A stretch of 64,000 nt of DNA, taken from contig CAIQWC010000012.1 in assembly GCA_903875425.1 (NCBI GenBank), positions 186,001 through 250,000 on the forward strand. The letters run 5' to 3'. How positions within the stretch are numbered: the first letter of the stretch is position 1; each line of letters starts with the position of its first letter. A program made the translations under genes and the position numbers. Source of the DNA: an uncultured Actinomycetes bacterium (GTDB lineage Bacteria; Actinomycetota; Acidimicrobiia; Acidimicrobiales; RAAP-2). The notes beneath the pieces were generated by a model. It had not been told where the DNA came from, did no database searches, and saw nothing but the letters and a program-made list of their open reading frames with translations. This document shows, piece by piece, positions 1 through 64,000 of the stretch.

Positions 1-263
1 TCGACGCGTAGATATTGAAGTACCCCCGAAAACAACTCATGGGTACTGGGGCGAAGCCCCTGACCGCCCTCCATCGCCGTCTTGAGCGCTGCCGCCTCCG
101 CGATGCCAACAGAAATACTGACTTCTCGATGCGGCTCCGCCTGCTCACGAAGCAGTACCTGACCATGCTCTCGAGGCAGCGGGACGCTCACCGATACGAC
201 ATCACACAGGATCCAGACAGTATCGATATCATCTCCCGAACCAGCGGTCACTAAGTAACTCAT
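1..263 (-). CDS. Bifunctional nuclease (BFN/DUF151) domain protein, 3' part beyond window
   Basis: The reading frame opens with ATG at 263 and stays open to the window edge, so only the first 87 residues are visible. Residues about 35-85 carry the DUF151 pattern: a strand ending VLLRE, then SVGIAEAAALKTAMEG, then LRPSTHELFSGVL, matching the family signature of glycine/EAAA followed by RP-TH-L. The family occurs in actinobacteria, Thermotoga and plants; some members have DNase/RNase activity in vitro, but the cellular role is unclear. The ATG overlaps the rodA stop as ATGA, so the gene is probably translated by coupling at the downstream end of the operon. The fold assignment is fairly safe; the function is not. 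Confidence 0.75.
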   Translation of the reverse strand, partial: MSYLVTAGSGDDIDTVWILCDVVSVSVPLPREHGQVLLREQAEPHREVSISVGIAEAAALKTAMEGGQGLRPSTHELFSGVLQYLRV

Positions 264-1411
264 GAGCCGCTCAGCCCACCTCGACGGGCACCAACAGCGA
301 GTACGAGTCCAACGGCTACGAAGAACACTAAAGCACTTGATCCGCCGTAGGAGAAGAACGGCAACGGTATGCCGGTGACTGGCATGATCCCCATGGTCAT
401 TCCGGCATTTTGAAATACCGAGAACGTGAAGAAGGTAAACACGCCTACCGCCACTAATCTGCCCAACACGTCTTTCGCTTGCATGGCGATGCGCAAAATG
501 CGATATGAAATGAACGCGAGAAGCCCAAGCACCCCGACGCTTCCAAGGAAGCCCGTCTGTTCTCCCACGGCTGTGAAGATGAAGTCGGTCTGCTGTTCAG
601 GTACGTAGCCAAGGTTGGTGAGGCCCCCGTGGCCTAAGCCAGTACCGAAGAGACCACCCGCACCGATAGCCGTCTTGGCTTGATTGACGTTGTAGATGTA
701 CTGCTGAAGCCCTGGACTCGAGGAGTTCTGGTGGAGGAAGCTCGTAATTCTCAGTATTTGGTAGTGGCTCAAAATGCCACCGGCAAACACCACGATTCCG
801 ACCAGTATGGTTCCGAGTATCAAAAGCGTCAGAATGCGCCCTGGCAGTCCAGCAACGGTCAGGATCGCAATCAAGGTAATGCCCATAATGATGGTGGTAC
901 CAAGGTCTGGCTGCACCAAAATCAAGATCATCATGAATCCGGCCATGAGTAGCAAACGAGAAACATCTCGCAAACTAAGCCCGTCGGGTCTACGAGCGCA
1001 GTACGTCGCTACCGCCAAAATTAAAGCCAGGAGCGCGAACTCTGAGGGTTGAATCTGCACAAAACCCAAAGAAAACCAGCGCTGAGCCCCAAGAGCATGA
1101 CTTCCGAAAGGAGAGAGTACTGCGAGCAGCATCACAATCATGATGATGTAGCTCGCCGTGGCGAACTGTTCCAAGAGGCGATAATTCAAACGTGAAATTC
1201 CCAGCATGGCAAGAATCCCCAAGAACACAAAGATGGCTTGGCGCTTGACAAAATAAGTGCCCGAGAGTCCATGAACTGCCAGACCAGTTCGGGTTGCGCT
1301 ATAGATCATCACCATGCCGATGATCGAAGCTCCGATACACGCGAGCACGAGCCACCAATCGGTAGACCCGCTCGTTGAGCGAGACGTTCGAGGACTCTGT
1401 AGCAAGGTCAT
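260..1411 (-). CDS. rodA: RodA/FtsW-family peptidoglycan glycosyltransferase (SEDS)
   Basis: This is a 383-residue polytopic membrane protein with about ten hydrophobic segments. It carries SEDS hallmarks: QPDLGTT in the first half, then a GTGLGHGG loop followed by VPEQQTDFIFTAVGEQTG, and near the end a PVTGIPLPFFSYGGSS segment. SEDS proteins polymerise lipid II on the outer face of the membrane together with a class B penicillin-binding protein, which is not in this window. The ATG at 1411 was chosen because it forms an ATGA overlap with aroE; the frame continues upstream but only across aroE. The E-x-TDFIF loop and lack of a division-gene context favour the elongation protein RodA over FtsW. 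Confidence 0.87.
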   Translation of the reverse strand: MTLLQSPRTSRSTSGSTDWWLVLACIGASIIGMVMIYSATRTGLAVHGLSGTYFVKRQAIFVFLGILAMLGISRLNYRLLEQFATASYIIMIVMLLAVLSPFGSHALGAQRWFSLGFVQIQPSEFALLALILAVATYCARRPDGLSLRDVSRLLLMAGFMMILILVQPDLGTTIIMGITLIAILTVAGLPGRILTLLILGTILVGIVVFAGGILSHYQILRITSFLHQNSSSPGLQQYIYNVNQAKTAIGAGGLFGTGLGHGGLTNLGYVPEQQTDFIFTAVGEQTGFLGSVGVLGLLAFISYRILRIAMQAKDVLGRLVAVGVFTFFTFSVFQNAGMTMGIMPVTGIPLPFFSYGGSSALVFFVAVGLVLAVGARRGGLSGS

Positions 1412-2244
1412 TGTCGCTCCCCCATCACGGCGTTGATCGCCTTCACCATCTCGGGAATCGGAGCCTCGGCTCCTGTCCACAGCTCTATCTGAATAGCGGC
1501 TTGGTGAATCAACATTCCAAGACCACCAAAAACAACATGGTCGGTACTGCGCAGGGCAAGCATCCATGCCGTCTCTAGCGGTTCGTAGACTAAATCTACC
1601 GCTACCGCGTCGTGCCGGACTCGCCTTGGGTCACAGGGCATGGAATCGGCATGGGCCGTGCCAACCATTCCCTGAGGGGTCGCGTTCACCACCAGATCAG
1701 CCATTTCAAGGTCTTCCTCGGTTACTGAGGAGCAGACCGCGCCTACCATCACACATGCCCGCTCTACCTGATCGTGGCGGCGGGCCATGATTCCCACCTT
1801 CGCGGCACCGGCGTCCGCTAGGGCCGCTGCCACAGCGCGCGCAGCGCCGCCAGCACCAATAATGACGCAGTGCCGATCCTTCGGTTCAAATTTTGCGTCG
1901 TAGCGTAACCAGTTAATAAACCCTTCGCCATCGGTTGAATAACCCGTGGTTTGATCATCTTCGATGGCCACGCAATTGATGGACTGAAGTCGCCATGCGG
2001 AACTATCTACCCAATCGACCAAGTCAAGTAACTCTGATTTCAGGGGCATCGTCACTGAAAAGCCACGCAATCCCCTTTCCTTGGCCATGGTCACAAAATC
2101 GGCACCCTGTCCTAGCCCTACGAGAAAACGCTCCGAGCGCCACGCTAAGCCCAGTGCATGAAAGGCCGCCTCGTGGATCACCGGCGAAAGCGAGTGCTCG
2201 ATGGGCGAGCCAGCTACACCGGCCATAACCATTGCGTTACTCAT
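1408..2244 (-). CDS. aroE: Shikimate dehydrogenase
   Basis: This 278-residue enzyme reduces 3-dehydroshikimate to shikimate with NADPH in aromatic amino-acid synthesis. The shikimate-binding SLSP motif (residues 18-21), the catalytic lysine in VTMPLKSE, the STDGEGF loop and the dinucleotide-binding GAGGAARAV segment are all present, and the length is normal for AroE. The start overlaps the mltG stop (ATGA) and the stop overlaps rodA (ATGA). It follows mltG and ruvX in the same order as in mycobacteria, where aroE also follows the mltG homologue. Confidence 0.95.
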   Translation of the reverse strand: MSNAMVMAGVAGSPIEHSLSPVIHEAAFHALGLAWRSERFLVGLGQGADFVTMAKERGLRGFSVTMPLKSELLDLVDWVDSSAWRLQSINCVAIEDDQTTGYSTDGEGFINWLRYDAKFEPKDRHCVIIGAGGAARAVAAALADAGAAKVGIMARRHDQVERACVMVGAVCSSVTEEDLEMADLVVNATPQGMVGTAHADSMPCDPRRVRHDAVAVDLVYEPLETAWMLALRSTDHVVFGGLGMLIHQAAIQIELWTGAEAPIPEMVKAINAVMGERQ

Positions 2245-3311
2245 ACGCCCGCCGCTCGAGCAATCGCTTCATTGGCCACTTGTTGTGCATAGGTTGTCGA
2301 GAAGGCTTCAACGCCCGCCTTATTGATAAGAACGAAATACAACCATGGTCCCGCTGGTGCATTGCTTACGGCACGGATAGCCAATGCTGAGGGCACACAC
2401 GTTGGTGTGGGGGGAAGACCATGCGTCAGGTAGGTGTTGTATGGCGAAGAGACCGCGAGATCCGAAGCCGTAACCTTCCCGCCATCACGGCCGAGTGCAT
2501 AGAGAATCGTTGAGTCCATTTGTAGCGGCATGCCAATTGCGAGCCGGTTGTAAATCACGCGAGCGACCTTAGGCATGTTGACTTGGTAGTAGCCCTCTTT
2601 CTCTACAATCGAGGAAGCGATTACCAGTTGATAGGCATCGAGACCATTCAGGCGGCTCGTCGGGTAGAGACCGTTTCTCGCAGCGAGAGCAACGAAACGC
2701 GACACCATCTGCGTCAGCACTTGTGAACCAGTCGAGGCCGGCGTGATCAGATATTGACCAGGGGCGATGAGGCCTTCGAGATTATTCGTAGAGGCCGGCT
2801 CGAACGGCGACCGAACTGCTCCTGATTTCATGGAAGTCATCATCTGATCCGCCACCGTGTTTGCGCCATAGGCGGCAATCCGATTCACTATTTCTTTAAC
2901 GGTGAAGCCCGGAGGAACTTCAATGGGGATGATGTTGGGCCCGGCCCTGAGGTCCTGAGCAGCTGCGGCAAAGGTCAAACCACGATGCATTTGGTAGCTT
3001 CCCTGGAGAATCGTCGGGGAGCCGTGGATAGCACTGTAAAGCCGCATCATTGGAACCGATCCGATAATTCCCTCAGCGGCCATTGCGCCGTAGACCCCTG
3101 AAGCAGACTCACCACTTCTCACCGTCACGATCGCCGTCCCCGAGGATGGGGAGAAGATCGCGTGTGATTCAACCTCGTAGTAAGCGGCCAGCAGCACGAT
3201 GAGCAGTATCACCACACCAAGAGACCACGCCAGCCAGTGAGGCCTTTTTTTTATGTGGCGTTGACGGGGACCTACGTCAGGCGAGGGAGTCTCAGCGGTC
3301 TCTATTGACAT
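2241..3311 (-). CDS. mltG: Endolytic murein transglycosylase MltG (YceG-like)
   Basis: MltG cleaves nascent glycan strands near the membrane and is thought to end chain growth. The protein has a basic N-terminus, one membrane helix at about residues 26-46 and an extracytoplasmic YceG/LysM-like domain. The catalytic segment SSIVEKEG holds the conserved glutamate, followed by the family block VIYNRLAIGMPLQMDSTILY. I take the ATG at 3311, which has GGAGAG nine bases upstream; a TTG at 3320 would sit too close to that site. The start lies within the last codons of ruvX (10-base overlap), and the stop overlaps aroE. Confidence 0.93.
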   Translation of the reverse strand: MSIETAETPSPDVGPRQRHIKKRPHWLAWSLGVVILLIVLLAAYYEVESHAIFSPSSGTAIVTVRSGESASGVYGAMAAEGIIGSVPMMRLYSAIHGSPTILQGSYQMHRGLTFAAAAQDLRAGPNIIPIEVPPGFTVKEIVNRIAAYGANTVADQMMTSMKSGAVRSPFEPASTNNLEGLIAPGQYLITPASTGSQVLTQMVSRFVALAARNGLYPTSRLNGLDAYQLVIASSIVEKEGYYQVNMPKVARVIYNRLAIGMPLQMDSTILYALGRDGGKVTASDLAVSSPYNTYLTHGLPPTPTCVPSALAIRAVSNAPAGPWLYFVLINKAGVEAFSTTYAQQVANEAIARAAGV

Positions 3312-3739
3312 GCCAACCAACTCTCCAAGAGCACCACTGCCGACGCAGAATCAATAACCGATTTCTGCTTCTTTGCATTCAAACCCGCACCCCGAAGGCT
3401 GCGAGCGGCCTCCACGGTGGTGAGTCGCTCATCGCAAAGCGATATCTCCACATCGTCGAGCCTGGGAGCCAAGTGGGCAACGAAGCGACGAGTGATGTCA
3501 GCCCGGCTCGACTCTGTTCCGTTCAAGCTGATCGGTAAACCGACCACAACCATCGAAACTGCCTCTTCATGTACCAGCTCTAGAATTTGACGCACCAACA
3601 GATCTTGCTCGACCAAGCCGACCAACGCTGGTCGGGGCATGGCGATTGCTCTGTTGCTATCGGACATCGCAACGCCAGTGCGCCGGTCGCCCACATCGAG
3701 GGCGAGTACCCGTCCCAAGGTCAGCGCCATGAGCCTCAT
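3302..3739 (-). CDS. ruvX: Putative pre-16S rRNA nuclease / Holliday junction resolvase-like RuvX (YqgF)
   Basis: A 145-residue RNase H-fold protein beginning with the family signature LALDVGDRRTGVAMSD, in which the aspartate is a metal ligand. It also has the VVVGLPISLNG strand with GLP, a DERLTT block with the second acidic residue, and a final DSASAVVLLESWL helix. YqgF homologues mature the 5' end of 16S rRNA; a resolvase role has also been proposed. The ATG at 3739 overlaps the alaS stop (ATGA); an internal ATG at 3730 is possible. The alaS-ruvX-mltG order is conserved in actinobacteria. Confidence 0.93.
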   Translation of the reverse strand: MRLMALTLGRVLALDVGDRRTGVAMSDSNRAIAMPRPALVGLVEQDLLVRQILELVHEEAVSMVVVGLPISLNGTESSRADITRRFVAHLAPRLDDVEISLCDERLTTVEAARSLRGAGLNAKKQKSVIDSASAVVLLESWLACQ

Positions 3740-6300
3740 GAGCCTCGCAGAACCGTTGCTGCGTGTTCGAGTCCCTGTCCTAAGCCCTCAGGATTCTTGC
3801 CTCCAGCCACCGCCAGGGTCCCCGACCCTCCACCGCCTCCAGCAATAAAGGATCCGAGCTCTTTGACGAGGTCCTTGGCGCTGGGATCTCCACTGGTTGC
3901 TACTGCGATGGCTACCTTGCCCTCACAAACGCTGCCCAGAGCCACTGCACTAACCCCTTCTCGAGCCTGAAGATCGGCCGCCAAGCTGCGCAGATCATCT
4001 GCCGTTACGTTGTCGAGCATCGAGACGATAACACCGTCACGGGCGCTATCAACAAGCGCTGAGGCCGAAGCGCTGAGTGTGGCCTGTCGAAGCGCATCAC
4101 GCTCTTTCTCAACGACCCTAATGCGATCCAATATTCGTTCCACTGCCTCAGCGAGTCCCTCGGGCTCAGCTCTCAACGCAGCCGAGGTAGCCGTGAGGGT
4201 ACGGTCAAGCCTTAGGGACCGCTCCACCGCTTCGAGACCCGTTACGGCCTCGATGCGACGAGTATTCGAGCCAATCGAACCCTCGGAGATGATGGCAAAA
4301 CTACCAATGGAGCCCAGTGCTCCAACGTGCGTGCCCCCGCAAAATTCTAGAGAATGTGAACCTGCTCGGACTACCCGGACCGTGTCACCGTACTTGTCTC
4401 CAAAAAACGCTATCGCTCCCATTGCTTCTGCTTCTTGACGCGACGTCTCGGTTGTCTCGACCTCATCATCACTGAGAATTCGACTGTTCACTAAGCGGGT
4501 AACTAGCGCAAGTTGCTCCGAACTCGGCGCTTCGTGATGGGAGAAGTCGAATCGTAAGCGGTCGGGGGCCACGAGTGAACCTTGCTGGCGGACATGGTCT
4601 CCAAGTACTTCGCGCAGCGCAGCATGAGCAAGATGGGTTGCGGTGTGATTCCGACGCAAGGCTTCTCGACGATCAGCGTCAATGGTTGCGATCGCCTCTT
4701 GGCCAGCTTCTATGACACCTTCTATGGTGCATCGATGGGCATGAAGCCCTGGCATAGGAGCCACGGTGTTCAGGACGGTCGCGCGACCACTGGGCGTCGC
4801 GATAACGCCCGTGTCGCCCATTTGGCCGCCGCTCTCGGCGTAGAACGGTGTTCGATCCAAGAACACTTCGAAGCTACCGTCGTGGCTCTCCAGCACTGCC
4901 ACCACGGAGGCCGAGACTTCGTATTCTTCTCGTCGGCGACCTACGAAAACACTAGGTCCATCGCTGTCCACGATTCGGCGATATGACGATTCATCGGCTG
5001 AGCGAGGCAGTTTCGACGCCGAACGCGCACGATCACGCTGGTTCGTCATCAGGCTATCGAATTCTTCTCGGGAGACGCTTAGCTCTTGTTCAGCGGCAAG
5101 CTCTTCGGTTAGCTCAATGGGAAAACCATGGGTGTCATGGAGCAAGAACGCAACGTCTCCTCCCAAAGAAGACCCGCCTTGCACCTTTGCGTCATTCGTG
5201 GCCTGTTCGAGTAGCGCTAAGCCCGCACGGAGGGTGCGTCCAAACCCCTCCTCTTCGCGAGACAGTACCTGGGTAATCAAATCTGATTCCGTACGTAAAT
5301 TCGGATACACATCACCGAGACTCTCGATGGTGGAGGACACGAGTCTTGACGTGATTTCTCCCGGGGCTCCAGCTCGCCGAGCGGCCAAGACCGCGCGACG
5401 TACAATTCGGCGAAGCACGTAACCCCGCGACTCGTTGGAGGGCAAGACGCCGTCGGCTACCAACATCGTCATGGCTCGTCCATGGTCAGCCAAGATTCTC
5501 AGCTGTACGTCATCTTGCTCATGAACCCCGTAGGTTTTCCCGGTGATGGACTGAGCCGTATCGAGAAGGCCACTAAAGATATCCGTCGCAAAGATGGAGT
5601 CGGTGCCATTGAGCGTAGGAACGAGGCGCTCAAGCCCGGCACCGGTATCAATGTTGGTCTTCGGTAGCGGCTCGAGACTTCCATCGAGTTGTCGCGAGTA
5701 CTGCATGAACACAAGATTCCAGATTTCTACAAACCGCTCGTCTCCACCGAACGCAGGACCACCGTCGGCGCCGTAGCGTTCACCTTTATCGAAAAATATT
5801 TCCGAACTCGGACCGCACGGACCAGTGTCCCCAACTTTCCAGAAATTATCTTCGCCGAGCCGCTGTATGCGCGTCGGGTTCAGACCTACGCCATCTCGCC
5901 ATAGGGCTTCAGCTTCGTCATCGCTCTCGTGAACCGTTACCCAGAGGCGCTCTGGATCGATACCCATGACCTCGGTGACGAGATCCCACGCCATGGAAAT
6001 AGCACCTTCTTTGAAGTAATCACCAAAGGAGAAATTGCCGAGCATCTCAAAGAAGGTGCAGTGCCGCGAGGTGGTCCCGATGATGTCAATATCCAAGGTC
6101 CGAAAGCACTTCTGCACTGACGTGGCCCTCGGCCACGGCGGTGCTTGGTCACCGAGGAAGTACGGCTTGAAGGGGACCATGCCGGCGATGGTGAACAAAA
6201 TGCTCGGATCATGAGGAATGAGGCTGGCTGAGGGCACAATCTGGTGTTCTCGGCTCTCAAAGAACGCCAGGAAATCCCGACGAAGTGTCTTGGCGTCCAT
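3736..6300 (-). CDS. alaS: Alanyl-tRNA synthetase
   Basis: The 854-residue enzyme charges tRNA-Ala. It has the class II catalytic domain (CTFFEMLGNFSFGDYFKEGA near the N-terminus), then the editing domain with zinc ligands in NHTATHLAHAAL and in CGGTHV. A DHHA1-type C-terminal domain ends GGGGGSGTLAVAGG. The ATG at 6300 gives the usual N-terminus MDAKTLRRDFLAFF; the frame runs 74 codons further upstream, but that part lies over rarA and has no family similarity. The start is ten bases after the rarA stop. All domains appear intact and length is normal. Confidence 0.97.
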   Translation of the reverse strand: MDAKTLRRDFLAFFESREHQIVPSASLIPHDPSILFTIAGMVPFKPYFLGDQAPPWPRATSVQKCFRTLDIDIIGTTSRHCTFFEMLGNFSFGDYFKEGAISMAWDLVTEVMGIDPERLWVTVHESDDEAEALWRDGVGLNPTRIQRLGEDNFWKVGDTGPCGPSSEIFFDKGERYGADGGPAFGGDERFVEIWNLVFMQYSRQLDGSLEPLPKTNIDTGAGLERLVPTLNGTDSIFATDIFSGLLDTAQSITGKTYGVHEQDDVQLRILADHGRAMTMLVADGVLPSNESRGYVLRRIVRRAVLAARRAGAPGEITSRLVSSTIESLGDVYPNLRTESDLITQVLSREEEGFGRTLRAGLALLEQATNDAKVQGGSSLGGDVAFLLHDTHGFPIELTEELAAEQELSVSREEFDSLMTNQRDRARSASKLPRSADESSYRRIVDSDGPSVFVGRRREEYEVSASVVAVLESHDGSFEVFLDRTPFYAESGGQMGDTGVIATPSGRATVLNTVAPMPGLHAHRCTIEGVIEAGQEAIATIDADRREALRRNHTATHLAHAALREVLGDHVRQQGSLVAPDRLRFDFSHHEAPSSEQLALVTRLVNSRILSDDEVETTETSRQEAEAMGAIAFFGDKYGDTVRVVRAGSHSLEFCGGTHVGALGSIGSFAIISEGSIGSNTRRIEAVTGLEAVERSLRLDRTLTATSAALRAEPEGLAEAVERILDRIRVVEKERDALRQATLSASASALVDSARDGVIVSMLDNVTADDLRSLAADLQAREGVSAVALGSVCEGKVAIAVATSGDPSAKDLVKELGSFIAGGGGGSGTLAVAGGKNPEGLGQGLEHAATVLRGS

Positions 6301-6310
6301 GTCCTCAATC

Positions 6311-7603
6311 CTACCGGTCGTCTTGATCCAAACTCGACCCCTTTGCCTGGCGTAGCCACTGCTGGGATTCGGGCTCTCGACCTTGGCTCCTCGGGTCATA
6401 GAACCGTCGACCTCGAAGTTCATCGGGAAGGTATTCCTGAGCCACCCAGCTGCTGGCATCGTCGTGAGGATACCGGTAACCAAGGCCGTGACCGAGGTCG
6501 GTGGCACCTGAGTAGTGCGCATCTCGAAGGTGTTCGGGAACCCTAGCCCCGGGGTACGCGGTCACCGCCTCCTTGGCTTTTTGTAAAGCCATCGTGGCTG
6601 AATTTGATTTCGGTGCGGTAGCGAGTCGAATCACAAGATGCGAAAGAATTAATTGGGCTTCGGGCATACCGACAAGTTCCACGGAGCGGCTCGCCGCATC
6701 GGCGAATACTAAGGCCCATGAATCCGCCATACCAATATCCTCTGAAGCCAAAATGACCATGCGCCGAGCCACGAAACGAGGAGACTCACCCGCTTCGAGG
6801 AGTCGGATGAGCCAATAGAGCGCCGCATCAGGATCAGAACCTCGAACCGACTTAATCAGTGCAGACGTTTGGTCATAGTGCTCGTCCACGCCTTGGTGAA
6901 GCACAACGCCATCCCTGGCATCAACGACATCTTGCGCGCTTACTTGCTCGTGGGAGCGACCCTTGGCGATAGCCATCGCCACTTCAAGGGTCGTTAGTGC
7001 GCTTCGAGCATCGCCACCGGCCACCGAGGCGATAAGGCGAACCGCATCCGCATCGGCAGAGATCTGCTCTTCTCGTAAGCCTCGCTGTATCAAAGCTTCA
7101 AGGTCCCCAAGACTTAAGGGCAACAGTCGCCACAGGGTGGAACGCGATAGCAAAGGAGCGTTTACCTCGAAGTAGGGATTCTCAGTCGTCGCTCCTACGA
7201 GGGTCACGAGGCCTGACTCGACACCGGGCAACAAGACGTCTTGCTGAGCCTTGTTGAAACGGTGTACCTCATCGACGAAGAGTACGGTGCCTTGGCCATG
7301 TTCGCCGAGTCGAAGCCGGGCCTCTTCGAGAACATCTCGGACATCTTTCACGCCAGCTGCTACCGCCGAGAGACTCACGAATTTCTTTTTCGTGGTGGAA
7401 GCGAGCAAGGATGCCAGGGTTGTTTTACCCGAACCTGGCGGTCCCCAGAGTATGAGCGACGTCAGACGATCTTGGTCAGCGAGGAGCCGTAGTGACCCAT
7501 CGGGTCCCACCAAGTGCCGTTGACCGACTACCTCATCGAGGTTCCTGGGTCGCAGCCTTGCGGCGAGGGGGCCGCGCGCAGCCAACCGCTCCTCGGCGGC
7601 CAC
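6311..7603 (-). CDS. rarA: Replication-associated recombination AAA+ ATPase RarA (MgsA)
   Basis: RarA acts at stalled replication forks and resembles clamp-loader and RuvB ATPases. Walker A is GPPGSGKTTLA, Walker B is VLFVDEVHRFNKAQQD, and the sensor segment is VGATTENPYFEV; the C-terminal tetramerisation region follows. The GTG at 7603 is the first standard start. The frame is open for about ten codons further up and encodes PEDLFG, resembling the GLF-type N-terminus of actinobacterial RarA. AAGGAG lies just before possible CTG (7627) or ATC (7624) starts, so the true N-terminus may be longer. The gene lies between aspS and alaS, as in mycobacteria. Confidence 0.92.
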   Translation of the reverse strand: MAAEERLAARGPLAARLRPRNLDEVVGQRHLVGPDGSLRLLADQDRLTSLILWGPPGSGKTTLASLLASTTKKKFVSLSAVAAGVKDVRDVLEEARLRLGEHGQGTVLFVDEVHRFNKAQQDVLLPGVESGLVTLVGATTENPYFEVNAPLLSRSTLWRLLPLSLGDLEALIQRGLREEQISADADAVRLIASVAGGDARSALTTLEVAMAIAKGRSHEQVSAQDVVDARDGVVLHQGVDEHYDQTSALIKSVRGSDPDAALYWLIRLLEAGESPRFVARRMVILASEDIGMADSWALVFADAASRSVELVGMPEAQLILSHLVIRLATAPKSNSATMALQKAKEAVTAYPGARVPEHLRDAHYSGATDLGHGLGYRYPHDDASSWVAQEYLPDELRGRRFYDPRSQGREPESQQWLRQAKGSSLDQDDR

Positions 7604-7623
7604 CCCGAAGAGGTCCTCGGGGA

Positions 7624-9390
7624 TCAGGACTCCTTAGTGATAGTCCGAATACCGAGCTCCAAGAGGGCCGAATTCGAAATGGTCGAAGGAGCCTGGGTCA
7701 TGAGATCAGTACCCGACTGCGTCTTAGGGAAGGCAATGACTTCTCGAATGGTATCGGCGCCGGTAAAAATCGCTACTAGCCGGTCTATACCGAAAGCAAA
7801 CCCTGCGTGAGGAGGCGCCCCGTGCCGGAAAGCACCCAGCAAGAACCCAAATCGCTTCTCGGCTTCTTCTTCGCTAATACCAAGAGCGCTAAATACCTCG
7901 CTCTGTAAATCAGGTCGGTGGATACGAACCGAGCCGGAGCCGAGTTCCCAACCATTGAGAACGAGATCATAGGCCTGGCTTCGCGCTTTCAAGGGATCAG
8001 TCTTTAGGAGTTCAAAATCTTCCGGATGCGGCATGGTGAAGGGATGGTGTGCCGAAATTGGGTTCCCAGCTCCATCGACGCCATCGAACATTGGAAAATC
8101 CATCACCCATACGTAACGAGCTTCGCCCTCGCCCACGGGAGGAGACAGCAGCTGCGCTCGCAGGGCTCCTAGTACTTCGACGCTCAAGCGCCATTCATCG
8201 GCAACCACGAGTACTAAGTCGCCGGACTCGGCCTTTGTGGCCGTGACGATGCCTTCGCGCTCTTGCTCGTTCAAAAACCGATCCAAGGGCGAATCAAGCT
8301 TCCCCGCGTCTTGAACGCGGAACCACGCAAGACCTTTGGCCCCAAGAGCCTTCGCGGTATCAGTCAGGGCATCGAGCTTGGATCGCGTGAAGGCTGCTCC
8401 AGCCGGAATTTTGAGTGCCTTAACAACGGGCGCGGCAAAAGCCCTGACTTCAGACTCAGCAAACAGCGCCGAAAGGTCGGTTAACTCAATCTCGACGCGC
8501 AAGTCAGGCTTATCAACGCCAAAGCGGTCCATCGCCTCGTGCCAGGTGATTTGGGGGATCGCCCCAGGCCGAACACCGGTAGCGACCTCGGCGGCGTCGA
8601 GGACCGCTTCCGATACAAAGGCCATCACGTCTTCTTGGGTAACAAAACTCGCTTCTAGATCCAGTTGGGTAAATTCAAATTGACGGTCGGCCCGCAGATC
8701 CTCATCACGCATGCAGCGAGCAATCTGGTAGTAACGGTCAATACCGCCAACCATCAGTAACTGCTTGGCCAACTGCGGACTCTGCGGCAGAACGTAGAAC
8801 GAACCATTGTGTAGGCGCGAGGGAACCGTGAATTCACGAGCGCCTTCAGGGGTCGGAGCCCACAGTATCGGCGTCTCGACCTCGACGAATCCCTGCCGGT
8901 CCATGGCCGAGCGAAGGGCACGATTAACCGCGGCACGGAGGCGCAGATTGCGTTGCATCCGTGGTCGGCGTAGATCGAGGTAGCGATAGCGAAGCCGGAT
9001 CTGTTCATCAACCTCGCTTCGGTCTTCGAGTCCAAACGGCGGGGGTTCAGCGACGGAGAGAATTTCAACCCTACAGTCACCGATCTCAACCTCACCAGTA
9101 TCTAATGCATCGTTGAGGGTCCCCTCCGGCCGAGGGCGTACCGTACCGGTAATTTGAACCACGTATTCGCTACGCACATCGGTCGAACCATCAACGACGC
9201 ACTGAATGATGCCCGTGTGGTCGCGTAGATCTACGAAAGCCAAGTGCTCTCCGTGTTCACGGCGGCGAGCCACCCAACCGCAGACTCGGACCACCTGGCC
9301 TATGTGCTCGCTACGGAGTTCCCCACAAAGTAGATCTCTCATGGACGTTGCGGTCCTGTGCGATACCGACGACTCGTTATTCGTACTCAC
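7624..9390 (-). CDS. aspS: Aspartyl-tRNA synthetase, probably non-discriminating
   Basis: A 588-residue bacterial-type AspRS with an N-terminal OB-fold anticodon domain, class II motif 1 (FVEVETPIL), motif 2 (RYYQIARCMRDEDLR), a GAD insertion at about residues 300-410, and motif 3 (FAFGIDRLVAIFTG). The OB fold reads RRREHGEHLAF. A histidine here is characteristic of non-discriminating AspRS, which also makes Asp-tRNA-Asn for the GatCAB amidotransferase; discriminating enzymes usually have leucine. That specificity is an inference, and gatCAB is not in this window. The GTG at 9390 has AGGAG seven bases upstream and overlaps the hisS stop as GTGA. Confidence 0.96.
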   Translation of the reverse strand: MSTNNESSVSHRTATSMRDLLCGELRSEHIGQVVRVCGWVARRREHGEHLAFVDLRDHTGIIQCVVDGSTDVRSEYVVQITGTVRPRPEGTLNDALDTGEVEIGDCRVEILSVAEPPPFGLEDRSEVDEQIRLRYRYLDLRRPRMQRNLRLRAAVNRALRSAMDRQGFVEVETPILWAPTPEGAREFTVPSRLHNGSFYVLPQSPQLAKQLLMVGGIDRYYQIARCMRDEDLRADRQFEFTQLDLEASFVTQEDVMAFVSEAVLDAAEVATGVRPGAIPQITWHEAMDRFGVDKPDLRVEIELTDLSALFAESEVRAFAAPVVKALKIPAGAAFTRSKLDALTDTAKALGAKGLAWFRVQDAGKLDSPLDRFLNEQEREGIVTATKAESGDLVLVVADEWRLSVEVLGALRAQLLSPPVGEGEARYVWVMDFPMFDGVDGAGNPISAHHPFTMPHPEDFELLKTDPLKARSQAYDLVLNGWELGSGSVRIHRPDLQSEVFSALGISEEEAEKRFGFLLGAFRHGAPPHAGFAFGIDRLVAIFTGADTIREVIAFPKTQSGTDLMTQAPSTISNSALLELGIRTITKES

Positions 9391-10661
9391 GACCTATCTC
9401 CTAGTGCGCTAAACCGCGAAAGAAACTCCTCCACGCTGAGTGTTTCTTGTTCTGCTTCGTGGCGTAAGGCTCGAATCGTAACGGATCTAGTCTGCGCTTC
9501 TTGTTCGCCGATGATTCCAGCAAAGTCAGCTCCTGAACGGTCGGCGACTTTAAGTTGCGCCTTCATCGACCGACCGTCATAGGCCCGCTCAGCAAAAACA
9601 CCCCGATCACGCAACGCCGCCACGATCCGTCGAGCATGCCCGCCACCCGTGACATCGACCATGAATACAGCGGGATTCGGGCCTGCTACCTCGAAGCTGT
9701 TCTCTGCGTCACAAGCCAGCAAAACTCGCTCCATGCCTACCCCGAATCCGATGCCCGGCGTCGGGGGTCCCCCGAGGATCTCTACGAGGCCGTCATAGCG
9801 ACCGCCGCCACCTATGGCATTTTGTGCACTTTCCAGCGCCGACGATGAGAATTCGAAGGTCGTCCTTGTGTAATAGTCAAAGCCTCGAACAAGTCGGTCA
9901 TCTTGAATCGCTGACAGGCCTAGTTCAGTTAATCCGCCACGTACCCGTTCATGATGGACCGAACACTCTTGGCACAGCTGCTCCCGCAATATGGGTCCAC
10001 CCGAGGTAACTAGAACACACGCCTCTTTCTTGCAGTCAAGGACGCGTAAAGGATTCTGTTCCCATCGCTCAGCGTGTTCGTCGCAGAGCGACGATTGATG
10101 CGTGGACAAGTAGTCCGATAGCGCTGTGACGTAGGCTGGTCGACACGCTTCACAGCCCATGGAGTTAATGATCAGCCTGACATCTTGAAGACCAAGACCA
10201 CGAAAGAATCTCGACGCCATCGCGATGACCTCAACGTCAATATCCGCGTCGTCGCTGCCGAGTACTTCAACCCCTAGTTGATGATGTTGACGGAAGCGCC
10301 CTGCTTGCGGACGCTCGTAGCGGAAGCTCGGCGATACGTACCAAGCCTTAAAGGGTGTAGGCGGTCGATGTTGAATAAAAGCTCGCACCACGGGCGCCGT
10401 TCCCTCAGGTCGTAAGGCAAGGCGGCGACCCCCTCGATCTTCGAATTCATACATTTCCTTCGAAACGACCTCAGCAATATCACCCAGACCTCGGTGGAAA
10501 ACACGCACGTCTTCGAACATGGGTGTGTGCACTAACCCGAAGCCATAGGTAGTGGCGATCTCGGCAAATCTCGCTACCAGGGCCTGCCAGCGAAAAGACT
10601 CCGGAGGCATGACGTCGTGAGTGCCAGCAGGTGCCTGGGGGATGAATTGCTCCTCGGTCAT
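9387..10661 (-). CDS. hisS: Histidyl-tRNA synthetase
   Basis: The 424-residue class IIa enzyme charges tRNA-His. Visible are PAGTHDVMP at the N-terminus, motif 2 (RPEGTAPVVRAF), the HisRS-specific VRGFDYYTRTTFEF and GGGGRYDGL segments, and a C-terminal anticodon-binding domain. The ATG at 10661 gives the typical N-terminus and lies five bases after the rel stop codon; upstream codons in the same frame fall inside rel and were rejected. Its stop overlaps the aspS GTG, so HisRS and AspRS are probably translationally coupled. Confidence 0.96.
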   Translation of the reverse strand: MTEEQFIPQAPAGTHDVMPPESFRWQALVARFAEIATTYGFGLVHTPMFEDVRVFHRGLGDIAEVVSKEMYEFEDRGGRRLALRPEGTAPVVRAFIQHRPPTPFKAWYVSPSFRYERPQAGRFRQHHQLGVEVLGSDDADIDVEVIAMASRFFRGLGLQDVRLIINSMGCEACRPAYVTALSDYLSTHQSSLCDEHAERWEQNPLRVLDCKKEACVLVTSGGPILREQLCQECSVHHERVRGGLTELGLSAIQDDRLVRGFDYYTRTTFEFSSSALESAQNAIGGGGRYDGLVEILGGPPTPGIGFGVGMERVLLACDAENSFEVAGPNPAVFMVDVTGGGHARRIVAALRDRGVFAERAYDGRSMKAQLKVADRSGADFAGIIGEQEAQTRSVTIRALRHEAEQETLSVEEFLSRFSALGDRS

Positions 10662-10665
10662 AGTT

Positions 10666-12882
10666 CTATCTTCTCGCACCCGGAAGCACGCGGTACGCAT
10701 CAAAGACACCATCAAGCATTCGGATGGAGTTAATCAGGGTTTCAAGGTGACTCGGATCCGCTAATTCGATGTCAAAGGTCATCCGACTAACCCTGTCCGC
10801 GGTAGTCGCCGTTCGGGCTGCCACGATATTGAGCCGATGCTCGGAGACGGCTTGGGTGATATCGACCAGCAACCTCGAGCGATCAAAGGCCAAGACCTCG
10901 AGTGTGGCTCTGAACACCCCTTCTCCCGAAGCGTCCCACTCCACTTCTATGATTCGGTCGTTATTGCGCTCTGAGAGGGCTTCAGCGTTGGAACAGTCCG
11001 AGCGGTGGACCGAAACTCCCCTACCCTGCGTCACAAAGCCAAGGATCTGGTCACCAGGTACCGGCGTGCAGCATTTCGCCAAATGCACCATGACGTCATC
11101 GAGACCTTCTACCCAAACGCCGGCGGTGCGCCGGTGAGGAGAACGCGGCGTTCGAGACGATCGAGTAACCGTCGTAGCGATCTGCTCGTCACCTCCTCGC
11201 ATTTCGCGTAAGAGTCTCTGGATCACCGAGGAGGCCGAGATCTGCCCTTCGCCGATGGCTACAAAAAGCGCCTCGTCATCGGCGAGATTCATCGATTCCG
11301 CAACCGTGGCCAGTGCCGCCGAACTCAGCGTGGTGGCAATCGGCATTGATTCGCGTCGCAATTCCTTCGTGAGCGCTTCACGACCTGATTCGAGTGCATC
11401 TTCGCGGCGCTCCTTCGAGAACCACTGGCGGATTTTGTTCCGAGCCCTGGAAGAGGCCACGAAATTTACCCAATCCCTGGAGGGGCCAGAAGACTCAGAT
11501 TTCGAAGTAAAAATCTCAATCGTGTCAGCCGATTGAAGCCGAGAGTCCAACGGTACAAGGCGACCATTGACCTTCGCGCCAATGCAGCGATGACCAATTT
11601 CCGTATGTACTGCATAAGCGAAATCAACCGGCGTCGAATCTGCGCTCAGCGCGATGACGCGACCCTTGGGTGTAAAGACGTACACCTCATCTTGTTCAAG
11701 GTCGGCTTTGATCGATTCAAGGAAGCTAACGGGGTCCGACGATTCTGTGTCCGCATCCGTAATTCGCTGCATCCATGCCAGTTCTGCCGCCGACGCGGCT
11801 TCCTTGTAGGACCAATGAGCGGCAATGCCGTATTCCGCCTTTGCATGCATGTCGGTAGTTCGAATCTGAATCTCAACGGGCTTTCCTCCAGGGCCAATCA
11901 CCGTGGTGTGTAGTGATTGGTAGAGATTGAACTTGGGTGAGTTGATGTAATCCTTGAATCGTCCTTGCACGGGACGCCACAATGCATGGATCACCCCAAG
12001 CGCCGCCCAACAGTCACGCTCATCACTCGTGACGATCCTCAAGCCCACGAGGTCGAAAATGTCGTTAAACTCGCGTCCTCGCACCACCATCTTTTCGTAG
12101 ATGCTCCACAGATGCTTCGATCGGCCAGTTACTTCACAAGAGACTCCCGACTCCTCGAGTTGCCCTCTAAGTTGATCAAGCACGCCACTAACGTAGGCAT
12201 CCCGCTCGGGAGCTCTCGCGGCCACCATCTGCTCTATCTCGGCGTAGCGTTTCGGATGCAAAGTTGCGAAACAAAGATCCTCGAGTTGCCACTTAACCTG
12301 TTGCACACCGAGCCGGTGTGCAAGCGGTGCGTAAACGTCCAATGTTTCTTGCGCGGTTCGTTGCTGCTTGGCCGGGGGCATGACTGCCAAGGTGCGCATG
12401 TTGTGAAGTCGGTCTGCCATCTTGATAAGGAGTACTCGCCAGTCAGACGCCATGGCAATAAACATTTTCCGAATCGTCGCGGCCTGCTGCGCTTCTTTCG
12501 AGTCGAAAGCTAAGCGATCGAGTTTGGTGACACCATCGACCACTGAAGCCACGTCAGCCCCGAACCACCGCTCTAAATCCTCGAGCGTGACGCCGGTATC
12601 TTCGACCGAGTCGTGCAGTAGCGCCGCCACCACCGTCGTCTCATCGAGTCCGAGATCGGCCACGATGCCGGCAACAGCCACCGGGTGGGAGACGTAGGGC
12701 TCCCCCGAGTGGCGAAACTGCCCACTGTGGGCTTCTGCCGCCACCATGGCTGCTCGAAAAATCGCACTCGTTTCCTCGCCCGGGCGACGAGCGGTAAACG
12801 AGGCCAGCACGGGCTCCAGCAACTCAGCCACCACCTCGTGGGTGGCATCGCCAGCACTAGACGGTGCCGTGAGACTTGTCAT
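10666..12882 (-). CDS. rel: Bifunctional (p)ppGpp synthetase/hydrolase RelA/SpoT (Rel)
   Basis: A 738-residue long RSH protein making and degrading the alarmone (p)ppGpp. The hydrolase HD domain has its histidines at 52 and 66 and the HD pair at 90-91 (LLHDSVEDT). The synthetase domain has RFKD at 308-311, the RxKD form typical of bifunctional enzymes, followed by YQSLHTT. A TGS domain (about 400-460) and a C-terminal ACT domain follow. Both active sites look intact, as expected where a single Rel serves both functions. It lies after secF, 35 bases away; the apt gene found between them in mycobacteria is absent. Confidence 0.96.
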   Translation of the reverse strand: MTSLTAPSSAGDATHEVVAELLEPVLASFTARRPGEETSAIFRAAMVAAEAHSGQFRHSGEPYVSHPVAVAGIVADLGLDETTVVAALLHDSVEDTGVTLEDLERWFGADVASVVDGVTKLDRLAFDSKEAQQAATIRKMFIAMASDWRVLLIKMADRLHNMRTLAVMPPAKQQRTAQETLDVYAPLAHRLGVQQVKWQLEDLCFATLHPKRYAEIEQMVAARAPERDAYVSGVLDQLRGQLEESGVSCEVTGRSKHLWSIYEKMVVRGREFNDIFDLVGLRIVTSDERDCWAALGVIHALWRPVQGRFKDYINSPKFNLYQSLHTTVIGPGGKPVEIQIRTTDMHAKAEYGIAAHWSYKEAASAAELAWMQRITDADTESSDPVSFLESIKADLEQDEVYVFTPKGRVIALSADSTPVDFAYAVHTEIGHRCIGAKVNGRLVPLDSRLQSADTIEIFTSKSESSGPSRDWVNFVASSRARNKIRQWFSKERREDALESGREALTKELRRESMPIATTLSSAALATVAESMNLADDEALFVAIGEGQISASSVIQRLLREMRGGDEQIATTVTRSSRTPRSPHRRTAGVWVEGLDDVMVHLAKCCTPVPGDQILGFVTQGRGVSVHRSDCSNAEALSERNNDRIIEVEWDASGEGVFRATLEVLAFDRSRLLVDITQAVSEHRLNIVAARTATTADRVSRMTFDIELADPSHLETLINSIRMLDGVFDAYRVLPGARR

Positions 12883-12917
12883 CTCATTACGCTACCCGCA
12901 CAGGGGTAATGAGGTGC

Positions 12918-14096
12918 TCAGCGCGAGCGTCGCTTACTCTTGCGAGGCCGAGGAACGTCGCTCGGCGGCAGACCGGCTTGTGCGCGAGCCGATGCCGATC
13001 CCGGAACAATGACACCTGACACGGTCGAGGGGGAACTGGCAGACGCGGAACTCTTCGATCGGGCCGCTTCGTAGGGAGACATGCTTTCGCTACGGACGCC
13101 ACGCGAGTCGAGACGCTGACGCACAGCCCGCCATTTCTGTTCCCGCTCTTTCATCATCGCCAACAGCGGTGCCGCGATAAATATTGAAGAGTACGCGCCC
13201 GAAAGCAGTCCCACAAAGAGCGCCACGCCATAGTTCAGCAAGGTCGTAGCGCCCAAGATCTCGGCACCCACAACCAACACAGCCAAAACAGGAAGAATGG
13301 CGACCAAGGAAGTATTGATCGATCTCGCCAATGTTTGGTTCATGGAGAGGTTGACCACTTCGGAATACGTCAACCTTCCTCCGCCAATATTTTTTACGTT
13401 GTCACGCACGCGGTCGAAGACCACCACCGTGTCGTAAAGGGAGTAGCCGAGAATGGTCAAAACAGCTACGACGGTGTCGGGAGTTACTTGAAATCCGAAA
13501 ATCGCATAAACACCAACGGTGACCAAGATGTCATGGATCATCGCTAGGAACGCAGCGAGCGCCATCTTGGGCTCAAAGCGGAAGCTGATGTAGATCACCA
13601 CGGTAATAAAGAAGATTGCGAGCGCCCACAGCGCTCGGCTCGTTACATCCCCTCCCCAGGTGGGTCCGACCGTCGACTGCGAAACATTGTTTTGATTCGT
13701 GTGTGCCAGTGTCGCCAGCGAGGCGACCACCTTGTTCGACACCGATGCCTGTTGCGTCGCCGAGAGCGTATTGATGTTGGCCTGAACCTGGATCGTGCGG
13801 CCACCAAGAATGGTGACCACTGGCTGGTTCAGCCCATCGGCCTCTACCGCCGCCGTTACTTGTTGAACGGTCAGGTTCTTTCCCTGGACCTCCCACGAAG
13901 CCCCACCCTTGAAATCAATGCCGAGGTTGAGTCCTCGCACCGAAATAGCGATAATGCCAATCAAAATGATGATGCTTGATACGAGATACCACCAACGGCG
14001 CTTGCCGACGAAGTCGAAACGTGTTTGTCCCCGATAGAGACGCGAAAAGGCTCCGGGAGCCTTTTCCTCAGGCAAATCTGTTGCCACGCTGCTCAC
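12918..14096 (-). CDS. secF: Protein translocase subunit SecF
   Basis: SecF works with SecD to pull exported proteins through SecYEG using the proton-motive force. The first membrane helix is followed by GLNLGIDFKGGASWEV, the SecF signature, then a periplasmic-type P4 domain, then five more helices including the conserved block with ILGYSLYDTVVVFDRVRDN. A long polar tail (about residues 325-392, rich in Ser, Arg, Pro) is typical of actinobacterial SecF. It starts with GTG at 14096, overlapping the secD stop (GTGA). Confidence 0.95.
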   Translation of the reverse strand: MSSVATDLPEEKAPGAFSRLYRGQTRFDFVGKRRWWYLVSSIIILIGIIAISVRGLNLGIDFKGGASWEVQGKNLTVQQVTAAVEADGLNQPVVTILGGRTIQVQANINTLSATQQASVSNKVVASLATLAHTNQNNVSQSTVGPTWGGDVTSRALWALAIFFITVVIYISFRFEPKMALAAFLAMIHDILVTVGVYAIFGFQVTPDTVVAVLTILGYSLYDTVVVFDRVRDNVKNIGGGRLTYSEVVNLSMNQTLARSINTSLVAILPVLAVLVVGAEILGATTLLNYGVALFVGLLSGAYSSIFIAAPLLAMMKEREQKWRAVRQRLDSRGVRSESMSPYEAARSKSSASASSPSTVSGVIVPGSASARAQAGLPPSDVPRPRKSKRRSR

Positions 14097-15679
14097 GATA
14101 CGACCTCCAAAGCGACGTCCTCGCTATCTTGGGCATGCGAATCCGCCAAGAGGCCACGAGAAATAGAGAAGGCTCCCTCGCTGGCTGATTCGCCGCGGCG
14201 CCCCAGCAAAATTACCAAGGGTCGGGTGAAGAAGTACGTCATCACAATGTCCAAGATCGTCGAGAGACCCAGGAAGAAGGCGAAGCCCCGAACGTCACCC
14301 AGCGCCACTAAGTACAGAACGACCGCTGCCAGCAGGGAGACAAAGTCAGCTGCTAGGACCGTTCGCCATGCTGATTGGAAGCCACGATCGACCGAAATTC
14401 GAACCGAGCGACCTGACCTCGCTTCATCCTTTAGCCGCTCGAAGTAGACGATGTAGGAGTCGACCGTGATGCCAATCGACACAATCAAGCCCGTTACTCC
14501 CGCAAGCGAGAAACTCGGCGCCAAGGTGGTGTGTCCAAGGGCTGAAACGATGGTCCACAGTGCCATCGCCGTCAGGCCTAGCCCCGCGATAATCACGAGC
14601 CCGAGCGCCCGGTAGTAAATCAAGGTGTAGAGCAAGACAAGGAGCAGACCTACGACACCGGCCGCCAAACCAGCAACCAGGGAGGAGTGCCCGAGCGTTG
14701 GAGAAACGGTCTGCGTCGTCAACGCGGTCAAGCGGACGGGAAGTGCTCCAAACTCCATCGCGGTCGCCAGGTTCTGCGCTTGGGATTGGCTCATGGAACC
14801 TGAGATCTGGCCCGAGCCACCAAAGGAGGTGAAGGTTGCTTGCGTTGGCTGAATCAGCGGCGCTGACTGAACGACGCCATCGAGTTCGATGGCCACAATC
14901 TGGTGGAAGTTCGCCTGGGCCACCGCATCCCACTGCGAGGAACCCGCAGCAGTCAAGGTGTAATTAACCACCCATTGACCAACTTGGTTTTGTGTAGCGC
15001 TCGCCCCCTTAATGACTCGTCCCGTTAGTTGCGCAGCACCGAGTAAGTATCGACCTTGCTTCTCGCCACCGAGACCGGGCAGCAGCACTGTTTTTGTCGC
15101 GAGGTCTGCCGCCGGCAAGGTGGTGCGATACGCCGCCATCACCGGGTAGGCGGGAATGTTGTTCGCGGAGTAGCCAGCCGGCAGGTTTGGGTTCGGCGTC
15201 ACCCCGAGGTTCGCAGCTGACAGCTGGTACTTACCGCACGAGGTTGGGAGCGCAATACCCGCAGGGGCCGCGTACTTTGACTTGTTTCCGATGAAGGGAG
15301 GCGCGTAGCAATAGGTCGGTCTGAACAGCAACTGAGCCGTCTGACCAACCGTCGCTAGTACCGCACGCGCGTCAGTCACACCCGGCACGGAAACCACGAT
15401 GTTGGTACCTTGCTTGACCACCGTGGCCCCCGAAACACCCAAGGAGTTAACGCGGTTATTAATAATCGTGACTGTTTGCGCTAAGTCGGCTTGGCTCGGG
15501 TGTCCTTGGGGCTGGTACACCACCGAGAGACCACCAGCGAGGTCGAGGCCCAACTTGGGGGACCATTGCAGTCCGAGTACGATCCCGAAGGTCCCGAGGA
15601 TGGCGATCAAGGTCACCAACAAACTGGTTACGAGTCCACGGCGTGAAGCCCGATGAGTGCCGGCATTGCGTGCACTCAC
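14093..15679 (-). CDS. secD: Protein translocase subunit SecD
   Basis: A 528-residue partner of SecF with one N-terminal helix, LGLDLAGGLSVVY, a large extracytoplasmic P1 domain (about 50-330), and a C-terminal five-helix bundle with the conserved GITVDSYIVYFERLKDE motif in TM4-TM5. Acidic and arginine residues in this helix pair drive proton-coupled movement in the family. GTG start at 15679 overlaps the yajC stop as GTGA, and its own stop overlaps secF. The order yajC-secD-secF is conserved in most bacteria. Confidence 0.95.
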   Translation of the reverse strand: MSARNAGTHRASRRGLVTSLLVTLIAILGTFGIVLGLQWSPKLGLDLAGGLSVVYQPQGHPSQADLAQTVTIINNRVNSLGVSGATVVKQGTNIVVSVPGVTDARAVLATVGQTAQLLFRPTYCYAPPFIGNKSKYAAPAGIALPTSCGKYQLSAANLGVTPNPNLPAGYSANNIPAYPVMAAYRTTLPAADLATKTVLLPGLGGEKQGRYLLGAAQLTGRVIKGASATQNQVGQWVVNYTLTAAGSSQWDAVAQANFHQIVAIELDGVVQSAPLIQPTQATFTSFGGSGQISGSMSQSQAQNLATAMEFGALPVRLTALTTQTVSPTLGHSSLVAGLAAGVVGLLLVLLYTLIYYRALGLVIIAGLGLTAMALWTIVSALGHTTLAPSFSLAGVTGLIVSIGITVDSYIVYFERLKDEARSGRSVRISVDRGFQSAWRTVLAADFVSLLAAVVLYLVALGDVRGFAFFLGLSTILDIVMTYFFTRPLVILLGRRGESASEGAFSISRGLLADSHAQDSEDVALEVVS

Positions 15680-16089
15680 TTCTCGCTGCCCTCGCCTTCA
15701 GCGGAACCGTCGGCATCGGGGTGCTCAGGCGCCAGCGTGTTGTTACCACCGGTCTCGACGCTGTCATCTTCAATAACTTTGCGAGCTATGGCTTGCTTGA
15801 GAAAGGTCATCGTCGTGGGTTGCGCCACTGACTCTCCCGGTAAGCCACCCGTAGCAACAACGATGTACTTATCGTCTTCGGCAAGAATGACGCCACGCAA
15901 GCCACCAATGGTTTCAATGGTGTCGCCGACGTTGGCTTTCTTCGTCTGGGCTTGCTGCTCCTTCATCTTGCGCTGGCGTGGACGAAGTACAAAAAAGTAG
16001 ATCAACCCGAAACCAACCAACATGATCGGCAGCAAGAAACTGCTGGAACTCGACTTATGGGCTGCGGCAAGAAGAACGATAGCGATCAT
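15676..16089 (-). CDS. yajC: Preprotein translocase accessory protein YajC
   Basis: YajC is a small single-span membrane protein of the Sec holotranslocon. The 137-residue product has a hydrophobic segment (about 17-34, LLPIMLVGFGLIYFFVL) followed by RPRQRKMKEQQ and the VGDTIETIGGLRGVI core that defines the family, then an acidic C-terminal tail. The ATG at 16089 is preceded by GTGAGGAATC, a good ribosome-binding site. The 83 bases between ruvB and yajC show no clear terminator, so read-through from ruvB is likely. Confidence 0.93.
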   Translation of the reverse strand: MIAIVLLAAAHKSSSSSFLLPIMLVGFGLIYFFVLRPRQRKMKEQQAQTKKANVGDTIETIGGLRGVILAEDDKYIVVATGGLPGESVAQPTTMTFLKQAIARKVIEDDSVETGGNNTLAPEHPDADGSAEGEGSEK

Positions 16090-16172
16090 GATTCCTCACT
16101 TAACAATAGGTACGTGCAGAGGCAGAACTTAGCCGACGCAGCCTGGCGCCTCGTATCGCTAGGGCGCTATAC

Positions 16173-17213
16173 CTAGAGCAAGCGCCCCGTTCCGCGGTCT
16201 AATCCAAGGTGCTCGAAGGCTCGATCGGTGCCAATTCGGCCTCTCGGGGTCCTCAAAATGAGGCCTTGCTGGACCAAGAAGGGTTCATAGGCATCCTCAA
16301 TCGTGCTGGGTTCTTCGCCCACTGACTGAGAAAGCGTCGTGAGACCTACCGGATTTCCAACAAATCGCCGACACAAAACATCGAGAATCATCCGATCCAC
16401 CTTGTCGAGGCCAAGCTCGTCGACTCCAAAGAGTTCGAGTGCTTGGTTGGCAACCGAAACCGAAATCGTGCCGTCGCCTTTGACATCGGTGTAGTCACGA
16501 ACTCTGCGAAGGAGCCGGTTCGCAATCCGGGGCGTCCCTCTCGAGCGATCAGCAATTCTGCGGGCTCCCGCCGTATCGATTTGCACTCCCAATAAGCCAG
16601 CCGAACGGAGCACAATGGATTCGAGTTCCTCCGGCTCGTACAGTTCGACACGACCGATAAACCCGAATCGATCCCGCAAGGGGGGTGCCACCAAGCCAAT
16701 TCTTGTTGTTGCACCCACCAAGGTGAAGCGAGGCAAGTCCAAACGAATCGAGCGAGCCGTGGGTCCTTTCCCGATCACGATGTCGATACGACCGTCTTCC
16801 ATGGCCGGATACAGCACTTCCTCGACCGCCCTTGGCAACCTGTGAATCTCATCGATGAACAAAACATCATCATCGTTCAGGTCCGTCAAAATCGAGGCCA
16901 GATCTCCAGGACGGCCGAGTACCGGCCCTGAGGTGATGCGCAAGCCAACACCAACCTCTCCTGCGACAATGCCAGCGAGGGAGGTTTTACCGAGCCCTGG
17001 AGGGCCGGCAAAGAGAACGTGATCGACCACATGCCCCCGTGCCTTCGCGGCACCAAGCAAGATTCGCAAGTGTTCAATTAAATCTCGCTGGCCGATGAAG
17101 TCGTCAAGCGAGCGCGGCCTTAGCGATGATTCATCGCGCTCCTCAATCTCGGAGACCTCAGGGTCTACCTTTCGAACCGCTTCGTTCGCCACGACTTCTC
17201 GACGTGGGCTCAT
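16173..17213 (-). CDS. ruvB: Holliday junction branch migration ATPase RuvB
   Basis: RuvB is the hexameric motor of RuvAB branch migration. The 346-residue protein has Walker A GPPGLGKTSLAG, Walker B DDVLFIDEIHRL, sensor 1 GATTRIG, the arginine-finger region RSRGTPRIANRLLRR, and a winged-helix C-terminus. The acidic N-terminal 35 residues are a little longer than usual. ATG at 17213 overlaps the ruvA stop (ATGA). The ruvC-ruvA-ruvB order with overlaps ensures joint expression of the resolvasome. Confidence 0.97.
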   Translation of the reverse strand: MSPRREVVANEAVRKVDPEVSEIEERDESSLRPRSLDDFIGQRDLIEHLRILLGAAKARGHVVDHVLFAGPPGLGKTSLAGIVAGEVGVGLRITSGPVLGRPGDLASILTDLNDDDVLFIDEIHRLPRAVEEVLYPAMEDGRIDIVIGKGPTARSIRLDLPRFTLVGATTRIGLVAPPLRDRFGFIGRVELYEPEELESIVLRSAGLLGVQIDTAGARRIADRSRGTPRIANRLLRRVRDYTDVKGDGTISVSVANQALELFGVDELGLDKVDRMILDVLCRRFVGNPVGLTTLSQSVGEEPSTIEDAYEPFLVQQGLILRTPRGRIGTDRAFEHLGLDRGTGRLL

Positions 17214-17800
17214 CGAGAACCCAACGATCGCAGCGCTAGGCGAAGGCCTTGTTCCACTGAGACGCCAGTTTCGAGGCCTGCCGTCGCCGCGCGAATCTCC
17301 TCTGGGCCATAGCCCAAAGCATCTAGCGCTGCCGCGACTTCGGAGCGCAAGCTAGGACTGCCACTCAAGCCGTTGGCAGCAGAAGGTGTTACGGAACTCG
17401 CCGCCATAGAGCCTTGGAGCTCAAGTACAAGGCGAGCGGCCGTTTTCTTGCCAACACCGGGTACCACCTCGAAGCTCGCGGGATCTTGTTCTTGTACCGC
17501 TCGAACCACTTCATTGGCGCCTAGGGATCCCAGAATGGACAGCGCTAGCGATGGTCCCACGCCATGGGTCCCGAGCAAGGTTTCAAATACGGCACGCTCG
17601 CCGTCGCTCAGAAAACCGAAGAGCTCCAGAGCATCTTCACGAACGTGCGTGTAGGTAAACAGGGTTACGTCCGCCGAGCCCTGCGTCATCTCGGCAATGG
17701 ATCCCGACGTCACCGTCACGCGATACCCCACTCCACCGGTATCAATAATCACCGTGTTGCCAGTCATGCCGGCCACCACACCACGCACCAGGCCAATCAC
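17210..17800 (-). CDS. ruvA: Holliday junction DNA-binding protein RuvA
   Basis: RuvA tetramers bind four-way junctions and recruit RuvB. The 196-residue product has the N-terminal OB fold (MIGLVRGVVAGMTGNTVIIDTGGVGYRV), the helix-hairpin-helix pair with HGVGPSLALSIL and VPGVGKKTAARLVLELQ, and a short C-terminal RuvB-binding domain with AALDALGYGPEEI. The GTG start at 17800 overlaps the ruvC stop (GTGA). Confidence 0.96.
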   Translation of the reverse strand: MIGLVRGVVAGMTGNTVIIDTGGVGYRVTVTSGSIAEMTQGSADVTLFTYTHVREDALELFGFLSDGERAVFETLLGTHGVGPSLALSILGSLGANEVVRAVQEQDPASFEVVPGVGKKTAARLVLELQGSMAASSVTPSAANGLSGSPSLRSEVAAALDALGYGPEEIRAATAGLETGVSVEQGLRLALRSLGSR

Positions 17801-18303
17801 GCCGAAGCCGCCGCAATTGCTGAGGTGATGGGTGAAGCCGATAGATAACAGATGGCCAAAGCGATCGCATCTGCAACATCGGGTGGGGAGGGAGGCTCCG
17901 TTAGGCCACAGAGGCGCGCCACCATTTCTTGAACGGCCCGCTTCTCAGCCGCACCTGATCCGGCCACATTCAATTTGACTTCGTTCGGGGAGTAGTGCGC
18001 CATGGGGATAGCTCGTCTCGTGGCTAACGCGAGGACCAAACCCGAGGCTTGGGCTACCGACACCACCGATGTGAGATTGGCCTGAGAAAAAATTCGTTCA
18101 ATCACCACGACATCAGGTTTGGTGTCATCGAGTAACTCCTCAATATCGGCATGCAAGATGGCGAGGCGCTGTTCGACGGCATCACTCGGTGACGTCTCAA
18201 GGACGCCAGCAGACATCACCTCAAATCGGCTTTGCCCCGATCCCCTGCGCACGAGACCGAACCCGCAACGGGTCAATCCAGGATCTATTCCCAAGACGAA
18301 CAT
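17797..18303 (-). CDS. ruvC: Crossover junction endodeoxyribonuclease RuvC
   Basis: RuvC is the Holliday-junction resolvase. In this 168-residue protein the catalytic carboxylates are visible in LGIDPGLTRCGFG (Asp near residue 6), VVIERIF, and PPDVADAIALAICY near the C-terminus. The ATG at 18303 has no ribosome-binding site but has TAGTAT seven bases upstream (18311-18316), the pattern of a leaderless actinobacterial promoter. So ruvCAB may have its own transcription start within the larger operon. yebC ends 47 bases upstream. Confidence 0.96.
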   Translation of the reverse strand: MFVLGIDPGLTRCGFGLVRRGSGQSRFEVMSAGVLETSPSDAVEQRLAILHADIEELLDDTKPDVVVIERIFSQANLTSVVSVAQASGLVLALATRRAIPMAHYSPNEVKLNVAGSGAAEKRAVQEMVARLCGLTEPPSPPDVADAIALAICYLSASPITSAIAAASA

Positions 18304-18310
18304 GCGTTCG

Positions 18311-18316
18311 ATACTA
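18311..18316 (-). promoter_or_regulatory. Candidate -10 box for a leaderless ruvC mRNA
   Basis: TAGTAT ends seven bases before the ruvC ATG, and no Shine-Dalgarno-like sequence lies between. The placement fits transcription starting at or next to the ATG. No convincing -35 element was seen. Confidence 0.4.
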
Positions 18317-18350
18317 CCGCCGCCGCGGCCACGAGAGCGAGGATGCCCGA

Positions 18351-19100
18351 TTATCCCTCGAATGAGGCGAGGAACTGGTCAGGAATTTCACAGTTGGCAT
18401 GGACCTCTTGGACATCATCATGATCATCGATGGCATCGAGAAGCCTCAGAATTTTGTGGGCTTCCGCCTCGTCGCCAACCTCGACCATTTGCGTTGGTTC
18501 TAGCGAAGCTTCCGCAGTGTTAGCAGCAAATCCGGCAGCGTCAAGGGCGTCGCGCACGGCGTGAAGATCGCTGGGCCCACAGGTGACTTTCCAATTATCG
18601 CCGACATCACTGACATCGTCGGCACCGGCCTCTAGGGAAGCTTCTAATAAATCATCTTCTGAAATTGTCTTGTTGAACAGCATGATGCCTCGCCGCTCGA
18701 ACTGCCAAGCAACGGCACCCGGCTCAGCCATGGATCCGCCACTCGATTTGAAAATATTTCGGAGTTCGGGGCCAGTGCGGTTTCGGTTATCAGTGAGTGT
18801 CTCTACGATTACGGCAACGCCACCGTGCGCGTAACCCTCATAGGTCACCGACTCATAGCGAAGTCCCTCGAGTTCGCCCGTCCCGCGCTTGACGGCCCGC
18901 TCAATAGTGTCGAGGGGCACCGAAGCGTCACGAGCCTTCTGGAACATCGTGCGCAAGCTGGCATTTGCGCTGAGATCTCCCCCACCCTCTCTTGCCGCAA
19001 CTTCGACCTGGCGAATCAATTTGGCGAAGGACTTCGCCCGCTTGGCGTCCTTGGCGCCCTTCTTATGTTTGGTCGTTGCCCATTTGGAGTGACCTGACAC
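18351..19100 (-). CDS. yebC: YebC/PmpR-family translation or transcription factor
   Basis: The 249-residue protein starts SGHSKWATTKHKKGAKDAKRAK, the invariant YebC N-terminus, and has the three-domain pattern with YEGYAHGGVAVIVE in the middle. Family members have been described as transcriptional regulators and, more recently, as factors relieving ribosome stalling. The GTG at 19100 was chosen because it gives the conserved start and has AAAGGA five bases upstream; the frame runs 27 codons further without similarity. It follows pdxT by about 70 bases, which include a 7-bp hairpin just upstream of the ribosome-binding site. Confidence 0.95.
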   Translation of the reverse strand: MSGHSKWATTKHKKGAKDAKRAKSFAKLIRQVEVAAREGGGDLSANASLRTMFQKARDASVPLDTIERAVKRGTGELEGLRYESVTYEGYAHGGVAVIVETLTDNRNRTGPELRNIFKSSGGSMAEPGAVAWQFERRGIMLFNKTISEDDLLEASLEAGADDVSDVGDNWKVTCGPSDLHAVRDALDAAGFAANTAEASLEPTQMVEVGDEAEAHKILRLLDAIDDHDDVQEVHANCEIPDQFLASFEG

Positions 19101-19112
19101 GATGGTCCTTTC

Positions 19113-19133
19113 TTGAGGAGAACGGTTCCTCAA
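19113..19133 (-). promoter_or_regulatory. Small inverted repeat in the yebC leader
   Basis: Arms TTGAGGA (19113-19119) and TCCTCAA (19127-19133) are perfect complements separated by seven bases. The hairpin lies immediately upstream of the yebC ribosome-binding site. It lacks a T-run, so it is more likely an mRNA leader structure or processing site than a terminator. Confidence 0.35.
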
Positions 19134-19171
19134 CCTTGCGAAGCCTTTAGATGCTAGCGAGCCTGGTGCAC

Positions 19172-19759
19172 TTAGGCGCAACGAGCGATATCAACGAGGA
19201 GTTGGTGAATTCGGACGTCGTCGGTTAGTTCTGGATGAAAGGAGCATCCGACAATATTCCCCTTTTGTACGCACACCGCCTCAGCGCCCGCTTCGGTCTC
19301 AAGCACACCCAGAATTTCGGTGCCTTGCTCCACGTCGACAATACGCGGAGCCCGAATGAATACGGCCTCCATGGGGCTACCGAGACTTGGGATCTCGACA
19401 CTGGTTTCGAAGCTGAAGCGTTGACGACCAAATCCGTTCCGTCTGACCGTAATCCCGAGCCCGCTGAGTTTCGCTTGATCCGCACGGCCATCTTCAATAT
19501 TCGATGCAAGCATCACGAGTCCCGCGCAGGTTCCCAACGTCGGTCGACCGGCGTTCACCCAAGCGCTTAGCGGCTCTAAGATTCGCGAACTCTCGAGCAG
19601 CATGCTCAACGTGGTCGACTCACCGCCTGGCAGCACGATGGCGGAGAGACCCTCGAGTTGCTCGGGACGTTTTACCAACACCACGGTAACGCCCACACGC
19701 CTCAAGGCAGCTGCGTGCTCCCGGACGTCGCCTTGCAAGGCGAGGACGCCCACGTTCAC
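19172..19759 (-). CDS. pdxT: Pyridoxal 5'-phosphate synthase glutaminase subunit PdxT
   Basis: PdxT releases ammonia from glutamine and passes it to PdxS. The 195-residue class I amidotransferase has the oxyanion segment PGGESTT, the catalytic cysteine 78 in GTCAGLVML, and the histidine 175 / glutamate 177 pair in CSFHPEL. It starts with GTG four bases after the pdxS stop codon. PdxST is the deoxyxylulose-5-phosphate-independent route to vitamin B6, standard in actinobacteria. Confidence 0.96.
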   Translation of the reverse strand: MNVGVLALQGDVREHAAALRRVGVTVVLVKRPEQLEGLSAIVLPGGESTTLSMLLESSRILEPLSAWVNAGRPTLGTCAGLVMLASNIEDGRADQAKLSGLGITVRRNGFGRQRFSFETSVEIPSLGSPMEAVFIRAPRIVDVEQGTEILGVLETEAGAEAVCVQKGNIVGCSFHPELTDDVRIHQLLVDIARCA

Positions 19760-19763
19760 GGCT

Positions 19764-20669
19764 CTACCAGCCGCGCTCTGCCAAGCGAGTCTCCAAGGTG
19801 GCGAGTTCGAGGCCCTTCATGGCCTCGCCGAGGCCAGTAGAGACCTTGGCCACTACGGATGCGTCTTCATAATGGGTGGTGGCTTCGACAATCGCACGAG
19901 CCATGATCTCAGGCTGCGAACTCTTGAAGATTCCCGATCCCACGAAACACGCCTCCGCGCCAAGTTGCATTACCAAACTCGCATCAGCCGGCGTTGCAAT
20001 ACCCCCCGCACAGAACATTGGTACGGGTAGCGAACCGGTTTCGGCGATCTCTTGGATGAGCTCAAGAGGAGCTCTGAGCTCCTTCGCCCACTGATAGAGC
20101 TCCACCTCATCGGCGACGCCAATCTTTTTGATATCACCCATGATGGAGCGCAGGTGGCGCACGGCTTCCACGACGTTACCCGTGCCTGCCTCACCTTTGG
20201 AGCGAATCATGCACGCGCCCTCAGAGATTCGACGCAGTGCTTCGCCGAGATTGGTGGCGCCACATACGAAGGGAACATCAAAATTCCACTTGTCGATGTG
20301 ATTCGCTTCGTCCGCTGGCGTGAGTACTTCTGATTCGTCGATGTAGTCCACATCGAGTGATGCCAAAATTTGAGCCTCAGCGAAATGGCCGATTCGGGCC
20401 TTGGCCATCACGGGAATGGAAACAGCAGCCTGAATCTCAACGATCATCTCGGGATCACTCATGCGAGCGACACCACCATCGCGACGGATGTCGGAAGGAA
20501 CACGCTCAAGGGCCATGACTGCAACAGCGCCAGCGTCCTCGGCGATCTTCGCCTGCATCGGATTAACGACATCCATGATCACCCCGCCGCGAAGCATGTC
20601 GGCGAGCCCTCGCTTAACGCGAACGGTACCGGTGGTTCGAGAACTGGGGATGATGGCGTCTGTGCTCAT
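19764..20669 (-). CDS. pdxS: Pyridoxal 5'-phosphate synthase lyase subunit PdxS
   Basis: PdxS condenses ribose 5-phosphate, glyceraldehyde 3-phosphate and ammonia into PLP. The TIM-barrel protein has the family blocks [50 protein letters not shown] and [10 protein letters not shown], including both catalytic lysines. I prefer the ATG at 20669 (AGGA nine bases upstream) over the ATG at 20678, where AGG directly abuts the start. It is the first gene after the M48-like gene, 36 bases downstream. Confidence 0.97.
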
Positions 20670-20705
20670 GGATCCCATCCTAATGGGTGACTAGAAAGAT
20701 CGTGT

Positions 20706-21629
20706 TTAGCGCTCAGCAAGGGCTCGACGGCGCACAGAGGTAGCGTCGAGATCTCCGACTGCCTCGTCGTCGCTACGCCGAAGAATCGAGGGGTCGATGA
20801 ACAACCAACGAAGCGGCGCGTAGTACGCCGAGGCGAAAAATGAACCGGGACCGGGAAGAGGGCCAGACTCCATCTTGGCTAAGGCTGACGCTAGGCCACG
20901 TGGGTAACGCACCGTTAGGGCAGCGACTTCATCAGCTTCCCAGAGACGATTGGGTCCTGTGAGGCGGTGTGCAATGCGCTCCCTACGGCCGAGGGGGCCA
21001 AGCAAGAGCGCAAGGCCTGCACCGGCGCTGCCTCGTTGCACCGCATCGAGCCGCTCATGGGCCAAGAGATGCGCTAACACCCCTTCGAGCTCGATGAGGT
21101 CCAAATGCTCGAGGATTCCCTTCGTCATCACAATGGTGGGAGCGAGCCGAGTTCCATACATACCGGCGTTAATCACGTCGTCGTCAAGAATCGCTATGGC
21201 AGGGGTCATAACCCCGAAGGTGGTCGAGAGCGCGTCGAGCAAGACGTCAACCCGAGGTACCTGACCCGTGGCAACGATGGCTCCACCAATGAGGCGGCCA
21301 GGACCACCCGGAGCCCATTTCGATAACAACCAGGCGACGAAGATCGTCACCAGAATACCTAGGGGTACAAAGACCACCATGGAGATTGGTATGCAGATCA
21401 GCGCTCCGACAACCCCAAACACCAAACCAAAGCAGAGATAGGCCTTTGACGGCCAGCGGTGATTGCGACGACGCAACGCATCAACACGCGTTAAGGGTCC
21501 GTGCACCATCTCTGAAGGCGCGATCGCTGAGATCTGGCGTTCCGCAGGGCGTCCACCATTGCGTCCGCGATTACGAGCGCGTCGTTGCCCGCCGGAATTA
21601 TCACGCCTATTTGAGCTGCTCTTTGCCAT
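20706..21629 (-). CDS. M48 (HtpX-like) membrane protein with a degenerate active site
   Basis: A 307-residue protein with a basic N-terminal tail, two adjacent hydrophobic segments (about residues 64-105) and an M48-like domain. The family helix usually read as HExxH appears as LEGVLAHLLAHERL: both zinc histidines are present but the catalytic glutamate is leucine (codon CTC). The downstream WEADEVA segment matches the helix that supplies the third zinc ligand. It may therefore be a non-proteolytic relative that still binds metal. It lies between pimA and pdxS in an otherwise conserved operon. Family assignment is fairly firm; function unknown. Confidence 0.7.
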   Translation of the reverse strand: MAKSSSNRRDNSGGQRRARNRGRNGGRPAERQISAIAPSEMVHGPLTRVDALRRRNHRWPSKAYLCFGLVFGVVGALICIPISMVVFVPLGILVTIFVAWLLSKWAPGGPGRLIGGAIVATGQVPRVDVLLDALSTTFGVMTPAIAILDDDVINAGMYGTRLAPTIVMTKGILEHLDLIELEGVLAHLLAHERLDAVQRGSAGAGLALLLGPLGRRERIAHRLTGPNRLWEADEVAALTVRYPRGLASALAKMESGPLPGPGSFFASAYYAPLRWLFIDPSILRRSDDEAVGDLDATSVRRRALAER

Positions 21630-21640
21630 AGGGATCCAAT

Positions 21641-22726
21641 CTAGGCGTTGAAACGTCTCGAGTACTTCGATCTCGCGAGATCGTAGGCGTGCTCATACGC
21701 ATCGGCGAGGGAGGCAATAGACCACGAAGCGGCATAGCTGAAGCCCTCTTCTGAATCGGGGCCCTCGCCCGCTAGTGCGGCCCTTAAACCTTGACTGAGC
21801 GCCGCCACGCTCCCTGGCTTCACCAACAGCCCGTGACCAGAGAGCGCTTGTGAGTAGCCATCAATGTCAGAGGCCACCACCGTGCAGCGAGCTGCGAGCC
21901 CCTCAATGAGCACAATGCCAAAGGATTCACCACCAAGCGACGGCGCACAGAGCACATCGGCTGCTTTGAGTCGAGCATGCTTCTCTTTTTCGCTGAGTCG
22001 ACCCAGAAACACGACGGTGGCTCCCGATGCTTGAAAACCATTCGGCGCATCACCCGTGAGCCATATCGTCACCGTTTCTGGCAAGAATCGCGCGGCTTCG
22101 AGCAAGAGCGCTCGCCCCTTCCGTGGCTCATCGCGTCCGATGAACAAAATAGTCTGACCCGACGTCGGGGCCGATTCCGCTTGAGCAATCGAAGCTAGGT
22201 CAACCCCGTTGAAGAGAATCTCACTGTCGATACCCGTCGCCACGAGTGCAGTCATTCGAGCCGCCTCACTCACGGATCGCGCAACATCGATATGGGAGAG
22301 TCTCCGTGCCAAGACTTTTCCGGCTATTCGATAGCTTCGGTCCACGCCTGATCGATGGAAGGTAGCGACCATGGCACAGGGATGAAGAGCCAGTGCGGGC
22401 CAGCTCATAATCGGCGCGATGGGTTCGTGGACGTGAATCATGTCACGAGGGCTAATTTCGAGATCTCGGAACGCTCTGCTCACCCTGCGATACGACAAGG
22501 TAATGGGGGCATTCGACCCGTTTGCCGCCATTGATCGAACTGAGCCAGCAGCGACGTGCTGTACGCCTTCGTCCTTTAGATCAGGATCTATCGTCAAACC
22601 GGGAGTGACGAGGGTGACGGTCGTACCGCGCCGTGCCATCTCTTTAGACAGCGCTACCGCTTGATTCTGTACGCCACCGGGTACCCCGAGGTCGTAGGGA
22701 CACAGCATCACCAAACGCTGGTTCAA
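21641..22726 (-). CDS. pimA: Phosphatidyl-myo-inositol mannosyltransferase (PimA-type GT4)
   Basis: PimA transfers the first mannose from GDP-mannose to phosphatidylinositol on the inner face of the membrane. The GT-B protein begins LVMLCPYDLGVPGGVQNQ, matching PimA's CPYSFDVPGGVQ, and has HVHEP, the nucleotide-binding FIGRDEPRKG segment and the late LGGESFGIVLIEGLA with the E-x7-E pattern. I prefer TTG at 22726, which makes a TTGA overlap with patA and gives a PimA-like N-terminus; an ATG at 22762 would add 12 residues. Neither has a good ribosome-binding site. The pgsA-patA-pimA order matches mycobacteria. Confidence 0.88.
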   Translation of the reverse strand: MNQRLVMLCPYDLGVPGGVQNQAVALSKEMARRGTTVTLVTPGLTIDPDLKDEGVQHVAAGSVRSMAANGSNAPITLSYRRVSRAFRDLEISPRDMIHVHEPIAPIMSWPALALHPCAMVATFHRSGVDRSYRIAGKVLARRLSHIDVARSVSEAARMTALVATGIDSEILFNGVDLASIAQAESAPTSGQTILFIGRDEPRKGRALLLEAARFLPETVTIWLTGDAPNGFQASGATVVFLGRLSEKEKHARLKAADVLCAPSLGGESFGIVLIEGLAARCTVVASDIDGYSQALSGHGLLVKPGSVAALSQGLRAALAGEGPDSEEGFSYAASWSIASLADAYEHAYDLARSKYSRRFNA

Positions 22727-23616
22727 CGGGGGCGCCCAATCACTTCGGCGAAGACGTGCCATTGTTCGGGGTGTCGCGCAATTAGTTCGCTCAAATGATC
22801 AGCGATCTCCTGAGTTAGGCGCACCACATCTTGGCGAAGGGTTCCTCTCCGAGACGTGTCAAGGGGGCCAATCACCTTGACTCGATGTGACGTTCCAGGA
22901 CCCGAGTACACAACGCCACAGGTCAAAGCCGCGCCCGTTCGCAGTGCCAACATGGCCGGTCCCGCCGGCATCGTGGTAGTGACTCCGAGCAACTGAACCT
23001 CAACCCCGTCTCCTGAAAGATCTCGATCGCACAGCAGACCCACCATGCGGCCGTCGCGCAGGTGATGCATTAAGCGACTACCGATACTTGGTCCCAGCGC
23101 CTCAACCTCCATGCCAATGCTTTCGCGGGCATGGCGAAACCACTCAAAAAGTTCTGGAGGATCCAAGGCCTCGACGGCCACAACAAGAGGATCAATGGTG
23201 AGTCCCAAGAGCGAGCCACCCCACTCCCAACTTCCGATGTGCGGTATCGCGATGACAACGCCGTCACCGCGCTCCCACAACTCGCGCAAAACCTCACCAC
23301 CTGACTCCCATGAAATAGCTGAGAGGATTCGTTCGCGGCGAGCACCTGGCAGGGTCATCACCTCTGCGTAGTAACGCCCATAACTGACAAAGGCCTTGCG
23401 CACCAGTCTCTTGAGCGCACGGGAACTGTATTGCTCGCCTCGGTAATCAAGCACGGTGGCCATGTTGGCGCTAACTCTTGATCTCGTCGCACTGGGAACC
23501 AAGGCGAGTAGCCACGCTAGCGATTCTGCAACCTTCACGCTTGGGTTGGTGGGAAGTCGACGTGCCGCAGTGGCGACGGTTTTCAGACCTGCGCCCCGAT
23601 AGGTATGGCTGCTCAT
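22723..23616 (-). CDS. patA: Phosphatidylinositol mannoside acyltransferase (PatA-like, LpxL/HtrB family)
   Basis: In mycobacteria PatA (Rv2611c) acylates the first mannose of PIM. The 297-residue product is of the lysophospholipid/lauroyl acyltransferase family, with the catalytic H-x4-E in PHIGSWEWGG and the VGLLCDRDLSGDGVEV and MPAGPAMLALRTGA blocks. It lies between pgsA (12 bases before) and pimA (TTGA overlap). Together the three genes make the first steps of PIM synthesis, which suggests a PIM-containing envelope. The ATG at 23616 has no clear ribosome-binding site. Confidence 0.9.
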   Translation of the reverse strand: MSSHTYRGAGLKTVATAARRLPTNPSVKVAESLAWLLALVPSATRSRVSANMATVLDYRGEQYSSRALKRLVRKAFVSYGRYYAEVMTLPGARRERILSAISWESGGEVLRELWERGDGVVIAIPHIGSWEWGGSLLGLTIDPLVVAVEALDPPELFEWFRHARESIGMEVEALGPSIGSRLMHHLRDGRMVGLLCDRDLSGDGVEVQLLGVTTTMPAGPAMLALRTGAALTCGVVYSGPGTSHRVKVIGPLDTSRRGTLRQDVVRLTQEIADHLSELIARHPEQWHVFAEVIGRPR

Positions 23617-23628
23617 GCGCGGGGCGGA

Positions 23629-24423
23629 CTAGCGCTGAGGGCGTGAGGAATCACTACGACGCCATGACCATCTACCGGTCGGTGTGCTCATGGTGTCGCT
23701 GCGGTCTTTGCCCATCCGAGAACGCCACGTTGGCGTTGAGCTACGACGCTCACGGCCACCATGCGCGCCAGGTCGACTGCGCCATTCGCGAAGTCGTGCT
23801 TCTGATAACTCGTTGCGACGCTTAATCGCCCACTTTTGATCTGGAGCCGAAGCTGCCTGCCAAATCCGAATAAATCGACCCATCGCCGTTAACGACGTGA
23901 GGCAAAGCATGGCGATTAACACCGGTACAAAAATTAGTGAACTCACAAGGCCTACGCCGAGCAAGATCATGCGCTCGGCGCGCTCCATAAGACCCCCCTT
24001 GGCCGGGATGCCGAGGGTCTCCGCTTTGGCTCGCTCGTAGGAAATCAACGCCGTGACGGCCATGATCGCCAAGGGGATCATTACCAGCCGTCCCTCCTTG
24101 GCGGAAATGAGGTACCACGCGCAACCACCCATGAGGAGAGCGTCGGCCACACGATCCGTTACTGAATCGAAGAAGGCCCCACGAATAGAAGCGGTGCCTG
24201 ACGCCTTAGCCACGGGGCCATCGAAAAGGTCATGGGCCCCTGTCAAGGTCAAGAGCACGATCGCAAGAATGAAATACCCTGCGCCGATGGCCACCGCTGT
24301 CGCTGCGGCCGAGACCAGACCAGTCGCCGTCAATACATCGGCAGTAATACCGTGATCATTGAGCCAAGAACCCACTGGCGCTGTTTTCGCGTCAACGGCC
24401 CCCCGCCAGCGTCCATCAAACAT
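23629..24423 (-). CDS. pgsA: Phosphatidylinositol(-phosphate) synthase, CDP-alcohol phosphatidyltransferase
   Basis: The enzyme joins CDP-diacylglycerol to myo-inositol (phosphate) to make the PIM precursor. The signature is present as HDLFDGPVAKASGTASIRG followed by AFFDSVTDRVAD, i.e. DxxDGxxA-K...G-x3-D-x3-D, with lysine in place of the common arginine. About five or six hydrophobic helices follow. The ATG at 24423 has GAGGAGGA about nine bases upstream; longer versions lack family similarity. A basic, serine-rich tail of about 55 residues after the last helix is unusual. Substrate is inferred from the patA-pimA neighbours. Confidence 0.9.
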   Translation of the reverse strand: MFDGRWRGAVDAKTAPVGSWLNDHGITADVLTATGLVSAAATAVAIGAGYFILAIVLLTLTGAHDLFDGPVAKASGTASIRGAFFDSVTDRVADALLMGGCAWYLISAKEGRLVMIPLAIMAVTALISYERAKAETLGIPAKGGLMERAERMILLGVGLVSSLIFVPVLIAMLCLTSLTAMGRFIRIWQAASAPDQKWAIKRRNELSEARLREWRSRPGAHGGRERRSSTPTWRSRMGKDRSDTMSTPTGRWSWRRSDSSRPQR

Positions 24424-24523
24424 CGAGTGATTTTCCTCCTCGCGCGATACACCTCTTCGCGCCATGGCTACGTCGCCACCCACGGATAAGGATACCAGCG
24501 AACGGGCTAGGTGTATCGGATCG

Positions 24524-25027
24524 CTATAGCGTGGCCCAAACCGCTGAAACCTTGGCATGCGTGGTTTCTAGGGCTTCAGGCAATACCCGAGCTTCGCCAA
24601 TCGTGGTGATGAAATTGGTATCTCCATTCCACCGAGGGAGGACGTGGATATGGAGGTGCTCAGGGATCCCCGCTCCGGCGGCTCGACCCAGGTTGGCTCC
24701 GAAGTTAACGCCTTCTGGGTGGTATGCCGCTTCAACGGCCGCGATGGTTTTCGTCGCTACGCGAAACAGTGCCGCCTGCTCGCGGGCATCAAGCGACAGG
24801 AGGTCGCCGCAATGGCGCATCGGCAAAACCAAGAGATGCCCCGATCCGTAGGGATAGGCATTGAGAATCACGCATACGCCGTCTTCTAGGGCGATGATTC
24901 CGGTTTCTGGGCCCACCCCACCGTCTATTAATTCACAAAAAACACAGTCTCGATTACCCGCTGGCCTGCGCGCTTCGTTCTCAATGTAGTGCTGTCGCCA
25001 GGCCGCGCCGAGACGCTCGAGCGCCAC
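24524..25027 (-). CDS. HIT-family Ap4A phosphorylase-like protein
   Basis: A 167-residue histidine-triad protein with CVFC near the N-terminus (residues 28-31) and the triad HLHIHVLPRW. The RWNGDTNFI continuation matches the M. tuberculosis Rv2613c family, a diadenosine tetraphosphate phosphorylase that also sits between thrS and pgsA. The thrS neighbour makes sense because aminoacyl-tRNA synthetases produce Ap4A as a by-product. It starts at GTG 25027, sharing one base with the thrS stop (TAGTG). Confidence 0.88.
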   Translation of the reverse strand: MALERLGAAWRQHYIENEARRPAGNRDCVFCELIDGGVGPETGIIALEDGVCVILNAYPYGSGHLLVLPMRHCGDLLSLDAREQAALFRVATKTIAAVEAAYHPEGVNFGANLGRAAGAGIPEHLHIHVLPRWNGDTNFITTIGEARVLPEALETTHAKVSAVWATL

Positions 25028-27000
25028 TAGTGCTCCGCCCCGTGGTTAACGATCTCTTCGAGGAGCGTATCGATGAATGACGCCACCGGAACATCCCTCT
25101 CGGGGTCAGCTTCGCCACGACGATTCACACCGACGGTACCTGATTCGATATCTGAATCCCCCGCGACCAAGACGTAAGGAATCTTTTCAATCTTGGCACG
25201 ACGAATACGAGCACCCAGCGGCTCCGAGGCTTCATCGACGCTCACGCGGAGCCCCTTCGCCGCCATCTGCGACGCAATCTCATGGCAGTACCCATCGTGG
25301 TCGTCTCTGACCGGCAACACCCGTACCTGTTCAGGGCTTAACCACGTTGGGAGCGCTCCTGCGTAGTGCTCTACGAGGATGGCCATGAAGCGCTCTACGG
25401 AGCCGAACAGGGCGCGGTGAATCATGATCGGTCGGTGTCGTTGATTGTCCGCGCCGACATATTCCATCTCGAATCGCTGCGGTAATTGAAAATCCAGCTG
25501 AATCGTCGACATCTGATGGGTGCGTCCAATGGCGTCTCGAGCCTGAACTGAGATCTTGGGACCATAAAAAGCGCCGCCGCCTTCGTCCATTACCAAGGTC
25601 AGCCCAGCCCCTTCGGCCACCGTAGCTAGGGTGTCGGTCGCTACCGTCCAATCCTCGTCAGATCCCACTGCTTTGGTTTCGGGTTTCGTGGAGAGCTCTA
25701 GGTAAAAGTCGTTGAGCCCGAACGCACGCAGCAGATCAAGCACGAAACTCAGGACGCTCGTGAGTTCTCCCTGCATTTGTTCGCGTGTGCAAAAGATGTG
25801 CGCGTCATCTTGGGTCATTCCGCGTACGCGAGTGAGGCCGTGAACGGCTCCGGAAAGTTCGTAGCGATAGACCGAACCGAATTCGAAGAATCGTAGGGGG
25901 AGTTCCCGATATGAGCGCTGGCGGGAGCGGTAAATCAAGATATGAAAAGGGCAATTCATTGGTTTCAAGTAGTAGCGCTGCCCATCGTCGAGTTCCATGG
26001 GTGGATACATCCCATCGGCGTACCAATCAAGGTGACCAGATACTTCAAAGAGATCCGATTTGGACACGTGGGGCGTGTAGACAAACTCATAGCCTTCGCG
26101 TTCATGACGACTACGCGAATACTCCTCCATAACGCGTCGAACGATGCCGCCCTTGGGGTGAAACACTGCCAAGCCAGGACCGACCTCATCGGGAAAACTA
26201 AAGAGATCAAGTTGAGCTCCGAGCACCCGGTGATCGCGACGCTCGGCTTCTTCGAGACGAAACAGATGCTCCTCTAATGCTTGCTTCGATTCAAACGCCG
26301 TACCGTAGATACGTTGGAGCTGAGGACGCGATACATCGCCACGCCAGTAGGCACCAGCGACGCGCATCAGTTTGAAGTGGCCTAAGCGTCCCGTGTTGGG
26401 TACGTGGGGGCCACGGCACAAGTCAGTAAACGCATCAGAGTTGCGATAGGTGCTTACGGTCGTTGCGCCGGGTAACGCGTCGACTTCGTCCTCACCGGAG
26501 GAAACCTTGACAATGATTTCTGCTTTGTAGGGCTGCTCGGCAAAGAGCGCGAGACCCGATTCGATGTCGTGTTCCTCGCGAACGAATGGCTGGTTCTCCG
26601 CCATGATGACGCGCATCTCAGATTCAATACGACCGAGATCGTCATCAGAAAAGTGGGCCGCCCCCGGTAAATCGAAGTCATAGTAAAAGCCATCCTCGAT
26701 CACGGGTCCGATGGCAAACTTCGCGCCCGGCCACAAACGCACTACTGCTTGAGCGAGCACGTGAGCAGTCGAGTGCCTCAAGATATCTCGGCCTCGAGCC
26801 GTCGTGGGCGTAACAATCTCAACCAAGGCTCCATCGGGCAGCGAAGCGCTTAAATCGATCTCTTGGCCGTCGACGACGACGGCAAGAGCATCTTTGGCCA
26901 GTCGTTTTCCAATCGAAGCCGCTAAGTCAGCGCCGGTAGCACCAGCTTCGAGCTCGCGAATCGAGCCGTCGGGAAGTCGCACAGAGGTCTGCAGGGTCAT
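25027..27000 (-). CDS. thrS: Threonyl-tRNA synthetase
   Basis: A 657-residue ThrRS with an N-terminal TGS domain (about 1-62), the editing domain starting RHSTAHVLAQAV, the catalytic core with the zinc cysteine in LKPMNCPFHILIY and the zinc histidine in RTHQMSTIQLDFQLPQRF, and a C-terminal anticodon domain (RVLPVRDDH onward). The ATG at 27000 has AAAGG five bases upstream and gives the expected N-terminus; 17 further upstream codons are not conserved. It opens the thrS-HIT-pgsA-patA-pimA segment. Confidence 0.97.
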   Translation of the reverse strand: MTLQTSVRLPDGSIRELEAGATGADLAASIGKRLAKDALAVVVDGQEIDLSASLPDGALVEIVTPTTARGRDILRHSTAHVLAQAVVRLWPGAKFAIGPVIEDGFYYDFDLPGAAHFSDDDLGRIESEMRVIMAENQPFVREEHDIESGLALFAEQPYKAEIIVKVSSGEDEVDALPGATTVSTYRNSDAFTDLCRGPHVPNTGRLGHFKLMRVAGAYWRGDVSRPQLQRIYGTAFESKQALEEHLFRLEEAERRDHRVLGAQLDLFSFPDEVGPGLAVFHPKGGIVRRVMEEYSRSRHEREGYEFVYTPHVSKSDLFEVSGHLDWYADGMYPPMELDDGQRYYLKPMNCPFHILIYRSRQRSYRELPLRFFEFGSVYRYELSGAVHGLTRVRGMTQDDAHIFCTREQMQGELTSVLSFVLDLLRAFGLNDFYLELSTKPETKAVGSDEDWTVATDTLATVAEGAGLTLVMDEGGGAFYGPKISVQARDAIGRTHQMSTIQLDFQLPQRFEMEYVGADNQRHRPIMIHRALFGSVERFMAILVEHYAGALPTWLSPEQVRVLPVRDDHDGYCHEIASQMAAKGLRVSVDEASEPLGARIRRAKIEKIPYVLVAGDSDIESGTVGVNRRGEADPERDVPVASFIDTLLEEIVNHGAEH

Positions 27001-27084
27001 TGCTGCCTTTCTCGCCCTCACGATGGGCGCAGGTCGGTAGTGGTCTCTCAAGGCTAACGGAGCTCAGGACCCCTGGTGGACTTC

Positions 27085-28206
27085 TCAAACGTCGATACCC
27101 AACAGGGCTGCGCCGCTGCGTACTCCGCGACCTTGTGACACCGCGTCATCGATGGCGCTCAGGGCACCGGGGGTATCGAGATCATTGTCTAGGTGTCTAC
27201 GAACTGCTTCGAGAACACGCTCATCGTCTCCGTCGACCCGTCGCCATGTCGCGAGCCTGGCGACCGCCGTATCGAGCATGGCATCGCGCCACGACCAGTC
27301 CTGTCGGTAGTGCTGACCCAACAGGGCTAGTCGGACGGCACTTGCTTCGCTCCGCTCGATCAAATCCTCTACGAAAACAAGATTTCCAAGGGATTTGGAC
27401 ATCTTGACGCCATCTAGGCCAACAAGCCCAACATGGAGCCAGTGCCGAACAAAGGGCTGCTTGGTGACGGACTCGGACTGCGCCGTCTCGCACTCGTGGT
27501 GAGGAAAAATGAGATCTCTTCCACCACCATGAACGTCGAGCGTTTCCCCGAGTTCTCGCAACGCGAGCGCCGAGCATTCAATGTGCCACCCCGGCCGGCC
27601 CGGCCCCCATCGCGATTCCCATGCCGGCTCATCACTGAGGCTGGGTTGCCACAGTACGAAGTCAAGGGGATCACGCTTGTGGGGATCATCAATATTGCCT
27701 CCATGTTCGGCCGCGAGCTCAAGCATGCGCGCGCGACGGTAGCCCGAGACGTCGCCAAAGTCAGCGAAACGCGATACCTCGAAGTACACTGCTCCCCCGG
27801 CGCTATAGGCCGCGCCAGCGTCGAAGGCCCCTTCAATCAAACTCAAGATTTCTGGAATTGCTGACGTTGCCCGAGGTTCCGCATCGACGTCGAGCAAGCC
27901 AAGTGATCTCATGGCCGTATTGAACACTCCCATTTGTTCCGCGGCAAGATCTAGATAATGGACATTAAGCGACCGGGCTTTCCGCAACATGTCATCATCG
28001 ACGTCGGTGACATTGCGCACCAGCCGAGTCTCAAGACCTTGATCGCGAAGGCGTCGCACCAAGACGTCAAAGACCAAGTACACGAAGGCGTGACCTAGGT
28101 GAGCCGAGTCGTAGGGAGTGATTCCGCAGCTATAGAGCGAGACCTTAGGCGTCGCTTCTATCGGGAAGAGGCCCTTGCGTCGAGAGTCGTAGAGCGTAAC
28201 GGGCAC
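27085..28206 (-). CDS. mshC: Cysteine:GlcN-Ins ligase MshC (mycothiol biosynthesis)
   Basis: MshC joins cysteine to glucosaminyl-inositol in mycothiol synthesis. It is a short relative of CysRS: 373 residues, with the zinc/HIGH region SCGITPYDSAHLGHA and the KMSKSLGN loop, but no anticodon-binding domain. The MshC-like segments SGYRRARMLELAAEHGGNIDDP, WGPGRPGWHIECSALAL and GGGRDLIFPHHE distinguish it from CysRS, which has CVGPTVYD-type and different KMSKS surroundings. It ends 84 bases before thrS. The mycothiol-dependent nitroreductase at 54,332 supports a mycothiol-based redox system. Confidence 0.88.
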   Translation of the reverse strand: MPVTLYDSRRKGLFPIEATPKVSLYSCGITPYDSAHLGHAFVYLVFDVLVRRLRDQGLETRLVRNVTDVDDDMLRKARSLNVHYLDLAAEQMGVFNTAMRSLGLLDVDAEPRATSAIPEILSLIEGAFDAGAAYSAGGAVYFEVSRFADFGDVSGYRRARMLELAAEHGGNIDDPHKRDPLDFVLWQPSLSDEPAWESRWGPGRPGWHIECSALALRELGETLDVHGGGRDLIFPHHECETAQSESVTKQPFVRHWLHVGLVGLDGVKMSKSLGNLVFVEDLIERSEASAVRLALLGQHYRQDWSWRDAMLDTAVARLATWRRVDGDDERVLEAVRRHLDNDLDTPGALSAIDDAVSQGRGVRSGAALLGIDV

Positions 28207-28212
28207 GGCTAA

Positions 28213-28875
28213 TTACAGGCCAGCAATTCGTAGTGTCGAGTGTGCCTTGTGCTTGATGTTCATGGTGATGCACACGGCGGTGAACGCCTCAATTGGTGAC
28301 GCTTGCGCCAAGCTGCCAGCGTCAATGCCTCGTAGGCCATCGATCGAATCGATCAACGCGATGGCCGCATCTTTGGCATCCGCAGCGTCTCCACACACCA
28401 AGACGTCAGCTTCGAGGCCCGAGTCGAGCTTTTCCATGTCAGCGGCGGGAAGGTGATGGAACGCTGCTGCCACCTTGGAGTTAGGTAACGCAGCCGCGAT
28501 CTGTCCAGCCATCGATCCTCGAGGTGGATAAAGCGGCAACATTTCGCGACCTTCCTTCATCAAGGCATTGACCATGGAGACCACGACACGACCGCTCAAG
28601 GCCTCGCGCATCTTGGTAACCGTCGCCACTGCGCTATCCCAAGGAGTAGCCACGACAACCAGATCAGCATTGGGGCCGAGGTCCTCATTGGCTGCGCCCA
28701 CGATAGATCCTGAGACCGAAGCATTCGCGGCCAAGATCTCCGCGACCACGTCACCCGCGCGTTGCGCATCGCGCGAGCCGATCGTGACGTGATGGCCAGC
28801 TACCGCACTGCGCAGTGCGAGTCCTCGCCCCGCGGGACCGGTTCCTCCGATAATCACAATGTTCATGGGGGCCAT
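28213..28875 (-). CDS. npdG: F420-dependent NADP oxidoreductase (NADPH-dependent F420 reductase)
   Basis: The enzyme moves hydride between NADPH and the deazaflavin cofactor F420. The 220-residue protein has the NADP-binding IVIIGGTGPAGRGLALR segment, a GSRD loop after the second strand as in Fno-type reductases, ADLVVVATPWD, and the AAFHHLPAADM block near the F420 site. The ATG at 28875 follows GAGAGG; a second ATG at 28866 is possible. It lies seven bases upstream of mshC on the same strand and is divergent from fabI. It implies F420 use in this organism. Confidence 0.87.
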   Translation of the reverse strand: MAPMNIVIIGGTGPAGRGLALRSAVAGHHVTIGSRDAQRAGDVVAEILAANASVSGSIVGAANEDLGPNADLVVVATPWDSAVATVTKMREALSGRVVVSMVNALMKEGREMLPLYPPRGSMAGQIAAALPNSKVAAAFHHLPAADMEKLDSGLEADVLVCGDAADAKDAAIALIDSIDGLRGIDAGSLAQASPIEAFTAVCITMNIKHKAHSTLRIAGL

Positions 28876-28907
28876 GATCGCATACCTCTCTTGCCCCGAC
28901 GAGGCGT

Positions 28908-28913
28908 TAGCCT
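28908..28913 (+). promoter_or_regulatory. Candidate -10 box for a leaderless fabI mRNA
   Basis: TAGCCT is separated by exactly six bases from the fabI ATG, and no ribosome-binding site intervenes. The same TANNNT-N6-ATG layout precedes three other plus-strand genes here (31,685, 51,062 and 59,801). Confidence 0.45.
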
Positions 28914-28919
28914 GATCGC

Positions 28920-29708
28920 ATGGGACTTCTTGATGGAAAGAGCATTCTAGTTACCGGCATCTTGACTGATGCATCCTTGGCATTTCACATCGCCCAACGA
29001 GCTCAGCTCGAGGGCGCTACCGTGATCGTCTCCGGGTTTGGTCGCGGCCTCTCGTTGACGAAGCGGGTTATCCGGAAACTCCCCGTAGAGCCGGCGCTCA
29101 TTGAGATCGACGTTACCGACGAGCTTCAGCTCGGGGCTGCCGCTGAGGCGGTCGCGGCGCTCACGCCGAAACTCGACGGACTCGTTCATGCCATTGGTTT
29201 CGCTCCCGAAGCTTGTTTGGGCTCGGGCATGCTCACCGCATCAGCGCAAGACGTCGCTACCGCTTTTACGATCTCCACCTACTCGCTCGCTGCCCTCTGT
29301 CGCACCTTTCTCCCCCTCCTCGAAGCATCGCCATCAGCGTCAGTGGTTGGACTGGATTTTGACGCCACTGTTGCGTGGCCGCTCTATGACTGGATGGGCG
29401 TGGCCAAAGCCGGCCTCGAGTCCCTCACTCGCTATCTCGCCCGCGATCTTGGTCCACAGGGCATTCGCGTGAACTTGGTAGCCGCCGGCCCCATTCGCAC
29501 GATGGCGGCTAAGTCGATACCTGGTTTCGCCACGTTTGAAGATACGTGGGCTGCCGGCGCACCCCTCGGTTGGGACGTCAACGACGCTACGCCGGTGGCA
29601 TCGGCCGCCGTAGCACTACTTAGCGACCTCTTCTCGGCGACGACGGGAGAAATCCTCCACGTAGACGGCGGCATCCACGCCCTCGGTGCGATTAGCCCGC
29701 AGTCCTAG
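28920..29708 (+). CDS. fabI: Enoyl-[acyl-carrier-protein] reductase (FabI/InhA type)
   Basis: This enzyme does the last reduction in type II fatty-acid elongation with NADH. The 262-residue short-chain dehydrogenase has the FabI/InhA coenzyme loop ILVTGILTDASLAFHIA and the catalytic Y-x6-K as YDWMGVAKAGLES, which differs from the Y-x3-K of ordinary SDRs. RVNLVAAGPIRTMAAKSIPGF forms the substrate loop and the C-terminus has GEILHVDGG. The gene stands alone on the plus strand and ends one base before the stop of the convergent ABC gene. Confidence 0.95.
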   Translation: MGLLDGKSILVTGILTDASLAFHIAQRAQLEGATVIVSGFGRGLSLTKRVIRKLPVEPALIEIDVTDELQLGAAAEAVAALTPKLDGLVHAIGFAPEACLGSGMLTASAQDVATAFTISTYSLAALCRTFLPLLEASPSASVVGLDFDATVAWPLYDWMGVAKAGLESLTRYLARDLGPQGIRVNLVAAGPIRTMAAKSIPGFATFEDTWAAGAPLGWDVNDATPVASAAVALLSDLFSATTGEILHVDGGIHALGAISPQS

Positions 29709-29709
29709 C

Positions 29710-31608
29710 TCAATCGATGAGTTTGTCTCCATGGGAGAACTGCGTTTCGTAGAGCTCTCCGTAGAGCCCACCCATGCTGAGTAGTTCTGCATGGGTGCCG
29801 CGCTCGACAATTCTGCCGGCATTCATCACCAAGATTTGATCTGCCCCTCGAATAGTGGAGAGTCGGTGAGCGATGACAAGAGCGGTACGTCCGGCAAAGG
29901 TCTCATCGAGTGCCCGCTGCACGGCGACTTCTGATTCTGAGTCGAGGTGCGCCGTCGCCTCGTCCAAAATCACGATGCGCGGCGCCTTCAGCAAGAGCCG
30001 AGCGATGGCGACTCGCTGTTTTTCTCCGCCGCTTAGTCGGTAGCCGCGTTCGCCTACCACGGTGTTGAGCCCCTCGGGGAGGCCCGCGAGAAGATCCCCG
30101 AGTTGCGCCTGGCGCAGGGCGTGAAAGAGTTCTTCGTCGGTGGCATCTTCGCGGGCGAAGCGCAAATTCGCAGCCAGGGTCTCGTGGAAGAGATGCGCGT
30201 CTTGCGTCACCACGCCAATTGCCGCACGCACTGACTCGGTGCTGGCGTCTCTCACATCGAGGCCGTTAATGGTGATAGCACCGCCCGTGACGTCATAGAG
30301 CCGGGGCAACAGCATCGACAAGGTGGTCTTTCCCGCACCGGAAGGCCCCACAATGGCAGTCATGGTGCCGGGAGCGACGCGGAAACTCACGTCATCGAGC
30401 GCAATTGCGTTCACGGTCCGATCCAAGGTGGTGACACTCTCGAGACTTGCTAGCGATACTTGTTCGGCGCTTGGGTAGGTAAAAGAAACTCGATCAAAGA
30501 CAACGGTGGCCGGACCGTCTGGAATGGCGACGGCGTTCTCGGCATCGCTAATCATGGGAGTTAAGTCGAGAACTTCGAAGACACGCTCGAAGGACACCAC
30601 CGTCGTCATGACGTCTACTTGTAGCGAACTCAACGCCGTCAGTGGCGAGTAAAGCCGGGCGAGATACGCCGTTAACGCAACCAGGGTTCCGATCATGAGT
30701 TCACCGTGGAGTGCGGCAACGCCGCCAAACCCATACACAAACGCCGTCGCCAAGGAGGCCGTCAAAGTGAGGCAGACGAAGAAGATTCGTTGGTAGGCCG
30801 CTTGCGTGATTCCGATGTCGCGAACACGTCCCGCCTTGGCGTTAAAACGCGTGGACTCCGAGCGTGCGTCTCCGTAGAGCTTGGCCAACATGGCACCAGA
30901 AACATTGAAGCGCTCCGTCATCATCTGATTCATCTCGGCATTCAGGCCGAAACCTTCGCGCATGAGTGTTCCGAGTTTTTGCCCCATACGTCGCGCAGGA
31001 ATCAAAAATATGGGGAGCAAGACCAAGGCCCCCAAGGTGATCGGCCACGACAGCACGAACATCGCCGCAAGGGTTATCGCCACCAAGATGATGTTGCCGA
31101 CCACGTTGCTCAGCAAGTCAGTGAACGCCTGCTGTGCTCCAATGATGTCGTTATTGAGGCGACTAATGAGTGCGCCGGTTTGAGTGCGCGAGAAAAAGGC
31201 AATCGGCATTTCTTGAATGTGGGCAAAGACTCGAGCTCGCATGTCGTAGATCAATCGCTCACCAATGACGGCCGAGATCCACCGCTGAATGATGGAGAGA
31301 CCAGCATCGGCGACTGCGATGAGCGCAACGGTGATTGCTAAAGCGATGACGAGGCCTTGCTTGTGGCCAATGATTCCCTTATCGATAATGGCTCGCAAAA
31401 TAAGCGGGTTAATCGAGACAATGATCGAATCGACCACCACCGCGATGAGGAACACGACGAGCGAGGCACGATACGGCCGTGAAAAGGTGAGGATGCGCTT
31501 GATCGTGCCCTTCGCAATTTGGTGGTTTTTGACGGAGGTGTCACGACGCAATGACTTCATGCCCGACCAAGCGCCACCGCCGGCAGATGGTATTCCATGC
31601 AAACTCAT
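29710..31608 (-). CDS. ABC-type multidrug/lipid exporter, fused permease and ATPase
   Basis: A 632-residue half-transporter that should act as a dimer. A six-helix ABC transmembrane domain (about residues 45-335, with SRLNNDIIGAQQAF typical of exporters) is followed by a nucleotide-binding domain: Walker A GPSGAGKTTLS, signature LSGGEKQRVAIAR, Walker B RIVILDEATAHLD, H-loop IAHRLSTI. All ATPase motifs are intact. A linker of about 30 residues precedes the ATPase domain. GGGAGGTGAGCCG gives a strong ribosome-binding site before ATG 31608. Substrate cannot be told from sequence. Confidence 0.92.
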   Translation of the reverse strand: MSLHGIPSAGGGAWSGMKSLRRDTSVKNHQIAKGTIKRILTFSRPYRASLVVFLIAVVVDSIIVSINPLILRAIIDKGIIGHKQGLVIALAITVALIAVADAGLSIIQRWISAVIGERLIYDMRARVFAHIQEMPIAFFSRTQTGALISRLNNDIIGAQQAFTDLLSNVVGNIILVAITLAAMFVLSWPITLGALVLLPIFLIPARRMGQKLGTLMREGFGLNAEMNQMMTERFNVSGAMLAKLYGDARSESTRFNAKAGRVRDIGITQAAYQRIFFVCLTLTASLATAFVYGFGGVAALHGELMIGTLVALTAYLARLYSPLTALSSLQVDVMTTVVSFERVFEVLDLTPMISDAENAVAIPDGPATVVFDRVSFTYPSAEQVSLASLESVTTLDRTVNAIALDDVSFRVAPGTMTAIVGPSGAGKTTLSMLLPRLYDVTGGAITINGLDVRDASTESVRAAIGVVTQDAHLFHETLAANLRFAREDATDEELFHALRQAQLGDLLAGLPEGLNTVVGERGYRLSGGEKQRVAIARLLLKAPRIVILDEATAHLDSESEVAVQRALDETFAGRTALVIAHRLSTIRGADQILVMNAGRIVERGTHAELLSMGGLYGELYETQFSHGDKLID

Positions 31609-31617
31609 CGGCTCACC

Positions 31618-31651
31618 TCCCTACGCTTGATCGATGCTTCTATCGTAGGGA
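31618..31651 (-). promoter_or_regulatory. Inverted repeat in the ABC exporter upstream region
   Basis: TCCCTACG (31618-31625) and CGTAGGGA (31644-31651) are perfect 8-bp arms with an 18-bp spacer, between the divergent exporter and the 31,685 gene. One arm touches the exporter ribosome-binding site. It could be an operator for a dimeric repressor or an mRNA hairpin that hides the site. No regulator gene is adjacent. Confidence 0.4.
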
Positions 31652-31672
31652 TCAGAATCAATCAGCATCCGA

Positions 31673-31678
31673 TACCGT
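31673..31678 (+). promoter_or_regulatory. Candidate -10 box for a leaderless mRNA (31,685 gene)
   Basis: TACCGT lies six bases before the ATG at 31685. GGAG lies in that gap but only two bases from the ATG, too close to work as a standard ribosome-binding site. Confidence 0.4.
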
Positions 31679-31684
31679 GGAGCT

Positions 31685-32077
31685 ATGGCAGAGCCCTCCC
31701 GAATCCCCCTCAGGATCGCCGTAGCCGCCGGCGTTCTTGTGGTGGCTAGTTTTTTCGCGTTCCTCATAGGCAACGTGATCATTCACGCCTTCCATCACAA
31801 TTTAAAGACCCCGACCGCTACCAAGGTCCTATCTCTAAAGGTTCTTAACCCCAGCGAGATCCAGATCACCGGGTCGGTGAGGAATCTCTCGCCGAGCACC
31901 GCAACGATCAGTTGCCTCATTGGCGTCCTCGAACCCGCCAACCCTTTGGCCTATCCACGTCGATCCACCATTGTGTTGGCTCCAGGCCAAACAGGCCTGA
32001 TTACGGTCACGAGAACGCTGCTTCACCCTCAAGCCGCTGGCGTGACACCATCGAATATTCCCTTCACCTGTACCTAA
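31685..32077 (+). CDS. Membrane-anchored hypothetical protein
   Basis: A 130-residue protein with a short basic N-terminus, one hydrophobic anchor (about residues 9-35) and an outside domain of about 90 residues with alternating beta-strand character (VLSLKVLNPSEIQITGSVRN, then TGLITVTRTLL). This resembles small beta-sandwich FxLYD-like domains, but I do not recognise the family. The two cysteines (residues 76 and 129) could form a disulfide; the neighbouring convergent ccdA gene, seven bases away, is a disulfide-metabolism protein, though there is no evidence they interact. Confidence 0.7.
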   Translation: MAEPSRIPLRIAVAAGVLVVASFFAFLIGNVIIHAFHHNLKTPTATKVLSLKVLNPSEIQITGSVRNLSPSTATISCLIGVLEPANPLAYPRRSTIVLAPGQTGLITVTRTLLHPQAAGVTPSNIPFTCT

Positions 32078-32083
32078 TTACCG

Positions 32084-32863
32084 CTACAGCGGGACGTTAA
32101 AACTTGAAAAGTGATCTTGGATAGTCGTCACCAACGATCCCCACAAGCCGGTGACTTCCAAGAGGCCCACGAGGACTAAGAGGCCTCCGCCAACACGCAT
32201 CACCCACACGGCGTGCCTACTTAAAAATCTCGTGATGACATGAACACGAGTAGTGATCAGCGCGGCGGCGACGAAGGGGATGCCGAGGCCGAGGCAATAA
32301 AAAACGGTCAGGAACGAACCGCGGGCCGCCGAACTCCCGGTCGATGCCGAGAGTCCCAAAATTGCTGCCAAGGTCGGACCAATGCAAGGCGTCCATCCAA
32401 GGGAGAACAAGATGCCCAGAACGAAAGCGCCACCAACCGTGGCCTTCGGCAGCCAGTGAACCCGAACGTCGCGATTAAGGAGAGACAGGCCAGGGATCAA
32501 ACCAGCAAAGAACAGACCGAGCAACACCGTTAGGGTTCCAAAAATAATGGACAACATGCGCTGATCTCGGTGAAAGACCCGACCCACCTCCCCAAAGACT
32601 GCGCCGAAGGAAACGAATACGACGGTGAATCCGGCCACGAAAGCAATGGCCCCCAAGAGCACTCGAGATCGTGGGATTGCCTCTTCACCCCCCGTCGCTC
32701 CGGCCCCCACGGCTCCCCCAAGGAATGACAGGTATCCCGGCAACAAGGGCAGCACGCAAGGCGACAAGAAAGACAGCAAACCAGCAATAAAGGCGACAGG
32801 AATAGCCAGAATCAGCGACCCCGAAGTCACCGTCGTTGAAACTGAGCCCATCACCATGTCCAC
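32084..32863 (-). CDS. ccdA: CcdA/DsbD-type thiol-disulfide transmembrane protein
   Basis: CcdA carries reducing equivalents across the membrane to extracytoplasmic thioredoxin-like proteins, for cytochrome c maturation or other thiol enzymes. The 259-residue protein has about six helices and both redox cysteines in the conserved prolines: LSPCVLPLLPGYLSFLGG in the first helix and GWTPCIGPTLAAIL in the fourth. The first start in the frame is GTG 32863 with an ATG two codons later. No resB/ccsA or TlpA gene lies next to it, so its partner is elsewhere. Confidence 0.9.
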   Translation of the reverse strand: MDMVMGSVSTTVTSGSLILAIPVAFIAGLLSFLSPCVLPLLPGYLSFLGGAVGAGATGGEEAIPRSRVLLGAIAFVAGFTVVFVSFGAVFGEVGRVFHRDQRMLSIIFGTLTVLLGLFFAGLIPGLSLLNRDVRVHWLPKATVGGAFVLGILFSLGWTPCIGPTLAAILGLSASTGSSAARGSFLTVFYCLGLGIPFVAAALITTRVHVITRFLSRHAVWVMRVGGGLLVLVGLLEVTGLWGSLVTTIQDHFSSFNVPL

Positions 32864-32955
32864 GCTTAGGCATCGTAGTGCTCTCGCGATAACGGACTCT
32901 TCCTCGAAGCCATGCCGTTAGGGTTTACCTCACCCCTAGGCCGAAGAGGAGAGCT

Positions 32956-34212
32956 ATGCCAAGACAAAGGGTCGCGGTAATCGGCAGCGGTATTTCCGGC
33001 TTAGCCTGCGCCTACTGGCTTGGAGAGCACCATGACGTAACCGTCTTTGAGCAACATGGACGCCTCGGTGGGCACGTCGACACCCATGAACTAGTGGTCG
33101 AGGGTGAACAGGTATCGGTTGATTCGGGATTCATCGTTTTTAATCGCGGCACCTATCCACTGTTTTGCGGGCTCTTGCGTGAACTCGGCGTGGAATCTCA
33201 GGCGACGGATATGTCCTTCGGTGTCAGCGATGACCGAGAGGCATGGGAGTTTTGTGGCCGCGATGGCCTTCGAGGCATCCTTTCCCAACCTCGCAATCTG
33301 CTTCGACCGCGGTTTTTGGCCCTCATGCGCGACATTGTTCGTTTCGGCAAGGTGGGGCGACGCGCGCTCGACAGTGGCACACTAAGCGAGGAGATCACCA
33401 TTGGAGACTTCTTGACTCGTCACCAGTTCGGTTCACGCTTCAGGGAGGCATATCTCATTCCCTTCGGCGCCTCGATCTGGTCAGCCGATCCAGAGCACTT
33501 TCTTGAATACCCGGCCGCCTCGCTGCTGCGGTTTTTTAGCAACCATGGCATTTTGGAGTTTCGTGAGCGCCCCACTTGGGAAACCATCGTTGGTGGTTCA
33601 CAACGATACGTTGAGCGCCTCGAATCGTCGGGGCGATTCACCGCACGCACCCATTGCATCGTGTCTTCGATACAAAGAACCAGCGATGGTGTTCTCGTCC
33701 TCCACGGCGGACAGAGTGAGCGATTCGATCAGGTTGTGATCGCCACGCCCGCGCCGACGGCACTCAGACTGCTCCAAGACCCTGATCCCCTCGAGCAAGA
33801 AATCCTTGCTGCCTTTGCCACCATCGCCAACCAAGTCACGATTCACACTGATACGTCCGTGATGCCCCGCTCGTCCAAGGCGTGGGGTGCGTGGAACTAC
33901 CACCGTCATCGTGATCTCGGATCTCAAGCCACGCTCAGTTACTGGATGAATTTACTTCAGCGACTCTCGATCACCACCCCCATTTTCGTAACCCTCAACC
34001 AAGACCACGACATCGATTCCGCACGCGTACTGCAGCGACGCATCTACGAACATCCCGTGTTTAACCCCGCGGCCTTACAAGCCCAAGATCGCTGGAATGA
34101 AATCAACGGAGATCGTCGAACCTGGTTTGCCGGCGCCTACTGGTTCAACGGTTTTCATGAAGACGGCGCACGCTCGGCCCGCAGGGTCGCCGATGCCTTG
34201 GGGTCTGCGTGA
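32956..34212 (+). CDS. FAD-dependent amine-oxidase-like protein (COG2907 family)
   Basis: A 418-residue flavoprotein with the N-terminal dinucleotide motif VIGSGISGLACAYWL followed by the LGGHVDTHELV loop, a VDSGFIVFNRGTYP block and a C-terminal FAD segment (WFAGAYWFNGFHEDGARSARRVA). COG2907 members are regularly found with DUF1365 and a cyclopropane synthase-like methyltransferase, as here. The trio is thought to modify unsaturated membrane fatty acids, but the reaction of this protein is not established. AGAGGAGAGCT gives a good ribosome-binding site. It is the first gene of a three-gene operon with 1-4-base overlaps. Confidence 0.88.
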   Translation: MPRQRVAVIGSGISGLACAYWLGEHHDVTVFEQHGRLGGHVDTHELVVEGEQVSVDSGFIVFNRGTYPLFCGLLRELGVESQATDMSFGVSDDREAWEFCGRDGLRGILSQPRNLLRPRFLALMRDIVRFGKVGRRALDSGTLSEEITIGDFLTRHQFGSRFREAYLIPFGASIWSADPEHFLEYPAASLLRFFSNHGILEFRERPTWETIVGGSQRYVERLESSGRFTARTHCIVSSIQRTSDGVLVLHGGQSERFDQVVIATPAPTALRLLQDPDPLEQEILAAFATIANQVTIHTDTSVMPRSSKAWGAWNYHRHRDLGSQATLSYWMNLLQRLSITTPIFVTLNQDHDIDSARVLQRRIYEHPVFNPAALQAQDRWNEINGDRRTWFAGAYWFNGFHEDGARSARRVADALGSA

Positions 34213-34961
34213 TGCATCACAAGCTCTATGAAGCGCGCATTACCCACCACCGTCGCGCTCCCGATCACGTCATTGATCAAACTGCCACCATGATCTGCGT
34301 CGATCTCGACCACCTAGAGGAGCTCGACCACGTCTCGGCGTTGCTCGGTTTCAAACGCCGACGCCCCATCCGCCTGTTGAGAAGTGACTACCTCGGCGAC
34401 CAAAGCCTTGCCCTAAAACAAGCGGTGCTCGATCTCGTCGAAGAACGCCTAGGAATACGGCCGAGCGGCACAGTGCTGATGGTCGGTAATCTGCGCACCC
34501 TTGGATGGTGCTTTAACCCCATCACGACCTATTGGTGTTTTGACCAAGACAAAACACCGGTAGCCCAAGTGCTCAGCGTGACCAACACCCCGTGGCACGA
34601 ACATCATGCCTATGTTTTGGCGTGGAAGCCAGATCATGAACAACCCTGGGACTTCCCTAAATCACTGCATGTTTCGCCGTTTTACCCCATGGATCTGCAG
34701 TACCGCTTCACGTCAAGCCTGCCTGGGGAGCGCGTTAGCTTTGCGCTCGACCTTTACGATCTCGAGGGGACATTAGTGTTCTCAGCCGCGCTCAGTGGCC
34801 GAAGCGTACCCCTCACAACCCGCTCGCTTCTTAGGCTCTTGGGCCGCTCGCCGACACAGAAGGTGTCTCTTGGCATCTACGCTCATGCTGCGCGATTAAG
34901 AATGAAGGGGACCCGGTTCGTTCCCCACCCGAAGAAACAACAGGAGCCAACATCGCCATGA
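34209..34961 (+). CDS. DUF1365 domain protein
   Basis: A 250-residue protein of the uncharacterised DUF1365 family. It starts LYEARITHHRRAPDHVI and has the family blocks LMVGNLRTLGWCFNPITTYWCFD and WHEHHAYVL, then FPKSLHVSPFYPMDLQYRF. GTG 34209 is followed directly by ATG 34212; the latter shares one base with the upstream stop. DUF1365 proteins are nearly always found between a COG2907 flavoprotein and a Cfa-like enzyme; their function is unknown. The stop overlaps the next gene as ATGA. Confidence 0.88.
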   Translation: MMHHKLYEARITHHRRAPDHVIDQTATMICVDLDHLEELDHVSALLGFKRRRPIRLLRSDYLGDQSLALKQAVLDLVEERLGIRPSGTVLMVGNLRTLGWCFNPITTYWCFDQDKTPVAQVLSVTNTPWHEHHAYVLAWKPDHEQPWDFPKSLHVSPFYPMDLQYRFTSSLPGERVSFALDLYDLEGTLVFSAALSGRSVPLTTRSLLRLLGRSPTQKVSLGIYAHAARLRMKGTRFVPHPKKQQEPTSP

Positions 34962-36256
34962 AGGAAGTAGCCGAGCTCATAGGTCCGAAGGCGGCCACGA
35001 TTAGCGATAGCCGTGGATTACGGGCGCGTATCGAGCGCCGAGTCATCCGACGATTAACGACTCGAATACACGGCGTAGAAGTGTTCGAACGCATCGGCGA
35101 ATTGCCGCAACGACCACCGGTACACCACAATAATCACGACCTGCCGGGAGTCACGAAGTCAACCGCAATTTGGATTCTTGACTATCGCGCCTACTCAGCA
35201 GTCGCTCGAGGAGGTAGCTCCGGACTCGGCGAGGCTTACTTCCGCGGTTGGTGGGACAGCGACAACGTCGTTGGTGCTCTCCGAGCCATGGTCCGGGCTC
35301 AGGCGCGGCTCGACGATCGGCGTAACCGCGTCCACCAATTCTTTCGCCCCGTCTTCGATCCCCTTCGTAAGCTGCGACGCTCTAACAAACATCGTGATCG
35401 AAAAAATGTTCGAGCACACTATGACTTAAGTAATGAATTTTTCGAAATGTTTCTTGATGACACGATGACGTACTCCTCGGGCGTATTCGCGTCGCCTGAG
35501 ACTAAGTTGGCTGATGCATCGAGAGCCAAGATCGATCGCCTCTGCCACAAGTTGGAAGTGGGGCCCGACACCACGCTTCTTGAAATTGGTACTGGATGGG
35601 GCAGTTTCGCTATCCGAGCTGCACAAACTCATGGCGCGTCCGTTACCACCACCACGATCTCGGCTAACCAGGCAGCACTTGCTCGCCAGCGAATTAGCGA
35701 TGCTGGCTTAAGCGCGCGAATTGATCTGCGCGAACTTGACTATCGCGATCTCGACGGCCACTACGACCGAATCGTGTCGGTGGAGATGATTGAGGCAGTC
35801 GACTGGCGCGACGTTCCAACCTTCTTCGCAACCTGTTCGTCACTACTCAAGGACGACGGCTTAATGGGTCTCCAAGCGATTGTGGTGGCAGATCAGCGAT
35901 ACCATCGCGTGCGCTCCACGAATGATTTCATTACCGATTGGATCTTCCCCGGAGGTTCGCTTCCGTCGATCTCCTCCATCGCCAACGACGTCGCCGCGAA
36001 TACCGACATGCGTATGGTAGATCTTGAAGATCTAGGCCTCCACTACGCCGAGACCCTGTGGCGTTGGCGTCGTCGTCTGCACCGCAAGTGGCACGACCTT
36101 GAATCCCTAGGGTTAAACGAAGATATGGCACGCCTTTGGGATTTCTATCTGGCCTACTGTGAAGCTGGTTTTAGAGAACGCCACGTCAGCGTGGTGCAGG
36201 TCGTGCTTGCTAAACCCCAATGGCGACCGCAGCATCTCACCACCCGGCACTACTAA
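34958..36256 (+). CDS. cfa: Cyclopropane-fatty-acyl-phospholipid synthase family methyltransferase
   Basis: A 432-residue SAM-dependent enzyme acting on double bonds of phospholipid acyl chains, by cyclopropanation or methylation. The N-terminal third (with GEAYFRGWWDSDN) is the lipid-binding part; the catalytic domain has HYDLSNEFFEMFLDDTMTYSSGVF, the SAM loop LEIGTGWGSFAIRAA, and FITDWIFPGGSLPS. The flavoprotein and DUF1365 partners distinguish this operon from solitary cfa genes, so the product may be something other than plain cyclopropane, for example a methyl-branched or furan-type fatty acid (inference). Confidence 0.9.
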   Translation: MKEVAELIGPKAATISDSRGLRARIERRVIRRLTTRIHGVEVFERIGELPQRPPVHHNNHDLPGVTKSTAIWILDYRAYSAVARGGSSGLGEAYFRGWWDSDNVVGALRAMVRAQARLDDRRNRVHQFFRPVFDPLRKLRRSNKHRDRKNVRAHYDLSNEFFEMFLDDTMTYSSGVFASPETKLADASRAKIDRLCHKLEVGPDTTLLEIGTGWGSFAIRAAQTHGASVTTTTISANQAALARQRISDAGLSARIDLRELDYRDLDGHYDRIVSVEMIEAVDWRDVPTFFATCSSLLKDDGLMGLQAIVVADQRYHRVRSTNDFITDWIFPGGSLPSISSIANDVAANTDMRMVDLEDLGLHYAETLWRWRRRLHRKWHDLESLGLNEDMARLWDFYLAYCEAGFRERHVSVVQVVLAKPQWRPQHLTTRHY

Positions 36257-36697
36257 TCGCCGGACTCATATGTGGTGGCCGGGCTTCTTGCCTAGCGCTC
36301 GCAAGAACCATTGGCCTACCCTTCCCGGCTGCTTCGCGTGCTCCAAATTATGGCTATCGCGACCCGCGCTAACGCCGTACTCATGTGCGAGACCCGACAG
36401 GGGGGCCACGTTGGGTTCCTCACCGTGGGGAACTTTGGGTAGGTGCTGTCGTCTCTTACGTGGTGCTGATCCTTTGGAACCCATATCCCTCGCTCTCGCC
36501 ACTTTTGATCCTGACACCTTGGCGACGACGATGTCAGCATCCCCGAGGGCAAGCTCCGTCGTGCGTTCCTCACAGCGGCCCTGTGTAGTTCCTGAGCCGG
36601 CCACGGAAGGTTTTTAGGAAAACCTCCATTCGGCACAACTTAAGGGCTAACCTCGGAAGGGTTAAGAAGCGAGAGTCCATCAGAAAAGGAAGTTGCC
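36257..36697. other. 441-bp intergenic stretch without a confident gene
   Basis: A minus-strand frame from GTG 36604 to 36266 (112 codons) and a plus-strand frame running on from the cfa end are both open. Neither has a ribosome-binding site, a recognisable motif or convincing composition, so I left them out. A hairpin with arms AGGTTTT (36608-36614) and AAAACCT (36619-36625), loop TAGG, lies about 75 bases before the next gene and may be a leader structure or a weak terminator of the cfa operon. Confidence 0.5.
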
Positions 36698-37249
36698 GTG
36701 CGCCGAATCAAAATTGCAGGAATTGTTCTCTCGAGTCTGAGCCTTTTCGGAGGGGTTTGTCTTGTTGGCGCCTCTTCGGCATCTGCCACCGCAGCCGCTG
36801 GTACGGCGACCGTAACGCCACTGACGGGAATTCGTAGTGGAACTCACTTGACCATCACCGGTTCGGGTTGGGCTCCCAACGCACAAATTGCGATTACTGA
36901 ATGTCTCCGCGGAGCGACGGACTCTTCCGGCTGTGACATCAACTTGAGTCACCTGACGCTCGCGACAACTACTGCCTCTGGCCAAATTCCGGCCAACACG
37001 ACCTACACCGCCTACGTAGGAGCAGTGGGTGGTCATAGCTGCGGAACGGCAAGCAGCCTGAACAGCTGTGACGTCAGCGTTGGCTACGCGGATCCAACGA
37101 GTCATTCAGGATTGGTATTCAATATTACCTTTGCAGCTCCCCTACCGCCTGCTAAGCACACGATCACCTGCACCAAAAAGCACAAGCCCAACAAAATGGT
37201 GACAGCGGTTAAGCCGGTCTGCCCTGCTGGATACAAGATCAAAAAATAG
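36698..37249 (+). CDS. Secreted neocarzinostatin-like protein
   Basis: A 183-residue exported protein with a clear signal peptide (basic start, hydrophobic core, cleavage near ASA-TA at about residue 30) and an immunoglobulin-like beta domain. The LTGIRSGTHLTITGSGWAPNAQIAITEC segment and spaced cysteine pairs fit the neocarzinostatin apoprotein family (enediyne-binding chromoproteins and many actinobacterial secreted proteins of unknown role). The C-terminal 35 residues are lysine-rich with two cysteines. GTG 36698 has AAGGAAG five bases upstream. No enediyne genes are near, so chromophore binding is not implied. Confidence 0.75.
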   Translation: MRRIKIAGIVLSSLSLFGGVCLVGASSASATAAAGTATVTPLTGIRSGTHLTITGSGWAPNAQIAITECLRGATDSSGCDINLSHLTLATTTASGQIPANTTYTAYVGAVGGHSCGTASSLNSCDVSVGYADPTSHSGLVFNITFAAPLPPAKHTITCTKKHKPNKMVTAVKPVCPAGYKIKK

Positions 37250-37305
37250 TGGTTCCATAGTGGGGCCCAGTATTCGTCCATAAATACCGTGGCTTGGGGG
37301 TGGGC

Positions 37306-38751
37306 ATGGATGGCGCGATGAATCGCGAAGACAGTGGATTGTCACGGATCGTGGCGAACAAGGTTCGCTGGCCGCATCTGGGGTTTGCGGCCTTGCTGGG
37401 CATATTGTTCCTAACCTTCCTGGATAACACGGTTCTTAGCGCGTCACTGTCGAGTATTTTCCTAGGGCTTCATGCCACGATCCCGGAACTCCAGTGGGTT
37501 GTCGGTTCCTATGCCATGGCGTTCGCTGCCCTCATGCTCACCGGCGGTTCTCTCGGTGACAATTTCGGACGCAAAAAGGTCATGCTCGTCGGTGTTGCGC
37601 TCTTTTGTGCTGGTTCCCTCGTCAGCGCGCTGGCCACCTCCACGACGGTGTTGGTCATCGGTCGAATCATTATGGGGATCGGCGCCGCCGGCTCCGAGCC
37701 AGCGACGCTCTCCATGATTCGACACCTCTTCCCCGATCGCGACAAGCGCAGTCGTGCCATGAGCATGTGGGTAGCCGTTTCAGGACTAGCACTGGCCATG
37801 GGTCCCGTCGTCGGGTCACTCCTCGTAGGCATATGGACCTGGCGAGCCATTTTCTGGTTCAACTTGATATTCGGAGGTGCGCTGTTGTTCCTCGCCTCAT
37901 CATCACTAAGCGAGACCAGAAACCAGAACCGAGCACCGCTTGACTACCCAGGTATGCTGCTCGGCTCAGCCGTCATCGGCATGGCCACCTATGCGACCAT
38001 TAGCGGAGAATCCTTGGGCTACGGGGCGGGATCCGTGATCACGCTCTTCGTACTGAGCGCAGTTGGGTTCGTAGTATTCCTCTTCATAGAGACGCGAACC
38101 AAGAATCCGATGCTCAATGTTTCTTTCTTTAAAATTCGTGATTTCTCGACCAGTATCTACATTGCCTTTGCTAGCAACTTCACTATTTTCGCCATTTTCT
38201 TCTTTGTAGCGCTCTACCTCGAAGTACTCGCCGCAGCCAAGCCTTACACCATGGCGCTTGACTTCTTACCGTTGCTCGTTGGCATGATGTTGTCGTCTAT
38301 CTCAACCGGAAAGTGGATTGCCAGGGTAGGGCCTCGCTTACCTTTGACGATTGGTACGGGCCTGGCCGCCGTTGGTATCGGTGTTACGAATCTTTTTATT
38401 ACTCCCACCGCTGGAATCTGGACCATCGGTCTCAGCATGGGCCTCACCGGCGTCGGTATCGGCATGCTGCTTGTTCCGGTCATTTCCACGGCATTGAGTA
38501 CCGTACCCAAAGAGCACTCGGGTATCGCGGCGTCGACCATCAACACCAGTCGTCAGCTTGGCGCACTCTTTGCCATTGCTATTTTGGGTTCTATCGTTGA
38601 CGCGCAAGCCAACGAGGCAAGCATCGGCTACATCCGAGCACTTAGTAATGGACTTAGTTACGCCCTCAACATCTCACTCGCACTCATGCTGGTTTCGTTC
38701 CTGGCAGCCTTGAGTAACCGAAACCGGCCGGTATCGCTGCAGCTCTCCTAA
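37306..38751 (+). CDS. DHA2-family (EmrB/QacA) drug:proton antiporter
   Basis: An approximately 480-residue major-facilitator protein with 14 predicted helices. It has the early LDNTVLSASLSSI motif D1, the loop 2-3 motif GGSLGDNFGRKKVM, and the antiporter motif C-like segment LALAMGPVVGSLLVG. These fit drug or metabolite export. TTG 37294, GTG 37300, ATG 37306 and ATG 37318 are all possible starts; I chose 37306 because of the G-rich GGGGGTGGGC before it. It follows the secreted neocarzinostatin-like gene by 56 bases, possibly in one transcript. Confidence 0.88.
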   Translation: MDGAMNREDSGLSRIVANKVRWPHLGFAALLGILFLTFLDNTVLSASLSSIFLGLHATIPELQWVVGSYAMAFAALMLTGGSLGDNFGRKKVMLVGVALFCAGSLVSALATSTTVLVIGRIIMGIGAAGSEPATLSMIRHLFPDRDKRSRAMSMWVAVSGLALAMGPVVGSLLVGIWTWRAIFWFNLIFGGALLFLASSSLSETRNQNRAPLDYPGMLLGSAVIGMATYATISGESLGYGAGSVITLFVLSAVGFVVFLFIETRTKNPMLNVSFFKIRDFSTSIYIAFASNFTIFAIFFFVALYLEVLAAAKPYTMALDFLPLLVGMMLSSISTGKWIARVGPRLPLTIGTGLAAVGIGVTNLFITPTAGIWTIGLSMGLTGVGIGMLLVPVISTALSTVPKEHSGIAASTINTSRQLGALFAIAILGSIVDAQANEASIGYIRALSNGLSYALNISLALMLVSFLAALSNRNRPVSLQLS

Positions 38752-38764
38752 GTACTACGAGCGA

Positions 38765-38780
38765 TCATCACCGGTGATGA
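38765..38780. promoter_or_regulatory. Perfect 16-bp palindrome after the exporter
   Basis: TCATCACCGGTGATGA reads the same on both strands and lies 14 bases after the exporter stop, followed by CTTTGTTG. As RNA it forms a 6-bp stem with a CCGG loop; as DNA it is a symmetric binding site. Position favours a weak terminator, but there is no real T-run. Confidence 0.35.
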
Positions 38781-38826
38781 CTTTGTTGAGGTTGTAACGG
38801 CATCACCTTCGGTACCGTTCCCAGCG

Positions 38827-38871
38827 GCCCTCGGGCGCCCGACCGCATGATAAGAGCGGGCGTTCGAGGGC
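38827..38871. terminator. Large hairpin between convergent genes, probable bidirectional terminator
   Basis: Arms at 38827-38841 (GCCCTCGGGCGCCCG) and 38857-38871 (CGGGCGTTCGAGGGC) pair at 13 of 15 positions with a 15-base loop. It sits between the exporter (plus) and hydrolase (minus) stops. T-runs are poor on both sides, so termination may be by the hairpin alone or with Rho. Confidence 0.5.
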
Positions 38872-38893
38872 TTCCCCGCAAGGCGAGACGCCA

Positions 38894-39943
38894 CTAGTGC
38901 TGCGAGCACAGGGCTGGCTCGCGTGGCGGGATAACGGCAGGTAATTTTCCCGGCGCGAGAAGCCGCGCCACTTCGGAAGACAGCCGAGGGGGCGCACCTG
39001 CACTTTGGATCCCTAGCGAATCTCGCAAGAACCACGTCGTAGACGCAACGACCGTTCCAAACGCTCCACTGTCAGTTCCACTAAACGGTGGCAGGTGGTG
39101 CGCGCGTTTGAGCTCAAGGTATCGCTTGTCTGCTCCTGGAATCGAACGAAAGAGTGAGCGTGCGGTACGAGGCAGGTTGCACGTGTCCCCGTTGCTTTGA
39201 ACCATGAGGGTGGGTACGGCGATATGGGAGCGATAGACAAAATTTGGAATCTTTTGACCCTCAAGGAGCAGCTGAGCGGAGTAGGTGATTGGCGACGGCA
39301 CCGCGGTGTCGAGGAGCGCGGCCACGGCGTTTGCGCCATCAGAGTGGCCCGCGAGAACTAGCTTTGCTGGATTGATAAGGCCACTCGGGAGCTTGCAAGC
39401 TCCATCGGGTGTTCGCGACATGGCCAGGACTTCGCGGGTGACGAAGATTAGATCAGAGGTCTCATTGGTGAGGTCACCCTCCGTATCCAATCCACCCTCC
39501 AAAGCGATGCCATGGGGAGTGGTGAGAGGAAAAAATGGTGCCGCCACCACGAAGCCAGCGCGCGCCCAAGCATTGAGTAAGCGGTTATAGGTATCGGGGG
39601 TGACCCCGTAGCCGTGTGCAAATACGAGCAGCGGGATATCTCGGATGTCCGAGCCGGCGAGATAACGAATCTCGGTCCGAAGCGTGCGAGAAGGCACGAG
39701 TACTCCATTCGCACTTTGAAGATCAGGCGTTGAACGAGTTGTGTCAACAAAAGTGCAGGTAGTACGCACCAGGGTACTTTGGGTCGGCGCCACATAAGGG
39801 GTCGATGGACCCTTCGAGCTTGAGCTGATTGACGGTGTGAACGACGTAGCGTCGATCAGGGAAATCACCATTGCCGCGACGAAAATACCGAGGCCGATCA
39901 CCAGCGCCACTCGACGATTACGGGATGAACGAGCCATGCTCAT
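38894..39943 (-). CDS. Membrane-anchored alpha/beta hydrolase (lipase/esterase-like)
   Basis: A 349-residue protein with an N-terminal anchor or signal (about residues 10-30), a Ser/Thr/Pro linker and an alpha/beta-hydrolase domain. FAHGYGVTPDTY carries the oxyanion loop, LAGHSDGANAVAAL the nucleophile serine in GHSDG, the QSNGDTC segment the probable catalytic aspartate, and ELKRAHHLPPF the histidine. This arrangement resembles extracellular polyester or lipid esterases, but substrate is unknown. ATG 39943; nothing clearly coding precedes it, although an open frame without a start ends in an ATGA overlap here. Confidence 0.82.
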   Translation of the reverse strand: MSMARSSRNRRVALVIGLGIFVAAMVISLIDATSFTPSISSSSKGPSTPYVAPTQSTLVRTTCTFVDTTRSTPDLQSANGVLVPSRTLRTEIRYLAGSDIRDIPLLVFAHGYGVTPDTYNRLLNAWARAGFVVAAPFFPLTTPHGIALEGGLDTEGDLTNETSDLIFVTREVLAMSRTPDGACKLPSGLINPAKLVLAGHSDGANAVAALLDTAVPSPITYSAQLLLEGQKIPNFVYRSHIAVPTLMVQSNGDTCNLPRTARSLFRSIPGADKRYLELKRAHHLPPFSGTDSGAFGTVVASTTWFLRDSLGIQSAGAPPRLSSEVARLLAPGKLPAVIPPREPALCSQH

Positions 39944-40389
39944 AAGACCTCGATAATGTCGCGAACTGATATCCCGACAAGCCCGAGACTACTCTGATCA
40001 TCGGGAAAATAGTGGTGTCCACGCAAAAAGATCGGAGCCCCTAGAGGGTCAATGTTTTTCACCCTTTGCGTGCGGCCCTTCACATAGTGTGCGATGAGTG
40101 TGCACACGGCTTTAATTACGTGCCACGAAGGCAGCCACGCGAGACAGTGCGATTAAAACCGGATGATGAGGGTACGTATAAAAGAAACGAACCTTTTCTA
40201 CCTCGAGTGACCATCTGACAACTAAATCTAAATCGCGGTGGACACAGACTCACCGAAAATCCGGGGAATGGTGGTGATGGGGAGGCGACCTACCCGAGTG
40301 GGCGAGGAGCAGGTCCGCGTATCTTGAGGAATCAGGGATTTGAGGAAAGCGGCCATTGTTTCGCCGTTACCTCGCATCCCAGAACTCCT
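39944..40389. other. 446-bp intergenic stretch holding repeat copy A
   Basis: The region between the hydrolase start and tRNA-Val(CAC) holds a ~180-bp element related to the one at 54,068 (see that entry). The rest (40,201-40,389) shows no gene; G-rich purine stretches are present but no confident promoter or terminator. Confidence 0.6.
40022..40200 (-). repeat. Intergenic repeat copy A, candidate small RNA
   Basis: This stretch aligns almost without gaps to 54,068-54,240, at roughly 70% identity by eye; the 15-base core TGCGATGAGTGTGCA (40090-40104) is identical. TTTAAT (40111-40116) pairs with ATTAAA (40152-40157), and CGG (40107-40109) with CCG (40159-40161), flanking one C/A position that becomes G-U in minus-strand RNA. 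Copy B has TTTGA with TCAAA at the same place, a G-C to A-T compensatory change. On the minus strand the element ends in T5 near 40025-40029. Reading it as protein gives substitutions at all codon positions and indels, so it is not coding. Confidence 0.6.
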
Positions 40390-40392
40390 TGG

Positions 40393-40466
40393 TGGGCGCT
40401 GCGGGACTCGAACCCACGACCTCTGCCGTGTGAAGGCAGCGCTCTAACCAACTGAGCTAAGCGCCC
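40393..40466 (-). tRNA. tRNA-Val, anticodon CAC
   Basis: The 74-base cloverleaf starts GGGCGCTTAGCTCAG, with a 7-bp acceptor stem closed by AGCGCCC and discriminator A. The anticodon arm is CTGCC-TTCACAC-GGCAG, anticodon CAC (reads GUG). The T arm carries GTTCGAGTC. CCA is encoded directly after, at 40390-40392. Confidence 0.97.
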
Positions 40467-40520
40467 GTTACCTACGGGTCCTACAGAATAGTCTGATCGT
40501 CGAGATACTCTCACCTCGCG

Positions 40521-41381
40521 ATGAACGGGGTAACCTTCAGAACTGTGACCGACGAGATACAAACCCCAAATCCAACGGAGCCTGAACCGAAGTCTGTGGC
40601 TCGAGGCTTCTTGAAGCCCAAGCCAACTTCACCGACGGCGGAAAAAGCCGATGCCGTAATTGTCTACGGCGACCAACGCAAAGAGGCGATGCGCTCGCTC
40701 GAGCCATTTGAGAGAAAACTCGGATACGCCGCTTCGGCGCTAGCCCTCGTTTTCGGCGGTTTCTATTGCTACATCGGCTTAACGGCTGCTCACCCGGCGT
40801 TGGCGAAACCAGTGGGCGGGAAGTGCTCGCTTGACTACAAGCTCGAACATGCGAAATCGGCGGGTAAAGCAATCGCCTTCTGCTCGCTACAGCGCGGTCA
40901 CAGCTACTACGCGATTCTCGCGGTCATCATGGCCATCTTTGTGATTGCAATTGCTTTATCAGCTCGTATCGGCCGTCGCGTGGCTCTTGCCTTCACCGTT
41001 TTGCTTACCGGCTTTGCCCTTAGTGCTGCTGCCGGACTCGCGGTGGCTGTCCCGTTCATTTTAATGGGTGGTTGGCTCATGCTTCGGGCCTGGAGACTAC
41101 AAAAGTTCGGAACAACGGACGCTCGAACGGTAGCCAAACTCAATGCCCAGGCTCGCCTGGATCGAAAAAATGGTGTGAAAACGAACTTTGCCGCGCCGTC
41201 AAAGGGCCAAAAAGTATCTGGTACGAATCCTGCTTCGCCAACGGCCGCAGCGAGCACTACCGACTCGAAGCGATACACGCCGAAAAAACCGGCGCCAAAG
41301 CGTCCAGCGCCTCCCCCGGCCGCAAAGCCCCAAGGTAAAATTTCACAATGGCTGCGGGGTTCTGACGAATCAGGTAGTTAG
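40521..41381 (+). CDS. Actinobacterial membrane protein of unknown function
   Basis: A 286-residue protein with a hydrophilic N-terminus, about four hydrophobic segments (around 72-92, 127-147, 151-171 and 172-192), an extracytoplasmic-type loop with two cysteines between the first and second, and a long Lys/Ala/Pro-rich cytoplasmic-type tail. I recognise no family. ATG 40521 lacks a ribosome-binding site; TACTCT lies nine bases upstream, so a very short leader is possible. GTG 40545 is an alternative. Its stop overlaps the convergent tetR stop by four bases. Confidence 0.65.
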   Translation: MNGVTFRTVTDEIQTPNPTEPEPKSVARGFLKPKPTSPTAEKADAVIVYGDQRKEAMRSLEPFERKLGYAASALALVFGGFYCYIGLTAAHPALAKPVGGKCSLDYKLEHAKSAGKAIAFCSLQRGHSYYAILAVIMAIFVIAIALSARIGRRVALAFTVLLTGFALSAAAGLAVAVPFILMGGWLMLRAWRLQKFGTTDARTVAKLNAQARLDRKNGVKTNFAAPSKGQKVSGTNPASPTAAASTTDSKRYTPKKPAPKRPAPPPAAKPQGKISQWLRGSDESGS

Positions 41382-41971
41382 GACTCAACGCTCAGTGCCG
41401 TTCTCAGGAGTTCAAGTACGTCACGACGTCGGCGTACCAAAGATCGTCCGTCTGCTTGTTCGCCGAGTGCCCGCATCACCTCAACTTCTGTGACCATACC
41501 AATTACCGTTGAATACATCGCGAGTAAAAGTAATTTGGGATCGCTGCGCCGCATTCGACCCGCATCCATCTCTTGCGCTAGGAAACCAGCGGCACGCTGC
41601 ACCAAAGGATCCAGCGCTTGGGTCATTTGTGCTGCTGGCGGGGGGCCGAGACGAGCTACTTCTCGGAGTAGGCCGAGTAGCTCGGGGCGAGACGCCGCTA
41701 AGCGAAACACTGAGCGCACCACCAGTTCGACCCTCGCGAAGCCTTCGGCCTCGGCATCTAAAGCTAATTCGAGCGCCGCACTCAGCTCTCCCGCACCTTG
41801 CGAGATCACCGCGGCCATCAGGGCTTCTTTGGACTCAAACCAATAAAGAATCGTTTGTTTCGATACACCGAGGTCCCCCGCCAATGCATCGAGGGATACG
41901 GCGTCGTAGCCCTTCGTAGCGAAGGAAAGCATGGCTGCCTTGAGAATTCGGTCGGAGGTTCTTTGCGTCAC
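41378..41971 (-). CDS. TetR-family transcriptional regulator
   Basis: A 197-residue regulator with the TetR N-terminal helix-turn-helix: RILKAAMLSFATKGYDAVSLDALAGDLGVSKQTILYWFESKEALMAAV. The C-terminal ligand and dimer domain is helical and not assignable. It is divergent from the acyl-CoA reductase operon, the usual arrangement for a local repressor, and a symmetric site lies over its own start region. Start is GTG 41971, seven bases after TACCAT, so its mRNA is probably leaderless. A lipid or acyl-CoA ligand is plausible from context only. Confidence 0.88.
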   Translation of the reverse strand: MTQRTSDRILKAAMLSFATKGYDAVSLDALAGDLGVSKQTILYWFESKEALMAAVISQGAGELSAALELALDAEAEGFARVELVVRSVFRLAASRPELLGLLREVARLGPPPAAQMTQALDPLVQRAAGFLAQEMDAGRMRRSDPKLLLLAMYSTVIGMVTEVEVMRALGEQADGRSLVRRRRDVLELLRTALSVES

Positions 41972-41972
41972 T

Positions 41973-41984
41973 TACCAAATGGTA
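41973..41984. promoter_or_regulatory. Candidate TetR operator overlapping the tetR -10 box
   Basis: TACCA-AA-TGGTA forms two 5-bp inverted arms. Read on the minus strand, TACCAT (41984-41979) fits a -10 box placed seven bases before the tetR GTG. Binding here would block tetR transcription and, 20-40 bases from the reductase start, probably the divergent operon as well. Confidence 0.5.
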
Positions 41985-42019
41985 GACAAAATCTCCGCCA
42001 AGTGCTAGACCTTTTAATC

Positions 42020-44416
42020 GTGGATATTGCAGCAACGCTTCGTGGCAGACGCTTTTTCATCACCGGTGGTACCGGTTTCCTCGGTACCGCTCTGATCGAA
42101 CGCATTTTGCGAAGTATTCCGGAATCTGAGGTCGTCTTACTCATCCGCCCAGGCCGTCGCAGCACTGCTCTGGATAGAGCCATGAAAGAAATTGTTCGTA
42201 ATGACTGCTTCGATCGACTCCGTGCTGAGCTCGGCGACACTTTCGCGGAGCAAATGGCCGCTCGTATTCGGGCGGTCCCCGGAGATGTCACGCAAGACTG
42301 CCTCGGCTTAGGCCCTGACGGCATTGCCGAGATGGCGGGATGCGACACCATCATTCACTCGGCTGCTGCTGTTGCATTTGATTCACCGCTTGACCAAGCA
42401 ATAGAAATCAACCTGCTCGGACCGAGTCGGGTTGCGGACGCCGTAGCCGCGGCACGGGTTCACGCAGCATCTCTTGGCGTTGCAGGGCCTCGTCACATGA
42501 TTGCTATTTCAACGTGTTACGTGGCTTCCACGTTCCAAGGTGAAGCAAAAGAACACCTGCTCGGTGACCATCGCTTCGACGTAGACGTCGATTGGCATCA
42601 AGAGGTGATGTCTGCGCGACGGCTTCGCCAAGATTATGAAGCCCAATCAAGACTTTCTCCGACACAAGATGAGTTTGTCGTTCGCGCAACCCAAGAACTG
42701 GGCTCGGCCGGTAGTCACGTCATTGCTATTCGCGCCGAGAAGCTACGGCAAGAGTGGATCAAGGACAAACTGGTTACCGCGGGCACAACGCGTTCTCAGG
42801 CCCTTGGCTGGCCCGACGCCTATCCGTACACCAAAGCTCTCGGTGAGCGCGCCCTCGTGGAAAACTACGGTCCCAATTCCAAGAGTCCCCTTCCCATCTC
42901 CATCGTTCGTCCCTCGATTATCGAATCGGCCTTAGCTGAGCCGGCCCCGGGTTGGATCCGTGGTTTCCGGATGGCCGAACCCATCATCGTTTCTTATGCA
43001 CGGGGACTCTTGAAAGAATTTCCCGGCGTACCCGAAGGCATTGTCGACGTTATTCCCGTTGACATGGTGGTTGCCGATGTCATTGCGGTAGCGGCGAAGG
43101 GCCCCGAACAAGACGTCGCTGTCTACCAAATCGCCTCGGGGGTCCGTAATCCCCTCCGATACGGTCGGCTTGTCGAACTCGTCGAAGGCTGGTTTACGGC
43201 CAATCCCCTCTACGATGATCAAGGGCAGCCTATTTCGGTGCCTGCATGGAATTTCCCCGGCCGAGGCCGTGTCCAGCGCCAACTTAAGCGAGCCACCGCG
43301 GGTATTGACGCCCTAGAAAAGGTCCTCGGAGCTCTCCCCCTTCGCGGCGAACGAGCTGATATCGGCGCTCAACTAGAAGAGCGAAATGTCATTGCTAAGC
43401 GGGCATTGGGCTACGTAGAACTTTACGGTGCCTACACCGAAACCGATGCGCGGTATCGCATCGATCGCAGCCTTGCGCTCTATGCGGAGATGACCGAAGA
43501 ATCTCGGGCAACCTTCGCTTTGGATCCAGCCGACATCGACTGGAAGCACTACGTCTGTGACACGCACCTTCCAAGTGTGGTCAAGCACGCTCGCGTGCGG
43601 ACGAGTCCCGGAAAGCCCGTCATGGCCGATAGAGCAGATCGTTCACGTGCGAACGTACTGTCACCTGACCGACAACTTGCCGTGTTCGACCTTGAGAATA
43701 CCCTGATGGCTTCCAACGTCGTCGATACCTACGCGTGGCTAGCAAGCCGGCATCTTCCCCTCTCTGCTCGCACCGCCTTTGTTGCCGACTTAGTGCGCCA
43801 AGGACCCCAGCTCCTTGCACTAGATCGTCGTGATCGTGGTGACTTTCTCCGTAGCTTCTATCTCAAATATCAAGGTGCTCGGGTCGATCAGATTCGCAGC
43901 GACTCATGGCAGCTATTCCACGAGCAGCTTATGTTGCGTAGTTTTCCCGCCGGTATTGCTCGAGTTCGCGAACACCGCCGCTTAGGCCATCGAACTTTGT
44001 TAATTACCGGCGCACTCGATTTAATTATCGAGCCCCTTGCACCGCTCTTCGACGACGTCATTTGTGCCAGTTTGGGAGAAAACAATGGTCGTCTTACCGG
44101 GCGCATGGAATACCTTCCCCCCATTGGTGAAGCTCGAGCCAATGTTCTCGAGGACTACGCCCATGAACACGGGATCTCGCTTGACGAGACCGTGGCCTAC
44201 GCGGATGGAACCTCCGATCTCGCGATGCTTGAAGCCGTGGGTTTTCCCGTAGCGGTCAACCCTGAATCGCGCCTAGCACTCATCGCTCGAAAGCGTGGAT
44301 GGCTGGTTGAGCATTGGTCGCGCGCCGAAGGCGGATCGTCACGGTTACTACCCCTTGGCCCCTTTGACACCATTCGCCCGGGCGGCGCCTGGCGCATGAC
44401 AAGGAGCGTCCGATGA
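42020..44416 (+). CDS. Fatty acyl-CoA reductase fused to a HAD-IB-like domain
   Basis: A protein of about 800 residues. Residues 1-360 form an extended SDR acyl-CoA reductase: NADP loop FITGGTGFLG, catalytic Y-x3-K in DAYPYTKALGE, and ISIVRPSIIESAL. Residues about 360-520 match the FAR C-terminal domain (YVELYGAYTETDARYRID, then DIDWKHYVCDTHLPSV). Residues 550-790 are a HAD-IB-type domain: motif I FDLENTLM (second Asp replaced by Glu), motif II LLITGA, motif IV ADGTSDLAML. The reductase would make a fatty aldehyde or alcohol; the HAD part may act on a phosphate ester. GTG 42020 is preferred; GTG 42002 is possible. No ribosome-binding site. Confidence 0.82.
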   Translation: MDIAATLRGRRFFITGGTGFLGTALIERILRSIPESEVVLLIRPGRRSTALDRAMKEIVRNDCFDRLRAELGDTFAEQMAARIRAVPGDVTQDCLGLGPDGIAEMAGCDTIIHSAAAVAFDSPLDQAIEINLLGPSRVADAVAAARVHAASLGVAGPRHMIAISTCYVASTFQGEAKEHLLGDHRFDVDVDWHQEVMSARRLRQDYEAQSRLSPTQDEFVVRATQELGSAGSHVIAIRAEKLRQEWIKDKLVTAGTTRSQALGWPDAYPYTKALGERALVENYGPNSKSPLPISIVRPSIIESALAEPAPGWIRGFRMAEPIIVSYARGLLKEFPGVPEGIVDVIPVDMVVADVIAVAAKGPEQDVAVYQIASGVRNPLRYGRLVELVEGWFTANPLYDDQGQPISVPAWNFPGRGRVQRQLKRATAGIDALEKVLGALPLRGERADIGAQLEERNVIAKRALGYVELYGAYTETDARYRIDRSLALYAEMTEESRATFALDPADIDWKHYVCDTHLPSVVKHARVRTSPGKPVMADRADRSRANVLSPDRQLAVFDLENTLMASNVVDTYAWLASRHLPLSARTAFVADLVRQGPQLLALDRRDRGDFLRSFYLKYQGARVDQIRSDSWQLFHEQLMLRSFPAGIARVREHRRLGHRTLLITGALDLIIEPLAPLFDDVICASLGENNGRLTGRMEYLPPIGEARANVLEDYAHEHGISLDETVAYADGTSDLAMLEAVGFPVAVNPESRLALIARKRGWLVEHWSRAEGGSSRLLPLGPFDTIRPGGAWRMTRSVR

Positions 44417-45672
44417 AAGCGCTGCGCATGGAACGACGCCCCACGCGTTTCGTGGCGGCCTATCTCGCTTCAGCCCTTGGCGCTGGCCGAGGAGCTGGCG
44501 TTGGACCACTTCGACTCAGCGATGGTGCGGCACCGCGAGAATTGGGCGCCGCCTGGACGCCAGTAACCCCCTTGCTCGCTGGCATCTGCGGTAGTGACCT
44601 GGCCACGGTGGATGGACGTGCATCCCGCAGCTTCGAATCGATAGTGTCCTTTCCCTTCGTACCTGGTCACGAGATCGTAGGGATTACCGACCGCGACGGC
44701 ATGGATGCCAAGGGCCAGGCCTTCGATGCCGGCACCCGGGTTGCGATTCAACCCGTGCTCGGCTGTGCAGCACGCGGTATCAAGCTTTGCGAGGCCTGCT
44801 CCTCTGGCAGCGTCGGTCGTTGTGGAAATCTTGCCCACGGTCACCTACGCCCCGGACTACAAACCGGATACTGTGCTGATACGGGTGGCGGCTGGTCGGA
44901 AGGGCCCCTGATGGCCCACAGCAGTCAGATTTTCCAAGTACCCGCAGCGCTCAGTGACGACCAAGCCGTCATGGTCGAGCCGATGGCCTGTGCCCTTCAT
45001 GCGGCGCTGCGCGGGCGCCTTCGTGAATCAGATACCGTCGCCATTATTGGGGCGGGCACCCTAGGCCTCGGTGTGGTCGCAGCCATTGATTTTCTTCACC
45101 ACGCTTATGGCACCGCAAAGCCAACACAGGTCATCGTTGGGGCTCGCTACCCCCATCAGCGTTCACATGCCTTGCTGCTCGGGGCTGACCAAGTCGTGGA
45201 GCCACATCATCTCGGCCGAGCCGTACGTGCCGCGGTACACGTGGGATCCACTAGTTCCTCAGAACAACTCGGAGAACTCGCCGGTGGGTCCTCGGTGACC
45301 TTTGACTGTGTGGGCTCAGCCGAATCCATCGCCGAAGCACTTCGAATCACGGCTCCTGGTGGCCGGATCATTCTCGTCGGCATGCCGAGCAAGGCGGCAA
45401 TTGATCTAGCCCCCCTATGGAGACGCGAAATAGAACTCATCGGCGCGTATGCCTATGGCGTTGAGCGTATCGGCGATGAATCTATTGCGACATTTGATAT
45501 CGCCTTTGCTTTCGTCGCCGCGAAAGATCTTGGCACCTTGGTATCAGCTCGATACTCCATCGACCGCTTTGAAGAAGCACTCATCCACGCCGGCCAAGCC
45601 GGTAGTCGCGGTGCTACCAAGATCGTTTTTGAATCATCTCGTTCCCTAAAACACCGAAAGGCTGACGCATGA
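44413..45672 (+). CDS. Zinc-dependent medium-chain alcohol dehydrogenase
   Basis: A 419-residue MDR enzyme. Catalytic zinc ligands are in GICGSDLATVDG and PGHEIVG; four cysteines in the 118-139 region (CAARGIKLCEACSSGSVGRCGN) form the structural zinc site; the coenzyme loop is AIIGAGTLGLGVVAA. It overlaps the reductase gene (ATGA), so it could oxidise or reduce the fatty alcohol or aldehyde, or a polyol headgroup. The N-terminus carries an insertion of about 20 residues compared with typical MDRs. Substrate is not evident. Confidence 0.83.
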   Translation: MKALRMERRPTRFVAAYLASALGAGRGAGVGPLRLSDGAAPRELGAAWTPVTPLLAGICGSDLATVDGRASRSFESIVSFPFVPGHEIVGITDRDGMDAKGQAFDAGTRVAIQPVLGCAARGIKLCEACSSGSVGRCGNLAHGHLRPGLQTGYCADTGGGWSEGPLMAHSSQIFQVPAALSDDQAVMVEPMACALHAALRGRLRESDTVAIIGAGTLGLGVVAAIDFLHHAYGTAKPTQVIVGARYPHQRSHALLLGADQVVEPHHLGRAVRAAVHVGSTSSSEQLGELAGGSSVTFDCVGSAESIAEALRITAPGGRIILVGMPSKAAIDLAPLWRREIELIGAYAYGVERIGDESIATFDIAFAFVAAKDLGTLVSARYSIDRFEEALIHAGQAGSRGATKIVFESSRSLKHRKADA

Positions 45673-47258
45673 GTCCTCGTCCAGGCTTCGTCCTCGAAAC
45701 CGACCGTTCTACGCCCCCCACATTGATGTGGAAGGGTGAGTCTTTTGGCCTGCAAAAGCTTCCGACCGGAAGTCGCATTATCTATGCACCCGAGCCCTTC
45801 GATGCGTTGCGCGACCCCGAAGGAGCGATTCGACACGCTCTGGAAAACCCCACCGGAGACTCAGGCCCACTGAGCGCTCTCCTGACGTCGGGCATGAAAC
45901 TCACTATCTGTTTTGATGATATCTCGCTCCCCCTCCCTCCGATGGTCGCGCCCGACATTCGCCAGATGGTGATTGAAGCAGTACTTGACCAAGCCGCCTC
46001 TGCCGGCGTCGAAGACGTGGTTCTGATTGCCGCCCTAGCGCTTCATCGTCGAATGACCGAGTCCGAACTTCGTCACGCACTGGGCGATAGGGTCTACGAC
46101 GCTTTTGCCCCCCATGGACAACTTCTCCAGCATGATGCCGAAGATCCTGAGAACTTACTGTTCATTGGTGAGACCGCCCATGGCGAAGAAGTAGAAATCA
46201 ATAAGCGGGCCGCGGAGAGTGATCTTTTGATCTACGTGAATATCAATCTCGTAGCCATGGATGGAGGTCACAAGTCAGTGGCAACGGGGCTCGCTTCCTA
46301 TCGAAGTCTGCGCCACCATCACAACCCTAAGACCATGACTCATTCCAAGTCATTTATGCACGCACCCAGCTCTGAACTCCACAGTGCCAACTGGCGTATG
46401 GGGCAGCTCATTAAAGATGCTGGTATCAAGATTTTCCAAATTGAAACCACCCTCAATACCGATACGTTCCCGGCTAACTTCTCGTTTTTACAAAAGCGCG
46501 AATGGGAGTGGACCCTGAAGGACCGGCTATCGTTCGCCGCGACCTCTCGTGCCTTAGATCTTGCACCCAGAAAAATGGCGCGCAACATCTTCCACGGCAT
46601 CAAGGCCCCCCATGCCCTTCGTAGCGTCTACGCCGGCGAAGTTGAAGCCGTTCACGAAAAGATTCTCGATGATGTCTGGGCTCAGCAAGGCGTATCGGTC
46701 GAGGGTCAAACCGACATTGTCACCATGGGTTTGCCCTACATCAGTCCCTACAACGTCAACTCCATTCTCAACCCTATTCTCGTCGCCTGTCTTGGACTCG
46801 GTTACTTCTTCAATATGTATCGAGGTAAACCTGTGGTTCGCGAGGGTGGGGTTGCCATCATGTTCCACCCAACTAGCCCTGAGTTTCATCCTGGCCACCA
46901 TCCCAGCTACATCGACTTCTTCGAACAAGTCCTCACCCAAACGACCGATCCCGAAGTCATGCACAAAGAATTCGAGCATGCCTTTGCTACTGATCCTTGG
47001 TACATCCATCTCTATCGCACCGGCCACGCCTATCACGGTGTTCACCCCTTCTACATGTGGTACTGGTGTAGCCACGCCATGCAACACTTAGGCCGGGTCA
47101 TCATTGTTGGTGGTGACCCGAAGACAGTTCGCCGCATGGGCTTTCACCCAGCATCCACCCTCGACGACGCACTAGAGATGGCCAAGGATGTCGTCGGTCC
47201 TTCTCCAAGTTTGACGCACCTCCACAACCCTCCCCTCTTTATGGCGGATGTGTCGTGA
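45669..47258 (+). CDS. LarA-like (DUF2088) nickel-pincer enzyme homologue
   Basis: A 529-residue protein, longer than lactate racemase LarA (about 425). Its N-terminal half keeps key LarA-family positions: FDDISLPLP, ALHRRMTESELRHALG (His 126), LQHDAEDPENLLFIG (His 155), MDGGHKSVATG (Lys 202, the residue that carries the cofactor in LarA) and RHHHN (His 216-218). These bind the nickel-pincer nucleotide and do the hydride transfer in LarA. The C-terminal half (AIMFHPTSPEFHPGHHPSY onward) is specific to this subfamily. The larB, larC and larE cofactor genes are not in the window. It overlaps both neighbours by ATGA or GTGA. Confidence 0.8.
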   Translation: MSPRPGFVLETDRSTPPTLMWKGESFGLQKLPTGSRIIYAPEPFDALRDPEGAIRHALENPTGDSGPLSALLTSGMKLTICFDDISLPLPPMVAPDIRQMVIEAVLDQAASAGVEDVVLIAALALHRRMTESELRHALGDRVYDAFAPHGQLLQHDAEDPENLLFIGETAHGEEVEINKRAAESDLLIYVNINLVAMDGGHKSVATGLASYRSLRHHHNPKTMTHSKSFMHAPSSELHSANWRMGQLIKDAGIKIFQIETTLNTDTFPANFSFLQKREWEWTLKDRLSFAATSRALDLAPRKMARNIFHGIKAPHALRSVYAGEVEAVHEKILDDVWAQQGVSVEGQTDIVTMGLPYISPYNVNSILNPILVACLGLGYFFNMYRGKPVVREGGVAIMFHPTSPEFHPGHHPSYIDFFEQVLTQTTDPEVMHKEFEHAFATDPWYIHLYRTGHAYHGVHPFYMWYWCSHAMQHLGRVIIVGGDPKTVRRMGFHPASTLDDALEMAKDVVGPSPSLTHLHNPPLFMADVS

Positions 47259-48223
47259 TCGGTAGATATCTGACCAAACTAGGAAATCTGCCCTTCCCTC
47301 TGAGCGCGCCTACTTGGCCGTCATCACTATCTCGGCCCAATCCGAAGCGTCACGTGGGTGTCGACTTTGAGACTTCCTGGGCCCGGAGTTACCCAGCACG
47401 GCTGTTCCGAGCCATCTACACCGACTTTCTTGCCAGACCGGTAGCCAATGCCATTGCCCCGTCCACCATTGTCGGATCTGAGAGTCTCGAACGCATAGAC
47501 GGGCCCTTAATCTTTGCCGCTAATCACAACAGCCATGCCGACACCTCGGTGCTCATTAACGCCGTACCCGCTAAATTTCGTCATCGTCTGGTCGTAGCTG
47601 CCGCATCCGACTATTTCTTCGACTCCACGATAAAGGCCACTACCATGGCGCTGATCTTGGGGGCCATTCCCATTGAACGGGCCAAGGTGTCACGTCGCTC
47701 TGCCCAAGCCGCCATTGACCTTGCTGCGGAGGGTTGGAATGTCATCATCTACCCAGAAGGCGGTCGCAGTGCCGATGGATGGATGTCTGAATTCAAATCG
47801 GGTGCCGCATTCGTAGCTCAGCGCTCTGGCGCCACCGTAATTCCTGTCTACATAGAAGGAACCAGCCGCGTCCTTGCCAAGAATCCTCTAGACCGTGGCG
47901 TAGCTCCCGGTGGCTCGGGATCGGAGTCTCGAGACGTCAGCCGTTTGCGCAGGCGTCCGGTTTCCATTCTCTTTGGTCGACCTCTGAAGGCGTTCGAAGG
48001 CGAAGATGTTAGGGATTTCTCGGCGCGCATTGAACAAGCGGTTGTAGAACTGGGTCGTGAATCTGCGACCGACTATTACCAAGCACGCCGAAGTCAAGAC
48101 CGCAGCATCACTCACGGCCCAGAGGCTGGTCCGTGGTTACGTAGCTGGGCTCGACCACGAGCAATTACCGTTAGCGAGCGAAGCCCCCGCGACCGTTGGC
48201 CCCTGCTACGCCGGTCGAACTAA
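47255..48223 (+). CDS. 1-acyl-sn-glycerol-3-phosphate acyltransferase-like protein
   Basis: A 322-residue PlsC-family acyltransferase with the H-x4-D motif at 91-96 (NHNSHADT), the substrate loop GAIPIERAKVSRRS and the YPEGGRSADGWMSEFKSGAAF block. It ends the four-gene operon and would attach an acyl chain to a lysolipid or to the product of the upstream enzymes. Its last 53 bases run antisense to the end of gatD. The C-terminal 45 residues are arginine-rich and lie mostly in or near this overlap. Confidence 0.85.
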   Translation: MIGRYLTKLGNLPFPLSAPTWPSSLSRPNPKRHVGVDFETSWARSYPARLFRAIYTDFLARPVANAIAPSTIVGSESLERIDGPLIFAANHNSHADTSVLINAVPAKFRHRLVVAAASDYFFDSTIKATTMALILGAIPIERAKVSRRSAQAAIDLAAEGWNVIIYPEGGRSADGWMSEFKSGAAFVAQRSGATVIPVYIEGTSRVLAKNPLDRGVAPGGSGSESRDVSRLRRRPVSILFGRPLKAFEGEDVRDFSARIEQAVVELGRESATDYYQARRSQDRSITHGPEAGPWLRSWARPRAITVSERSPRDRWPLLRRSN

Positions 48224-48914
48224 TTCGTTCCGCCCGCAGATCGAGCGCGCGCTCATCATCGAGGGCGCTGAGCGTCCCCGATCCAGCCAGAACCAAAAGT
48301 CGATCTGCAAGTTCCGGGTTTCTAGCAAGCGCCGGCCCATGGAGATAGGTGCCAACTCGGGACTCCTGAATAGCACCTTCTATGTTTCCGATGCCATTAC
48401 CCACACCATGTAATACCGTTGCGAAGGTCGCACAGCCAGCACCCACTGTGGTGCGAGATCCATGATTTTCGAATCCACTGAGCAAGACCTCACCGATGCC
48501 AAGTTCCGCACTAGCTCGAACCACTAACTCCCCTACGGCTCGAGGCGCATCTGTTCGAATCGTTTCAGCATCGAAGAGTCCGAGGCCCGGGCGACTCGAG
48601 CCGTCCGTTACAACAAACGACGAGGTCAAGATTTGAAAACCGGCACACACGGCGAAGATGGCCGCTCCCTGCCGCACCGCCTCCATGAAGAAAGCGTCAT
48701 TACCGAGCCGTTCAGCCGCGAGCCCTTGGGGTCCATCCTCCCCGCCACCTATGACGTAGAGATCGGCCTTGGGAAGAGAGTGATGCGAATTCACGCGAAG
48801 GTGCTCGACGTTTAGGCCGCGTCGTTTCATGCGCTGTTCTAAGACAATGCCGTTACCCGAGTCGCCATAGGTCCCCAGTAAGTCTGGATAGACCGTCACG
48901 ATGCGAATAGTCAT
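48171..48914 (-). CDS. gatD: Lipid II isoglutaminyl synthase glutaminase subunit GatD
   Basis: GatD supplies ammonia to MurT, which amidates D-Glu of the peptidoglycan stem. The 247-residue class I-type amidotransferase has the nucleophile Cys 90 in FAVCAGFQIL and His 192 in GTYLHGPALARNP, plus the family FENHGSRT segment. The start overlaps the murT stop (ATGA). The last ~35 residues extend beyond the usual end and run antisense to the acyltransferase gene. Confidence 0.93.
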   Translation of the reverse strand: MTIRIVTVYPDLLGTYGDSGNGIVLEQRMKRRGLNVEHLRVNSHHSLPKADLYVIGGGEDGPQGLAAERLGNDAFFMEAVRQGAAIFAVCAGFQILTSSFVVTDGSSRPGLGLFDAETIRTDAPRAVGELVVRASAELGIGEVLLSGFENHGSRTTVGAGCATFATVLHGVGNGIGNIEGAIQESRVGTYLHGPALARNPELADRLLVLAGSGTLSALDDERALDLRAERISSTGVAGANGRGGFAR

Positions 48915-50125
48915 GACAACTTCCTCAGATCACCGAAGGCGGTGTAGTTGGCCATTGCCACCACCCGCCCGCCACCATGGCCCGCACGTAACACGGCTTG
49001 ACGAGAGTCTGGCTCACAGTGATGCGCCACGTCGGCGTAGTCGAGACGTACGGAGAGATCACGCCAGCGATCCCCGCTTGCGATGACCGTACGTCCAGCC
49101 AACTGCGAAAAATCTACGTCCCAGAGCCAAGACGGGTCAGCTCCGTCAGCGATACGTGCGTTAATCGACACGACGATCGGATTCGACTGTCCTGCCACCA
49201 TCGCGAGCAGTGCTGCCCAACCGGCAGGATTCTTGGCGAGCATTAATTCTGCGTCGACGCCACCGATACTTCGATGTTCAAAGCGTCCCGCTACGGTTCC
49301 AACGCTCGTAAGTGCGCTACATACCGCACCTACATCGAGGCCAAGCGCTTCCGAGGCGGCCACCACGAGGAGGGCGTTGTCGACATTAAACGAGCCTGGG
49401 ATGGAGATCTCTAAATTCCCTCGTTGCTGGTCGAGGGCAAAAACCCGCTTGCCCTCTCTACGCCAGCGCGCTGGCGGTTGATCGAGGTCACACGCGTCAC
49501 ACGCCCACCCGTGTCCAAAAACGATCTCACCACCACAGCTAGGGCAACCAATAGCATCGTCGCTCCAAACCAAACCGGCTTCCACGAAGATGGTTTTGGC
49601 AACAGCTCTGGTCGCATGTACAACCATGGGGTCATCGGCATTCGCGATTACGATGCCGCTGTATCCCTCTAGTGCAGTACGCCAGCGCTCAGCGAGCTTG
49701 CGTACCTCGTTCATTCGATCGAGTTGATCTCGAGACAGGTTCAAGAGCACGATGGCATCGGGGTGAGTGGCGACAATACTGTGGGCCAGATACGCCTCAT
49801 CAACTTCAAGCGCCACCTGAAAGGCATCTCGGTGCTCGACGAGAGCCGCTACGTGACCGGCAGGCATGTTGGATCCCGTAGCGTTGGTCGCAACGGGTCC
49901 CCGCGTTCTCAGCGCAGCCGCCATGAAGGCAGTCGTCGTGGTTTTACCATTCGTGCCCGAAATCAAGACCGTACTTCGGCGCTCTGATAGCTCCGCTAAG
50001 AGCTTGGCGTCGATCTTTAATCCGGCCTTTCCTCCAACGACCGTGCCGCTGCCACGACCACTAAGTCGAGAGATGCGGTTCATGACCATGACCGCGGCGA
50101 CAGCGACGGCGTATCGCACTCTCAC
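48911..50125 (-). CDS. murT: Lipid II isoglutaminyl synthase subunit MurT
   Basis: MurT is a Mur-ligase-like enzyme that activates the D-Glu carboxylate with ATP. The 404-residue protein has an ATP loop ISGTNGKTTTTAFMA, the NLSRDQLDRMNEV block, and the MurT-specific C4 zinc ribbon (GCPSCGGEI and WACDACDLD). A DUF1727 C-terminal domain follows. With GatD it makes D-isoglutamine in the stem peptide, important for cross-linking in many Gram-positives. GTG 50125 overlaps the plsC stop (GTGA), so the three genes form one unit. Confidence 0.94.
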   Translation of the reverse strand: MRVRYAVAVAAVMVMNRISRLSGRGSGTVVGGKAGLKIDAKLLAELSERRSTVLISGTNGKTTTTAFMAAALRTRGPVATNATGSNMPAGHVAALVEHRDAFQVALEVDEAYLAHSIVATHPDAIVLLNLSRDQLDRMNEVRKLAERWRTALEGYSGIVIANADDPMVVHATRAVAKTIFVEAGLVWSDDAIGCPSCGGEIVFGHGWACDACDLDQPPARWRREGKRVFALDQQRGNLEISIPGSFNVDNALLVVAASEALGLDVGAVCSALTSVGTVAGRFEHRSIGGVDAELMLAKNPAGWAALLAMVAGQSNPIVVSINARIADGADPSWLWDVDFSQLAGRTVIASGDRWRDLSVRLDYADVAHHCEPDSRQAVLRAGHGGGRVVAMANYTAFGDLRKLS

Positions 50126-50847
50126 GAGCGCTCCTTGAAGCGTGAACCTTGCCTACCCATCGTCTCGGCCATAGCGATCTGGTCCGAGATGGCGTCCGCC
50201 AAGAGTGCGACGGTGTCACGGGTCTTGGCCGTCGTAGGAACGCTGGGGCCTACATGAATGTTTACCTGTGGCGGATTCAGGACCTTCGTAACTCGCGGAA
50301 ATTTGGATTGTCGAGGCCAGACGAGCTCGGTGCCAATCATGCCAACGGGCACGAGCGGTACATCGCAACGCTTGGCCAAGCGAACCGCTCCCGCTTTGAG
50401 TTGCAAAGCGGGCTCGCCGAACGCTTCTCCCCTCGGAATAGTCCCTTCGGGCATCACGACAAGAAGCTCTCCGCGATCAAGCACCGTTCGCGCCAGATTG
50501 AAAGCTTCTCGAGCGCTACCATCTCTATCTACCGGGACCGCTCCCATAGCTAGCAGGGTCGGACCCAGGATCGGAGCAGCGCAGAGTTCGGCCTTGGTCA
50601 TCACGCGCAGTGACCTACCCAGCCGCCTCGAGAGCATCACGAGGGCGAAGAGATCGAAGAAACTACGATGATTGGGGGCCAAAATGGCTGGACCCTCGCG
50701 AGGGATGTTTTCTGTACCCGCTACCAAAAAGCGCGCATAGGGAAACATAGAGTTCGCGCACAGGGCTCTGAGGAGGCGCTGTGGCTCAAAGCCAAACCAG
50801 GTCGGAACCATTCCTTTTTCCTCACGGGCAGCAGCGTCAGAAGCCAT
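50122..50847 (-). CDS. plsC: 1-acyl-sn-glycerol-3-phosphate acyltransferase (PlsC)
   Basis: A 241-residue acyltransferase making phosphatidic acid. It has the catalytic H-x4-D as APNHRSFFDLF, GAVPVDRDGSAREA, the phosphate-binding MPEGTIPRGEAF block and VPLVPVGMIGTE. It is the more canonical of the window's two PlsC-like proteins. It is first in the plsC-murT-gatD unit; the 6C RNA on the same strand ends only some 40 bases upstream, so read-through from that promoter could reach it. Confidence 0.9.
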   Translation of the reverse strand: MASDAAAREEKGMVPTWFGFEPQRLLRALCANSMFPYARFLVAGTENIPREGPAILAPNHRSFFDLFALVMLSRRLGRSLRVMTKAELCAAPILGPTLLAMGAVPVDRDGSAREAFNLARTVLDRGELLVVMPEGTIPRGEAFGEPALQLKAGAVRLAKRCDVPLVPVGMIGTELVWPRQSKFPRVTKVLNPPQVNIHVGPSVPTTAKTRDTVALLADAISDQIAMAETMGRQGSRFKERS

Positions 50848-50884
50848 GGTGACAAACTACCGGGGCTCAGCGGCCGAGTTAAAC

Positions 50885-50978
50885 CCGGAAAGCAGAAGAG
50901 GGACCGCCGGGGGGGGTGGCGATCCCTCTTCTTAGATCCGCTGTAGAACTTCCGGAGGGGGGATCCGTGTTCTGCGGT
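50885..50978 (-). ncRNA. 6C-type small RNA
   Basis: On the minus strand two hairpins follow each other, each with a C-run in the loop. Hairpin 1 pairs 50969-50975 with 50943-50949 and has an inner CGGA/TCCG stem around six C residues (50957-50962). Hairpin 2 pairs about 14 bases (50918-50931 with 50893-50906, one G-U) around eight C residues (50909-50916). Two stem-loops with six or more cytosines define the actinobacterial 6C RNA family. A good promoter lies just upstream. Function of 6C RNAs is only partly known; they pair through the C-rich loops. The 3' end is not marked by a clear T-run. Confidence 0.8.
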
Positions 50979-50984
50979 GAAACC

Positions 50985-51013
50985 AGTATGCGCTAGTTGG
51001 GGCTATCAATCAA
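50985..51013 (-). promoter_or_regulatory. Promoter of the 6C RNA
   Basis: On the minus strand TTGATT (51013-51008) and CATACT (50990-50985) are separated by 17 bases, a housekeeping-sigma layout. The predicted transcription start, about seven bases later near 50978, falls just before the first hairpin. It is back to back with the lysR start region. Confidence 0.65.
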
Positions 51014-51049
51014 GGGCATAGATGAGATACTTAGCATCATGATTTGAGA

Positions 51050-51055
51050 TAGTCT
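51050..51055 (+). promoter_or_regulatory. Candidate -10 box for a leaderless lysR mRNA
   Basis: TAGTCT lies six bases before the lysR ATG with no ribosome-binding site. An 8-bp palindrome ATCATGAT (51036-51043) lies just upstream and could be part of an autoregulatory LysR site shared with the 6C promoter region. Confidence 0.45.
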
Positions 51056-51061
51056 GTATCC

Positions 51062-51994
51062 ATGGACCTTCGCCAACTCGAAGCCCTGGTGGGCATCGCC
51101 GATCACGGTAGTTTCTCAGCCGCCGCCCATGCCCTGGGAACCGTACAGTCCAATATTTCCGGGCGTATTGCTCGACTCGAGACAGAACTCGACACCGTAC
51201 TGATCGACAGGGCAACGGGACTTCTCACGAGCGATGGAGCATTGACCGTGGCTCGATCGAGGCGTGTCCTGGGTGAACTCGAAGCACTCATGGAGGATGT
51301 CATCTCCACCGACTCTGAAGTAGTAGGCATGGTTCGAATTGGCATGATTGGAACCACGGGTCGTTGGCTCATTCCTCAAACCTTCGATGCCTTAGCTGAG
51401 CATCATCCTAGGATTGCGCTCCGTATTACTGAGGGCACTAATTCATCACTCGAAGCCATGCTTCTTAACGGTCAGCTTGATCTTGCCATCTTCAACCAAC
51501 CAAGCGCTAGCGACGAGCTGAGTTTTACTCCCCTCTTCGACGAAGAGCTTGTCCTCGTCGTGAAGGTCGATCACCCCCTCACGCAGGCTAGGCGAAAGAA
51601 AAACGGGGAACTTTCCTTTACCGCATTGCGCGACATCCCCTTACTCCTGCCGCTCACAGGAACGACCATGCGCAGGCAAATCGATACCGCGGCCAGCGAA
51701 TATGGTGTCACCCTCATTCCCTCCATCGAGATCGATGGTGTCAGAACCCTCACCTCACTCGTTATCGATGGATATGGACCTGGCATTCTCCCTGCCACCG
51801 CTGTGGCACAGCAGGTACGTGACCAGGTTGCCTTCATTCCTCTCGAAGGCTTCCTTCGCAGAGAGGTGGGTATCGTCTCTCGTCGCTTCGGACTCCCCTC
51901 AGCACCCTCCAGGGCAGTTACTGCACTCCTTGAGTCCATCATTGCCGAGGAAGAAAACCTTCCGGCTGGTATTCACCGAGTACCCGTAGCGTGA
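51062..51994 (+). CDS. LysR-family transcriptional regulator
   Basis: A 310-residue LTTR. The N-terminal winged helix-turn-helix reads MDLRQLEALVGIADHGSFSAAAHALGTVQSNISGRIARLE; the C-terminal periplasmic-binding-like domain starts at about residue 90 (VVGMVRIGMIGTTGRWLIP). The effector is unknown. It is first in a plus-strand run with a DNA glycosylase 10 bases and a peptidase 11 bases further on, so it may control that unit. Confidence 0.9.
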   Translation: MDLRQLEALVGIADHGSFSAAAHALGTVQSNISGRIARLETELDTVLIDRATGLLTSDGALTVARSRRVLGELEALMEDVISTDSEVVGMVRIGMIGTTGRWLIPQTFDALAEHHPRIALRITEGTNSSLEAMLLNGQLDLAIFNQPSASDELSFTPLFDEELVLVVKVDHPLTQARRKKNGELSFTALRDIPLLLPLTGTTMRRQIDTAASEYGVTLIPSIEIDGVRTLTSLVIDGYGPGILPATAVAQQVRDQVAFIPLEGFLRREVGIVSRRFGLPSAPSRAVTALLESIIAEEENLPAGIHRVPVA

Positions 51995-52004
51995 GCGTGG
52001 AACG

Positions 52005-52634
52005 ATGAAGGTAGATCAAATTGCATCTGAACTAGCAGCCAGATCGAAACCACTCGCTCGCATCATTAGAGCCGTTGGATTACCACCATCTCGACGCGCC
52101 ATACGCGTTGATCAACGCTTTGAGCGACTCGCGACCGCGATTCTTCACCAGCAGTTGGCCGGTGCAGCTGCTGCCACGATTACTCGCCGAGTCATAGCCA
52201 TGACCCATCATTCCTTGCTTCCCGACCGTATCGCGGCCCTCAGTGAAACCCAACTTCGTAGCTGCGGCGTATCGGGTGCTAAGGCGGCTGCCCTCTTTGA
52301 TCTCTCTGAACGCGTTCTCGACGGTCGTCTCGATTTTTCCACCATGGGGAGAATGAGCAACGACGCCGTCATGGCTGAGCTCGTGGCTACTCGTGGTGTT
52401 GGCGAGTGGACGGCCCAGATGTTTCTCATGGGGGCACTCGGCCGAGGCGACATATGGCCAACCGGGGACCTTGGCGTTCGTAGCGGTTGGGCGGCTATCC
52501 ATCGGCTTACTCATGTTCCCTCGGCCAAGGAACTTCTCCCCCTCGCGGATCACCTCGCTCCCTTTCGCAGCGATGTGGCTTGGTATTGCTGGCGGGCCGT
52601 CGATCTTGAGCGCAGTGGTGCGTTACCCCGATAG
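52005..52634 (+). CDS. DNA-3-methyladenine glycosylase (AlkA-type HhH-GPD)
   Basis: A 209-residue base-excision enzyme of the helix-hairpin-helix GPD superfamily without the N-terminal domain of E. coli AlkA. Visible are the AILHQQLAGAAAATITRR helix, the hairpin TRGVGEWTAQMFLM, and the catalytic aspartate in IWPTGDLGVRSGW. No iron-sulfur cysteines follow, which excludes MutY/Nth types. It probably removes alkylated purines. The ATG at 52005 has only GGAA upstream, so coupling to lysR is likely. Confidence 0.88.
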   Translation: MKVDQIASELAARSKPLARIIRAVGLPPSRRAIRVDQRFERLATAILHQQLAGAAAATITRRVIAMTHHSLLPDRIAALSETQLRSCGVSGAKAAALFDLSERVLDGRLDFSTMGRMSNDAVMAELVATRGVGEWTAQMFLMGALGRGDIWPTGDLGVRSGWAAIHRLTHVPSAKELLPLADHLAPFRSDVAWYCWRAVDLERSGALPR

Positions 52635-52645
52635 GAAGGAGGAGT

Positions 52646-54055
52646 ATGGATATCGCATCAGACATTGCCGTTCGTTTTGGGCCAGAAGTACTGGCTTCAT
52701 TAGGTGACTACATTGCGATTCCAGCGCTATCACCCCATTTCGATAGCGACTGGAAGCGCACCGGAGCCATCGATATGGCAGCTCAGCACCTCTTTGCCTG
52801 GGCTATGGGTCGCGACATTCAGGGGCTTCGCGGATCCATCCGTGAAATTGATGGTCACACGCCCGTCATCGTTTTAGAAATTGATGGGACCGATGGCGTT
52901 GACCAGCCGGGCTCTGTCTTGCTCTACGGCCACCTCGATAAGCAACCACCCCTGGGTGATTGGTCCGAGGGACTGTCGCCCTTTCAGGCGGTGAGGCGAG
53001 ATGATTTGCTCTACGGCCGAGGCAGTGTCGACGACGGCTACGCCCTCTATGCCGCACTCTTGGCGATCGAAGCCCTACAGCGTAATGGGCAACCCCATGG
53101 TCGCTTGGTGGTACTCATTGAAGCGTCCGAAGAATCGGGAAGCCCCGATCTTCGCGCCCACCTCGATGCCTTAGGAGACGTACTCGGCGACGTTAGCTTG
53201 GTGCTGTGCTTGGACTCGGGGGCCTTGAGTTACGACCGTCTCTGGATAACTAATTCACTTCGTGGCAACATCAGCATGAGCGTGCGCGTAGACGTGCTCA
53301 CCCAAGGGGTTCACTCTGGGGAAGCCAGTGGCGTCGTCCCCTCGAGCTTTCGCGTTATCCGCCAACTACTCGATCGAATAGAAGACGCCGTCACGGGAGA
53401 TGTCTTACTCCCGGAACTTAACGCCCAACCTCCTGACCATCACCTCATCGCAGCCCTTGCCCTCAGTACCGCCCTCGACGATCCCTTAAGTCGCCACTTC
53501 CCCACCGTTGAGGGCCTCGAGCTTCTCGGCCGAGATGGTGCCGACCGCCTCATTCGACAATCCTGGGCACCGACAGTTTCGATCACGGGCTTCGACGGCG
53601 CGCCTGCACCAAAAGACGCGGGCAACGTACTGCGAGCAAGCACCACCGTGAAGCTGTCGGTTCGAACCCCTCCAAGCGTTGATGCCCATGTCGCGCAAGC
53701 AGCGCTCATCGAAGCGTTAACCGTGAACCCTCCCTACGGAGCCCGTATCACCGTAGATCCCGAGGCCGTCGCGCAAGGCTGGATGGCCGCCCCGCGGTCT
53801 GAGTGGCTCAACGATGCCATGGTGGAGGCTTCCCGAGCGGCTTTTGGACAGGATCCAGGATTTCTCGGCGAAGGTGGATCCATCCCCTTCTTGGCCGAGT
53901 TGGGGCACCGCTTCCCTCAGGCCGAAATGGTCGCTACCGGAGCCTCGGGTCCAGGGTCAAACGCTCATGGCCCGGACGAGTCCCTTCATCTGCCAACCGC
54001 AATAGGCGTCAGTACGAGTGTGGCGTACATCCTGAGAGCACACGCCCTCCGCTGA
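52646..54055 (+). CDS. M20-family metallopeptidase (dipeptidase-like)
   Basis: A 469-residue zinc peptidase of the carnosine-dipeptidase type (M20). Di-zinc ligands are in VLLYGHLDKQPP, GRGSVDDGYA and EASEESGSPD, with the catalytic Asp and Glu at their normal places; a late GASGPGSNAHGPDES holds the last ligand histidine. GGAAGGAGGAGT is a strong ribosome-binding site. The protein is cytoplasmic with no signal. A terminator hairpin follows at once. Confidence 0.9.
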   Translation: MDIASDIAVRFGPEVLASLGDYIAIPALSPHFDSDWKRTGAIDMAAQHLFAWAMGRDIQGLRGSIREIDGHTPVIVLEIDGTDGVDQPGSVLLYGHLDKQPPLGDWSEGLSPFQAVRRDDLLYGRGSVDDGYALYAALLAIEALQRNGQPHGRLVVLIEASEESGSPDLRAHLDALGDVLGDVSLVLCLDSGALSYDRLWITNSLRGNISMSVRVDVLTQGVHSGEASGVVPSSFRVIRQLLDRIEDAVTGDVLLPELNAQPPDHHLIAALALSTALDDPLSRHFPTVEGLELLGRDGADRLIRQSWAPTVSITGFDGAPAPKDAGNVLRASTTVKLSVRTPPSVDAHVAQAALIEALTVNPPYGARITVDPEAVAQGWMAAPRSEWLNDAMVEASRAAFGQDPGFLGEGGSIPFLAELGHRFPQAEMVATGASGPGSNAHGPDESLHLPTAIGVSTSVAYILRAHALR

Positions 54056-54067
54056 ACAGGGGTGCTA

Positions 54068-54240
54068 GCAAAAAGGCCGGGGCTCCTCATGGGCCTGGTT
54101 TTTTTACCCCGTGAGCGCGGCCTATTCGCATGACGTGCGATGAGTGTGCATACGGCTTTGACGCCGTGCCACCGAGACAGCCACACGTGATAGCGGAATC
54201 AAAACCGTATGCCGATGGTGACTTCTTGACCTTTTACTAG
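54068..54240 (-). repeat. Intergenic repeat copy B, candidate small RNA
   Basis: This is the second copy of the element at 40,022-40,200. GCATACGG (54148-54155) pairs perfectly with CCGTATGC (54205-54212) and TTTGA (54157-54161) with TCAAA (54199-54203), around one C/A position that becomes G-U in minus-strand RNA; a nearly continuous 14-bp helix results. An inner CGTG/CACG pair lies at 54165-54168 and 54184-54187. On the minus strand the transcript would end in the hairpin and T5 at 54070-54098. No coding signal was seen. Confidence 0.6.
54071..54105. terminator. Bidirectional intrinsic terminator after the M20 gene
   Basis: AAAAAGGCC ... GGCCTGG is followed by T7 (54099-54105) on the plus strand, with a matching A-run on the left arm, so it can act in both directions. 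On the plus strand it ends the lysR operon; on the minus strand it would end a transcript from repeat copy B. Confidence 0.7.
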
Positions 54241-54331
54241 TCGATCAGCCGCAATGGTGATGAGGCCGCGAGGATGCAGTGTCGCGCTCTATCATCTAGG
54301 GTGTAAGACCTCGCGAATGAAAGGTTCTCCC

Positions 54332-54934
54332 GTGTCAACAACCGTCGATTTTTGGTTTGATCCTGTTTGCCCTTGGGCCTGGATATCTTCTCGGTGGTTG
54401 CTTCATGCAGCAGAAGTGCGAGACATTAGCCCAAGCTTCCACGTTATGAGTTTGTCAGTCCTCAATGAAGGCCGTGAGGTGCCTGAGAAGTATCAAGAAC
54501 TGTATCCAGCGGCATTGAAGTTGGTTCGTTGCCTCATTGCTGCTGAACAAGCGCACGGGAATGAAGTACTCCTTCCTCTCTATACCGCTCTCGGGAACCG
54601 ACTGCACCTTGAACAGCGAAAAGACTACGACGCGGTACTCGCTGAGTCGTTAGCGGAAGTTGGTCTTCCAGCGTCGCTGGCCGACGCTGCGACCTCGACG
54701 GCCTTTGATGAGGCGCTTCGGCTCAGTCACCACCAAGGAATGGATCCAGTGGGCATGGAAGTTGGCACCCCTGTGATACACGTGGGAGATATTGCCTTCT
54801 TTGGTCCAGTTATTACTCCTGCGCCACGCGGCGAAGATGCGGGAAGACTCTACGATGGTTTAATCGCCGTAGCCTCGGTTCCCGGCTTCTACGAGATGAA
54901 GCGCACCCGAACTCAAGCTGCAAGTTTCGAATAA
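54332..54934 (+). CDS. Mycothiol-dependent nitroreductase / DsbA-like oxidoreductase (Rv2466c type)
   Basis: A 200-residue thioredoxin-fold protein with the active site C-P-W-A at residues 13-16 ([16 protein letters not shown]) and an inserted helical domain. It matches the mycobacterial Rv2466c family in [33 protein letters not shown] and [17 protein letters not shown]. Those enzymes take electrons from mycothiol. GTG 54332 has AAAGG seven bases upstream and gives the conserved start; the frame extends upstream without similarity. Together with mshC it indicates mycothiol redox control. Confidence 0.88.
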
Positions 54935-54946
54935 GGACAGGAACTT

Positions 54947-54962
54947 GGCGATCTCCATCGCC
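54947..54962. terminator. Short hairpin between convergent genes
   Basis: GGCGAT-CTCC-ATCGCC forms a 6-bp stem between the nitroreductase and SHOCT gene ends. There is no T-run, so it is a weak terminator at best. Confidence 0.35.
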
Positions 54963-54986
54963 CCACAGCGTGCTCCGAAACGCGAG

Positions 54987-55247
54987 CTATTGAGCCATCA
55001 GCAGTTGGCGTAATTCCTCTTGGCGAGTCTCGAAGTCTTCCTGGCTCATCCGGCCATCGGCAAAATCCTCGTGAATCTTTGCAAATTCCATCAGGATTTT
55101 AGACTCGTCAATGGGTGAACCATCAACCACGACTTCTTCGTCTTCATTTTCCTTGCGTAGTTCCCTGCGTTCTTGCTTTTCACGGGCTCGCTCACGCTTT
55201 TCTTGTTCGCGCTGAATCTTGCCAAAGGTTGAACGTGACTTGGCCAT
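54987..55247 (-). CDS. Small SHOCT-like domain protein
   Basis: An 86-residue protein: a highly charged Lys/Glu/Arg segment (about 8-38, probably a helix or coiled coil), then a C-terminal SHOCT-type helical motif (ILMEFAKIHEDFADGRMSQEDFETRQEEL). SHOCT motifs occur at the ends of diverse bacterial proteins and may mediate oligomerisation. ATG 55247 has AGGAGG four to five bases upstream, which settles the start. Function unknown. Confidence 0.75.
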   Translation of the reverse strand: MAKSRSTFGKIQREQEKRERAREKQERRELRKENEDEEVVVDGSPIDESKILMEFAKIHEDFADGRMSQEDFETRQEELRQLLMAQ

Positions 55248-55404
55248 AATTCCTCCTCGGAAGCAACCGATAACTGCTGGGGCGTCCGCGACGCCATCAA
55301 TCGCACGCGGCACTGGATACTTCGACGCACGCACGCCGAAACCACCTCAGTAGTTGTGATGCCGGACTTCGGCACCGACGAGCGACACAGGTCGCCCGCA
55401 TTGG

Positions 55405-55478
55405 TGGGCCGTACAGGACTTGAACCTGTGACCCCTTGCGTGTCATGCAAGTGCGCTACCAGACTGCGCCAACGGCCC
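55405..55478 (-). tRNA. tRNA-Val, anticodon GAC
   Basis: The 74-base tRNA starts GGGCCGTTGGCGCAG, with the acceptor stem closed by ACGGCCC and discriminator A. The anticodon arm is CTTGC-ATGACAC-GCAAG, anticodon GAC (reads GUC and GUU). CCA is encoded at 55402-55404. A small hairpin TGCCG/CGGCA (55360-55374) follows on the transcribed strand and may mark the end. Confidence 0.95.
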
Positions 55479-55519
55479 CCTTGGGGCTCCAATGCTAGCA
55501 CTGCTTCCCCTTATTCAAA

Positions 55520-55553
55520 CCTGCCTGAGCAGGCTTCTAGGCCCAAGAAGCCT
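55520..55553 (-). terminator. Paired hairpins downstream of the exonuclease gene
   Basis: AGGCTTCT (55531-55538) and AGAAGCCT (55546-55553) form an 8-bp stem; the overlapping CCTGC-TCAG-GCAGG stem on the minus strand (55533-55520) is followed by TTTG. The two stems compete for the same bases. They lie about 140 bases after the exonuclease stop and are the likely end of that transcript. Confidence 0.45.
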
Positions 55554-55692
55554 TACCAATAGCCTGTGGAACTGCTCGCCTCGGCGTCGAAAAGATACTC
55601 CATCCTCGCCCTTGATCGGAAACCACCTGTTCCCCCACCGTCAGTACCGGACCACTCCGTTTAGGAAGCTACCTGGTCGTTAGCGTAGAAAC

Positions 55693-56421
55693 TTAGAGTG
55701 CAACCTTCGCATGGCCCCCTGAAAGTGGCCAATCGAAGTCATCGGGATCGAAGCCAGATCCGCCTTTAGTTCTGAGAAATTCATCCATCCCTTCGGCCCA
55801 AGTGCGATGCCAGCCAACTTGCGATCGGGTAAGCGTCGCAGCGTCGATGTCGCCAAGTTGTGCCGAATATGTCGTGGCCATGGCGAAGAGAACCTTGGCT
55901 GAGGCAATGGCGTCGCCACTGGCATCGTGGGCGGCTTCATTAACCACTCCATAGCGTTTGCAGACGAGGTCAAGCGTTCGCTTTCCTTTGCGATAACGCT
56001 CAAGAGAGCGATCCATGACTAGGGGATCCAAAACCGGGCCATGCCACCCCGCTTCAACCAAGCCGGTTCCATCAAGGGCACGTAATCTCGCATCCATCAT
56101 GGAAAGGTCGTAGGAGAGATTAAATCCGACCACCGGAACACCACGCCGCGAGGCATCGAGTAAGGCCTCAATGATGTGTCGTACCCCAGATTCAAGGTCG
56201 ACACCTTCAGCGACTGCTCGCTCCGTCGTGATTCCATGAACGGCGGTAGCTCCCTCTGGAATTGCGATGCCCGGGTTAATGATCCCAGCATCATGGCGCT
56301 CGGGTGCTTGATCACAGAACCAAACCAGCGCGTACGACACGGGGATGTCGCGTGCCTTGTCTACACCCGTGGTCTCAAGGTCAAAAGCTAGTAATTCGCC
56401 GTTCACCCATGGATTTGTCAT
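55693..56421 (-). CDS. DEDDh 3'-5' exonuclease (DnaQ-like)
   Basis: A 242-residue exonuclease. ExoI is AFDLETTGVD (D and E), ExoII VVGFNLSYDLSMMD, and ExoIII AAHDASGDA with the histidine five residues before the aspartate, so the active site is complete. A C-terminal extension of about 50 residues (QVGWHRTWAEGMDEFLRTKGG) is found in similar stand-alone actinobacterial exonucleases. The ATG at 56421 gives the expected start; 40 more upstream codons are open but not conserved. It is a proofreading or repair nuclease; the partner polymerase is unknown. Confidence 0.87.
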   Translation of the reverse strand: MTNPWVNGELLAFDLETTGVDKARDIPVSYALVWFCDQAPERHDAGIINPGIAIPEGATAVHGITTERAVAEGVDLESGVRHIIEALLDASRRGVPVVGFNLSYDLSMMDARLRALDGTGLVEAGWHGPVLDPLVMDRSLERYRKGKRTLDLVCKRYGVVNEAAHDASGDAIASAKVLFAMATTYSAQLGDIDAATLTRSQVGWHRTWAEGMDEFLRTKGGSGFDPDDFDWPLSGGHAKVAL

Positions 56422-56507
56422 CACTTGAGTTTGCCATCTTGTCGTGACACAAATCGGGATCGTGGCATCCACGCTTCGAAGCATTGTTTTTCTTAGAGTT
56501 ATTGCCT

Positions 56508-57578
56508 GTGAGCAGCCCCTATGCCTCCGCCCCGTCTCCATCGCGGCGCACGTCGAGAGCCGACGTATCTCGCCGTCGTCAAGCGTTGCGCCGACGCCGC
56601 CTCCGCAGGCTCGTCCCGCTATCGATACTCGTCGTCATCGCGGTCGCAGCGCTGCTGATTGTCGCAAATCACTCCTCAACGTCCAGCGCTCCCGCCACCA
56701 CGATTGCGACCGTAACTACGACGACCATTCCTTACAACCCTTCGGCCATCAAACCCATCCTGACTCCGGCACAGCCAGGTGAAGGGCTGTGGACCGTCAA
56801 GGATTCGTGGATGCCGGGCGCACCTGCTGTTGAGTCGACGTGGTTCCGTACCACGCCGTCGAATCCCAGCATCATCGCTTATGCCTTTTGGATGAGAGCC
56901 GCATCCACGCAACTCGCGCTCTATCTCGGCTACGAAGGTCCCGGGCCTTCTTCACTAAACCGAGGACCCGAAATGGTTCCCTTGGCCGCACGAGGGCGTT
57001 TGTTGTCCACCTTTAATTCAGGGTTCTACGAGAAAGATGGCTCGGCCGGCTTCTACACCAACCATACGCTCTACTACCCCATGGTGAACGGTCTCGCCGC
57101 TCTTGTGGAATACGCCAACGGTAGCTACGACGTTATGAATTGGCAGGGCGGCACAACGCCTGGGCCCAGCATCGTAATGGCTCGCCAAAACTTACCTTTG
57201 ATCGTGGACCATGGCCAAGCCACTGCGCCAACCACGAACTGGCCCAACTACGGCATCACACTTGGCGGCGTTCCCGCCGTTTGGCGCACCGCCATTGGCA
57301 TCGATCCCCATGGCAACTTGATTTACGCCACGGCGGCCTCGCAGCTGCCTTCGACCTTGGCGCAAATCATGATTCACCTTGGCTGCGTGCGAGCCATGCA
57401 ACTCGACATTAATCCTGCATGGCCCATCTACAACACCTACGGCGGCCCCAATGCTGCCTCTCCCGCGCTCAACGTTCCTAATCCCAATCAAATTGCAGGT
57501 CGATTCTTGTACTCCTCGACCAAGGACTTCTTCACCCTCTATGCACGCATCCCCGGCGAGGCGCAGATTCCCTGGTGA
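56508..57578 (+). CDS. Membrane-anchored phosphodiester glycosidase-like protein
   Basis: About 356 residues: an arginine-rich start, one anchor helix (around 35-55), a Thr-rich linker with TVTTTTIP, and an outer domain with TFNSGFYEKDGSAGFY, RTAIGIDPHGNLIYAT and LGCVRAMQLDINP. These match the order of blocks in NAGPA/phosphodiester glycosidase-like domains, although the usual NLDGGGSS is replaced by QLDINPAWP, so activity is uncertain. GTG 56508 is chosen; TAGAGT lies eight bases upstream and a TTG at 56484 is possible. Followed 57 bases later by capA-like. Confidence 0.75.
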   Translation: MSSPYASAPSPSRRTSRADVSRRRQALRRRRLRRLVPLSILVVIAVAALLIVANHSSTSSAPATTIATVTTTTIPYNPSAIKPILTPAQPGEGLWTVKDSWMPGAPAVESTWFRTTPSNPSIIAYAFWMRAASTQLALYLGYEGPGPSSLNRGPEMVPLAARGRLLSTFNSGFYEKDGSAGFYTNHTLYYPMVNGLAALVEYANGSYDVMNWQGGTTPGPSIVMARQNLPLIVDHGQATAPTTNWPNYGITLGGVPAVWRTAIGIDPHGNLIYATAASQLPSTLAQIMIHLGCVRAMQLDINPAWPIYNTYGGPNAASPALNVPNPNQIAGRFLYSSTKDFFTLYARIPGEAQIPW

Positions 57579-57635
57579 CACGCTCTTGGCTCGGTCCTGG
57601 GCCACAATGGAAGCCATGAAGCTAAGCGGTCGTCG

Positions 57636-58835
57636 ATGAGCATGATTCCGCCTGTCACGCGTAGTGACATGCTCCGCGGTCGTCGGGCGTCACGGCGAAC
57701 CTACCTACTGCGTCGAACGGCGGCGGCGGGGATTCTTGTGGTGATCCTTATTGTTGTAGTGGTGGGAATCTCATCGATTTTTTCCGGCTCGCCAAACGGT
57801 GCGTCGTCGACTCCCTCTACCATTCCTGTCACCACGACCACGGTGGCGCTTAGCCCGGTCACCCTGACGGCTGTGGGCGATATGGACATGGGAAACACCC
57901 CAAACCTGGCCCCCAATGCATCGACCTATTTCTCCAATGTCATAGGAGCGCTCAAAGCACCCATCGAATTTGGGAACCTTGAGGGCACCTTGACCGATAC
58001 GACTTCCGGGTCTAAATGTGGGGCTAATTCCTCAGCTTGCTACGCGTTCAAGAATCCGCCACAGTTTGCGCAGTATTACCGTGCTGCTGGATTCAACGTT
58101 TTGAACTCCGCAAACAATCACTCGAGCGACTTTGGGTCCCAAGGCGTGGTTGATACGGCCGCCGCGCTAAAGGCTGCTGGCATTACCCAAGCTGGTATGC
58201 CGGGGCAGATTGGCATCATCACCGAGGGAACCTCCAAGATCGCGTTTTGCGACTTTGCGCCTTATCCATCAACCAATAATTTGGTAGATCCGGCTGCCGA
58301 ATCTGCGCTCATCGCGAAAGCGAAGACCTTGGCCAACATCGTCGTTGTCTACATGCATGCTGGTGCCGAAGGCACGGCAGCTACCCACGTGACAGGACAA
58401 ACGGAGACGTACTACGGAGAAAATCGAGGCAACGCTGAAGCCTTCGCTCATAGCGCGATCGATGATGGTGCCGCACTCGTTATCGCCTCGGGACCACACG
58501 TCGACCGAGCAATGGAGTGGTATAAGAATCATCTCATCGCCTACTCCCTTGGGGACTTCGCGAGTTACAACAACTTCTCCACGTACTCAATAATGGGGAT
58601 TTCGGGTATCTTGCGTGTACAACTCAGTGCTAGCGGTCAATACATCAGCGGATCATGGGCCTCAACCGTGCTCGCGGGCCAGGGGCAACCCGCCATGGAC
58701 CCCGCCAATCAATCCGCCTCGTTGATTAGTCAGCTATCGCGCAGTGACTTTGGAGCCAACGGCGTGACCGTCGCGGCAAATGGCACCCTTGTTCTCCCCG
58801 CTTCGGCCCAGACGCCAAACGCTCAGAAACGATAG
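57636..58835 (+). CDS. CapA/PGA-cap-type extracytoplasmic metallophosphatase-like protein
   Basis: A 399-residue protein with an anchor helix (about 28-48), a Ser/Thr linker and a CapA-type domain: AVGDMDMG, EFGNLEGTLTD, SANNHSSDFG, VVYMHAGAEG and ASGPHVDRAMEWYK, the metal-site pattern of the calcineurin-like CapA superfamily. CapA proteins take part in poly-gamma-glutamate or surface polymer handling. No capBC genes are near. It probably acts on the outer face of the membrane, like its neighbours. Confidence 0.83.
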   Translation: MSMIPPVTRSDMLRGRRASRRTYLLRRTAAAGILVVILIVVVVGISSIFSGSPNGASSTPSTIPVTTTTVALSPVTLTAVGDMDMGNTPNLAPNASTYFSNVIGALKAPIEFGNLEGTLTDTTSGSKCGANSSACYAFKNPPQFAQYYRAAGFNVLNSANNHSSDFGSQGVVDTAAALKAAGITQAGMPGQIGIITEGTSKIAFCDFAPYPSTNNLVDPAAESALIAKAKTLANIVVVYMHAGAEGTAATHVTGQTETYYGENRGNAEAFAHSAIDDGAALVIASGPHVDRAMEWYKNHLIAYSLGDFASYNNFSTYSIMGISGILRVQLSASGQYISGSWASTVLAGQGQPAMDPANQSASLISQLSRSDFGANGVTVAANGTLVLPASAQTPNAQKR

Positions 58836-58839
58836 ACCG

Positions 58840-59577
58840 CTAGCAACCCCCTGGGGGGCCCGGTGCTCCGGTTCCCACCGCCGGTAGATCGAGGGTTCCA
58901 ACGTCATAGGGACGAGGGTTAGGTCCGAGGTGAATGACGTACCAGACACCACGCCACGAAATCACCGACGCGATGCCGAAGGAATGGATTTCGCCGCCAA
59001 TTCGGTACACGAGACGCAAACGCGGTTGGTACCAATAAGCGACATTATTTTCACAAGTATTGGGTTGTATCAAGGTCGAGTTACTTGGTTGACCAAGTAC
59101 CTCGAGGAGGGGAACTGACATCGGTGCGGTTCCAAGGGCCTGGTGATACGTAGCCAGATCTAGTTTTAAAAATGCCAGCAACCGAAGCGCGTAGTCACTC
59201 TGTGGATTAGGGATTTGGCCCGTCTTCATAGACACATAGGCCGACTCGGGAAAAAATACCGATTGGGCAAGACCAAGATTGTCGCTTTGAATGGCATGCC
59301 ACAGGGGCATTAGGCGCACTTCCAACGATGCGTTGCTCGATGGCGGCAGCGCCAAGGTTTGAGGTAACCCACCAGGGTCCACCGTGGTTGTCGTCGTAGG
59401 CGGCAAGGTTGTGGTCGTCGATGTCGTCGTCGTGCTTGTCGGACTCGCGTGGCCCAGTGCTCTCGCGCCGACAAAGACCGCCATCGCCAACAGGGCAACT
59501 AACAAAAGCAAGGTCCCAAGTTGTCGGGCGCGAAAATTAGGTCTCGATTGCTGTCGATGCTGCGGTGAACCAGCCAC
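58840..59577 (-). CDS. Membrane-anchored protein with Thr-rich linker, unknown function
   Basis: A 245-residue protein with an anchor (about 20-42), a linker rich in threonine (TSTTTTSTTTTLPPTTTTT) and an outer domain of about 180 residues that ends in WRGVWYVIHLGPNP and a terminal PGGC. The compact alpha+beta pattern hints at an NTF2-like fold, but this is only a guess. GAGGTAGGCC precedes GTG 59577. It converges on the CapA-like gene four bases away. Confidence 0.7.
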   Translation of the reverse strand: MAGSPQHRQQSRPNFRARQLGTLLLLVALLAMAVFVGARALGHASPTSTTTTSTTTTLPPTTTTTVDPGGLPQTLALPPSSNASLEVRLMPLWHAIQSDNLGLAQSVFFPESAYVSMKTGQIPNPQSDYALRLLAFLKLDLATYHQALGTAPMSVPLLEVLGQPSNSTLIQPNTCENNVAYWYQPRLRLVYRIGGEIHSFGIASVISWRGVWYVIHLGPNPRPYDVGTLDLPAVGTGAPGPPGGC

Positions 59578-59661
59578 GGCCTACCTCTTTCCCTTGGTAC
59601 AGCGCTCCGGACTCGGTAGGCCGAGATCCTGACGCTACGCGCCAGGATCTCGACTCCGTCG

Positions 59662-59733
59662 AGGCGACGCCGGGATTCGAACCCGGGTACGGGGCTTTGC
59701 AGGCCCCTGCCTAAACCACTCGGCCACGTCGCC
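59662..59733 (-). tRNA. tRNA-Cys, anticodon GCA
   Basis: The 72-base tRNA starts GGCGACGTGGCCGAG with the acceptor closed by CGTCGCC and discriminator U, as expected for Cys. The anticodon arm is GGGGC-CTGCAAA-GCCCC, anticodon GCA. CCA is not encoded (TCG follows), unlike the two tRNA-Val genes here. Confidence 0.97.
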
Positions 59734-59788
59734 GTGAACATCAGATCCTACCCGGGCCACCTCGTCTCACCGTTACACCTAGGAGTGT

Positions 59789-59794
59789 TAGGTT
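59789..59794 (+). promoter_or_regulatory. Candidate -10 box for a leaderless glnD mRNA
   Basis: TAGGTT is six bases from the glnD ATG, with only CACCCC between, so no ribosome-binding site exists. It repeats the layout seen before fabI, the 31,685 gene and lysR. Confidence 0.45.
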
Positions 59795-59800
59795 CACCCC

Positions 59801-62125
59801 ATGGCAGCGACGCCCTACGCGGCCGCAAGAGACTCATTCTTGGCCAGCACACAGCTGGTCGGCTCAACGCTGTGTCAACCGCTCAGCGACCTTGCAGATA
59901 CCTGGGTGCAAGATATTGCTCGTGAGGCCATAGGTGGCTCGCAGCGAAAAATCGCCCTCCTGGCTGTCGGTGGATACGGCAGGCGTGAACTCTGCCCGTC
60001 GAGCGACCTCGATCTTGTCTTGCTCCACGCTGGTAGTCGGGATATCGCTTCACTCGCCGAGCGAATTTGGTACCCGATGTGGGATGCAGGCATTGCCATC
60101 GACCATGCCGTTCGAAAACCCAAGGAACTTTTGAAGGCTGCGAGTCAAGATCTTCGCGTCGCCCTTGGGCTACTTGATGCTCGCGTGATCTATGGCGACC
60201 AAGACATTGCACGTCCCGTACTCGAAGATATTCGAAAGCTTTGGGCTTCGAGTTTGGCGGGGGCATTCCTTCCTGAGCTCCGAGACCAGATGCGTGAGCG
60301 CCACCTTCAGCAAGGTGACGTCGCCTTTCTCCTTGAGCCAAATCTCAAAGAAGCCCATGGGGGACTCCGCGATATCAACGTGCTTTCATCACTCGAATCT
60401 TGTGCTCCAACACTTCGACATCTCGTTGACGTTCCCGTCTTACGAAACGCATCGCGTGTGCTCCTCGATGTGCGCGTCGAGTTACATCGACTTGCCGCGA
60501 AAGCGCAAGAGCGAATGTTGCTCCAAGATCAAGATCAGCTTGCCTTACGGCTGGGCTACGAAGACGCGGAGACGCTGTGTCAGACGGTTTCTAAAGCGGG
60601 AACTCAGATTGCATGGATATCGGACGAAATTTGGCGACGACAAGCCATCTGGCAACCTGGGACCCCCACAGCATCACTCGAACCTGAGCTAGAAAAAACT
60701 CTCGATGAGATCGTCTTTGTGAAAGGGGGCGAGGTGGTGGTTGGCGGCGGCGTAGATTTGCGATCAGATCCCGCATTCGCCTTACGTGTGGCGATCGTCG
60801 CGGCTGAGCGCGAGCTCCCCATCGCCCTCGAAACGCTCCATCGCCTCGCTGAGCGATGCCCTGAACCCCCTAGCCCATGGTCGCCAGACACCACCAAGTA
60901 TTTCGTCGCATTGCTCGCTCAGGGTCGTCGAGCGATTCCCGCATTCCAGTCTCTCGATCACGTCGGAATTATTTCTCGTTTGCTCCCGGAATGGAATCAC
61001 GTTCGTTACTACCATCAGCGAAATGCGTACCATCGTTTCACCGTAGATCGGCACCTGCTCGAGGCCGTTGCCAACGCCGCTGAACTCAACGACGGTTCGG
61101 TTCGAGCCGACCTTCTCTTGATCGGTACCCTGTTCCATGACATCGGTAAAGGACTAGCGGGCGACCATACCGACAATGGCGTCAAAATCGTCAATACCCT
61201 GGTGCCGAGAATAGGATTTGACGCTGGTGATACCGCCATTATCGCAACGTTGGTCGAACAGCATCTGCTCCTCGCCGACACGGCTACTCGACGCGATCTC
61301 AGCGATCTCAGAACTATTGAATTAGTAGCCAACGCAGTGGGAAGTGTCGAGGTCTTGCACCTTCTCGAAAAACTCACAATTTCCGACTCCAAGGCGACAG
61401 GGTCGTCGGCCTGGGGTCCTTGGAAGGCACAGCTCGTCTCGCAACTCGTAGGCGCAACCCGGGACTATCTCGAAGGTCGCTCAGGCGTAGACGAGGAGTC
61501 GATCTTTCATCAATTCTCTGATGAGATCGATGAGGCGAGGATGTCGAATACCCCCGTAGTCCGAATGAGCTCCGGCCGCGTCGTCGTGGCTGCACCTGAT
61601 CGCCCCGGACTCCTCGCTCAAGTCACGGGAACGCTAACCCTGAGAGGTTTTGATGTCCTTGCTGCATCCGTCGATGAGATCGACGGCATCGTCATTGACG
61701 TCTTCGACGTGCAAGCCAGTGTCGGTACCGTACCGACCGAAACTGACCTTTCCAACAGCCTCGTCCAAGCCCTCACGGGTCAGATCAGCCTCGAGTCGCG
61801 CATCGCTCAACGAGCTGCAGACTATGCGGGTCAAAAACGAACGATCACTGCATATCCCATTGAGCCCTCGGTAGTGGTTGCTAGTAACGCATCCTCCGAC
61901 GCCAGTGTGATCGAAGTGAGAGCACCCGACGAGATGGGCCTGCTCTACCGCTTAACCTCCACCATATTTGAACAAGGACTCAATATTCTGCACGCGAAGG
62001 TATCCACCATTGGAAGCGACGTCGTTGACGTGTTCTATGTCACGACGCGCGATGGTCGAAAACTCAATGAGGACACCGCTACTGCATTAACCCAGGCGCT
62101 TCGGGTTCACCTTCGTGGCCAATAA
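59801..62125 (+). CDS. glnD: [Protein-PII] uridylyltransferase/uridylyl-removing enzyme GlnD
   Basis: GlnD senses glutamine and modifies the PII nitrogen regulator. The 774-residue protein has the nucleotidyltransferase site VGGYGRRELCPSSDLDLVLL (residues ~56-75), the EAHGGLRDIN segment, an HD domain (LFHDIGKGLAGDHTDNG), and two C-terminal ACT domains beginning VVVAAPDRPGLLAQVTG and VIEVRAPDEMGLLYRL. All domains are complete. No glnB or amtB gene lies near. In actinobacteria the enzyme may adenylylate rather than uridylylate PII. A terminator follows. Confidence 0.93.
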   Translation: MAATPYAAARDSFLASTQLVGSTLCQPLSDLADTWVQDIAREAIGGSQRKIALLAVGGYGRRELCPSSDLDLVLLHAGSRDIASLAERIWYPMWDAGIAIDHAVRKPKELLKAASQDLRVALGLLDARVIYGDQDIARPVLEDIRKLWASSLAGAFLPELRDQMRERHLQQGDVAFLLEPNLKEAHGGLRDINVLSSLESCAPTLRHLVDVPVLRNASRVLLDVRVELHRLAAKAQERMLLQDQDQLALRLGYEDAETLCQTVSKAGTQIAWISDEIWRRQAIWQPGTPTASLEPELEKTLDEIVFVKGGEVVVGGGVDLRSDPAFALRVAIVAAERELPIALETLHRLAERCPEPPSPWSPDTTKYFVALLAQGRRAIPAFQSLDHVGIISRLLPEWNHVRYYHQRNAYHRFTVDRHLLEAVANAAELNDGSVRADLLLIGTLFHDIGKGLAGDHTDNGVKIVNTLVPRIGFDAGDTAIIATLVEQHLLLADTATRRDLSDLRTIELVANAVGSVEVLHLLEKLTISDSKATGSSAWGPWKAQLVSQLVGATRDYLEGRSGVDEESIFHQFSDEIDEARMSNTPVVRMSSGRVVVAAPDRPGLLAQVTGTLTLRGFDVLAASVDEIDGIVIDVFDVQASVGTVPTETDLSNSLVQALTGQISLESRIAQRAADYAGQKRTITAYPIEPSVVVASNASSDASVIEVRAPDEMGLLYRLTSTIFEQGLNILHAKVSTIGSDVVDVFYVTTRDGRKLNEDTATALTQALRVHLRGQ

Positions 62126-62141
62126 TCGTGAAGCCACGCAA

Positions 62142-62164
62142 TAGCGCCGCGGTGCTAGGTTTTT
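62142..62164 (+). terminator. Intrinsic terminator after glnD
   Basis: TAGCGC-CGCG-GTGCTA forms a stem of six pairs (one G-T), then AGG and T5 at 62160-62164. It lies 17 bases after the glnD stop and separates glnD from the sortase gene. Confidence 0.65.
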
Positions 62165-62203
62165 GCGGCATCCGAATCCGAAATCCCACGAAGAAAGTAA
62201 ACC

Positions 62204-63166
62204 GTGTCTGAGCCCCTCATAACCGATTCCACATCGATGCCTCTGCCTCGCGGCCACCAACGTCGCGTGAGACGAGAACGGAAATACCGGGTACTCGGCG
62301 TGATTGGCGGTACGTGCATCGGCTTAGGCCTCTTAATTTTGGCTTTCGCAATCTTTCAATTCTTCGGGACCGGACTCATCACGAATGGACGTCAACGAGC
62401 CCTACACGATCAGTTCACGCAGCAACTCAAGCGTGCTCACGTTGAGCCTGTCGCCCACGTGCTGGGACCTCCAAGAACGGTGCCAACCACGCCTCAACCA
62501 AGCATTGGCCAAGCGGTGGCCGAGATTTCCATTCCCAAGATCAACATTAATTTCACCGTGCTGCAAGGTACCGGCGATGTTCAACTCGAGGCGGGTCCTG
62601 GCCACTATGTCGCAACTCCCTTACCGGGTCAACTCGGTAACGCAGCTATTGCTGGACACCGCACCACCTGGATGCGACCCTTCTGGAATCTCAATGAATT
62701 GAATCCAGGTGATGCGATTTACCTAACCACCACTCAGGGCTATTTTCGCTACAGCGTCACGTCCCAGACGCTGGTCGCTCCCACCGATGTCGCGGTACTC
62801 AACCCCACCACCACTGCCACCTTGACCCTGTCAACGTGCAATCCCCGATTTAGCGCGACGCAGCGATTGATCATCAAAGCGACTCTCTCGGGGACTTGGC
62901 TTCCGGGTGACGCTAACGCAAGCACTACGACGACCACGACGGCACCCATAACCCCCACCACCACTCCGAAGCAGTTCGTCTCATCCGGTAGCTGGGCAGC
63001 TGCAATCTTATGGGGAATCGTGACCGCTGCCATTGGCGTTGGGGCCGCCTTAGCGCGTCGTACCTGGAAACGGTGGTGGATTTACTTGGTGGCCGCCCCT
63101 ATCTTTGTCGTAGCCTTATTCTTATTTTTTATGGCTATCTCGCCACTACTCCCAGCGTCGATTTAA
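62204..63166 (+). CDS. Class E-type sortase
   Basis: Sortases attach exported proteins to peptidoglycan. The 320-residue protein has an N-terminal helix (about 30-55), and the sortase core with His 152 in AIAGHRTTWMRPFW, the catalytic Cys 212 in TLTLSTCNPRFS and Arg 221. The TLSTC context fits class E of high-GC Gram-positives, which process LAxTG signals. Unusually it has a Thr-rich spacer (~236-255) and two further C-terminal helices (about 265-315), giving anchors at both ends. No sorting-signal substrate was found in the window. GTG 62204. Confidence 0.85.
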   Translation: MSEPLITDSTSMPLPRGHQRRVRRERKYRVLGVIGGTCIGLGLLILAFAIFQFFGTGLITNGRQRALHDQFTQQLKRAHVEPVAHVLGPPRTVPTTPQPSIGQAVAEISIPKININFTVLQGTGDVQLEAGPGHYVATPLPGQLGNAAIAGHRTTWMRPFWNLNELNPGDAIYLTTTQGYFRYSVTSQTLVAPTDVAVLNPTTTATLTLSTCNPRFSATQRLIIKATLSGTWLPGDANASTTTTTTAPITPTTTPKQFVSSGSWAAAILWGIVTAAIGVGAALARRTWKRWWIYLVAAPIFVVALFLFFMAISPLLPASI

Positions 63167-64000
63167 TCGTCGGCTTCCTTAGGTGGCGTCAAATCCTTAG
63201 CGCCGAAAGCAATATCTCGTTGTCCAGGGCTGATCACGCCATCAGCGCTGAGCAAGTTAGCGGTCCCCACTGCTTCTTTTCCAAATCGACGCTTAATCTC
63301 GTCGAGAGCGTCAAGGAGGGCGCCGCGATCCTCTTGAGTTACCAAAGGATCAGCGACCGTCGGATCATCGAGCCGTAAGTGGAGTTGCTTGGGTCCTCCT
63401 CGCGGTCGCAACGCGCTGAGCGAGATACCGAGGAGCCGAACCCCCCCGCCGATATCGTGAGTGGCCAGAAGCCCTGACGCGACCTCGTAAATTGCCTGTG
63501 GGTCGTCGAGGCCTTCTTCGAGCGTCACGCTACGAGTGTGCTGTTCAAAGTTGGCCAGCTTGATCTTCACGGTCACCGTGGCACCTTCTTGGCCAGAACT
63601 GCGTAACGCATTGGCTACCGCGTGGGCTTGACGGATAAGACGCTGATCTAGGTCGGCCAGGTCGTAGCTGTCGTGAGTAAACGTCTCCTCATGACCAATA
63701 CTGCGGTTCTTGACTCCGGCCTCCACGGGTCGCGTATCTCGACCATTGGCGAGATCGACAATGAGGTGAGCCACCGACCCTCCCACGTGGCGCTCAAGCA
63801 TGGAGGGGTCAAGATCCGCGAGGTCAGCGACCGTTTCGATGCCTAGCTTCGATAACTTGGTGGCGGTTGTGGGACCCACACCAAACAGGGCTCGAACGGG
63901 CATCGGGTTCAGGTAGGAGCGCACGTCCTCATCGAGTACCACAAAGACTCCGGGACCTGGCACTACACGATCTCGCTCAATCCGTGGTTTCGCACTGCGC
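63163..64000 (-). CDS. dinB: DNA polymerase IV (DinB), 5' part beyond window
   Basis: The visible 278 residues are the C-terminal part of a Y-family translesion polymerase. The frame is open to the window edge (codons AKPRIERDRV before VPGPGVFVV), so the start is outside. Seen here are the thumb with FGVGPTTATKLSKLGIETVADLA (helix-hairpin-helix) and the little-finger domain with SIGHEETF and VTVKIKLANFEQHTRSVTL. The palm with catalytic carboxylates is not in the window. A GTG at 63963 is not the start. Its stop overlaps the sortase stop by three bases. Confidence 0.92.
   Translation of the reverse strand, partial: RSAKPRIERDRVVPGPGVFVVLDEDVRSYLNPMPVRALFGVGPTTATKLSKLGIETVADLADLDPSMLERHVGGSVAHLIVDLANGRDTRPVEAGVKNRSIGHEETFTHDSYDLADLDQRLIRQAHAVANALRSSGQEGATVTVKIKLANFEQHTRSVTLEEGLDDPQAIYEVASGLLATHDIGGGVRLLGISLSALRPRGGPKQLHLRLDDPTVADPLVTQEDRGALLDALDEIKRRFGKEAVGTANLLSADGVISPGQRDIAFGAKDLTPPKEADD

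Follow-up and report, generated by a model that had tools for sequence, protein, structure and literature searches.

A four-gene actinobacterial operon, in which a fatty acyl-CoA reductase fused to a HAD domain (FAR-HAD) is followed by an alcohol dehydrogenase (ADH), a LarA-like nickel-pincer nucleotide (NPN) enzyme and a PlsC-like acyltransferase, was confirmed as real and conserved, and when the two foremost readings of its function are taken together it probably makes ether lipids. The balance of the comparative evidence tips, by a modest degree, towards an operon for 1-O-alkyl glycerol lipids in which the LarA-like protein, a LarAH14-type enzyme, would act at the step catalysed elsewhere by AGPS or in a tightly coupled hydride transfer at C2.

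The operon and its conservation

The operon lies in the window, meaning the whole analysed stretch of 64,000 nucleotides, which belongs to an actinobacterial genome of 1.6 Mb that is 98% complete and whose closest named relatives are for the most part Acidimicrobiia. Its genes follow one another on the plus strand in the order FAR-HAD, ADH, LarA-like and PlsC, with a TetR gene divergent from them (Table 1). Each of the three operon junctions overlaps by exactly 4 bp (ATGA, ATGA and GTGA), just as an earlier note on this DNA had described, and Pfam and NCBIfam concurred with all five domain calls made there. The parallel drawn in that note with Rv2483c, a HAD-PlsC fusion, turned out not to be close, since HAD is fused here to FAR and not to PlsC.

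Table 1. Genes and predicted operator of the lipid operon, in window coordinates.
Feature	Position	Strand	Remarks
TetR-family regulator	41378..41971	-	GTG start; divergent from operon; TetR_N E 4e-12
Palindromic operator (predicted), TACCAAATGGTA	41973..41984	.	lies between the two divergent gene starts
Fatty acyl-CoA reductase (NAD_binding_4 + Sterile-like) fused to HAD-IB phosphatase-like domain	42020..44416	+	PF07993 172 bits, PF12710 91 bits
Zinc MDR dehydrogenase (ADH)	44413..45672	+	PF08240/PF00107 (ADH_N/ADH_zinc_N)
LarAH14/15/16-type nickel-pincer-nucleotide enzyme, single catalytic His	45669..47258	+	NF052592 879 bits; Lar_N
PlsC-like acyltransferase	47255..48223	+	PF01553 77 bits

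Co-occurrence was assessed in a sample of 396 Actinomycetota genomes, and a collection search gave 80 loci for gene-order comparison, with genes at the relatives' loci called by a codon-based caller. LarAH14 was present in 80 of the 396 genomes and FAR-HAD in 83, and every one of the 80 LarAH14 genomes also carried FAR-HAD, across 25 families (hypergeometric log10 P = -80, phylogeny ignored). Three genomes had FAR-HAD without LarAH14: one is a Rubrobacteraceae assembly of 90% completeness, one has a divergent LarA, and the third is genome G347, which is described below. The search for the same gene order across actinobacterial genomes, as proposed earlier, found FAR-ADH-LAR-PlsC kept, where flanks were long enough, at 55 of 58 Acidimicrobiia-type loci and at 12 of 13 others outside Rubrobacter, distant actinobacterial families included; most of the shortfalls look like missed gene calls, because tblastn shows the genes there. 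Pairwise identities of the four cassette proteins correlate (rho 0.82-0.91), LarAH14 being the most conserved of the four. A plasmid search returned no match to LarA.

FAR-HAD has the TGxTGFxG and YxxxK motifs and the NAD_binding_4 architecture of a fatty acyl-CoA reductase, which is also its best match among solved structures (206 bits), while its Sterile domain is weak (26.7 against a Pfam cut-off of 35.4). Residues Y268/K272, D557, D729 and D733 were invariant in 85/85 sequences. HAD motifs I, II and IV are kept, the motif III Lys is Arg in all 85, and the D+2 position is mostly Glu (72 Glu, 13 Asp); the score against TIGR01490 (HAD-IB) was 94.9 bits, with a cut-off of 98.3. A Pfam domain search detected no AMP-binding, ACP or acyltransferase domain in FAR-HAD. 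The PlsC protein carries the motifs of a PlsC acyltransferase, HX4D (H91, D96) and EGxR (E168, G169, R171), and these were invariant in 86/86 sequences.

The symmetric site that had been pointed out beside the divergent TetR gene was borne out: TACCAAATGGTA adjoins the TetR start, about 35 bp ahead of the FAR-HAD start, and is the single match in the window, where 0.02 would be expected. TetR homologues were found at 42 loci, at 35 of which they are divergent and directly upstream of FAR-HAD. Each of the 38 divergent TetR/FAR intergenic regions that were compared had the operator core TACCA-NN-TGGTA, often lengthened to TCTACCA-NN-TGGTAGA. TetR probably represses both the operon and its own gene by way of this conserved palindrome. 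A wide regulon was considered and rejected, as there are 1-3 sites of this type per genome and, apart from the cassette copy, their number is about that of the control pattern; with so few sites TetR looks like a local regulator.

The LarA-like protein and its cofactor

Over its full length the LarA-like protein belongs to the LarAH14/15/16 family (NF052592), which it matched over residues 7-528 above the cut-off of 740 bits, and it is not a lactate racemase proper (NF033504, 86 bits, cut-off 460). The earlier statement that it keeps the pincer-nucleotide residues holds for those expected of an NPN enzyme: K202, H218, D84 and H126 were invariant in 111/111 sequences and correspond to Lys184, which anchors NPN, His200, a Ni ligand, Asp72, which binds the ribose, and His108, the first catalytic His (PMC12611868). 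It does not hold for the pair that marks a two-His racemase, namely R75, whose contacts are with the phosphate of the cofactor and the carboxylate of the substrate, and H174, the second catalytic acid/base His (PMC12611868). Here the R75 position is Leu in 104/111 sequences and the H174 position Asn in 108/111.

These two replacements, together with the inactivity of the Frankia LarAH14 in all assays (PMC7583248), make a carboxylate substrate and a simple C2 inversion unlikely, and from its residues the protein is unlikely to be a 2-hydroxy-acid racemase. The earlier note had proposed an unusual lipid, for example an alkyl or a hydroxy-acid-containing one; the conserved, TetR-linked lipid operon stands and its alkyl (ether) option is favoured, while the hydroxy-acid option by way of an ordinary LarA isomerase fares badly on the same residues. 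If the LarA-like enzyme fixed the configuration of a 2-hydroxy acid within the lipid, this would accord with the use of 2-hydroxy acids by LarA superfamily members of known activity (PMC7583248, PMC11770544), but no hydroxy-acid-making or -activating gene recurs among the neighbours, and I consider such a product improbable.

The AlphaFold model of the protein (pLDDT 94.9) had the single-His LarA structure 9q3k as its nearest fold (Z 41.5, 2.2 A, 28% identity over 453 aligned residues). Lactate racemase 5huq was a clearly poorer match (Z 30.2), and matches beyond LarA structures had a Z of about 6. As carbohydrate substrates have been proposed for the 9q3k group, LarAH14 might likewise have a role linked to carbohydrates or glycolipids. 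However, the identity is only 28%, the glycolytic neighbours of the 9q3k group are not recurrent here and the conserved cassette contains no glycosyltransferase, which leaves this role very improbable.

The window genome has larE (contig C42) as well as larC and larB (both on contig C22, where they overlap or have some 35 bp between them), and it has one Lar_N protein only, so that the LarA-like protein is the sole visible client of the nickel-pincer cofactor. A check for larB, larC and larE had been suggested in the earlier note and came out positive: larB above its cut-off was found in 26 of 30 LarAH14 genomes versus 0 of 20 genomes without LarAH14, and larC agreed, with intact larB/larC missing in 4 of the 30 LarAH14 genomes tested. 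In one family (f32, loci L122-L124) larE, larB and larC extend the operon 3' of PlsC, and in L122 these three genes overlap by 4 bp.

Evidence on the lipid product

Ether lipids are indicated, firstly, because Rubrobacter, for which mainly mixed ether/ester lipids have been reported, has PlsY ahead of the cassette and has neither PlsA/Ger nor AGPS. The relevant family (f34) was identified as Rubrobacteraceae by plasmid-contig identity, the contig of genome G051 agreeing with R. radiotolerans NZ_CP007516.1 at 100% identity along 20 kb, and that of genome G174 being identical to an R. tropicus plasmid; among the sampled genomes of this family, LarAH14 was found in 22 and FAR-HAD in 23. A gene for PlsY, a glycerol-3-phosphate acyltransferase, lies directly upstream of FAR-HAD in all six Rubrobacter loci with a visible upstream end, and this cassette-adjacent PlsY is the genome's only one in 4/5 Rubrobacter genomes. 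In Rubrobacter the cluster also includes the larA-like gene, usually a few genes off, and the cassette PlsC is missing. The Rubrobacter link from cassette to ether lipids runs through a paper title, according to which mixed ether/ester lipids dominate in five Rubrobacterales species (Sinninghe Damste et al. 2023, Syst Appl Microbiol 46:126404, cited in PMC11150832).

AGPS was found at E <= 1e-40 neither in the window genome, whose only FAD-oxidase_C protein is GlcD-like, nor in the tested Rubrobacter genomes. PF09989, which I take to be the marker domain of PlsA/Ger, was present in 0/27 genomes, the window genome included, and the PlsA/Ger route was rejected on this ground. The abstract of the 2023 Rubrobacterales study reportedly describes a putative operon for 1-O-alkyl glycerol phosphate, like the ether-lipid operon of other aerobic bacteria, and that operon may be the present cassette. 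An ElbD-type route in Rubrobacter was also rejected, as the second strong FAR match there is an adenylation-thiolation-reductase (A-T-R) protein; it adjoins an SDR in 3/4 loci.

Ether lipids are indicated, secondly, because in genome G347 and on a Streptomyces plasmid the neighbours of FAR-HAD are instead AGPS, PlsC and SDR. Among essentially complete genomes that have FAR-HAD, G347 alone had no LarA homologue. Its FAR-HAD sits between two ferritin-like genes, with SDR, PlsC and AGPS divergent beside it, and the AGPS, of 557 residues and with an SHHHG loop, scored 375 bits to 2uuu versus 70 for the next family. The megaplasmid of Streptomyces sp. NBC_01450 has a cluster of the same type, most of its genes 57-74% identical, flanked by transposase-like genes. 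FAR-HAD thus occurs beside AGPS, PlsC and a reductase in these clusters, and elsewhere beside LarAH14, PlsC and an MDR dehydrogenase, an exchange of AGPS for LarAH14 that was seen in these two related clusters only.

For a census of AGPS, a full AGPS search of the 396 genomes was used, as the HHHG motif alone misses THHHAVG variants, and 285 bits or more was counted as strong. Strong AGPS was found in 78 genomes, only one of which had LarAH14 (Fisher p 8e-8, phylogeny ignored). AGPS-like homologues of 145-260 bits were present in 13 further LarAH14 genomes, with an HHH loop in those examined, so the mutual exclusivity of LarAH14 and AGPS is incomplete. In two of these 13 genomes the homologue lies within 5 kb of the cassette, and the nearest structure to the copy in genome G241 was AGPS (265 bits).

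The third indication is the resemblance of the ADH to C2-polyol dehydrogenases, which made up most of its PDB matches, with ketose reductase and the sorbitol, xylitol and idonate dehydrogenases nearest. Such enzymes act on secondary alcohols of polyols, and alkyl-DHAP reductase likewise works at C2. FAR and an acyltransferase in one operon would also suit the synthesis of fatty alcohol, wax ester or a storage lipid, with PlsC esterifying the alcohol or glycerol; this is quite improbable, as it leaves the obligatory NPN enzyme and the polyol-type dehydrogenase unexplained, and equally the presence of AGPS and SDR next to FAR-HAD in the G347 and Streptomyces clusters. The lack of a wax ester synthase gene, from which the earlier note argued against ordinary wax esters, refers to the window alone.

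From these comparisons I infer a pathway to 1-O-alkyl glycerol lipids in which the FAR domain would convert fatty acyl-CoA to fatty alcohol (or aldehyde), and a glycerol-phosphate unit would be acylated by the PlsC-like enzyme of the operon or, in Rubrobacter, by the adjacent PlsY. The most conditional part is the reaction of LarAH14, which, with NPN made by LarB, LarC and LarE, would perform the AGPS-type step of animals and some bacteria, or alternatively a hydride transfer at the glyceryl C2 tightly coupled to such a step. The MDR dehydrogenase would interconvert alkyl- or acyl-dihydroxyacetone phosphate and its glycerol form, PlsC would add the sn-2 acyl chain, and the HAD domain may remove phosphate somewhere along the pathway.

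It is a tentative suggestion, well short of even, that LarAH14 is itself an NPN ether synthase, making the C-O bond to the alkyl chain in 1-O-alkyl glycerol phosphate as an unrelated replacement for AGPS. Such a synthase could oxidise C2 transiently, which would let the fatty alcohol displace the acyl group at C1, or it could hand a hydride to an oxocarbenium formed from the fatty aldehyde; either way it would work with one acid/base His and the hydride chemistry of the cofactor. NPN enzymes are not known to make C-O bonds. A serious contender, though on balance an unlikely one, is an ether-lipid operon whose ether bond comes from an unlinked enzyme, LarAH14 having an auxiliary redox or stereochemical role, perhaps on the glycerol-phosphate backbone, where it might interconvert the C2 configuration, or on a head group. 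All the evidence that ties the cassette to ether lipids fits this equally, some carriers have AGPS-like homologues, and LarA enzymes are hydride-transfer catalysts whose homologues without H174 or K298 may run another hydride-mediated reaction (PMC7583248). However, since the window genome and the Rubrobacter genomes tested yielded neither AGPS nor PlsA/Ger, the unlinked enzyme would be of a new kind, and a supporting C2 inversion is a poor fit to a single catalytic His.

Novelty and relation to known systems

The literature searched contained no paper linking LarA homologues with FAR, PlsC or ether lipids. The LarAH14/15/16 family assignment is known, whereas no account was found there of the cassette, its distribution, the link to the cofactor genes or the sister cluster of AGPS type. 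Outside PlsA/Ger, alkyl ether lipid synthesis in aerobic bacteria is for the most part an unsolved problem, and the reaction of H174-less LarA proteins is an open nickel-pincer question; the cassette bears on the former and, on the latter, suggests what class of substrate an orphan LarA group may use. If LarAH14 is an NPN ether synthase, it would be the first non-isomerase NPN enzyme and part of a new bacterial ether-lipid route. The cassette would also serve as a gene-level indicator of ether lipids among actinobacteria that are widespread, and its few proteins lend themselves to a single reconstitution.

With the LarAH14/15/16 family at large the protein shares, besides passing the curated cut-off, the Lys that anchors NPN, the nickel-binding His and a single catalytic His, and its loss of H174 is as reported for groups 14 and 15 (PMC7583248); what differs here is the tie to a FAR-HAD lipid cassette and the possible replacement of AGPS. 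LarA_Sp and LarA_Bw (9q3k, 9q3j; PMC12611868) are closest in fold to the LarA-like protein and share with it Asn at the second catalytic His and a conserved C-domain Tyr and His (Y361 and H459 here, by alignment). They differ in that the identity is 28%, the R75 position is Lys there and Leu here, and the glycolytic gene neighbourhood is theirs (PMC12611868).

Among ether-lipid systems, the ester-to-ether reductases PlsA/Ger also give bacterial 1-O-alkyl (or alkenyl) glycerol lipids, but PF09989 is absent here. The elb operon of Myxococcus xanthus (PMC9131029) likewise combines a FAR-like domain, a HAD phosphatase, an AGPAT-like acyltransferase and a dehydrogenase, and there too the ether-forming step is without an assigned enzyme (PMC9131029). 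ElbD is, however, a multidomain protein of FAR, acyl-CoA synthetase, ACP and acyltransferase, extras that the window FAR-HAD lacks, and in the present operon HAD is fused to FAR, the dehydrogenase is MDR and not SDR, and, ElbC aside, a LarA-like protein comes in addition. The closest correspondence is with the AGPS pathway (FAR1, GNPAT, AGPS, a reductase and AGPAT) and the G347 and Streptomyces clusters, in which FAR, acyltransferase and C2 oxidoreductase match those of the cassette one for one, while in the window genome, which is without AGPS, LarAH14 and the MDR ADH stand in place of AGPS and SDR.

HAD motifs and the surroundings of the operon

Across 85 sequences, the HAD domain of the fused fatty acyl-CoA reductase (FAR-HAD, window 42020-44416) mostly carried DxE rather than DxD as motif I (residues 557-559), and the motif III lysine was invariantly replaced by arginine (residue 706). 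Downstream of the operon lies the GatD-MurT pair, whose GatD gene shares 53 bp with the 3' end of the operon's PlsC gene; many Acidimicrobiia loci keep this pair and the second PlsC-like gene close to the cassette. On the other side, the tRNA gene lies upstream of a membrane protein gene, which in turn precedes TetR.

Features and their coordinates in the window and in the comparison loci (L)
Feature	Location	Strand
GatD-MurT pair and second PlsC-like gene	window 48171-50847	-
tRNA-Val (cac)	window 40390-40466	-
AGPS-like protein, THHHAVG loop	L232:7390-8982	
AGPS-like protein, THHHAVG loop	L234:14195-15523	
AGPS-like protein, THHHAVG loop	L235:6237-7859	
Adenylation-thiolation-reductase protein, Rubrobacter	L165:7067-10987	
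Adenylation-thiolation-reductase protein, Rubrobacter	L166:8120-11925	
Adenylation-thiolation-reductase protein, Rubrobacter	L167, L168	
FAR-HAD, ferritin-like pair and SDR-PlsC-AGPS cluster	L216:7990-15124	
FAR-HAD, ferritin-like pair and SDR-PlsC-AGPS cluster	L242:7095-15083	

LarA relatives and AGPS-like proteins

A sister LarA group (L135-L138), scoring about 526 bits to NF052592, below its cut-off, occurs without the FAR cassette; a class III CoA-transferase-like gene lies directly upstream of its LarA gene, and a strong AGPS is present in these genomes. Genome G362, which retains LarAH14, has adjoining larC and larB fragments (G362:C8:25857-26702) that are decayed genes or assembly errors. 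Some LarAH14 genomes also encode AGPS-like proteins with a THHHAVG loop, two of whose genes lie less than 5 kb from the cassette.

Other candidate lipid genes

The Rubrobacter protein, whose gene is adjoined by an SDR gene in three of four loci, possibly supplies an amino-alcohol lipid head group. In the variant cluster, two translationally coupled ferritin-like genes, one each side of FAR-HAD, encode possible di-iron proteins, and SDR-PlsC-AGPS is oriented divergently from all three. The Streptomyces copy of FAR-HAD with SDR-PlsC-AGPS sits on a megaplasmid, with transposase-like genes on both sides. The variant may be a mobile gene cluster for ether lipids or plasmalogens.
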